A stretch of DNA of 33,829 nt from Akkermansiaceae bacterium (lineage in GTDB: Bacteria > Verrucomicrobiota > Verrucomicrobiia > Verrucomicrobiales > Akkermansiaceae). Both the position numbers and the translations under genes were made by a program. The notes beneath the pieces are model-generated. The model worked only from the letters and a program-made list of their open reading frames with translations, made no database searches and had not been told where the DNA came from. Position 1 is the first letter of the stretch. Each line of letters begins with the position of its first letter. The stretch lies in the NCBI GenBank assembly GCA_903919975.1, contig CAIXKE010000079.1, positions 1 to 33,829 on the forward strand. Reading direction: 5' to 3'. Of this stretch, positions 1 to 33,829 are shown one piece after another.

Positions 1-389
1 ACGTTTGCGAAAGATGCCGCGCAGCACTTTGAGAATGGTGAAAACCACCTGTCGATGTGGGACTTGATGACATACAGATCCCGCGGTCCAGTCGCTAGTG
101 GAACGAACGCGTCGTTGGTGGCAGGCAGGACAGAAGTGGCGGGTCTTGCAGGTGAAGGCGAGCAGCCGCTCATGGCCGCAGTCGGGGCATTCGAGGCGCG
201 TGAATCCGGAGGCGAGGTCGCCGCAGCGGAGGAAGGATTCGACGGTGTCGGTGTCGGTGGGGTGGAGCGGGCCGAGGCTAGGGCGGTGATTTTTTTGTAA
301 TCAGCGAGGAAGCTTTGCCAGCCATGGTGGACGATTTGCCAGAGGGGTGAGGCGCGGGGGCGGCGGGGGTTGATAGATGGACGGCACAA
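1..389 (-). pseudogene. IS91-family transposase, N-terminal part, frameshifted, cut by window edge
   Basis: Read on the minus strand, this encodes the start of an IS91-type transposase. An N-terminal stretch (RASPLWQIVHHGWQSFL) is followed by the family's zinc-binding domain with CPDCGHE and CKTRHFCPACH, then VPHRQVVFTILKVLRGIF at the window edge. The N-terminal piece and the zinc-finger piece lie in different frames. The break is near 281-300, at a run of seven A on the minus strand, and the second frame has a stop just upstream of the join. No ATG lies in the first frame, and the TTG at 389 is only a guess for the start. IS91 transposases act by rolling-circle transposition; the catalytic part would lie left of the window. 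A -1 ribosomal frameshift on the A run could in principle join the frames, but decay is simpler. Confidence 0.8.
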
Positions 390-508
390 AGAGTGATCAT
401 AAGAACAATTATTGTGTAGGGCAAGATTGGGGGTGATGGTTCGGTTTTTGGGAAGGTCAGGGTGGGTGAATTTTCTAGGGGGAAAATCGGACTCGGAGCC
501 CTATTAAC

Positions 509-658
509 ATGCTTATGACTCAGCGTTTTCATTGCCCATGCCGCATCGGCAAGCACCTTCCGCACGTGGCGGACGAACAGGAAGACGACCCAATGGGTGA
601 ATTGCTGCGGGCGCTGGAGGCATCCGACGCCTCCGCTTTGCTGGCCGAGATGATTTGA
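509..658 (+). CDS. small ORF, 49 aa, unknown
   Basis: An open frame runs from ATG at 509 (or 515) to TGA at 656-658 and would encode an acidic 49-residue protein. Near its N terminus it has a Cys/His-rich patch (FHCPCRIGKH), followed by an Asp/Glu-rich segment and a short Leu/Ala-rich helix. A GGAG lies about 10 bases before the ATG, which is unusual in this window. It sits between the IS91 remnant and the CoA-transferase/GNAT gene, on the same strand as the latter. I do not recognise a family. It could be a real small protein or chance coding in an IS-flanking region. Confidence 0.25.
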   Translation: MLMTQRFHCPCRIGKHLPHVADEQEDDPMGELLRALEASDASALLAEMI

Positions 659-693
659 TTTGGATGATGGTTCACGTTTGGTAATCTTCCTCC

Positions 694-2580
694 ATGAAAC
701 CCTTGGATGAGGAGGCATGGCCACACATAATCCGGCCGGGAAGCCGGATTTTCATTGGCGGCGGAGCATCGGTGCCCTTCGCACTGGTGCATTCGATGTT
801 GCGGCAGGCTGACCATTTCAAGGATATAGAACTCGTTCACATCCACGGCCTCGGTGAAACCCCGTGGATCGATCCCAAATACGCCGATGTCCTGCGCACG
901 AATTCGTTTTTTTTAACACCCGCCCTGCGTGAGGCGGTGGAACGTGGGCAAGCCGACTACACCCCCTGCCCGATGTCCGAGGTGGCCTCGCTTTTTGAAA
1001 ATGGCCCATTACCGTTAGACGTGGCGTTGATTCAAGTCAGCCCGCCCGATGCCGATGGCTGGTGTTCGCTCGGTGTGAGCGTGGATGTGGTGAAACCCGC
1101 CGCACGCCTGGCTCGAACGGTGATCGCACAGATCAACACCAAGATGCCGCTAACCTGCGGCGACTCCCGGATTTCCACCCGCCAAATCGATTTTTTCATC
1201 GAACACAGCGCCGCTTTGCCGGAATTGCCACGAGCGATTTTAGACAAACGCCACGAACGGATCGGCCGCTACGCCGCGCAACTCATCGAAGACGGATCCA
1301 CCATCCAAATCGGCCTTGGAAACACTCCGGAAGCCGTGGCTCAAGCGTTGATCAAACATCAGCATCTGGGAATTCACACGGGCTTGTTCAATGACGCGTT
1401 GATGGAATTGGTCAGCTGCGGAGCCGTCGACTCGTCACGGAAAAACCTCTATCCAGGGAAAATCATCGCCAGCCACGTGATGGGCAGCCGCAAGCTCTAT
1501 CAGTTTGTCGATGACAACACCGATATCGAATTTCATCCCAGCGATTGGGTGAACGATCCGGGCCGCATCTCACGGAACGACCGCATGGTCGCAATCAACG
1601 GCGCACGTGAAATCGATCTAACCGGTCAAGTCGTGCGCGATTCGAGCGGTCATCAATTTTACGGCGGTATCGGAGCGCTGCAGGATTTCATCCGCGGCGC
1701 GGGCCGCAGCAAGGACGGACGGCCGATCATTGCCCTCACTTCCACCACCGATGATGGCGCGCATTCACGGATCGTTGCGGGACTGGAAGAAGGCAGCGGA
1801 GTCTGCACCGGGCGCGGCGACGTGCATTACGTGGTCACCGAGTTCGGCGTTGCCAGTCTCCACGGCCGCAGCATCCGCGAGCGGGTCGCCAGATTGGTGG
1901 AAATCGCCCACCCGGATCACCGCGAGAGCCTGCTGGCCGGGGCGCGAGCTCGCGGTTGGCTGCCGAAGTTTTTCACCATGCCTGCCACCCAGCCCGAATT
2001 TGCCGAAGGCGGAGTGGAAAGCTCCTGGGTGCTATTTCAGGAGCTGCGTTTCCTGGTGCGGCCGCTCCATCCGAGCGACATGCGGACTTTGCAGGAGTTT
2101 TTCTATTCCCACGACGAGCAAACCGTCCGCCTGCGTTATGGCTATCAGCGGGACAGCATGAGCGGTGAGTCCGCTTACAAGCTCGCGGCTGTGGACCAAC
2201 GCAAAGATTTGGCTCTGGGTATTTTTGAGGAAATCCATGGCCGCCAGGAACTCCGAGCCATCGCCAGGTATTATCTGGAGGAAGACGGAAAATGCGCCGA
2301 AGTCGCCTTCGTCGTGCATGAAGCCACCCGTCACCTCGGCATGGCCGGATATTTGTTAGGTGAGCTCGCCTCTATCGCCAAATTTCGCGGAATTACTTAC
2401 TTCTGGGCGAGCGTGCTGCCGGATAACCGCGCCATGGCCGGATTATTCCTTGCCGCAGGCGGTGCGGAAGCGAAATCATCGCGGGATGATGAACGCATCT
2501 TTAAAATGCCCGTGGAAAAAATCCTGCGCACTCGGAAGAAATTTCTCGCACGCAAAAACATCCAACGCCTTGAACGATGA
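694..2580 (+). CDS. acetyl-CoA hydrolase/CoA-transferase domain fused to GNAT acetyltransferase
   Basis: A 628-residue two-domain protein. Residues about 1-435 match the acetyl-CoA hydrolase / 4-hydroxybutyrate CoA-transferase family, with the GGIG...DFIRGA segment at 324-335 and VVTEFGVASLHGRS near 390. Residues about 452-610 form a GNAT domain resembling that of Pat-type lysine acetyltransferases, with the acetyl-CoA loop RHLGMAG at 546-552 and VLPDNRAM further on. In the 4-hydroxybutyrate CoA-transferase group the catalytic Glu lies in an H-T-E-M-type motif; here the matching stretch reads HTGLF with Gly230. The CoA domain may therefore bind rather than turn over acyl-CoA. The stop overlaps the start of the downstream deacetylase gene by 4 bases, so the two are surely co-translated. 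Inference: a lysine acetyltransferase with an acyl-CoA-sensing domain. A true CoA-transferase remains possible. The ATG start has no Shine-Dalgarno. Confidence 0.9.
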   Translation: MKPLDEEAWPHIIRPGSRIFIGGGASVPFALVHSMLRQADHFKDIELVHIHGLGETPWIDPKYADVLRTNSFFLTPALREAVERGQADYTPCPMSEVASLFENGPLPLDVALIQVSPPDADGWCSLGVSVDVVKPAARLARTVIAQINTKMPLTCGDSRISTRQIDFFIEHSAALPELPRAILDKRHERIGRYAAQLIEDGSTIQIGLGNTPEAVAQALIKHQHLGIHTGLFNDALMELVSCGAVDSSRKNLYPGKIIASHVMGSRKLYQFVDDNTDIEFHPSDWVNDPGRISRNDRMVAINGAREIDLTGQVVRDSSGHQFYGGIGALQDFIRGAGRSKDGRPIIALTSTTDDGAHSRIVAGLEEGSGVCTGRGDVHYVVTEFGVASLHGRSIRERVARLVEIAHPDHRESLLAGARARGWLPKFFTMPATQPEFAEGGVESSWVLFQELRFLVRPLHPSDMRTLQEFFYSHDEQTVRLRYGYQRDSMSGESAYKLAAVDQRKDLALGIFEEIHGRQELRAIARYYLEEDGKCAEVAFVVHEATRHLGMAGYLLGELASIAKFRGITYFWASVLPDNRAMAGLFLAAGGAEAKSSRDDERIFKMPVEKILRTRKKFLARKNIQRLER

Positions 2581-3521
2581 GCGCTGAGAAACGATCGGTC
2601 GGCATTCATTTCGATGCGACATACGAAAAACACGACACCGGACCGCACCATCCGGAGTCCGCGGAGCGCTACCGGGTTCTTGAATCGGCACTGCAAGAAC
2701 TGCCAGAAAATTTCCTGAGACTGCCCGGTCGGCGGGCTACGGTTTCCGAGATCTTACTGGCTCATGAACATTATTATCATGATCTGGTCTATCGGGATGT
2801 GGAGTCATTCGCCCACCAGCTGCGCACGGGCGACACGGCGATCTGCGAAGAAAGCTACGATGTCACACTGGAGGCGAGCGGTGCCGTTCTTGCCGCAGTG
2901 GATGCAGTGATGGCGGACAAAGTTTTCTCAGCCTTCTGCGCGGTGCGACCGCCCGGCCACCACGCCACGGCGACCCGCGGCATGGGGTTCTGCATTTTCA
3001 ACCATGTCGCCATCGCCGCGCGCTACCTCCAAAAAAAGCATGGTCTGCAACGTGTGGCGATCATCGATTGGGACGTTCATCACGGCAACGGCACCGAAGC
3101 GATCTTCATCGAAGATCCCTCCGTGTTCTACCTATCCCTCCACGAGAATGATATCTATCCGCACACCGGTCCCGCCACCGAAAGAGGACAAGGCAAAGGC
3201 CTCGGCGCGAACCTGAATATTCCCCTGCCCGGCGCTTCGGACGGCACCCTCGCGCTTGCAGCATGGGATGCACAAATCACTCCGGCTATTGATGCGTTTC
3301 AACCGGATTTCCTGCTGATCTCCGCCGGCTTCGACGCGCGCATCAACGATCCGATCGGCGGCCTGCACTGGTCCGACGCCACCTTCGCCGCGATGACCCG
3401 CCGCTGCGTCGAGTTGGCTGAAAAATGGTGCGGCGGCAAAATCGTCTCCGTGCTCGAAGGCGGCTACAATCCCGCGGGCCTTGCCTCGGCGGCGCTGGCA
3501 CACGTGAACGCCCTTGTTTGA
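2577..3521 (+). CDS. histone deacetylase/AcuC-like family deacetylase
   Basis: A 314-residue zinc deacetylase of the arginase-like HDAC fold, about the normal length for bacterial class II-like members. Visible elements are HPESAERY near the N terminus, the charge-relay pair in RPPGHHA (H128, H129), zinc ligands D166 and H168 in DWDVHHGNGT, D253 in GFDA, and the transition-state Tyr297 in EGGYN. All catalytic residues are present, so it should be active. Bacterial relatives remove acetyl groups from lysines (AcuC on acetyl-CoA synthetase) or from small amines (acetylpolyamine amidohydrolases). It overlaps the GNAT-fusion gene by 4 bases (ATGA), which favours protein deacetylation opposite that acetyltransferase. 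The substrate itself cannot be read from the sequence. Confidence 0.92.
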   Translation: MSAEKRSVGIHFDATYEKHDTGPHHPESAERYRVLESALQELPENFLRLPGRRATVSEILLAHEHYYHDLVYRDVESFAHQLRTGDTAICEESYDVTLEASGAVLAAVDAVMADKVFSAFCAVRPPGHHATATRGMGFCIFNHVAIAARYLQKKHGLQRVAIIDWDVHHGNGTEAIFIEDPSVFYLSLHENDIYPHTGPATERGQGKGLGANLNIPLPGASDGTLALAAWDAQITPAIDAFQPDFLLISAGFDARINDPIGGLHWSDATFAAMTRRCVELAEKWCGGKIVSVLEGGYNPAGLASAALAHVNALV

Positions 3522-3532
3522 AACACCACCGC

Positions 3533-3703
3533 TCAATCCGCCATACCCCGGGCATAGACATCATCCTCGGTGAAAACGATCACCATCGGCCGACAGCAAA
3601 CCTCGCAATCATAATCCACCTCCGCAGGCATCTCGTCCGGATGCGGCACGGCGACTTCAAAGACCTCAAAACACGTCGGGCAAGTGACTTCAGCAAGTTC
3701 CAT
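3533..3703 (-). CDS. CPXCG-motif cysteine-rich small protein
   Basis: A 56-residue protein with a CPTC pair at residues 8-11 and a CEVCCRP cluster at 33-39, joined by an acidic linker. This is the pattern of the small CPXCG cysteine-rich family, thought to bind zinc as a ribbon. The ATG at 3703 is chosen over longer starts because it places the first CPxC at residue 8, as in relatives, and because upstream translation is unlike coding sequence. It lies 38 bases downstream of the exported-protein gene on the same strand and converges with the deacetylase gene (11-base gap). Its function is unknown. Confidence 0.75.
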   Translation of the reverse strand: MELAEVTCPTCFEVFEVAVPHPDEMPAEVDYDCEVCCRPMVIVFTEDDVYARGMAD

Positions 3704-3741
3704 AGTCGGAGAATTGCACGGCGACCGAGAGATTTCCAGCC

Positions 3742-4587
3742 TCACTTCACTTGCAAGCTGAGACGGGATTTTCCGGTTGGATCCTTGGCGGCATCCACCA
3801 CCCAATTGACGGTGAATCCCTCGTGAAGCGGCGCGGGCGTATCATTCCACAAAGTGATCGCCGAGTTTTCAGTCGCGGCGAACCGGAGTTTCTTGCCATT
3901 GTAGTAATTGATTTCGGCCTCGGCGTTGACAATGCCCGGGCCGTTGATCTCCTTGGAAGTCACATCCACGCGGTCGGTGAAATTTTGCTTGAGGCGCTTT
4001 CCATCCGACCATTTCAGATCCACTCGGTCGTCTTTGATCCTTTTTTCGAAGGCTTTCTGCGCCATCCGACCTTCTTTTTCCACATCGGCATAAACATTCG
4101 GAACTTTCACACGAACGGTGAAACGAAGCGGGTCTTTCGTCAGAGTCCCCGTGTCGGTGATGCGACCACCGATGAAAATGTCACCTCGTTCTTGTTCGAT
4201 GGTCACTTCATAAGCGGCGTCTCCGGTGACCTTGCCATGAAAGGTGATTTTGCCGAGCTTATCGGTCGCCGGGTCGGTGGATTCCAACGAGCCCTTCTTG
4301 ATTTTTTTGAGCCGGGCCTCCCCGTTAGGTAGGATTTCCTCAACCACGAAGGAGACCGCGATTTCAGTCGCCTCCCCCATCGGCTCGCCCTTGGGATTCA
4401 TCAGGGTAAGGGTAGCCGCCCCATTGGTGTCGACGCTGAACTGGTAGTACCGACTTTCAAACACCGCGAAATAACCCATCCAAGGTTGCTTTTTCAGAAT
4501 GGGAAGCTCTGCGGACGCGCGTTGAAAACCGATGAAACTGAGAAAAAAAGCAGCCTTAACAGCCACCAACCATGGTTGATACTTCAT
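3742..4587 (-). CDS. exported protein of unknown function
   Basis: A 281-residue protein with a typical Sec signal peptide: Lys near the start, a hydrophobic core at about residues 7-21, and an A-S-A cleavage site before Glu27. The mature part is rich in beta-type sequence, with many Thr/Val/Lys alternations and charged residues, and has no Cys. It is probably a periplasmic beta protein. I recognise no domain and no catalytic motif. The gene is followed by the CPXCG gene in the same direction and lies 55 bases after the M42 peptidase gene upstream. Likely a lineage-specific envelope protein. Confidence 0.7.
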   Translation of the reverse strand: MKYQPWLVAVKAAFFLSFIGFQRASAELPILKKQPWMGYFAVFESRYYQFSVDTNGAATLTLMNPKGEPMGEATEIAVSFVVEEILPNGEARLKKIKKGSLESTDPATDKLGKITFHGKVTGDAAYEVTIEQERGDIFIGGRITDTGTLTKDPLRFTVRVKVPNVYADVEKEGRMAQKAFEKRIKDDRVDLKWSDGKRLKQNFTDRVDVTSKEINGPGIVNAEAEINYYNGKKLRFAATENSAITLWNDTPAPLHEGFTVNWVVDAAKDPTGKSRLSLQVK

Positions 4588-4642
4588 GGCGCGAACATGG
4601 CTAACATTTTAACCGATACCAGAAAAAAATTAGATCTTTATC

Positions 4643-5722
4643 TCACAAATACTCCGATAGACCATCCACCGTCTCGCGGTCTAGCCGCCGGACTAATGCA
4701 ATGATCAGCGTGATCATGTTGAGGTAATCGTTCAAATCAATGATCGAATTGTGCGAATGAATGTAACGCGCCGGGACGCCTAGCACAATACAGGGCACTC
4801 CGTTGTTAGCGAGATGGAACGACCCGGCATCAGTGCCACCGCTCCGCCGTACCGTCACCTGATGCGGAATCCCCTCGGCCCGAGCGACATCGATCGCCAG
4901 CCCCGCCAGGCGCGGATTGGCGATGGCCGACGGATCAAACAAACGGATCTGTACACCACCGCCGAGCCGACCCTGACAATCCGCCCGGGAGAATCCCGGA
5001 GTATCGTCGGCCGGCGGACCTTCAAGGATGATGGCGACGTCCGGATGGGAAAATGCAGCGGCGGTTTTCGCACCACGCAGGCCGACTTCTTCCTGCACGG
5101 TGCCGCAAAGAATCAGCCGGTTAGGAAGTGTGGACCGTGTGAGGATTTGCCCGGCTTGAATCACCCCGGCCATGCCCACCCGGTTATCGAAGGCCTTGGC
5201 CATAAAATAATCCTCACGCGCCATCGGCGTGAACACCGAGCAGGGCGCGATCGGATCACCCAGCGAAATCCCTATTTCATCCATGACCTCGCGCCGCGAC
5301 TCCGCGCCCACATCGATGAACATTTGATCGATCGTCATCACCTGCCGCCTTTGCGCCTCGGCCAGCAAATGCGGTGGTCGCGATGAAACGACACCCAAGA
5401 TTTTTCCACCGCTGCGGGTCAGGATCTCGACGCGTTGGGAAAGCAGGCTGTGCTCCCACCATCCACCCAGCGGCACAAACTGGATAAACCCATCCGTCGT
5501 GATGTTTTGCACCATGAAGCCGACTTCATCCATGTGCCCGGCCACCAGAACCCGCGGCCCATCGCCAGTGGATTCGCAGAATACCGAACCATTTCGATCC
5601 GTGGACAACTCCCCGCAATCTTCCAACTCATCCACAAAGATCGCCCGGACCTCATCCTCATGCCCGGGGACTGAATGGGCATCCGTCAATTCCTGCAACA
5701 ATGAGACCGCTTTCGTGCGCAT
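4643..5722 (-). CDS. M42 family metallopeptidase (aminopeptidase)
   Basis: A 359-residue co-catalytic two-metal aminopeptidase of family M42 (FrvX/YsdC/TET type), normally a cytoplasmic oligomer trimming peptides. Counting from the ATG at 5722, the expected ligands are present: H63 and D65 in AGHMDEVG, bridging D179 in AFDNRVG, catalytic E211 with E212 in QEEVGLRGA, E234 in LEGPP, and H322 in the YIHSHN motif. A TTG 36 bases further upstream would add 12 residues; the ATG fits family length better. It stands alone between the toxin-antitoxin pair and the exported-protein gene, and the sequence does not tell its peptide preference. Confidence 0.9.
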   Translation of the reverse strand: MRTKAVSLLQELTDAHSVPGHEDEVRAIFVDELEDCGELSTDRNGSVFCESTGDGPRVLVAGHMDEVGFMVQNITTDGFIQFVPLGGWWEHSLLSQRVEILTRSGGKILGVVSSRPPHLLAEAQRRQVMTIDQMFIDVGAESRREVMDEIGISLGDPIAPCSVFTPMAREDYFMAKAFDNRVGMAGVIQAGQILTRSTLPNRLILCGTVQEEVGLRGAKTAAAFSHPDVAIILEGPPADDTPGFSRADCQGRLGGGVQIRLFDPSAIANPRLAGLAIDVARAEGIPHQVTVRRSGGTDAGSFHLANNGVPCIVLGVPARYIHSHNSIIDLNDYLNMITLIIALVRRLDRETVDGLSEYL

Positions 5723-5883
5723 GAGCAGCACTTTGATCACGCAATCCGCCGCTTCCAAGCGCCAACTTGGGCAGAAATTTCCGTCGAAACCTCCCGCATC
5801 CGATTGCCATCCGGATTCATAATCCGATGGATTTCACCACTTACACTCAGACGGGGCTGGCTTCATGAGAAAAATCCAAGCCT

Positions 5884-6183
5884 TCACGGACCCAGACGCT
5901 CCCGGATCCACTCGGGATTCCGCCGACAATCAGTCACAGCCCAGACCACAACCTCATCACCGTCGATTGTGTAATAGATCGCGTAAGGAAACACCCGGCT
6001 GAGCAAACGATGGTAATCCCGGTAATTCCTCCGGTGGATGCCACCGGTAACCTTCAATCCTTCTATGTCCGCTCGGAGACAGGCGGAGAAATATTCGCCC
6101 AATCCTGATTCTTGGGATTCATAGAACCAGAAACCATCAGTCAAATCCTCCAGGGCATCCTCCGAGACGCGAATTCTGATCAT
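5884..6183 (-). CDS. RelE/ParE-family toxin
   Basis: A 99-residue protein of the RelE/ParE fold. It starts MIRIRVSEDALEDL and contains the family's typical aromatic strand (RVFPYAIYYTIDGDEVVVWAV) and an Arg-rich C terminus (DCRRNPEWIRERL). The ATG at 6183 overlaps the antitoxin stop by 4 bases and is preferred over the upstream alternative start because it removes a non-family extension. Relatives either cleave mRNA on the ribosome or poison gyrase; the sequence alone does not decide which. The pair sits between the M42 peptidase and dnaE, with dnaE on the opposite strand. Confidence 0.85.
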   Translation of the reverse strand: MIRIRVSEDALEDLTDGFWFYESQESGLGEYFSACLRADIEGLKVTGGIHRRNYRDYHRLLSRVFPYAIYYTIDGDEVVVWAVTDCRRNPEWIRERLGP

Positions 6184-6389
6184 TTCCCGCCAATTGAGTG
6201 TTTCACCGCATCCCAATCCCGAAGCACTGCTTTTCCAGTGGCGGCTCTCTCCCTACGCGAATCCAGAAGTTCCCGATGTTCTTGAGGAACCTCGAAGCGA
6301 TCTGCTTGCCCACGCAAATCCTCCCAAATCGCTTCCATGATCTGGAGTTTTTCTCTGAGCGGCAACTTGGAGATTTCAGCGAGACTCAT
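6180..6389 (-). CDS. addiction-module antitoxin (TIGR02574-type)
   Basis: A 69-residue antitoxin of the 'putative addiction module component' type (Unstab_antitox family). Diagnostic features are the N-terminal EISKLPLREKLQIMEAIWEDL helix and the later E-L-L-D-x-R segment, which wraps the toxin. It is the first gene of the two and its stop is contained in the toxin's ATGA start, the usual arrangement for coupled synthesis. The promoter should lie between 6390 and 6548, facing away from dnaE, and autoregulation is expected from the family. No operator repeat was obvious. Confidence 0.85.
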   Translation of the reverse strand: MSLAEISKLPLREKLQIMEAIWEDLRGQADRFEVPQEHRELLDSRRERAATGKAVLRDWDAVKHSIGGK

Positions 6390-6547
6390 TACAAAAAACT
6401 TATGTCAGTTAGCGGATGTTGGCCAGTGCATAATCCACGCTGAACCGTCGGGCAATCGGCTGCCCGATGTTTCTTCTTGGAAAATCCGCGCTTCCCGCAC
6501 TCCGCAGCTTGCCCTCGTGGCGGGCTTGGATACGCTCGGCCAGCCCG

Positions 6548-9500
6548 ATGTCTGATTCCTTCGTCCACCTCCATCTCCACACCGAATTCTCCCTGCTCGA
6601 CGGCATGATCCGCACCGGGGATCTCGCCAAACGCGCCGCAGAACTCGGCATGCCCGCCGTGGCCATGACCGACCACGGGAACCTCTACGGAGCCATCCAG
6701 TTCCACCAAAAATGCACCAAGGCTGGCATTAAACCGATCTTCGGCTGCGAAATCTACCTCGCGCCACAATCGATGGAGGACAAAAAAGACCTCGTCGGCC
6801 GCAAGCGCGCCACCCACATGACCTTGCTCGCCGAGACGAATGAGGGCTGGAACAATCTTTCGAAACTCGTCTCAAAAGGGCACCTGGAAGGCTCCTACTA
6901 CGGAAAACCCCGCGTCGATCGCGCTGCACTCCGCCAATATTCCAAAGGCATCATCTGCCTCACCGGCTGCATTTCCGGCCCGGTCAACGAATGGCTCCGC
7001 GCCGGAGATGAAGAAAAAGCCCGCGAAACCCTCGCCGAACTCGTGGACATCTACGGCCGCGAAAATGTCTATGTGGAAATCCACAACCACGGCCTCGAAC
7101 CTCAGCGCATCGTCACCCCCGGCCTCCTGAAACTCGCCGCCGAATTCGGCCTCAAACCAGTCGCCGCCAACGACGTGCATTTCCTCCACCGCGAAGATCA
7201 CGAAGCACACGACGTGATGATCTGCATCGGCACCGGCCACCTTGTCATCGACGAAAACCGCATGCGCTACACCCCGGAAGTCTATTTCAAGACCGCCGAA
7301 CAAATGCGCGCCCTCTTCGCCGATATCCCAGGTGCCTGCGATGCCACCTTGGAAATCGCCGCACGCTGCAACGTCGAACTCAAACTCGATTCAACATCCT
7401 CCGAGAAATACCCGCAGTTCGAAGCGCCCGACGGCTCGCCGCGCGAAGAATACCTCATGCGCGTCTGCCAAGAAGGCCTACTCCGACGCTATTCGCCGGA
7501 ACGCGCCGCCGAAGCGGAAATCCAAGAACGCCTCAAATACGAAGTCGATACCATCAACAGCCTCGGCTTCGCATCCTACTTCCTCATCACCGCTGATTTC
7601 ATCCAATGGGCACGCGACAATGACATCCCCGTCGGCCCCGGCCGTGGCTCGGCGGCCGGCTCGCTCGTCGCCTACGCCATGGGCATCACCGATATTTGCC
7701 CGCTGCAATTCGGCCTGCTTTTCGAACGTTTCCTCAACCCGGAACGCGTCAGCCCGCCCGACGTCGATATCGACTTCTGCCAATCGCGCCGTCCGGAAGT
7801 CATCGCCTACGTCCGGGAAAAATACGGGAGACGCAGCGTTTCCCATATTATCACCTATGGCACCATGGGCGCAAAAAGCGTCATTCGGGATGTTGCCCGC
7901 GTGATGGGAGTTTCCTACGGCGATGCCGATCGGATCGCTAAAATGATCGAAGCGAAACCCGGCGTCACCCTCAAGAGCGAGTGGGAATCCAAACCCGAGC
8001 TCAAAGAACTGATCGAGGCCTCGTCCACTTACCAGGAACTCTGGAACTACGCGCTCAAACTCGAAGGCATCAACCGCAACGTCGGCATCCACGCCGCCGG
8101 CGTCGTCATCGGCGATCGCCCGCTCGACGAACACGTCCCTCTAACACTCGGCAACGAAGGCGAAGTCGTCACCCAATATGATATGGGTGCCATCACCGAG
8201 GTCGGCCTGCTAAAAATGGACTTCCTCGGCCTGAAAAACCTTACCGTCATCCATGAAGCGGTCGGACATATCCGCAAACGCAAACCGGATTTCAAGATTG
8301 AAAAAGTCCGTCTCGATGACCACGCAACCTTCGATATCCTCAACCGCGGTGAGACGATGGGCGTGTTCCAGCTCGAATCCGGCGGCATGGTGGAAACTTG
8401 CCGGAAATACCAAATCGAGAAAATCGATGACATCATCGACTTGTTAGCTCTTTACCGCCCGGGAGCCATGCAGTTCATCGACCAAATGATCGAGGTGAAA
8501 AAAGGCCGCAAGAAGCCCATGTTCGAACACCCGTTGTTAGAGCAAGTCTGCGGAAACACATACGGCGTCATGATCTACCAGGAGCAGGTCCAGAACGCCG
8601 CCAAGCTGCTCGCCGGCTACACGCTCGGCGGAGCCGACCTGCTGCGCCGCGCCATGGGTAAGAAGGACCCGAAAAAAATGGCCGAGGAGCGCGGAAAATT
8701 CGTTGCGGGCGCGGAAAAAACCAACGGCATCGGCGCGGCGCTCGCGAACCAGATCTTCGAAAAAATTGAGATGTTCGCCGGTTATGGTTTCAACAAGTCA
8801 CACTCCGCCTGTTACGGGCACATCTCGTATTGGACGGCCTATCTGAAAGCGAACCATCCGGTCGAATTCATGTCGGCGCTGCTCTCCAACGAGGTTCACA
8901 ACACCGATAAAATCAGCGTTTTCGTTTCCGAGTGCCACCGCATGGGCATCGAAATCCTGCCGCCCGACCTCAATGCTTCGCAACTCCGCTTCGCTCCGGA
9001 AATCACTCTCAACGGTGCCAAAGGCATCCGCTACGGTCTGGCCGCCATCAAAAACTGCGGTGAGGGAGCCATGGCCGCCGCCATTCAGGATCGCGAGGCC
9101 AACGGCAAATTCTCCTCGATCGAAGATTTCTCCACCCGCCTTGATTCCAAAGTCGTCAACAAACGCATCCTCGAAAACCTCGTCAAAGCCGGGGCCCTCG
9201 ATTGGACCGGAGAGACCCGCGCCGGCATGTTCAGCCGACTCGAACAAGTCGTCGCCTCCGCCTCATCCGCCCAAAAAGACAAAGCCTCCGGCCAGGTCTC
9301 ACTCTTCGATGCCATGGAATTCGCCGCGCCCACACCGGCCGCGAGATCCAGCACGAATGAAAATTCCGTCGAGGAATGGAGCAAGGACGACCGCCTCGCT
9401 CACGAGAAAGAATTGTTAGGATTCTACGTCACCGGCCACCCGCTCGACAAATTCCGCAGCGTGATCGACTCCGATAAATACCGTCGCCTCGGCCTGATCG

Positions 9501-10030
9501 ACGACATCGAAGTTTTAAACCCGCGCGATCGTTTCCCCTTCGCCGGCATGGTCCGCTCGCTCGATGCCAAAATCACCAAGACCGGCAAGCCCTTCGGAGT
9601 GCTTGTTCTCGAAGACTTCACCGGCAGCTCGGAAATTATGCTCTGGGGTGAGACCTTCACCCCCGCCCGCGATGCCGGCCTGATCGAACCCGGGAAAATC
9701 ATCCGCCTCAAGTGCGCCATCCAGCTGGACGACCGCACCGGCGGTCGACGCCTAACCGGCTACGAACTCGCCGAACTGAAAGCCAAACGCGGCGCCGCCA
9801 ATGGCAATTCCAATGGCCCGCTCGAATTGATGCTCTGGACCACGCGCCACTGCGAATTCGACCTCCTGGAAATCAAAAACGCCCTCGCCAAACACCCCGG
9901 CACAACCCCCGTCCTCCTGCATTTCCAAAACAGCGCCGGCCGCCGAGTCACCGTCGCTGCTAACGAATCCTTCAGTGTTAAACGCTGCGAAGCCCTGGAA
10001 TCCGCCCTCGGTCGTTGGATCGAGGATTGA
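6548..10030 (+). CDS. dnaE: DNA polymerase III subunit alpha
   Basis: A 1160-residue DnaE1-type replicative polymerase of full length. The N-terminal PHP domain starts at residue 5 (FVHLHLHTEFSLLDGM) and includes TDHGNLYGA and GCEIYLAP. The catalytic palm has PDVDIDF with D407 and D409, and D558 in LLKMDFLGLKNL as the third metal ligand. The Gly/Arg-rich GPGRGSAAGSLVAY and the tandem HhH/beta-binding region follow. The OB-fold lies at about 995-1070 (FAGMVRSLDAKITKTGKPFG), then a C-terminal tau-binding-like segment. The ATG at 6548 is preferred because the 27 codons before it are not family-like and the PHP motif then begins near residue 7. It has no Shine-Dalgarno and no obvious downstream terminator. 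Confidence 0.97.
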   Translation: MSDSFVHLHLHTEFSLLDGMIRTGDLAKRAAELGMPAVAMTDHGNLYGAIQFHQKCTKAGIKPIFGCEIYLAPQSMEDKKDLVGRKRATHMTLLAETNEGWNNLSKLVSKGHLEGSYYGKPRVDRAALRQYSKGIICLTGCISGPVNEWLRAGDEEKARETLAELVDIYGRENVYVEIHNHGLEPQRIVTPGLLKLAAEFGLKPVAANDVHFLHREDHEAHDVMICIGTGHLVIDENRMRYTPEVYFKTAEQMRALFADIPGACDATLEIAARCNVELKLDSTSSEKYPQFEAPDGSPREEYLMRVCQEGLLRRYSPERAAEAEIQERLKYEVDTINSLGFASYFLITADFIQWARDNDIPVGPGRGSAAGSLVAYAMGITDICPLQFGLLFERFLNPERVSPPDVDIDFCQSRRPEVIAYVREKYGRRSVSHIITYGTMGAKSVIRDVARVMGVSYGDADRIAKMIEAKPGVTLKSEWESKPELKELIEASSTYQELWNYALKLEGINRNVGIHAAGVVIGDRPLDEHVPLTLGNEGEVVTQYDMGAITEVGLLKMDFLGLKNLTVIHEAVGHIRKRKPDFKIEKVRLDDHATFDILNRGETMGVFQLESGGMVETCRKYQIEKIDDIIDLLALYRPGAMQFIDQMIEVKKGRKKPMFEHPLLEQVCGNTYGVMIYQEQVQNAAKLLAGYTLGGADLLRRAMGKKDPKKMAEERGKFVAGAEKTNGIGAALANQIFEKIEMFAGYGFNKSHSACYGHISYWTAYLKANHPVEFMSALLSNEVHNTDKISVFVSECHRMGIEILPPDLNASQLRFAPEITLNGAKGIRYGLAAIKNCGEGAMAAAIQDREANGKFSSIEDFSTRLDSKVVNKRILENLVKAGALDWTGETRAGMFSRLEQVVASASSAQKDKASGQVSLFDAMEFAAPTPAARSSTNENSVEEWSKDDRLAHEKELLGFYVTGHPLDKFRSVIDSDKYRRLGLIDDIEVLNPRDRFPFAGMVRSLDAKITKTGKPFGVLVLEDFTGSSEIMLWGETFTPARDAGLIEPGKIIRLKCAIQLDDRTGGRRLTGYELAELKAKRGAANGNSNGPLELMLWTTRHCEFDLLEIKNALAKHPGTTPVLLHFQNSAGRRVTVAANESFSVKRCEALESALGRWIED

Positions 10031-10144
10031 TTTCCTTCGGAAGACACAGACTTCGAGACACAAGACAGGATTTAGCGTCACATAAGACGCACATTCGAGC
10101 CCTTACTATCAAATCGTTAGACCATTTGCCAAAAGTTAGTTTCA

Positions 10145-10750
10145 TTATTCGGAGTGCGTCCGACAGACGGAGCGGATGATTTTGGGACGATCCATCAAGT
10201 CCTGGATCGACTGGACGAGCTTATCGCTGAGGTCTTTACTTTGTTTGGTGAAGTAGCCAGCTAGATAGTTCCCTTTCAGGTGCTGCCAAAGCCGCTCGAT
10301 CGGGTTGAAGTCGGGGCTGTAGGATGGGAGATAGTCCGGCTCGATGTGATGCCAATGCAGGCTTTTGGTTTTATGCCAACTGGCGTTTTCCAGCACGAGC
10401 AGCACGCCTTTGCCACGACGTCTTGGGGCCTCCGCTGCCATCGCATCGAGGAAGATCTGGACCCCCCCGTATCGCAATGGGGGACGATCTGGCTCACCAG
10501 CTGGCCGGTCGAAGGATTGACCGCCCCGATGACGTTCTGCCGAACATGGCTTCGCCTGATAGGCCTGGGTCGGACGCGAGCCTCCTTTGACCCCTTTGTG
10601 CCGCGGCCGCGGATTGCCTTCAAACCCGGCCTCATCGCCAAAGAAAACCTCGCAGGCAGGACTCTCCAAGAGTTCCAGGAGCTCGAAGGCGAAGGCCTCG
10701 CGCGCGAAAGTCTTCCTAAGCTTCGCGATCCGGAGGCTCCGGTGCGAGGC
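10145..10750 (-). pseudogene. IS630-family transposase, truncated and frameshifted
   Basis: The catalytic part of an IS630 (Tc1/mariner-like DDE) transposase: GDEAGFEGNPRPR, then RQNVIGAVNPSTGQLVS, IVPHCDT, ASWHKTKSLHWHHIEP, and LPSYSPDFNPIERLW. The N-terminal helix-turn-helix half is missing. The frame is broken twice: near 10546-10570 and at a run of seven C at 10462-10468 (G on the coding strand), where it returns to the first frame. The second catalytic Asp position reads Glu (LENASWHK instead of the usual LDNASWHK). The element should be inactive. No terminal inverted repeats could be matched by eye. Its 5' edge is fused to the stump of an exported-protein gene. Confidence 0.85.
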
Positions 10751-11045
10751 GGGTGAGCGCTGCGGGCGCGGTTCCCGGATCGAGCAACTCGGGCGCGGTG
10801 GCACCCAGATCCTGTGCGATCCATACTGCGGCGATCGGTTCTTCGCGGGCAAATGCGAGCCATTTTTCATCACGGGATTTGATCCGTGCATTGGCGTTCA
10901 CCTTGCTGGAGGCAACCGTTTGCAGCTCTGAGATCCGATTTTTTTTAACATCAGCCACGGGCCCGGCGGCGGCGAAAAAAACGCCGAGGGACGCCACGCA
11001 CAAAACTGCAGAGGCGTAATGAAAAAGGATGGCAGGGATTCGCAT
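10740..11045 (-). pseudogene. exported protein stump truncated by the IS630 remnant
   Basis: The frame opens with a good signal peptide (MRIPAILFHYASAVLCVASL, then an A-A-A-G region), followed by a charged helix and the segment WLAFAREEPIAAVWIAQDLG. It then enters the IS630-derived sequence near 10740 and soon stops. It lies 33 bases downstream of the sulfatase gene in the same direction, so it was probably the second gene of that operon before the insertion removed its C-terminal part. I recognise no domain in what is left. Confidence 0.5.
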
Positions 11046-11078
11046 GATAGTGCCGCAGGTGTGGTGAATGGGGCTTTG

Positions 11079-12434
11079 TTACTTCGCCGCAGCCTTGAGT
11101 TCGGCAAAGCGCGCGCGCATTTCGGCGAGGCGAGAAGCTTGTTCCGGGTCCTTGGCGAGGTCGTTTTCCTCGAAGGGATCCGCCTCGACATGGAAGAGTT
11201 GCTCCAGCTTGAAATCGGGCCAGTAGAAATACTTCCAGTCCTTGCGCACCAGCGCCTCGGACGCAGGAATTCTTTCCACATTGCCAATGGGTGCGTGCTC
11301 GTAGAAAAACTCGTCACGCCAAGCAGGTTTATCGGCTGATAGATAAAGTGGCGCCACGTCGCGTCCCTGCATGGTGGCGGGAGCCTTGATGCCGGTCGCG
11401 GCGAGAATAGTTGGTGCGAGATCGACGTTCAGCGTGAAATCGTCATTGGTGCCGCCTCGTTTTGAAGGATCCAACCGCGGGTCGCGCACGATGAGCGGCA
11501 CACGGATGCTTTCCTGATGCGGATACCATTTGTCCGCGAGGCCGTGCTCGCCGTGGAAGTAACCGTTGTCGCCGACGAAGATGATGAGAGTGCTGTCCAG
11601 CAGGCCCTGCTTCTTCAATTCCGCGATCAGGCGTCCGCAGGTGGCGTCCACCTCAGTGGCGAGTCGGTAGTAATTCTTCATCATCTCCTGGTATTTTTCC
11701 GGCGTATCAAAGCGCCAGCGCCAGCGCACGCGACCTTCGTTTTTCTCGTTGGCGATGAAGGGTGGCAGTTTGCGATAAGCTTCATCCGTGGCGGTCTTGG
11801 GCACCGGAATGGTCACGTCCTTATAGAGGGCCATACTCTTCGGCTGCGGCAGGAATTGCTTCGGATTGTCATCCTCGGCGTGAGCGGCGATGAAAGCCAG
11901 CGTGAGACAGAACGGCTTGTCATTCGGGCGCTGCTGGAGGAAATCGAGCGCGTCGTTCTCGTTTTTCTTCGTGACGTGGATCGGCGTGCCGTCCGGTTGC
12001 TTGAGCCAGTGTTTGCCGTAATACGACCGACCGAAGTCGAAATTCTCCTCAGGAAATATGCCGTTATGCCACTTTCCAATGTGACCGACGAAGTAACCGT
12101 TCGCCCGCAGCAGACCAGGATAGGTCTCCGCCCACGGAGTTTTGAATTCCTTCATCGCCTGATTCCCATGCCGAGACATCCATTGTCCGGTGAACATGCT
12201 CGCACGGCTCACGCCGCAGATGGAGGTGGTGACGCAGCTCCGTGTGAATCGGAATCCTTCGCCCGCGAGCTGGTCGAGGTTCGGCGTTTTCACCACCGGA
12301 TTGCCCGCGCAGCCCAGCGTATCGAAGCGCCAATCGTCGGCGTAGAGAATGAGCACGTTCAGCGGCTTCGATACACCGAGACAAAAATTCGCGGAAAAGA
12401 CAGAGAGGAGGAGAAAAAGAAAAAGTTTTTTCAT
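11079..12434 (-). CDS. sulfatase (formylglycine-dependent, family S1)
   Basis: A 451-residue exported sulfatase with a signal peptide (residues 1-20, [19 protein letters not shown]). The metal-binding start YADDWRFDT holds D33 and D34. The nucleophile region reads [13 protein letters not shown] with C73, the residue converted to formylglycine. [24 protein letters not shown] carries the second metal site. The core motif is C-G-V-S-R, whereas the usual recognition is C-x-P-S-R or C-x-A-S-R. Such enzymes remove sulfate esters from polysaccharides or other sulfated substrates in the periplasm; the substrate cannot be told. The downstream gene is the stump at 10740-11045. Upstream is a repeat-rich region without another gene in the operon. 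Confidence 0.93.
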
Positions 12435-12504
12435 AGCTGAGCGGTTAGGGTTGCGAATGAGATGCTCAATATATTCAGGATAGCGTCATAATTTAAGAGT
12501 ATTC

Positions 12505-12600
12505 AACCGCAGATAGACAGGATGAACGCAGATGAATCGGATGAAAACGCCATCTTTATCTGTGTTCTTCATCTGCGTGTATCTGGGTTCATCTGCGGTT
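12505..12600. repeat. imperfect inverted repeat, about 96 bp
   Basis: The left arm begins AACCGCAGATAGACAGGATG and the right arm ends ATCTGGGTTCATCTGCGGTT. The two pair as inverted copies built from repeats of a CGCAGAT(G/A) unit. The whole could form a long hairpin. Similar 'CGCAGAT' palindromes are dispersed intergenic repeats in many bacterial genomes, so this is probably a copy of such a family. It lies between the sulfatase start and an AraC remnant. Confidence 0.7.
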
Positions 12601-12617
12601 CAAAATTCTAAATTGAC

Positions 12618-12767
12618 AGGATTAAGCGGCCGTCCATGAAGGACGTGGCGATCGAGGCGGGCTTCCACACCGCCGACCATTTTTGCAAGGTTTTCAACCG
12701 GATCGAGGGCCTTTCACCATCGCAGTATCGCGATGAGCATCAGAAAGCGTTTCCCTTGCAGATTTAG
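12618..12767 (+). pseudogene. AraC-family regulator, C-terminal HTH fragment
   Basis: The last 40 or so residues of an AraC/XylS DNA-binding domain: MKDVAIEAGFHTADHFCKVF, then NRIEGLSPSQYR and a natural stop at 12765-12767. This matches the second helix-turn-helix and the G-x-S-P-x-x-Y-R end of the family. The first helix-turn-helix and any ligand domain are absent; upstream is the inverted repeat at 12505-12600. It is a relic, perhaps of a regulator once divergent from the sulfatase gene. Confidence 0.7.
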
Positions 12768-12908
12768 CGTATTTGGTGGCGCCGGGTAGCATTGCGTGTA
12801 AATTCAGACTTGCCATCAACTCCGCATTTCTTACTTTTAGTAGCCCCTTGAGGTGACTGAAAAATCCGCTTGCTGCAGTGGGGCTCAATTTCAAAAAACA
12901 AATTACAG

Positions 12909-13076
12909 ATGAAACATCTCGAAAGAATCACATTGATGACGGCGACCGCCGTCTATGCCGGATATTTGATCCAACAAGTGGTACGGACGCGCGCCGAACG
13001 ACTAATTCGCTTGGCCGCCGGCGAATCTCCCTATGAGCGCAGCCATCCCAAGCCCCGCGGAACGGCGAAATCCTGA
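12909..13076 (+). CDS. small putative membrane protein, 55 aa
   Basis: A short frame from ATG 12909 to a TGA ending at 13076. It encodes a hydrophobic N-terminal helix (about residues 7-25, ITLMTATAVYAGYLIQQVV) followed by a basic cytoplasmic-type tail rich in Arg. It has no Shine-Dalgarno. Its downstream end faces the rpsU terminator. I do not recognise it; composition and position make it a plausible small inner-membrane protein, but chance is not excluded. Confidence 0.35.
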   Translation: MKHLERITLMTATAVYAGYLIQQVVRTRAERLIRLAAGESPYERSHPKPRGTAKS

Positions 13077-13123
13077 GAATTTCGAGGATTCGGTCTCCGG
13101 ATAGACACAAAACGGATGGATAT

Positions 13124-13152
13124 AAAAAAACGGACACCTTGCGGTGCCCGTT
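13124..13152 (-). terminator. rho-independent terminator of rpsU
   Basis: Read on the minus strand: a 9-bp stem ACGGGCACC / GGTGTCCGT with one G-U pair, a GCAA loop, and a run of seven T. It begins 30 bases after the rpsU stop. Confidence 0.9.
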
Positions 13153-13181
13153 CATTTCCTGGTTTTGCGGAACCGGAAAAA

Positions 13182-13412
13182 TTATTCAGCGGCTACGGAG
13201 CGCTCGGCGCCAGCGGGAGCATTCGAGTAGCGCCAGCGGATTTTGTTGCGCTTGGAGGCGGACCGGAGTTTGCGCTGTTTGCGCTCGGTGGGGGTTTCAA
13301 ATGCGCGGCGGCGGCGCATTTCTTCAAGAATACCCTCGGTATCCAGTTTCGTTTTAAGGCGCTTGAGCGCGCGGTCAACGGGCTCACCTTTCTTCAGAGT
13401 CACTCCTCGCAT
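13182..13412 (-). CDS. rpsU: 30S ribosomal protein bS21
   Basis: A 76-residue bS21. The N terminus GVTLKKGEPVDRALKRLKTK and the helix EGILEEMRRRRAFETPTERK are diagnostic. The highly basic middle is followed by an Ala-rich tail. It is monocistronic, with the terminator at 13124-13152 and a divergent desaturase gene upstream. bS21 sits by the anti-Shine-Dalgarno end of 16S rRNA, which is notable in a window where nearly all starts lack a Shine-Dalgarno, including this one. Confidence 0.95.
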   Translation of the reverse strand: MRGVTLKKGEPVDRALKRLKTKLDTEGILEEMRRRRAFETPTERKQRKLRSASKRNKIRWRYSNAPAGAERSVAAE

Positions 13413-13644
13413 GCGATGTTGTTGGTTGGTTTAATGGGGTTCCGCAATTTTGGTCGGGCGCGGTTGATGGGCTTTGGCTCACGCCTTGTCAAGACAGAAC
13501 CCGTCGCTATTTTGCAAAAAATGGGAGGTTGCGCGTTGGATGGTCATCGACTAAGGAAGGCGGCAGCAATCGGTTGGGCGCAGTATCGCCTCGATCCGCA
13601 CCACCCCAAAACCGGGCCCCAGACCCTCCCTCAACCCCACAATC

Positions 13645-14769
13645 ATGTATCGCATTCCCTTCGATCGAGTGAACTGGATTACCAGTTCGTTTCTCATTGG
13701 CACCGCATTGATCGCCCTGATCGGCCTGCCGATTTACCTACTGAAATTCGGAATCGACTGGTTTCAGTTCGGTATGTTTTTCTTTTACCTCGTCGCGACG
13801 ATGATGAGCATCACGGTGGGATATCACCGCTTGTTTTCGCATCTTTCCTTCAAGGCGAAGTTGCCGGTGCGCTTGTTCACGCTGGTTTTCGGGGCCTGCG
13901 CATTTGAAAATGCCTGCCTAGATTGGGCATCAGATCATCGCCGCCACCACAAACACGTCGACCACGACGAAGATCCCTACGATATTTCCAAAGGATTCAT
14001 GTGGGCCCACATTGGATGGCTGATGTTCAAGCTCAATCCCGAACCGCCGATGGACAACGTCAACGATCTGCGGAAGGACAAGCTGGTCATGTGGCAATAC
14101 AATTACGTCCATTGGATTGGCTTGGTCGTGGGCCTCATCATCCCCTCGGTGCTCGGATACGGTTGGAATTTCTTCAACGGCATGGACCCCTGGACCGGAG
14201 CTCTTGGCGGATTTCTGATCGCAGGCGTCGCCCGCATCGTGGTGGCCCAGCATTGCACATTTTTCATCAACTCCCTCTGCCACACCGTGGGCCGTCAGCC
14301 GTATTCATCAAGCCACAGTGCCCGGGACAGCGCGGTCATGGCGTTTTTGACATTCGGCGAGGGTTACCACAATTATCACCATGAATTCCAGCACGACTAT
14401 CGCAACGGTGTGAAGCCTTGGCAGTGGGATCCCTCGAAGTGGACGATTTGGACACTTTCGAAACTGGGACTAGTCGAAGGACTTCGCCGCGTTCCTGACA
14501 GCCGGATTCTGCTTGCTGAAATGCGCGAGGCGCGTCTGCGGGCCGAACAACATCTCACCGAGCTTCGCGGTCACGGCCATAGCTCCGCCCAGCGGGTCAG
14601 CGACGCCGTCCATGAAATGGTCGAGCGCCTCACTGCAAACTATCACGAACTGGAAAAAGCCGTTGCGGATCGGGTTTCAGTTTCACGTGAAACACTTCAG
14701 GAATGGCAGAATGAAACCCGCCGGACCATGCGTGAGATCAGGCGCATGGTTTCCGCGTTTCCTGCATAA
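13645..14769 (+). CDS. membrane fatty acid desaturase (acyl-CoA/acyl-lipid delta-9 type)
   Basis: A 374-residue di-iron membrane desaturase. The three histidine boxes are HRLFSH (61-66), HRRHHKH (98-104) and HNYHH (242-246). Four hydrophobic spans are visible, around 11-32, 42-58, 155-172 and 185-205. The core ends near residue 285. The last 90 residues form a charged, heptad-like helix (from LLAEMREARLRAEQHL onward) that a standard desaturase does not need. The enzyme introduces a cis double bond into saturated acyl chains, tuning membrane fluidity. It is divergent from rpsU. The ATG has no Shine-Dalgarno. Confidence 0.92.
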   Translation: MYRIPFDRVNWITSSFLIGTALIALIGLPIYLLKFGIDWFQFGMFFFYLVATMMSITVGYHRLFSHLSFKAKLPVRLFTLVFGACAFENACLDWASDHRRHHKHVDHDEDPYDISKGFMWAHIGWLMFKLNPEPPMDNVNDLRKDKLVMWQYNYVHWIGLVVGLIIPSVLGYGWNFFNGMDPWTGALGGFLIAGVARIVVAQHCTFFINSLCHTVGRQPYSSSHSARDSAVMAFLTFGEGYHNYHHEFQHDYRNGVKPWQWDPSKWTIWTLSKLGLVEGLRRVPDSRILLAEMREARLRAEQHLTELRGHGHSSAQRVSDAVHEMVERLTANYHELEKAVADRVSVSRETLQEWQNETRRTMREIRRMVSAFPA

Positions 14770-14856
14770 GGATTCGCCATGTCGGAGCGCGTGCATTTGG
14801 AGCACTGTTGGCCTGACGGACATACTGTACGGCGAGTCGCTTCGCGGAAGACGGGT

Positions 14857-14930
14857 GACAGAATGTCCCCCGTCCGACAGCCGACAGAATGTCGGCGCTC
14901 CTTGTCGGTGCTCCTTGTCGGCGCTCCTTG
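14857..14930. repeat. tandem 13-bp repeats and small palindromes
   Basis: Two copies of GACAGAATGTC lie at 14857-14867 and 14883-14893. The second is enlarged to a 6-bp hairpin, CCGACA-GAA-TGTCGG (14881-14895). It runs into three tandem 13-mers, GTCGG(C/T)GCTCCTT, at 14891-14929. The repeats sit in the 295-base gap between the desaturase and the LptF/LptG-family gene, where no gene is seen. Probably a copy of a genome-wide intergenic repeat. Confidence 0.7.
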
Positions 14931-15064
14931 CGCCTGCATCAAGAATCGACCTGTCAGATCCAATCATTAAAGACATTGGGACATGCTCGGCGAGTCGCGG
15001 ATGTTCGATCCGCTTTCTCTTGTCTGGACAGTCTGAAGGTCTTGCATCAGGCTACGCCAACTTC

Positions 15065-16168
15065 ATGAGGATTTCGGACCGTTACATCGGCAAACAAGTG
15101 CTTTTGGGCACCTTGTATGCGGTGTTGATTTTGTGCTTGGTTTTGATGCTTGGCAATTTGTTCAAGAAAATCCAGCCACTGCTGGTGGACCAGAAAGCGC
15201 CTTTGGCATTGGTGCTACGCTTCGTGATCAGCGTGTTGCCGATTTCTTTGATGTATACGCTGCCATGGGGCTTTCTTTCCGCGGTATTATTGGTGTTCGG
15301 CCGGCTTTCCGCACATCAGGAAATCACGAGTTTTCGCGTCGCCGGCGTTAGTTTGGTGCGGTTGTCGGCCCCGGTATTTGTGATCGGCTTTCTTCTTTCC
15401 CTAGCCAGCTTATGGTTGAACACCAACGTCATCCCGCGCTCCAAGGCGTCTTCAATTGAGTTGTTGTATGAGCAGGCATCCCGCGATCCCGATTCACTCC
15501 TCAAACCCGGCGTAGTGCAGGGCAACTTCAAAGGCAGTGGAAGTGATGTGCAGAAAGTCCTGATCGAGGGCAAACGCGGCGAGTGGGTGGAAGGCTTTCA
15601 TTTCTATCAGCTTTCGAATTCGGATCTCCGTGAGCGGATCTATGTCCATGCGGCGCGTGCCGCACTTGCGGTGGATGATGTGAAGAGCCAGTTACGGGTG
15701 AAACTCGAAAACGCATATTTCGAGACTCACAAAGCCGATGGCAGTATCGAGATGGTGTTCGCGGCGAAGGCCGAGCCATTGCTTATCGATTTAAAAACTC
15801 CGAAGTATCGGCAAATGCAAGCCAGCACCATGACCAACGCGGAAATTCGCGAGGCGGTGATCACCAGTGAGGAACTCTCAAACTCGAAGAAGATCAAACT
15901 CGTATCCGAGATCACCAAGCGTTACTCATTCTCGATGGCCTGCCTTGCTTTCGCCTTTATCGCGGTGCCTTTGGGGCTTGGTGCGCGGCGGAGGGATACG
16001 TCCAGCGGACTGGTGATCAGCCTGCTCATCGGCACGGGATATTTCCTTGTGACCATGCTTGCAGACCAATTCAAGAATCCAGCGCAGGTCACCGCCATGC
16101 TGTGGGCGCCGAATGCCGCCTGTATTTTGTTAGGCCTCATCTTTTTCCGTAGGGCACGGTTCAAGTAA
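15065..16168 (+). CDS. LptF/LptG (YjgP/YjgQ) family permease
   Basis: A 367-residue membrane subunit of the lipopolysaccharide-export ABC transporter type. Its start MRISDRYIGKQVLLGTLYAV is typical. Three N-terminal transmembrane helices (about 12-32, 55-80, 103-125) are followed by a periplasmic beta-jellyroll at about 130-270 and three C-terminal helices from about 285. Such proteins pair as LptF/LptG with LptB and move LPS from the inner membrane to the LptC/LptA bridge. The ATG at 15065 is chosen because earlier frame-open sequence runs through the repeat and the desaturase gene. Only one member is seen here; whether it is F or G cannot be told. The SulP gene follows 13 bases downstream. 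Confidence 0.9.
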   Translation: MRISDRYIGKQVLLGTLYAVLILCLVLMLGNLFKKIQPLLVDQKAPLALVLRFVISVLPISLMYTLPWGFLSAVLLVFGRLSAHQEITSFRVAGVSLVRLSAPVFVIGFLLSLASLWLNTNVIPRSKASSIELLYEQASRDPDSLLKPGVVQGNFKGSGSDVQKVLIEGKRGEWVEGFHFYQLSNSDLRERIYVHAARAALAVDDVKSQLRVKLENAYFETHKADGSIEMVFAAKAEPLLIDLKTPKYRQMQASTMTNAEIREAVITSEELSNSKKIKLVSEITKRYSFSMACLAFAFIAVPLGLGARRRDTSSGLVISLLIGTGYFLVTMLADQFKNPAQVTAMLWAPNAACILLGLIFFRRARFK

Positions 16169-16181
16169 TCCGGTAAGGTCG

Positions 16182-18065
16182 ATGAAAACTCTTCGCAAGT
16201 TCATCAGGGTGGGGCGGAATGTGGGGAATCATTATACCTCTGAGCATATCGCCGTCTTTCCATTCACTGCCTCGCTCAGGCGTTACAGCCTGATGAAATT
16301 GTGGGCGGATTCCCGTGCCGCGACGAATGTCACGTTGCTCGCCATTTCCCAGGCGATCGCCTTCGCGGCGATTGCAGGGCTGCCGGTAGTTTATGGAGTT
16401 TTGTGCACAGCGGTCGCGGCATTGGTGGCACCATTCTTCGCCGCCTCCCGCCATACGATCATGGGGCCGACGAATGCCACGGCGCTGATGCTCTTCAGCT
16501 TTTTTTCCGCCAATCCCGCGCTCTCCGGGCGATGGAGTGAACTGATTCCGCTATTGGTCCTGATGGTCGGATTGATCGCAACGCTCGGATCCTTGTTGCG
16601 GGTCGCGGATCTGATGCAATTCGTTTCCCGCAGTGTATTGGTCGGCTACATTTCCGGTGCGGCCGTGCTGATTCTCGCCAATCAAACGACGCATTTGCTC
16701 GGCGTTGACGGATGGATCGATAAGGATGAGGCGGCTTCGTTCGTCGGCTTGGTGATGGGCTTGGTGCGCGCATTGCCGCATGTCGATTGGATTCCGCTGA
16801 CGATCGGTGGTGTGACCTTGCTGATTTACTATGGTTTGATGAAGTGGAAACCCAAATGGCCGGTGTTTGCGATCGCATTGATACTGTCGTCCGCATTGTT
16901 TGGCTCCTTGATCCGGTTTCACGTGGCGCCATTTACGCAAGCGAGCACGTTTACGACCTTCGGGATTTCGGAACTGATGCCCCGTATGCCGCATCTCATG
17001 CGCGATGGAGTGTTCAACGACATCTCAGCGCTGTTAGGTGTAGCGTTTGCCATCGCCTTCCTCGCATCGCTGGAAAACACCCTGATGGCCAAAGCACTGG
17101 CCTCACGCTCCGGGGATCATTCGGATGTCAATCAGGACATGTTTTCGGTGGGCATGGCCAACATCGCGAGTGCGTTCGCCGGCGGAATGCCCGCCTCGGG
17201 TTCACTGACGCGATCGTTGCTCAACTTTGAATCGGGAGCGCGCACGCGCTTTGCGTCATTTTTTTCGGGGGTTTATAGTTTGGGTTTTGCGGTGCTGATC
17301 GCATCGTCGGTGAGATGGGGAGTCCCGTTGATTGATTACGTGCCGAAGGCGGCGCTGGCGGCGCTGGTCATTGCGCTGTCGTTGTCACTTTTCAATGTGC
17401 GGAGCATTCGGATTTGCCTGAACTCGACGGGTGATGATGCGATGGTGTTGATCACGACGTTTGTTGCGACGATGCTAGCACCGTTGCATGTGGCGATTTT
17501 CATCGGAGTGGCGCTTTCGATCAGCTTATTTTTGCGCAAGGCGAGTCGCCCGTATTTGGTGGAGTATGAATTCAGCGATGAGGGTGAGCTGCGCGAGATG
17601 GGTGAGAAACGGCAACGTCCGATTCCTGCGATTTCGATCGTTCACGTCGAGGGCGACTTATTCTTCGGGGCCGCCGAGTTGTTTCGGACACAGATTCAGC
17701 GGACGGTTTCGGATCCGGCGATTCAGGTGATCATCCTGCGGCTCAAGAACGCGAGACATCTGGATGCCACCAGCGTGATGGCCTTGGAGGATTTGATCCG
17801 CTTCATGCGTGGCAAGGGACTCCATCTAATCATTTCCGGTGCTCCGCGTGAGGTCTATCGGGTGTTGAAGAAATCCGGCGTGTTGGTAACCTTGCAGGAG
17901 GGTTGCGACCGCAAGGCGGGTGAATCCAATCTGTTTATTACCAATCCGCGGAATCCTAACTTATCGACCCGCGGAGCGCTCAAGCGCGCCCAGCAACTCC
18001 TCGGAACCGACAAGGCGGACATTAGGATTTTTTACGATCCGAATCAACAGACGCCAAAGCCGTGA
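16182..18065 (+). CDS. SulP family anion transporter with STAS domain
   Basis: A 627-residue SLC26/SulP transporter. The membrane part, about residues 50-460, has many hydrophobic spans and the conserved region of GPTNATALMLFS, LENTLMAKALASR and NIASAFAGGMPASGSLTRS. The C-terminal STAS domain, about 485-600, holds the typical LDATSVMALEDL phosphorylation-loop region. Members carry sulfate, bicarbonate or dicarboxylates; the ion cannot be read here. An N-terminal extension of some 35 residues precedes the first helix, and an internal ATG (near residue 38) is an alternative start. The gene begins 13 bases after the LptF/LptG-family gene, so an operon is likely. It converges with the aminotransferase gene. 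Confidence 0.92.
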   Translation: MKTLRKFIRVGRNVGNHYTSEHIAVFPFTASLRRYSLMKLWADSRAATNVTLLAISQAIAFAAIAGLPVVYGVLCTAVAALVAPFFAASRHTIMGPTNATALMLFSFFSANPALSGRWSELIPLLVLMVGLIATLGSLLRVADLMQFVSRSVLVGYISGAAVLILANQTTHLLGVDGWIDKDEAASFVGLVMGLVRALPHVDWIPLTIGGVTLLIYYGLMKWKPKWPVFAIALILSSALFGSLIRFHVAPFTQASTFTTFGISELMPRMPHLMRDGVFNDISALLGVAFAIAFLASLENTLMAKALASRSGDHSDVNQDMFSVGMANIASAFAGGMPASGSLTRSLLNFESGARTRFASFFSGVYSLGFAVLIASSVRWGVPLIDYVPKAALAALVIALSLSLFNVRSIRICLNSTGDDAMVLITTFVATMLAPLHVAIFIGVALSISLFLRKASRPYLVEYEFSDEGELREMGEKRQRPIPAISIVHVEGDLFFGAAELFRTQIQRTVSDPAIQVIILRLKNARHLDATSVMALEDLIRFMRGKGLHLIISGAPREVYRVLKKSGVLVTLQEGCDRKAGESNLFITNPRNPNLSTRGALKRAQQLLGTDKADIRIFYDPNQQTPKP

Positions 18066-18113
18066 ACTGGCGGAAGCGGCACTTCGATACTTTCTCGCGG
18101 ATGAACTGCCGGA

Positions 18114-19178
18114 TCAACCGAGCACGTCGTCCATGGCATCAATGAGTTCCTGCATGGTGGCTGGGGTTTCATTGCCCATGTTGGAGATGCGGAAGGTGAG
18201 CCCCTTGATTTTGCCATAGCCGCCGTTGATAGCGAATCCGTGCTTGCTGTTGAGAGTTTTGATGAAGGCGGATTGATTGAAGCCGGCCGGGGTGTGGAAG
18301 CACGTGAGTGAAACTGATTGTCTGCCTTCAGGTGCGAAGTTTTTGAAGCCGCGGCGTTTTCCCCACTCATGGATCATGGCATTGTTCGCAGCATGGCGGG
18401 CGTAACGGTTTTTCACACCTTCCGCAGCGATGACGCCGAGGATGTGTTGGAGACCGAAGATCAGAGAGATGGCCGGTGTGGAAGGCGTGTTGTTTTGTGC
18501 CGCGTTTTTCGCGAATTCGATAAAATCGAAATAGTAGCCGCGATTCGGCATGCCTTCGGCGCGTTCGAGCGCGTCTTGAGAGCAGGCGAAGACCGTGAGG
18601 CCGGGGGGCAGCGCAAGCGCTTTTTGAACACCAGCAAGCAACACATCGATGCCGAGTTCGTCCATGGCGATGGGCACGGCGGAGAAGGATGAAACCGCAT
18701 CCACAACAAACAAAACCCCGGGGAAGGATTTCACGACCTTGGCGATGCCTGCGACATCGTTCATTACGCCGGTGGAGGTTTCGTTATGAATGAGCGTAAC
18801 GAGATCGAAACCGCCTTCCTCAAGTTTCGCGCGGACGGCTTCCGGTGAAATCGCCTCACCCCACTCGACTTGGATTTTATCCGCTGCAAGGCCCATGCTC
18901 TTGGCAACGCTGAACCACTTGTCCGAGAACGCGCCGCAGCAGAGGGTGAGCACTTTTTTCGCGCAAAGATTTTTCAGCGAGGCTTCCATGATTCCCCATG
19001 CGGAGGAGGTGGAGAGGAAAAAAGGGCGGGTGGTGCCGCCGAGTTCCTGCAAGACGGGTTGGGTAGATGCGTAGAGCGCCTCAAACTCGCTGCCGCGGTG
19101 GCCGATCATCGGCCGGCTCATGGCGGCGAAGGTTTCTTTTGAAACGTCGATAGGTCCTGGAATGAAGAGTTTGGCCAT
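18114..19178 (-). CDS. class V aminotransferase (alanine-glyoxylate/phosphoserine type)
   Basis: A 354-residue fold-type I PLP enzyme of class V. It begins with the typical KLFIPGPIDVS, has MIGHRGSEF, the phosphate-binding STSSAWGIMEAS, D-A-V-S-S with the pyridine-binding Asp, and the Schiff-base Lys186 in GVQKALALPPG. Class members include alanine-glyoxylate, serine-glyoxylate and archaeal-type phosphoserine aminotransferases; the substrate is not settled by these motifs. The gene lies 97 bases downstream of dapA on the same strand, which hints at an amino-acid biosynthetic role. It converges with sulP. Confidence 0.88.
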   Translation of the reverse strand: MAKLFIPGPIDVSKETFAAMSRPMIGHRGSEFEALYASTQPVLQELGGTTRPFFLSTSSAWGIMEASLKNLCAKKVLTLCCGAFSDKWFSVAKSMGLAADKIQVEWGEAISPEAVRAKLEEGGFDLVTLIHNETSTGVMNDVAGIAKVVKSFPGVLFVVDAVSSFSAVPIAMDELGIDVLLAGVQKALALPPGLTVFACSQDALERAEGMPNRGYYFDFIEFAKNAAQNNTPSTPAISLIFGLQHILGVIAAEGVKNRYARHAANNAMIHEWGKRRGFKNFAPEGRQSVSLTCFHTPAGFNQSAFIKTLNSKHGFAINGGYGKIKGLTFRISNMGNETPATMQELIDAMDDVLG

Positions 19179-19275
19179 GATGGTAGTCGGGTAGCGGTTG
19201 TTGATGGTGGAAATTACGATGGTGGATTCCGGGTGGAGGAAGAGAATGGTGCGGTTATACTAACACGTTTCGGCT

Positions 19276-20157
19276 TCAGAGCAAGCCATAGGATTCCAGC
19301 AGGGCGGTGAGCTGGGTCGTGTGGTCCACGCTCAGCGGAGCGAGCGGCAGACGAAGTTCGGCGTTGCAGTGGCCTTGCAAGGCGACTGCGGTCTTGATGG
19401 GGACCGGGTTGACGTCGATCGTCATCAGGCCGCGCATCAGCGGATAGTATTGTTTTTGAATGACCAGGGCTTCGTCGAACGAGCCGTTGAGGCAGGCACG
19501 GACGAGACGCGCGATGACGTCGGGAATGAGATTGGACGCAACGGAAACCAGGCCGACCGCCCCGCAAGCGATGAATGGCAGCGTGAGTGGATCATCTCCA
19601 CAGAGGATGCTGAATCCTTCAGGAACGGCTTGGATGAGTTGATTGACGCGGTCCACGGAGCCGCCGGCTTCCTTGACGGCGGTGATGTTAGGACACTCCG
19701 CAGCCAAGCGGGTAATGGTTTCCGTGGAGATTTCGATCACCGAGCGACCCGGCACGCTGTAGAGCATGATCGGCAGGCTGGTGGCTTGCGCGATGGCTTT
19801 GAAATGAAGGTAAAGTCCTTCTTGCGAGGGCTTGTTGTAATACGGGCAAACTTGGAGCGTGCCGGTGGCGCCAAGTTTTTCCGCAGCTGCCGTGAGTTCG
19901 ATGGCTTCGGCTGTGGCGTTGGCACCCGTGCCGGCGATGACTTCGCAGCGCCCTGCGGCAAACTCGACGGCGAGGCGGATGATTTCGATGTGCTCGTCGG
20001 TATCGAGAGTGGGTGACTCACCGGTCGTCCCTACCGGCACAATCCCATCCACGCCGCCGGAGATTTGGCGTTCGATGAGGGATTGAAAAGCGGCAACGTC
20101 GATGGCTCCGTTGCGGAACGGAGTGATAAGAGCGGTGTAGGTACCGGAAAAGCTCAT
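19276..20157 (-). CDS. dapA: 4-hydroxy-tetrahydrodipicolinate synthase
   Basis: A 293-residue class I aldolase-type enzyme, the first committed step of lysine/diaminopimelate synthesis: condensation of pyruvate and aspartate semialdehyde. Visible are GTTGESPTL at about 45-53, the catalytic-triad Tyr region PYYNKPSQEGLY, and Schiff-base Lys162 in ITAVKEAGG. The length matches the family. The start at 20157 (MSFSGTYTALITPF) is preferred; a further 10 codons upstream are non-conserved. trmO ends 33 bases before it and the aminotransferase gene follows, so a trmO-dapA-aminotransferase operon is plausible. Confidence 0.95.
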   Translation of the reverse strand: MSFSGTYTALITPFRNGAIDVAAFQSLIERQISGGVDGIVPVGTTGESPTLDTDEHIEIIRLAVEFAAGRCEVIAGTGANATAEAIELTAAAEKLGATGTLQVCPYYNKPSQEGLYLHFKAIAQATSLPIMLYSVPGRSVIEISTETITRLAAECPNITAVKEAGGSVDRVNQLIQAVPEGFSILCGDDPLTLPFIACGAVGLVSVASNLIPDVIARLVRACLNGSFDEALVIQKQYYPLMRGLMTIDVNPVPIKTAVALQGHCNAELRLPLAPLSVDHTTQLTALLESYGLL

Positions 20158-20190
20158 GGCGCGGGGAGCATGGACGATCCGGCGCACACG

Positions 20191-20916
20191 TCAAAGCCGT
20201 ATCCTGCAAGGAGGCGAAAAAGTGAGGGCAGGCGCAGGTGGGAGTTCGATGATCCGGCAAACTCCGTGTTTCACCGTAAAGCGCACGTTATGCCCGCAGA
20301 AAAGCGCGCCGAAAACCCGATCCGAGTCCTTCATGCGGACCGCCGGGCGCGGATCGAGCGACAGGGCCTCACGGATGAGCGCTTGAGCACGATCCGGCAA
20401 TTGTGAGAAATCCGCCCGCGCGGAGTCTGCGACTTCGACGGCAAGTCGCGGGATCTCATCGTTGGCGAAGCCGGTCGTCGCATCAGGCAAGGACTCAGTG
20501 TAGGGCAGGTAGGGTTTGATGTCGAAAATCGGCGTGCCGTCGACTAAATCCAGCCCGCCTAGCAAAAGCTTGGGGGAGTCTTTGGCATCAAGATCGACTC
20601 CTTCCAGGCTTACCAGTGACAAGCCGAGGCCGTTAGGGCGAAAGGTCGAGCGGCTGGCGAAAACACCGACGCGTTGATTCCCTCCGAGGCGAGGCGGGCG
20701 CACGGTGGGATTCCAGCCCTGGTCGATGGTTTCGTGAAAACCGAAAATCAACCACAGATGGGAGAATCCCTCGATGCCGCGGATGGCTTCCGGGCTCCGA
20801 TAAGCATCATGGAAAACCAGCTCGCCCCATGCGCTCGGACAGAGTCCTGGTTGGCGTGGAATGCCGAATTTCCCACCGAAGCAGGAACGAACGACGGCGA
20901 TCGGCTCCAGAGTCAT
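20191..20916 (-). CDS. trmO: tRNA (N6-threonylcarbamoyladenosine(37)-N6)-methyltransferase, TrmO/TsaA/YaeB
   Basis: A 241-residue TsaA-fold protein. LEPIAVVRSCFGGKFGIPRQ, GIEGFSHLWLIFGFH, VGVFASRSTFRPNGLGLS and DIKPYLPYTES are the hallmark segments of TrmO, which methylates t6A37 of threonine tRNAs using SAM. A C-terminal domain, about residues 165-241, is present as in the E. coli-type protein. Start: ATG at 20916; a TTG two codons upstream is also possible. It lies 53 bases after the large lipoprotein gene and 33 before dapA, all on the minus strand. Confidence 0.92.
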   Translation of the reverse strand: MTLEPIAVVRSCFGGKFGIPRQPGLCPSAWGELVFHDAYRSPEAIRGIEGFSHLWLIFGFHETIDQGWNPTVRPPRLGGNQRVGVFASRSTFRPNGLGLSLVSLEGVDLDAKDSPKLLLGGLDLVDGTPIFDIKPYLPYTESLPDATTGFANDEIPRLAVEVADSARADFSQLPDRAQALIREALSLDPRPAVRMKDSDRVFGALFCGHNVRFTVKHGVCRIIELPPAPALTFSPPCRIRL

Positions 20917-20969
20917 CGGCAAGAAAAATCAGAAGGGGCGGCGCGGACGCCGCCCGTAGTTGGGATATC

Positions 20970-23267
20970 TCAGCGGGTTTTAAAATGAACGCTCGAACGA
21001 AGCACGCCACCTTCCCGGCGGGAGTGAACGGTGAGTTTATCCAAATCTTCGAGCGCGGTGATCAATTCAGCCGCCGAATTTAAATCCTTGCTGGAAATGC
21101 CGAGCGCCTCGGAGTTTTTCTCCAACACCTGATGCATTTCCTGTGAGAACTTCTCGAGCGCCTTGAAGTTCATCGTGAACTGAAGTCCGGTGCGCGTTTC
21201 GCCACCTGCAGCAGCTTGGGAGAGGAGGTCAAGCGCTTGGTTTTTGGAGGTCGATGCCGCAAACCATTGGTCGCCCACGGTTAAGGATGGCATAAAGTCA
21301 TCGTTGAAAACCGGCACTGGGAAGAACCAAGTGGTGTAGCCGTTCTTTTCTGAACTGATCGGTTTTTGCATTGGGATTTCCATGCCGCTCATCTCCTTGA
21401 TCTTGGCAAGAACGCCGGTAAAACTGGTGTTGAGATTTTTCCATGAATCGGCGAGTTTCGAGCGATCCAAGACGGGGGCGACCACTGAAATCCGTGGGAA
21501 TTTGCCTGAATCGACGACGGCTTGCGGAATACCGGGAATCGTTGGCACCGAGCCCTTGAGATCCATGACCCAAGCGCGCTCATTGCCGAGAGCGCCGCCG
21601 AAATCATTGCTGATCGAATCCCATATCGCCACGGCATCGGGGCGGAATTGGGTATCGAAGATTTTGGCCATTTCCTTAAATTGCAGCATCTTCTCACCCT
21701 CCAGCGGCATTTCGGAGACTTTCATCGCCGCCGCATAAGAGGTCTCCATGATTGCCTCGATATAGGCGCGGGCTTTTTCGTCATAGGCGGCCTCGGTGGT
21801 CATGTTCGCGAACATCACCACGTCTTGCGAGTCACCCAGCGAAGCCAGTTTGTTGGGCGATTTCCAATCAACCATGCCATTGTCGGTTCCGCCGTAGGAT
21901 TCGATTTTTAGACCATTTTCGAAAAACGCGGCCACGCCGAGAGCTTCGGTGCCAGCCAGTTTGCGGAGCGCCGTCTCGCGCTCCGCCACCATGCGCAGCA
22001 GGGTTTCAAGGTCACGAGTGGTGCCGAGCCCTTCCGAAGCGGCAAGTCCGTCACGCAGACCACCCGCCAAATCAGCGAGGCCCCCAGTGGACAATCTCAT
22101 CAAATTAAGAGCGTCCTTTTGGCCGTAAATCATTGCGGCGAGTTGTTTGGAGGCATAGGGATCACAGAAGGCCAAGGCCTCGGAAGCCACCAGCGATTGG
22201 CTGATATCCGGGGCGAACTTCAGGTCATCGACGGACGAACCAATGAAGAGAATGACATAGTCGCCGACGGTTCCACTGAGGATGACTGGATCTTTCTTTG
22301 CGACTGCGGCTAGCAGTCTGTCGACGTTTGCGGCATCCAACACTTCTTCCATTCCCGCGCGGTCATCAGCCATTAAGGCGGAGATTTTAGCTCCCGAGAT
22401 TTTGTGACCGGTGAATTTTTTGCCGACTTTTTCGACTTCGACCGGTTCGACCATTTCGCCAAGCATCGCGAGGTTTTCGACGAAAGCGGCGATTTGCTGG
22501 GCGGCGGCATCGAGTCCGGATGCAGGAGCGCGGAACGCAAGATAGAGCGGCGGCATGTTCATTTTTTCAAACAAGGCCAATCCGGATTCCGGATCGTTGA
22601 GCAATTCTTTGAACATTTCCTGATCGTAGGGGTCGCCGAGTTCAGACGCCATCGAGGAGATGTTATTGGACTTGGCCGCTTCCACGAAGGTCTTCGCCAG
22701 CGATCGCATTTGGAAATAACCCATCCGGCGGTAGAGAGTCAGGAGATTGGCGGATTGTTGACCGACCGATTTGCCGAGGGCGATGGTGAATTCCGTGCCA
22801 AAAAGCGCTGCCGGGCCCATCGGATTGGCATCATCTGGAATGCCCGAAGGTTCTGCTACAACATCTTGCTCGCCCTCAGGGAGTGCAACATCCTCTTCCA
22901 CTTCCTCGCCGCTAGGGGCCATATCTCTTCCCTGGCCCATCATCCCACCGCCCATTTGGGATTGCATGAGTTTCCAGAGCTTACTGGACTGAAAGATCTC
23001 TGCGGATTTCGAACCGTTGTGAAAAGCCATGACAACCTCCGTATCCTGCGGGAGGTGTTTCACAAATCCGAGCTTTGCCGCACGTTCTTCGGGGCTGAGC
23101 GCCAGGGGTTTGACCGATGAAGCTGATGGGGCGGGAGTGACGGGTGTTTCAACAGTCACCGCTGGCTGCTGGACGGTCTGCGGGGTCTTGGATGCCTCTT
23201 TTTTCTTACACGCCCCAAGGCATAGCGCCATTGTAGGAACCATCAGCCAAATCGCACGGTTTTTCAT
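20970..23267 (-). CDS. large lipoprotein of unknown function
   Basis: A 765-residue lipoprotein. The signal peptide ends in the lipobox LGAC with Cys20, followed by KKKE and a Pro/Thr/Val-rich linker up to about residue 60. Residue 70 onward starts a repeated 'LPQDTEVVMAFHNGSKSAEI'-type theme that resembles DUF3352-like periplasmic proteins of the same phylum, but I cannot confirm a family. Residues near 105-145 are Gly/Met- then Glu/Pro-rich, a low-complexity insert. The rest is mixed alpha/beta, soluble, with few Cys. It probably sits on the periplasmic side of an envelope membrane. First gene of the minus-strand run lipoprotein-trmO-dapA. Its role is unknown. Confidence 0.75.
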   Translation of the reverse strand: MKNRAIWLMVPTMALCLGACKKKEASKTPQTVQQPAVTVETPVTPAPSASSVKPLALSPEERAAKLGFVKHLPQDTEVVMAFHNGSKSAEIFQSSKLWKLMQSQMGGGMMGQGRDMAPSGEEVEEDVALPEGEQDVVAEPSGIPDDANPMGPAALFGTEFTIALGKSVGQQSANLLTLYRRMGYFQMRSLAKTFVEAAKSNNISSMASELGDPYDQEMFKELLNDPESGLALFEKMNMPPLYLAFRAPASGLDAAAQQIAAFVENLAMLGEMVEPVEVEKVGKKFTGHKISGAKISALMADDRAGMEEVLDAANVDRLLAAVAKKDPVILSGTVGDYVILFIGSSVDDLKFAPDISQSLVASEALAFCDPYASKQLAAMIYGQKDALNLMRLSTGGLADLAGGLRDGLAASEGLGTTRDLETLLRMVAERETALRKLAGTEALGVAAFFENGLKIESYGGTDNGMVDWKSPNKLASLGDSQDVVMFANMTTEAAYDEKARAYIEAIMETSYAAAMKVSEMPLEGEKMLQFKEMAKIFDTQFRPDAVAIWDSISNDFGGALGNERAWVMDLKGSVPTIPGIPQAVVDSGKFPRISVVAPVLDRSKLADSWKNLNTSFTGVLAKIKEMSGMEIPMQKPISSEKNGYTTWFFPVPVFNDDFMPSLTVGDQWFAASTSKNQALDLLSQAAAGGETRTGLQFTMNFKALEKFSQEMHQVLEKNSEALGISSKDLNSAAELITALEDLDKLTVHSRREGGVLRSSVHFKTR

Positions 23268-23349
23268 AGGGCGCGGAGAGTAATGTCACGGAATCCTTCC
23301 AGCAAGCAGATTGGTCCGCATCGCGACGAAAAATCGCGTCGCCATGGCC

Positions 23350-23370
23350 GACCGCCGGGGTCAGGCGGTC
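23350..23370. other. hairpin in intergenic region
   Basis: A perfect 7-bp stem GACCGCC / GGCGGTC with a 7-base loop. No T run follows. It lies in the 231-base gap between the divergent large lipoprotein gene and the 35-aa lipoprotein gene. Nothing else was recognised in this gap. Confidence 0.4.
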
Positions 23371-23498
23371 TGTTGCCGGTGTTTGATCCATATTGGATTG
23401 TCTTTTGCCTTGCAGAGACGGGGTTGAGCGTTAGTCTCCAAATCAGAACTGGCGTGCGTTTCATGCTGGTTTTTAAATCAAACCCCGTTGATCCAAAG

Positions 23499-23606
23499 AT
23501 GAAAATCGTTTTTATGGCCGCCGCCGCCGCTCTGCTCGCCGCTTCTTGCAGCCCGAACGCCGCTCCTGCTCCCGGCAAGCCGGTTTATGTGGCACCCACG
23601 AAATAA
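23499..23606 (+). CDS. mini-lipoprotein, 35 aa
   Basis: A 35-residue protein: a Lys at position 2, an Ala/Leu-rich hydrophobic core, and LLAASC with the probable lipidated Cys17. A short Pro/Ala-rich tail (PNAAPAPGKPVYVAPTK) follows. It resembles the tiny entericidin-like lipoproteins in layout, not in sequence. The ATG at 23499 is the start that gives a good signal peptide; longer in-frame starts give non-signal sequence. It is followed at 23697 by a second small lipoprotein gene on the same strand. Its function is unknown. Confidence 0.6.
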   Translation: MKIVFMAAAAALLAASCSPNAAPAPGKPVYVAPTK

Positions 23607-23696
23607 ATCCCCTTACCTGTCACCCTTGAGGGTCGGCAATCCTCCATTTATAATTTTTGGGAGGAAATTTTCACACCACTTAACTTATTAGATCCA

Positions 23697-23861
23697 ATGA
23701 TTCGCATTATCTCCACACTTGTCGTTTCTTCTTTCGTTTTATTAGCCGCCTCATGTTGCTGCACGAGCGAGGCGCAGCCACCACGCCTTCGTCCGCTTCC
23801 GCAATTCCAAGAAATTCAATCAGCTCAGACCACTGGTCCAGAAGTAATTCACGAGAAGTAA
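23697..23861 (+). CDS. mini-lipoprotein, 54 aa
   Basis: A 54-residue protein with signal peptide IRIISTLVVSSFVLLAASC and Cys20-Cys21-Cys22, then a polar tail rich in Pro, Gln and Arg, ending HEK. It shares the LLAASC processing site with the neighbour at 23499 but no tail similarity. Codon use is AT-richer than most of the window. A possible purine-rich GGGAGGA lies about 35 bases before the ATG, too far to serve as a normal ribosome site. A weak hairpin-T structure follows at 23917. Its function is unknown. Confidence 0.6.
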   Translation: MIRIISTLVVSSFVLLAASCCCTSEAQPPRLRPLPQFQEIQSAQTTGPEVIHEK

Positions 23862-23916
23862 TCCCCCAACTGGCTGGAAAATCAATCTCAGATATGGGAT
23901 CCCCCTTCGTGTAGGT

Positions 23917-23936
23917 AGGGATTCACCCTGTTTTTT
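23917..23936 (+). terminator. weak rho-independent terminator
   Basis: A short stem AGGG-ATTCA-CCCT followed, after one base, by six T. It is placed 55 bases after the 54-aa lipoprotein stop. The stem is only 4 bp, so the call is tentative. Confidence 0.4.
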
Positions 23937-24014
23937 ATTTCCGGCCTTCCTTCCCCCGCCCCCCCAAAAAACCTCCCAAGCCGCTGAGCGATTCGCTGCT
24001 GGCTAATTTTACCG

Positions 24015-24236
24015 ATGAAGCGCCCCCAGTTACGTCGCGAGCATAACCGTTTTAATGGTCGATTGCGCCATTATCACCGCTCTGGCCCACCCTCGCAACC
24101 GACATGGGGCAAATGGGTCGAGGGAAAAAACAAATCATCGCTTTCTCCGGCCCAATGTTTGAAAATCGGGGTGATCATCTTGTCCTTGGTGGTGCTTGGC
24201 GGCGTCATAGCCGGTTTGATTGTCGAACGCAGGTGA
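24015..24236 (+). CDS. small membrane protein, 73 aa
   Basis: A 73-residue protein with a very basic N-terminal half (many Arg/His, up to about residue 45) and one C-terminal transmembrane helix (CLKIGVIILSLVVLGGVIAG, then LIVERR). The polar N-in, tail-anchored shape and WGKWVEGKNKSSLSP linker look like a real gene. It lies 117 bases upstream of leuC on the same strand. I do not recognise a family. Confidence 0.55.
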   Translation: MKRPQLRREHNRFNGRLRHYHRSGPPSQPTWGKWVEGKNKSSLSPAQCLKIGVIILSLVVLGGVIAGLIVERR

Positions 24237-24352
24237 CGGTCTAGACAATCACGGTGATTTTTCTCATGACCGGGCCGCATGCGGCTTTGACATTCCCGGT
24301 GACACTATGCAGTTTTCCGGCCCCGCCGCCAACCACGGCGACATTTTACACC

Positions 24353-25777
24353 ATGGGAAAAAACCTTTTTCAAAAAGTATGGGACGCCCACACCGTCGGA
24401 ATTCTCGCGGACGGTCGCACGCAACTCTTCATCGGCACCCACCTCATCCATGAGGTGACCTCGCCCCAAGCCTTCGGCATGCTCCGCGATCTCGGACTGA
24501 AGGTGAAATTTCCGCAACGCACATTCGCCACGGTGGACCACATTGTCCCCACCATTGATCAGGACGCGCCGCAAGACCCGCTCGCTGCGGAAATGATGCA
24601 AGCCCTTCGCCAAAACGCGGATGACTTCGACGTTACCTATTTCGACCTCGCATCTGGAAAACAAGGCATCGTTCACGTCGTCGGACCGGAACAGGGAATC
24701 ACCCAACCAGGGACCACCATCGCCTGCGGCGATTCTCATACCGCCACCCACGGCGCCTTCGGCGCCATCGCCTTCGGCATCGGCACCACACAGGTACGCG
24801 ATGTGCTAGCTAGCCAGACGATCGCGCTTGCTCCGGTCAAAGTCCGCCGGATCGAAGTCAACGGCGATCTTCGCCCTGGAGTTTACGCCAAGGATGTGAT
24901 TTTGCATATCATTCGCTTGTTAGGAGCCAAAGGCGGCATCGGCTATGCTTATGAATATGCAGGCGATGTGTTCGACCGCATGTCGATGGAAGAACGCATG
25001 ACCGTTTGCAACATGTCCATCGAAGGTGGTGCACGCTGCGGATACGTTAATCCGGACGCCAAGACCATCGCTTACCTCCACGGCCGTCCATACGTCGACA
25101 TGACGGATTTCAACACCACGGCAAGCCGTTGGTTGTCCTTCGCTTCCGATGCCGACGCCCACTTCGATGACGTCGTGAAAATCAATGCCGCCGAGATCGA
25201 GCCGACCGTCACCTGGGGAATTTCCCCGGACCACGGAATCTCGATTTCCGAGAATATTCCGGATCCAGCGACAGCGGGAACCCTGCTTGAAAAAGAGTCC
25301 ATCGACGAAGCGCTAGCCTACATGAAACTCGCCGCCGGCACTCCGATCAAAGGCGTGAAAATCGATGTGGCCTTCATTGGCTCCTGCACCAATGGCCGCA
25401 TTTCTGATTTCCGAGAGGTGGCAAAATACATCCAAGGCCACAAGGTGGCTGCCGGAGTGAAAGCCATCGTCGTCCCAGGCTCGCAGATCGTGGCGATCCA
25501 GTGCGAACAGGAAGGCCTGCCGAAAATTTTCACCGATGCCGGATTTGAATGGCGTGGTGCCGGTTGCTCGATGTGCCTCGCGATGAATCCGGACAAACTC
25601 GTCGGCGATCAACTTTGCGCCTCGTCATCCAACCGGAATTTCAAGGGCCGCCAGGGTTCGCCCACCGGACGCACCATCCTGATGTCTCCGGTCATGGTCG
25701 CCGCGGCCGCAATCAACGGCTGCATCTCCGATGCCCGCGAGTTGTTCCATCTGGAAAATCCGGCCAACGTTGCGTAA
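24353..25777 (+). CDS. leuC: 3-isopropylmalate dehydratase large subunit
   Basis: A 474-residue aconitase-superfamily protein that with LeuD isomerises 2- to 3-isopropylmalate in leucine synthesis. The [4Fe-4S] ligands are C345 (GSCTNGR) and C405/C408 ([13 protein letters not shown]). Other conserved parts are [35 protein letters not shown] and [12 protein letters not shown]. The start at 24353 ([15 protein letters not shown]) is family-typical; the 33 codons before it are not. leuD follows 27 bases downstream. No leucine-leader peptide or T-box-like element was seen in the 117 bases upstream. Confidence 0.97.
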
Positions 25778-25804
25778 TTTCATTCTAATAACTCTCAAAT
25801 TCAA

Positions 25805-26407
25805 ATGGCACTCGATCCAGTTACCCAAGTCTCGGGCCGCGCGGTTTTCATCCCCGGCAATGACATTGATACCGACCGTATCATCCCCGCACGCTTCATG
25901 AAGTGTGTCACCTTCGATGGGCTCGGCGAATTCGCGTTTTACGACGTGCGCTTCGATTCGAATACCGGCGAAAAAACCAATCACCCGCTCAACGATCCGC
26001 GTTTTGCCGGGGCGTCCATACTCGTCGCCGGTGTCAACTTCGGCTGCGGCTCATCACGCGAACACGCTCCGCAATCGCTCAAAAAATATGGATTTACCGG
26101 CGTGATCGCCGAGTCGTTCGCCGAGATCTTCTTCGGAAACTCGACCACGCTCGCCATGCCCTGCGTGATCGCCACCGCTGCGGATGTCGCAACACTGCGC
26201 AGTCTGATCGAAAACGACGCCACCACCACCGTGACCATCGATGTTGAAAATCTCCGCGTCCGGACTTCGTGCGGACTGAGTGTCCCCGTCTCCATGGCGG
26301 ACTCCGCGCGCGAGGCGCTCGTCTCCGGTCGCTGGGATCCAATCCAAGAATTGCTGGATAATGACGCGGCGATCCATGCCAGAGCGCGTGAGTTATACTA
26401 CGTGTGA
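25805..26407 (+). CDS. leuD: 3-isopropylmalate dehydratase small subunit
   Basis: A 200-residue swivelling-domain partner of LeuC, normal length. Diagnostic segments are GNDIDTDRIIPARFMK, FGCGSSREHAP and SFAEIFFGNS. The two genes form one operon with a 27-base spacer. The gene is followed by a nested stem-loop at 26427-26474 and then ccoG, so leucine genes and respiratory genes may be transcribed separately. The ATG has no Shine-Dalgarno. Confidence 0.97.
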   Translation: MALDPVTQVSGRAVFIPGNDIDTDRIIPARFMKCVTFDGLGEFAFYDVRFDSNTGEKTNHPLNDPRFAGASILVAGVNFGCGSSREHAPQSLKKYGFTGVIAESFAEIFFGNSTTLAMPCVIATAADVATLRSLIENDATTTVTIDVENLRVRTSCGLSVPVSMADSAREALVSGRWDPIQELLDNDAAIHARARELYYV

Positions 26408-26426
26408 TTTTGCTTGGCCGAGGACT

Positions 26427-26474
26427 CCGCATTTTTCGCCATAAGCCCTGCGGGGTTTTGCGCAGGGTATGCGG
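26427..26474 (+). other. nested stem-loop between leuD and ccoG
   Basis: Outer arms CCGCAT (26427-26432) and ATGCGG (26469-26474) enclose an inner 7-bp stem CCCTGCG / CGCAGGG (26446-26452, 26461-26467) with an 8-base loop. There is no T run after it, so it is not a standard intrinsic terminator. It could be a processing or factor-assisted termination site, or part of the ccoG leader. Confidence 0.45.
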
Positions 26475-26515
26475 AGCGAGGATGCTGTCATGATGCGAGA
26501 TTCCAGAGCTTCCCC

Positions 26516-27925
26516 ATGGCTGTTTCCAAAAAACCGAATCTCGACTCCGTCACCACGATCAACAATGACGGATCGCGCTATTTCCTGCATCCTGCGGATG
26601 TCAGGGGACCGTGGGTGATCGCACGGCGTGTGGTCGGCGTCGTTCTCATCGCAATCTACATTCTGTTGCCTTGGATTCCAATCAATGGCAGCCCGGCGGT
26701 ATTCCTCGATGTCGAGAACCGGATGTTCCACCTCTTCGGCCTCACCTTGGTGCCACAAGACATGTGGGTGATGTTTTTCGCGGTCAGCGGTCTTGGCTTC
26801 GCCCTGTTTTTCGGCACTTCATTGTTAGGTAGAATCTGGTGCGGATGGGCCTGCCCCTACACGGTGTTTCTGGACCACGTATTCCGCAGGATTGAACGCT
26901 GGATCGAAGGCGACGCCCCCGCCCGTCGGGCTCTCGACAATGCATCGTGGACCTTTGGCAAAATTTTCAAACGAGTCCTCAAGCACTGCATCTATCTCAT
27001 CATCTCCGCCGCAATCGCGCATGTCTTTCTATCCTATTTTGTCTCCCTGAACCGACTCTATGAACTGATGCAAGAGAGTCCGCTGCAGCACGCCACTGCT
27101 TTCGGCATCGTCTCCTTCCTCACGCTTACCCTATGGTTTTGTTTCGGATATTTCCGCGAGCAATTCTGCATCATCATGTGCCCTTACGGACGACTCCAAG
27201 GCGCTCTCACGGATGATGACACCGTCAATGTCGGCTATGACGAGAAACGAGGTGAACCCCGTGGCGCGAAGGGTAAGGCGGAAGGCGATTGCATTGACTG
27301 CCACCGCTGCGTGCAAGTCTGCCCGACTGGTATTGATATCCGCAACGGCCTGCAACTCGAATGCATCGGCTGCACCGCCTGCATCGACGCCTGTGATGAA
27401 ATCATGACCAAGGTCGGACGCCCGAAGGGCTTGATTCGTTATGATTCATTCAATGGTTTTGCTGGAAAAGCCCGGCGTTTTCTCCGGCCACGGATTTATG
27501 CCTATTGCGCATTGGCCACCCTTGGTTTGGGAACTCTCATATTGGTGGCCTCGAATAAGGCAAGACCCTTCAACGCCACGGTATCGAGGGTCGGTGGTGC
27601 TGGATTCTATAGCGATGCCTCCTCGGTGAGAAATATCTATAAGGTGCGGGTGATGAATAAGCGCAACCAAGAGGCCACCGTCACCATACGTCTCGGCAAA
27701 AATTGTCCGCCCGGTTATGAACTGAGCGGAGCCGAGCAGACGTTTACGGTCGGCGCGCTTGATGAATTGTCACGCACCTGTGTGGTAGTCGCTCCGATAA
27801 ATACCTACATTGGCGTCTCGGATATTGTGCTGGAAGTCCACGCCAACCCTGGAGATGTCACTTTGGAAAAAACCGTCCGTTTTCTTGGCCCCAATCCGCA
27901 ATCACTCGAATCCCCGAAACCTTGA
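26516..27925 (+). CDS. ccoG: cytochrome c oxidase accessory protein CcoG (FixG/RdxA)
   Basis: A 469-residue polyferredoxin-type membrane protein needed for assembly of cbb3 oxidase, where it acts in copper reduction. It contains CGWACP (C109, C113), CIIMCPYGRLQG (C218, C222), and two [4Fe-4S] motifs: C259-x2-C262-x2-C265-x3-C269 and C283-x2-C286-x2-C289-x3-C293. Several transmembrane spans precede them. One more helix follows, near residues 325-345, and then an Ig-like periplasmic domain. The start ATG 26516 (MAVSKKPNLDSV) gives a family-length protein. A 46-residue membrane protein and a DsbD_2/UreH-like protein follow. The oxidase genes ccoNOP themselves are not in the window. Confidence 0.95.
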   Translation: MAVSKKPNLDSVTTINNDGSRYFLHPADVRGPWVIARRVVGVVLIAIYILLPWIPINGSPAVFLDVENRMFHLFGLTLVPQDMWVMFFAVSGLGFALFFGTSLLGRIWCGWACPYTVFLDHVFRRIERWIEGDAPARRALDNASWTFGKIFKRVLKHCIYLIISAAIAHVFLSYFVSLNRLYELMQESPLQHATAFGIVSFLTLTLWFCFGYFREQFCIIMCPYGRLQGALTDDDTVNVGYDEKRGEPRGAKGKAEGDCIDCHRCVQVCPTGIDIRNGLQLECIGCTACIDACDEIMTKVGRPKGLIRYDSFNGFAGKARRFLRPRIYAYCALATLGLGTLILVASNKARPFNATVSRVGGAGFYSDASSVRNIYKVRVMNKRNQEATVTIRLGKNCPPGYELSGAEQTFTVGALDELSRTCVVVAPINTYIGVSDIVLEVHANPGDVTLEKTVRFLGPNPQSLESPKP

Positions 27926-27939
27926 ACCCCTGAATCAGA

Positions 27940-28080
27940 ATGAAAACCATCGCCGCATTCATCTCCCGGAATCCATGGATCTATATTGTCTTGGCCTTCG
28001 TGCTCTTGCTCGGAGCGTGGTCCACCCTAATTTCAGTAGCCGTAAAATACGCTCCACAGCAGATCGAAGTCAGGAAATGA
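27940..28080 (+). CDS. 46-aa membrane protein in the cbb3 assembly cluster
   Basis: A 46-residue single-span protein: KTIAAFISRNPW, then a hydrophobic helix (IYIVLAFVLLLGAWSTLIS), then VAVKYAPQQIEVRK. The start is 14 bases after ccoG and its stop is 19 bases before the next gene, so it lies within the operon. The R-N-P-W-x-Y-I-V helix recalls the membrane anchor at the start of FixH/CcoH, which usually occupies this place, but the periplasmic FixH domain is absent. It could be a minimal FixH-like or CcoS-like assembly factor. Confidence 0.65.
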   Translation: MKTIAAFISRNPWIYIVLAFVLLLGAWSTLISVAVKYAPQQIEVRK

Positions 28081-28099
28081 AGTGTGACTTTCCTCCTGT

Positions 28100-28807
28100 A
28101 TGACCACCGTTGCCGCCCTTGTCGCCGGACTCGCCACCAGCCTGCATTGCGCGGGCATGTGCGGGCCAATCGCCTGTGGTTTGGGGACGCTGGCAAAATC
28201 AGAGAGTGAACGCCTCACCGCCGCCTCGCTCTATCATGGGACACGGTTGCTATCCTACGGCATCATCGGCGGAATCTGCGGCACCCTCGGCCAACAACCC
28301 CTCAAATGGTTTTTTGATTCGCCGGCGGTGTTGCTACCCTGGGTGATGGTGCTCGTGTTGCTGATCATGGCCCTCGGCTTGGATAAAAAAGTTCCACGGC
28401 CCGCAATTCTGAATCGCCTCACGGCGCGCGCACGATTCAAAGCCTGCAAGCTCTCCGCTTATGGCGGGGCCACGGCGATGGGATTGCTCACTCCATTCCT
28501 CCCATGTGGGCCGCTTTATCTGGTGTTTGGGGCCGCCTTGTTAGCCGGATCGGCCGCGAAGGGAGCCGAGTTCACGCTCGCATTCGGACTGGGCACGGTG
28601 CCCTTGCTGTGGCTCGCCCAGCACCAGTTCCACCGGATACGTGCGGCGCTGACTCCTCTTGCCATGAACCGTCTGCGGCGCGGACTCGCTTTGGTCACGG
28701 CATTGATACTCGCGTGGCGTCTCCACGGCACGGTTCCACCGGAGTTTTACGGGCGGGAAAACAAACCTCTTCCTGCCACTGAGGAACTTCCTTCGTGTTG
28801 TCATTGA
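28100..28807 (+). CDS. sulfite exporter TauE/SafE-type (DsbD_2/UreH-like) membrane protein
   Basis: A 235-residue membrane protein of about six spans. The N terminus reads SLHCAGMCGP with His16, Cys17 and Cys21, and a second motif PFLPCGPLY lies near residue 140. Both are typical of the DsbD_2/UreH-like transmembrane family found beside ccoG/ccoI/ccoS. The C terminus ends S-C-C-H, a possible extra metal site. Family knowledge ties relatives to copper delivery or thiol transfer for cbb3 oxidase maturation. The neighbour ccoG supports that role. Also annotated as 'sulfite exporter TauE/SafE family', a label that need not reflect its function. Confidence 0.85.
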   Translation: MTTVAALVAGLATSLHCAGMCGPIACGLGTLAKSESERLTAASLYHGTRLLSYGIIGGICGTLGQQPLKWFFDSPAVLLPWVMVLVLLIMALGLDKKVPRPAILNRLTARARFKACKLSAYGGATAMGLLTPFLPCGPLYLVFGAALLAGSAAKGAEFTLAFGLGTVPLLWLAQHQFHRIRAALTPLAMNRLRRGLALVTALILAWRLHGTVPPEFYGRENKPLPATEELPSCCH

Positions 28808-28928
28808 TCCCACGGACGTTGCTCTACTTAGGTCGATCATTCGCTGCCGGATCGAATCCAAGACGGGATCGAGTTTGATGCATTTTCGCGGAAATTGATT
28901 CGCGGCAGCCATAGTAAATGGCTAAAAC

Positions 28929-30365
28929 ATGACCGCAAGCATGTCCAAACCGGGAACCAGTCTAGAAGCGATTGAGCGGGGAGCCGCCGAAGTCGAACTG
29001 GGCGGACGTTTGGCCGGACTTTCTCTTCCACGGCAAGTGTTGGTCCTAGCACTCTGGCCGCTCTTGGAGCAGATACTCGCGTTTTTCGTAGGTATGACGG
29101 ATCTGTTGATTTCCGGGCGGATGGCGGAGGGAGCGGAGCGTGTGGCGGTGTTGGATGCAATGGGTTTGGGCGGATACGTCGGGTGGTTTTTCAACATCCT
29201 GCAAGGAGCGGTGGCCACCGGTGTGATGGCCTTGGTTTCACGCGCCACGGGCGGACGCGACCGCAAACTCGCAAATCGCGCGTTAGGTCAAGGGCTGTGG
29301 TTAGGAATCACTGCGGGATTCGGTTCGCTGATTATCCTGCAAGCCGGAATTCCGCTGCTCATCCACTGGATCGGGCTAAGTCCGGCGGCTGCGGAACAAG
29401 CGGAAATTTACCTGCGCATCCTAGCGATTTCCGGGCCGTTCAGCGGTGCCTTGTTCGCTGTGAATGCAGGCCTCCGTGGCTCGGGCGATACCCGAACGCC
29501 TTTTCTAGCAATGATCGTGGTCAACGTGGTGAACATGACGTTGAGCTGGATCTTTGTGTTCTCTTCATCGCCGCTGGGAGGGCATGGCGTGGCTGGCATC
29601 GCGGGAGGAACGGTGATCGGTTGGATCGCCGGCTTGATGACTTCCTTGCTGTTAGTGGGACATGGAAAAAAGGATGGATTGCACTGGAACCGCAAAGACC
29701 TGCGTCCGGACGGAGTGACGATGGGACGCATCTTGCGGGTTGGCATGCCTCAGGCGCTGGAAATCGCTGGAATGTGGATGATCCATGCGTTCGGCATCCG
29801 GGTGATCGCCGGCTTGCGCGATGAGGGAGCTCTAGGAGCGCATATTCTGGCGATCCGTGTGGAATCGATGAGTTTTCTGCCAGGCTTCGCCATCGCCACC
29901 GCAGCGGCGGCCCTAGCAGGTCAATACCTCGGCGCGCAATCGCGCGATATGACGGTGAAGGCGGTGCGCCTCTGTTGGAAATCCGCAGTCGTGGTCATGA
30001 GCATGATGGGGATTTTCTTCGTTTTCGGACGGGAAATGCTGATCGGTTGGATGGCTCCCGACAGTGAATTGCATCTGCACCTAGCAGAACCGTTGCTGGT
30101 GGTCTGCGCTCTCACCCAGCCTTTTTTCGCAACCTGTATCATTTTAAAAACCTCCATGCGCGGCGCGGGAGCGACACCCATTGTGATGCGCTGGTCCTTC
30201 GGCAGCATGCTTTTCTACCGGGTGTTGCTGCTATGGATGCTGCAGCACTTCACACAAGTCACACTCACAGGCGTGTGGATTGTTTTCGGCCTCGATCTTG
30301 TAACCCAAGCGGCGATTTTCTCGCGCCTCCATTTTAAAGAAAAATGGCTGGACGCACAGGTTTGA
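28929..30365 (+). CDS. MATE family efflux transporter
   Basis: A 478-residue transporter with 12 predicted spans in two MatE halves. Visible family segments are ALWPLLEQILAFFVGMTDLL, ALVSRATGGRD, NAGLRGSGDTRTP and, in the second half, IVMRWSFGSMLFYRV after LKTSMRGAGATP. Such proteins export cationic drugs, metabolites or lipid-like compounds by Na+ or H+ antiport. The first 30 residues are a polar N-terminal extension. An ATG 12 bases downstream is an alternative start. It stands alone after the cbb3 assembly cluster, with an ATP-grasp pseudogene behind it on the opposite strand. Confidence 0.9.
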   Translation: MTASMSKPGTSLEAIERGAAEVELGGRLAGLSLPRQVLVLALWPLLEQILAFFVGMTDLLISGRMAEGAERVAVLDAMGLGGYVGWFFNILQGAVATGVMALVSRATGGRDRKLANRALGQGLWLGITAGFGSLIILQAGIPLLIHWIGLSPAAAEQAEIYLRILAISGPFSGALFAVNAGLRGSGDTRTPFLAMIVVNVVNMTLSWIFVFSSSPLGGHGVAGIAGGTVIGWIAGLMTSLLLVGHGKKDGLHWNRKDLRPDGVTMGRILRVGMPQALEIAGMWMIHAFGIRVIAGLRDEGALGAHILAIRVESMSFLPGFAIATAAAALAGQYLGAQSRDMTVKAVRLCWKSAVVVMSMMGIFFVFGREMLIGWMAPDSELHLHLAEPLLVVCALTQPFFATCIILKTSMRGAGATPIVMRWSFGSMLFYRVLLLWMLQHFTQVTLTGVWIVFGLDLVTQAAIFSRLHFKEKWLDAQV

Positions 30366-30893
30366 GCAACTCCGCCCGTTAGTTTGGCCGCAAAGCACGC
30401 TTTTAAAAATGCGATCTTGTCGGTGTGCCCCTCGCCAGGTTGGGATGCGTGGAGTTCTACCACGGGCTCCAATCGCCGCAACAAGCCAACCCCGTTGGCC
30501 ATCTGAATCGCAAGACCGGGTCCAGCGTTCACTTGGATCATAAGCGGGCCGAGGGTTTCATCGATCATCAAGTCCACTCCAAGATATTCGAGTCCGGTCA
30601 TTTTCTGGCAGATCACCGCAATATCGAGAATCCTATCTCATTCCGGCATTTGAATACCGATTAATTCGACTCCCAAATCCGGGTGACGGGTGAGAGGCAT
30701 GCCGTAGTGCACCGCGCGAATGGTCCTGCCCGTCGCGAGATCGATACCGATGACGAGCACTCCCTTCCCCCCGGAACCGCATGACGGCTTGATCACAAAA
30801 GCCTAGCGACCCCGCAAGGCCTCCTCCTATTTCGCGGTATCACGGGGCGATCGGATCACCGCATAAGTCTCAGGCACGGATAACCCCTCGGCC
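30366..30893 (-). pseudogene. alpha-L-glutamate ligase-like ATP-grasp protein, decayed
   Basis: Minus-strand pieces align with the RimK-related ligase family (TIGR02291-type). They are LSVPETYAVIRSP, then FVIKPSCGSGGKGVLVIG, then GIDLATGRTIRAVHYGMPLT, and in another frame QKMTGLEYLGVDLMIDE with VNAGPGLAIQMANGVGLLRR. Two in-frame TAG codons (30827-30829 and 30803-30805), a TGA at 30638-30640 and a frame change just after it break the reading. Some 70-80 residues of the central domain between GVLVIG and GIDLATG are missing, and Asn/Arg of the usual NARPG reads NAGPG. There is no stop at the expected end before it runs into the MATE gene. Confidence 0.8.
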
Positions 30894-31090
30894 CCCGCCG
30901 GGCCCTGATCTGCAATTTGTCTTTCTCTGCGGATTTATCGGTGGCGGCCGCAGGCTTGCCTTCCTTCGGCGGTGTGGAGGGCTTCTCCAATTCACCAATC
31001 TCAGCCCGGGGTTTTGCCGGTTCCTTGTCAGCCTGCACCAACCCCGCAGAACAACTATCGCCGCAGACAGCAGAATACATTGGCAGCAGG
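30894..31090 (-). pseudogene. exported-protein fragment upstream of the ATP-grasp relic
   Basis: A minus-strand frame with a hydrophobic start (LLPMYSAV, possibly frameshifted) followed by a Lys/Pro/Glu-rich linker: DKEPAKPRAEIGELEK, then PSTPPKEGKPAAATDKSAEK and DKLQIRAR. It runs directly into the ATP-grasp pseudogene. In intact loci of this type an ATP-dependent zinc protease (RimB-like) and a 7TM protein precede the ligase. The IGELE/LQIRAR pair could be the N terminus of such a protease fused to the ligase by deletion. This is inference from position and a very short match. Confidence 0.3.
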
Positions 31091-31278
31091 AAATGAAGAA
31101 TTTGAATACGCTAACGCAGGCAGACTATCAGCACCGAAATTACCCGAATGCAACGGCAAACCCGATTGGACACGCGACATCACATCTATAGAATCCAAGC
31201 CCTCAATTTCCACACTCCCAGTCTTGGATCGGGAATTCCAGCTTGGCACCACTCGGTTTCTACCCAAGAATCACATTC

Positions 31279-32067
31279 ATGCAGACCGCCTCATTTCTCA
31301 AAGACCTTTTCGACCTCTCTGGAAAAACAGCCGTCATCATCGGCGGGACCGGTGAATTATGCGGCACGATGGCCGTCGGACTCGCCCGCGCAGGCGCCGA
31401 AGTCGTGCTCGGCGGTCGCATTCCCGAAAAAGCCGAAAAACGCCTCGCTGAAATCGAAAGCTACGGCGGCAAAGGATATTTCGTGCCTGTCGATGTCACC
31501 TCGCGGGAGTCGCTCCAACACCTGCTTGATACCGTGCTCGAACGCTCCGGCCAAGTGGACATCCTCATCAATGGCGCAGGCACCAACTCCCCCACCCCGT
31601 TTCTTGAAATCCCGGAAGAAGAATATCAGCGCATCATCGACACCAACCTCAGCGCGGTTTTCCGCGCCTGTCAGGTTTTCGGCAGTTATTTCATCGAAGA
31701 ATCCCGCGCCGCCTCGATTATCAATCTCGGCTCAATCTCCGGCCTCACCCCCCTCTCTCGCGTCTTCACCTATTCGCTCTCTAAGGCCGCCGTCCACAAT
31801 CTCACTCGCAACCTCGCCCGCGAATGGGGTGACAAGGACATCCGCGTCAACACCCTCGTCCCAGGTTTCTTCCCCGCCGAACAAAACCGCAAGATCCTCG
31901 ACGAATCCCGCGTGCTCGACATCCTCCGCCAAACCCCCGCATCCCGCTTCGGCAACGCCGACGAACTCATCGGTGCCACTCTCCTCCTCGCCTCTGCCAA
32001 AGCCGGATCCTTCATCACCGGCATCGAAATGATCGTCGATGGCGGATTTAACGCGATGACGATCTGA
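31279..32067 (+). CDS. SDR family oxidoreductase (D-mannonate oxidoreductase-like)
   Basis: A 262-residue classical short-chain dehydrogenase. The cofactor loop reads [10 protein letters not shown] (residues 20-29) and lacks the third Gly of TGxxxGxG, a variant I associate with D-mannonate oxidoreductase-like SDRs. NGAGTN follows near residue 99, INLGS with the catalytic Ser region, and Tyr165/Lys169 in YSLSKAA. The C terminus ends [12 protein letters not shown] as is usual. The NAD(P)-dependent substrate is probably a sugar acid, not proven. The start at 31279 is preferred over a start 12 codons upstream. It is followed by secA after 109 bases. Confidence 0.85.
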
Positions 32068-32146
32068 GCAATCCCGGGGCTCCGCCGGAGAATCGGCGAA
32101 GCCTAGCGCTTGCACCCGCGTAAATGCCAGTGTATTGCCTCCGCCC

Positions 32147-32160
32147 GGCGGGTTCCCGCC
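32147..32160. other. GC palindrome just upstream of secA
   Basis: GGCGGG-TT-CCCGCC, a perfect 6-bp inverted repeat ending 16 bases before the secA ATG. It lies where a ribosome site would be expected in other bacteria. Such GC palindromes are also common intergenic repeats, so a regulatory role is only a possibility. Confidence 0.35.
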
Positions 32161-32176
32161 CTACCCTATCTTTCAA

Positions 32177-33829
32177 ATGATCAAGTGGATCCTCCAAAAA
32201 ATCGTCGGCAGTAAAAACCAGCGCGAAGTGCGCCGCATCCGCCCGACGGTCGCCCGCATCTGTGAAATCGAAGAAACACTCCAACGAGAGCCCGAGGAGA
32301 AAATCCGCGAAATGACCCACAATTGGCAGGCATTCTTCGCCCGCTACCACGCACTCGACGCCCCCGCGAAACCACTCATCGAACTCATGACGGCGGATGA
32401 ACTCCGCAACACCGCCGAGTCCATCGAAACTCGCCTCGCGCCCCTCCGCGATGAATTCTCCTCGTTGCCAGCGCAAGTCCTACCCACCCCGGACTCGATC
32501 GACGCCGCCAAGACCGCCTTCCACGAAGCCGAGGCGGAATTCCCAAAATTCCGCGCCAAACACCTCGAACGCATCCTTCCCGAAGCCTACGCCGTCGTCA
32601 AAAACGCCGCCCGTCGCATGTGCGGCACCACCATCACCGTCAACGACCACCCACTCCTCTGGGAAATGGTCCACTTCGACGTCCAACTCATCGGCGGCAT
32701 CGCCCTCCACCGCGGCATGATCGCCGAAATGCAAACCGGCGAAGGCAAAACCCTCGTCGCAACCCTGCCAGTTTACCTCAACGCCCTGACCGGACTCGGC
32801 GTTCACCTCGTCACCGTCAATGATTACCTCGCCCGCCGCGATGCCGACTGGATGGGCGCTCTCTATCGCTTCCTCGGCCTCACCGTCGGCTGCATTCAAA
32901 ACCAAATGCCACCATGGGAACGCCGCGCCGAATACGCCTGCGACATCACCTACGGAACCAATGCCGAATTCGGCTTCGACTACCTCCGCGACAATGGCAT
33001 GGCCTCCACCAAGGACGAGCAAGTCCAACGCGGCCACTACCTCACTATCATCGACGAAGTGGACTCGATCCTCATCGATGAAGCCCGCACACCACTGATC
33101 ATTTCCGGCCCGTCTTCCCACAGCTCGCATCAATACGATAAGTATAAACCACTCGTCGAACAACTCGTAAAACGCCAGACCCAACTCTGCAACGACGTCG
33201 CCACCGAAGCTAAAAATCTGCTAGAATCCGGCGATAAAGATAGCGCCGGCCGCGCCCTCTTCAAACTCAAACTCGGCCAACCGCGCAACCGCCAACTCAT
33301 GCGCTTCATGGAGGAACCGGACATGCGTCGCCTCCTCGAAAAAGCCGAACTCTCATTCCACCAAGACGCCCAGAAAAAGGAACTCTTCGAAATGAAGGAA
33401 GAGCTCTATTTCGTCATCGATGAAAAAGGCCACGACTCAGACTTGATGGAAATGGGCCGCGAATACCTCTCTCCCGGTGACCCGGAATCCTTCACTCTCC
33501 CCGACCTCGGCACTCTCTACGCGGACATCGATACCAACCGCGATCTCACCGACGAACAGAAAATCGCCGCCAAGGACGCACTCCAGGTCCGCATGGATTC
33601 GCAGGCGGAAAAAATCCACAATATCTCACAACTCCTCAAAGCCTACTGCGTCTTCGAAAAGGACGTGCAATACGTCGTCAAGGACGACAAGGTCATCATC
33701 GTCGATGAAAACACCGGTCGCGAAATGGCCGGCCGCCGCTGGTCGGACGGTCTCCACCAAGCCGTCGAAGCCAAGGAAGGCGTCTCCATCGAGAAGGAAA
33801 CCCAGACCTTCGCCACCATCACCATCCAG
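32177..33829 (+). CDS. secA: preprotein translocase ATPase SecA, 5' part
   Basis: The first 551 codons of secA, open to the right edge. Start [20 protein letters not shown] is typical. [14 protein letters not shown] carries the Walker A Lys191; [33 protein letters not shown] and [21 protein letters not shown] follow. [20 protein letters not shown] closes the preprotein cross-linking region. In E. coli the Walker A Lys is residue 108, so about 80 residues are inserted before it (around 50-160, including [20 protein letters not shown]). The region between IISGP and VIIVDENTG is about 85 residues longer than in E. coli. Both enlargements occur in other Bacteroidetes/PVC-type SecAs. The ATPase should be functional. 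The ATG has no Shine-Dalgarno. Confidence 0.97.

What the first reader, a model, noticed from the sequence alone, without database searches (positions are those of the whole stretch)
694..3521. Overlapping operon of CoA-transferase/GNAT fusion and HDAC-type deacetylase: a candidate self-contained protein-acetylation switch
The sequence shows a CoA-transferase-like domain fused to a Pat-like GNAT, then, overlapping by 4 bases, a deacetylase with all catalytic residues. Established parallels are Pat, where a dead NDP-forming acyl-CoA synthetase-like domain is fused to a GNAT, and Bacillus AcuA/AcuC, where an acetyltransferase and deacetylase control acetyl-CoA synthetase. This module would be the same logic built from a different CoA-binding domain. 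Inference: the N-terminal domain senses acyl-CoA and tunes lysine acetylation, reversed by the partner.
Basis: partly seen in the sequence, partly recalled or inferred. Interest (0 to 1): 0.75.

Follow-up and report, generated by a model that had tools for sequence, protein, structure and literature searches.

The report
Acetylation switch with disabled CoA-transferase sensor
Two overlapping bacterial genes, which in some relatives form one long gene, look like an enzyme that puts acetyl marks on proteins and its matching eraser, tied to a metabolic enzyme that has lost its catalytic residue and may now act as a sensor; acetate metabolism is the likely but unproven target.

Summary
In detail: window 694-2580 encodes a 628-aa CoA-transferase/GNAT fusion and 2577-3521 a complete class-II-like deacetylase, overlapping in ATGA. 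All 57 non-identical fusions of this clade have Gly there; all 28 other fusions and 10 standalone enzymes sampled have Glu; it changed once on the tree, and the domain stays conserved. In the 57, the deacetylase is adjacent (35), in one ~950-aa open frame (17), or elsewhere in the genome (5). Two genomes lack the CoA-transferase domain but keep GNAT plus deacetylase with the same 4-base overlap. Most loci share no neighbour, but in four genomes the module or its relocated deacetylase lies next to, or one gene from, ackA-pta or acs, and in a fifth next to an acyl-CoA synthetase. Best reading: a reversible lysine-acetylation module for acetate/acyl-CoA activation enzymes, with a Glu-less CoA-transferase as (acyl-)CoA-responsive regulatory domain, like Pat but built from a different disabled CoA enzyme and with its eraser attached. 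Protein substrate, target and CoA sensing are inferred. Ten searches of open PMC found no description.

The parts
694..2580 (+). CoA-transferase/GNAT fusion, 628 aa
   Evidence: ORF, Pfam; Met1 invariant in 17 aligned sequences, the query included
727..1944 (+). Glu-less 4-hydroxybutyrate CoA-transferase-like domain (about residues 12-417)
   Evidence: PDB matches 9vag 8.7e-122, 3eh7, 2oas, 3d3u, 3gk7; PF02550/PF13336
1381..1383 (+). Gly230 codon at the position of the catalytic Glu (3gk7 E238)
   Evidence: Alignment to 3gk7; Gly in 57/57 clade rows, Glu in 28/28 other fusions and 10/10 standalone CoA-transferases
1636..1638 (+). Arg315 codon, invariant in the clade (mostly Ala where the Glu is kept)
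   Evidence: 57/57 Arg; Ala in 24/28 other fusions and 10/10 standalone
1678..1680 (+). Leu329 codon at the position of the CoA-contacting Gln337 of 3gk7
   Evidence: Gln kept in 7/57 clade rows, 24/28 other fusions, 10/10 standalone; contact from passages of PMC11659651, alignment
2041..2511 (+). Pat-like GNAT domain (about residues 450-606)
   Evidence: NCBIfam ActPatMycb56 44 bits, far below its cut-off of 460
2299..2301 (+). Glu536 codon, aligned with the proposed general base E235 of mycobacterial Pat (4ava)
   Evidence: Alignment; Glu in 85/85 fusions
2577..2580 (+). ATGA stop/start overlap
   Evidence: Sequence; two CoAT-less pairs have a 4-base overlap too
2577..3521 (+). class-II-like Zn-dependent deacetylase, 314 aa
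   Evidence: PF00850; catalytic residues; RPPGHH 124-129 and EGGY 294-297

Best explanation
The two genes form a self-contained reversible acetylation module. The C-terminal GNAT of the fusion is the writer (probably lysine side chains of one or a few enzymes of acetate/acyl-CoA activation, such as Acs), the translationally coupled class-II-like enzyme is the eraser, and the N-terminal domain is a former 4-hydroxybutyrate-type CoA-transferase that has lost its catalytic glutamate and now serves as a regulatory domain, most likely binding CoA or acyl-CoA without turning it over and so setting writer (and, where fused, perhaps eraser) activity. Shown: architecture, loss of the Glu, retained writer and eraser motifs, co-inheritance, repeated joining or splitting of the genes, absence of the CoA-transferase domain in two genomes, and ackA-pta/acs beside module genes in a minority. 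Inferred: protein as substrate, target, ligand binding, direction of regulation.
For: E to G at the catalytic site in 57/57 clade rows against 0/38 others, one change on the tree. The domain remains conserved: 117 of 404 columns at 95% or more. GNAT Glu536 in 85/85 fusions. Eraser catalytic residues, RPPGHH and EGGY kept in every clade sequence that covers them. 17 of 57 rows are single-ORF CoAT-GNAT-HDAC, in separate branches. Eraser and fusion trees of 56 loci share 39 of 53 splits; 200 label shuffles give at most 2. Five genomes with unlinked genes keep the orthologous eraser. Two CoAT-less pairs keep GNAT and eraser. ackA-pta lies divergently beside the triple gene in G277 and G528; the eraser lies beside pta-ackA in G525; in G563 the order is acs, a 291-aa gene, eraser, with pta one gene further; in G595 an AMP-binding acyl-CoA synthetase follows the eraser 18 bases on. 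Long Pta occurs in 20 of 56 module genomes, and in 4 of the 20 lies within about 2.1 kb of a module gene. The own Acs has the PKTRSGK motif. AarC E294A is described as inactive and was crystallised closed with CoA and an acetyl-CoA analogue (passages of PMC4876117). Pat's acyl-CoA synthetase domain is dead but binds acetyl-CoA (passages of PMC8556138).
Against: No activity or binding data. ThnP, a family I CoA-transferase without the conserved Glu, is still an active intramolecular CoA-transferase, so loss of Glu does not prove loss of activity. Gln329, which contacts CoA in 3gk7, is also lost in 50/57, so CoA binding itself may be changed. Acetate genes lie near the module in only 5 of 69 searched loci (duplicates included); G277/G528 are near relatives on the tree, as are G525/G563, so there may be only two or three events; the window's own long pta and acs are on other contigs. 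Acs is in 41/41 genus genomes with or without the fusion (39 over the cut-off). G671 has the eraser with no fusion detected, and G623 an eraser nested among fused ones with no fusion match. Pairing with a deacetylase also occurs beside Glu-type fusions.
Confidence: 0.62

Rival explanations
1. Small-molecule acetylation/deacetylation cycle: the GNAT acetylates a metabolite (polyamine, amino sugar or other amine) and the HDAC-fold enzyme removes the acetyl group.
For: HDAC-fold enzymes include polyamine deacetylases, and RPPGHH/EGGY also occur in a bacterial polyamine deacetylase (passages of PMC11532494).
Against: The GNAT's best solved relatives are mostly protein acetyltransferases. The gate motif is PIG/PLG/PVG/PLA/PMA, not the PEG of HDAC10 or the PIS of bacterial ApaH. 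The best PDB matches of the eraser are HDAC6- and HdaH-type. Acetate/acyl-CoA genes beside some modules fit enzyme targets better.
Confidence: 0.13
2. The Glu-less domain is only a structural or oligomerisation scaffold and binds no ligand; writer and eraser are otherwise as in the best explanation.
For: The CoA-contacting Gln329 is lost in 50/57; two genomes lack the domain.
Against: High conservation of the domain with an invariant new Arg315 and retained Q205, R334 and R374 (57/57 each) suggests a kept pocket rather than a bare scaffold.
Confidence: 0.17
3. The CoA-transferase domain is still an enzyme by another route (for example intramolecular transfer or hydrolysis), making a bifunctional enzyme.
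For: ThnP lacks the conserved Glu yet is active (passages of PMC11659651).
Against: Glu is replaced by Gly in all 57, with three more near-fixed changes in the domain; AarC E294A is described as inactive.
Confidence: 0.06
4. Accidental neighbours with no joint function.
Against: 17 single-ORF rows, congruent trees, retention when unlinked, no other widely shared neighbour.
Confidence: 0.02

Closest known systems
Type I/II bacterial protein acetyltransferases (Pat/PatZ/YfiQ, SlPatA)
   Same: A catalytically disabled CoA-handling enzyme domain joined to a GNAT with the Glu base and R/QxxGxG/A motif.
   Different: The disabled domain is a family I CoA-transferase, not an NDP-forming acyl-CoA synthetase, and the eraser is co-encoded or fused.
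Bacillus AcuA/AcuB/AcuC
   Same: Acetyltransferase and Zn deacetylase in one operon (abstract of PMC13121692); in G563 the deacetylase lies in the acs neighbourhood.
   Different: No acsA beside the window pair and no AcuB recognised there (AcuB itself was not searched for); eraser nearest class II enzymes; the writer carries its regulatory domain in cis.
Type III KATs (cAMP-, ACT- or NADP-binding domain + GNAT)
   Same: N-terminal regulatory domain followed by GNAT.
   Different: None of the types in the review passages that I read has a CoA-transferase domain.
4-Hydroxybutyrate / Cat1-type CoA-transferases
   Same: Sequence matches of 1e-88 to 1e-122 to solved structures.
   Different: Catalytic Glu is Gly; GGQ loop changed; fused to a GNAT.
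Class II / cluster 1 Zn-dependent deacetylases (HDAC6, HdaH)
   Same: All catalytic residues, RPPGHH and EGGY.
   Different: Translationally coupled or fused to a CoAT-GNAT.

Membership tests
[quoted passage not shown]
   Pfam finds CoA-transferase domains and no acyl-CoA synthetase domain
Pat-type (type I/II) lysine acetyltransferase | GNAT with proposed Glu base and R/QxxGxG/A motif | tested here: met
   E536 aligns with 4ava E235 and is kept in 85/85; R546, G549, A551 in the query
Pat-type (type I/II) lysine acetyltransferase | Acetylates protein lysine (e.g. Acs) | not testable with these tools
   Own Acs has the PKTRSGK motif, but no assay
AcuABC system | acsA beside the pair | tested here: not met
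   No Acs match in the window; among the loci searched only beside the relocated eraser of G563; own acs is on another contig
AcuABC system | AcuB regulator in the operon | not tested
   No AcuB-like gene was noticed among the window neighbours given to Pfam, but AcuB was not searched for
AcuABC system | AcuC-like (class I, cluster 2) deacetylase | tested here: not met
   Best 60 solved matches are HDAC6, HdaH, HDAC4/7/10/15, HDA1 and amidohydrolases, none named as class I HDAC; no AcuC sequence was compared directly
Family I CoA-transferase (4HBT/Cat1) | CoA-transferase sequence over its whole length | tested here: met
   (by sequence; the AlphaFold model was poor)
Family I CoA-transferase (4HBT/Cat1) | Catalytic Glu | tested here: not met
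   Gly230 in the query and in 57/57 clade rows
Cluster 1 / class II Zn deacetylase | HH dyad, Asp-His-Asp Zn ligands, catalytic Tyr, RPPxHH and EGGY | tested here: met
Cluster 1 / class II Zn deacetylase | Deacetylates lysine | not testable with these tools
   Motif-based expectation only

The most novel reading that the evidence does not exclude
A new type of bacterial acetylation switch in which a disabled CoA-transferase sensor, a lysine acetyltransferase and its own deacetylase form one unit, in 17 of 57 sampled rows one polypeptide, so that opposing writer and eraser of acetate-activating enzymes are governed by one (acyl-)CoA-sensing domain: an independent re-invention of Pat's dead-enzyme sensor with the eraser built in.
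Probability: 0.43. Interest if true: 0.75.

Novelty: new variant of a known kind. Interest (0 to 1): 0.62.

Why it matters
How bacteria keep opposing acetyltransferases and deacetylases from cycling uselessly, and how acyl-CoA level is read by acetyltransferases, are not settled. A natural sensor-writer-eraser polypeptide, with relatives that still carry the intact CoA-transferase active site, others that dropped the domain, and some that sit beside ackA-pta or acs, gives a ready comparative series for testing this. If true it adds a new regulatory domain to the type I-V classification of bacterial lysine acetyltransferases.

Tried and rejected
AlphaFold2 of the fusion with 17 sequences gave mean pLDDT 57.1 and pTM 0.38, too poor for the CoA-transferase domain; no fold search was run, and the place of Arg315 relative to the pocket was not measured. 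Acs co-occurrence (41/41) and SIR2 co-occurrence (7/21 with the fusion, 6/20 without) do not discriminate. Plasmids: of 69 matching PLSDB records none covered 80% of the query. PADLOC: no match for four window proteins. Promoter/terminator scan: 2 and 7 sites against means of 1.9 and 4.7 in shuffles. Outside Verrucomicrobiota I have only one pattern scan of genome contigs, which reaches close relatives (17 loci, all with Verrucomicrobiota titles). The ten paper searches found no paper on this fusion; they cover open-licence PMC only.

Two early conclusions were corrected. From 20 listed negatives I took the within-genus eraser/fusion association as exceptionless; one search showed three further fusion-negative genomes with the eraser, which I examined. 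Because of that second correction I raised the best explanation from 0.55 to 0.62, the novel case from 0.40 to 0.43 and interest from 0.60 to 0.62, and lowered the rivals (small molecule 0.20 to 0.13, scaffold 0.20 to 0.17, other enzyme 0.08 to 0.06).

One search aligned a wrong ORF; repeated correctly.
Full report
OBSERVATION. Pfam gives acetyl-CoA hydrolase/transferase N- and C-domains and a GNAT in the first, and a whole-length Hist_deacetyl in the second. Closest solved structures for the first are 4-hydroxybutyrate CoA-transferases (9vag, 3eh7, 2oas, 3d3u, 3gk7); for the GNAT part mostly protein acetyltransferases; for the second HDAC6 and bacterial HdaH-type enzymes (138 sequences matched, best 60 shown).

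THE MISSED POINT. Aligned to 3gk7, whose catalytic residue is E238 (named in passages of PMC11659651), the query has Gly230. Of 113 loci, 18 were left out before counting (12 identical copies, 5 partial, and the own genome's distant Ach1-type protein). In the 95 rows left, Gly is found in all 57 members of the query's clade, Glu in all 28 other CoAT-GNAT fusions and all 10 standalone CoA-transferases. The 57 form one clade (SH-aLRT 100, quick tree) and the residue changes once. Columns at least 90% one residue in the clade and at least 80% another in the 28: only G230 (57/57), R315 (57/57; Ala 24/28), G324 (57/57; Ser 25/28) and S368 (52/57; Ala 24/28). Gln337 of 3gk7, which contacts CoA, corresponds to residue 329; Gln is kept in 7/57, 24/28 and 10/10. 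Yet 117 of 404 CoA-transferase columns are at least 95% conserved in the clade. This fits a pseudo-enzyme kept for binding or regulation. Caution: ThnP lacks the conserved Glu but is an active intramolecular CoA-transferase.

WRITER AND ERASER ARE INTACT. GNAT Glu536, aligned to the proposed base E235 of mycobacterial Pat, is present in 85/85 fusions. The deacetylase has its catalytic residues in every clade member whose alignment covers them. Among 61 distinct sequences at 45% identity or more, RPPGHH is found in 59 and EGGY in 58, the others not being covered. According to PMC11532494 (passages and section 6 read) these motifs mark robust deacetylases, but also a polyamine deacetylase. The gate motif is PIG, PLG, PVG, PLA or PMA, not PEG or PIS.

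ONE UNIT. Among the 57 rows the deacetylase follows directly in 35, is in the same open frame in 17 (920-992 aa, stop to stop), and is not adjacent in 5. In the directly following cases its match starts between -9 and +45 bases from the end of the fusion gene (45 loci, duplicates included). The five genomes without adjacency all hold an orthologous deacetylase; in G525 it lies only about 2 kb downstream. The single-ORF rows fall in separate branches, so joining or splitting happened more than once; L024/L025, of another order of the class, nest beside L073 in both trees, so the pair seems to have moved together. Fusion and deacetylase trees for 56 loci (the 57th, L014, has its deacetylase cut by a contig end) share 39 of 53 splits; 200 label shuffles give at most 2. 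Linked inheritance alone would also give congruence.

DISTRIBUTION. In an even sample of 387 genomes of the phylum, 81 match at 1e-10; 9 of these hold full-length Gly-type and 27 Glu-type fusions. In 386 genomes of the order 60 match at 1e-60: 54 of the Gly clade (Gly read in 53; G681 lacks that part), one Glu-type fusion (G695), and five matched only over the CoA-transferase part. The deacetylase (E at most 1e-80) is in 53 of these 54 (G696, whose fusion is cut by a contig end, lacks it) and in 114 of the other 332. Within the genus, 21 of 21 fusion genomes and 0 of 20 listed negatives have a deacetylase at 60% identity or more; three other negatives, G652, G671 and G712, do have one.

A NATURAL DELETION. 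G652 and G712 lack the CoA-transferase domain: a 187-aa GNAT (51% identical to the query's GNAT) overlaps a 70-71% identical deacetylase by four bases. Their deacetylases lie inside the linked clade, so the domain was most likely lost. G671 has only the deacetylase, and G623 a deacetylase nested among fused ones with no fusion match. The core is therefore writer plus eraser; the CoA-transferase is removable.

GLU-TYPE FUSIONS. Of the 28, L034 and L035 have a directly following deacetylase (35-37% identity, RPPGHH/EGGY), L093 a downstream one of another kind (31%), and L033 one divergently upstream; the other 24 show none in the short flanks held (L094 ends at a contig end). All seven Glu-type genomes of families f10 and f12 tested have a deacetylase relative at 42-49% elsewhere. 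The association may thus be older than the loss of the Glu, or have arisen repeatedly; loss of the Glu is not needed for pairing.

SURROUNDINGS AND TARGET. In 18 loci (first 14 kb of the window, and L003-L019 with up to 8 kb of flank) the fusion and the deacetylase are the only gene families shared by four or more loci, apart from an ORF shadow on the opposite strand of the deacetylase. A direct search with five probes (own Acs; AMP-binding synthetase of G595; Pta and AckA of G525; the 291-aa gene beside acs) of 69 loci (duplicates included; they cover 56 of the 57 rows and the relocated deacetylases; flanks up to about 10 kb, shorter in several) found matches in five. G277 and G528: ackA-pta divergent from the triple-fusion gene. 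G525: deacetylase directly beside pta-ackA. G563: acs, the 291-aa gene and the deacetylase on one strand, pta one gene beyond. G595: an AMP-binding acyl-CoA synthetase 18 bases after the deacetylase. The own genome also has a 291-aa-like gene directly after acs, judged by eye from the printed starts. Pta of the long type (E at most 1e-114) occurs in 20 of 56 module genomes and lies within about 2.1 kb of a module gene in 4 of them; my rough estimate by chance is 0.04 genomes (about 9 kb of a 4.5-Mb genome, times 20). G277/G528 and G525/G563 are near relatives on the tree, so these may be two events. In the other 16, the window's genome included, long pta is not beside the module. Acs is in 41/41 genus genomes (39 over the cut-off) and the own copy has PKTRSGK. 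The own genome has no SIR2 match and two HDAC-family genes.

MECHANISM. AarC E294A is described as inactive and was crystallised fully closed with CoA and with a non-hydrolysable acetyl-CoA analogue (passages of PMC4876117); closure on ligand without chemistry is what a sensor needs. In Pat the dead acyl-CoA synthetase domain binds acetyl-CoA and affects GNAT activity (passages of PMC8556138). By analogy the Glu-less CoA-transferase would close on (acyl-)CoA and tune the GNAT. Direction, ligand and target are inference.

NOVELTY. The type I-V classification, in the review passages read, contains no CoA-transferase type. The main text of PMC11532494 has no occurrence of 'CoA-transferase' or 'Verrucomicrob'. 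Ten searches of open PMC found no description. From memory only: NCBI names CoA-hydrolase/transferase-GNAT fusions in other phyla, so the bare two-domain architecture is not new to databases; the Glu-less clade, the coupled or fused eraser and the CoAT-less pair are what I consider new. I file it as a new variant of a known kind.

Noticed in passing
G000:C13:21293-22081 (L122, L159): The own genome carries a second, distant HDAC-family gene (about 35% identity over its matched part, YGGY instead of EGGY), perhaps AcuC-like (a guess), with no fusion beside it.
   Followed up: partly
L172 4638-5513; L158 2406-3287: A conserved gene of about 290 aa without a Pfam match directly follows acs in G563 and apparently in the own genome.
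   Followed up: no
L128, L129, L130, L093: Glu-type CoAT-GNAT fusions in other lineages also sit next to HDAC-family genes, suggesting repeated or older pairing.
   Followed up: partly
L103 (G122): A separate GNAT-like ORF lies just upstream of a standalone Glu-type CoA-transferase, an unfused version of the architecture in another family.
   Followed up: no
L100 (G665:C89): The deacetylase is split over two frames on a short contig and the fusion lies in pieces on two contigs: broken gene or assembly error.
   Followed up: no
L149, L150 (G607, G631): A distinct 42% HDAC relative with an N-terminal signal-like stretch (by eye), possibly exported, in genomes without the fusion.
   Followed up: no
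window 5884-6216 (-): ParE-toxin-like protein (PF05016).
   Followed up: no
window 10145-10891 (-): DDE superfamily (PF13358) transposase-like ORF beside a sulfatase.
   Followed up: no
window 3533-3805 (-): Cysteine-rich CPXCG small protein (PF14255) directly downstream on the opposite strand.
   Followed up: no
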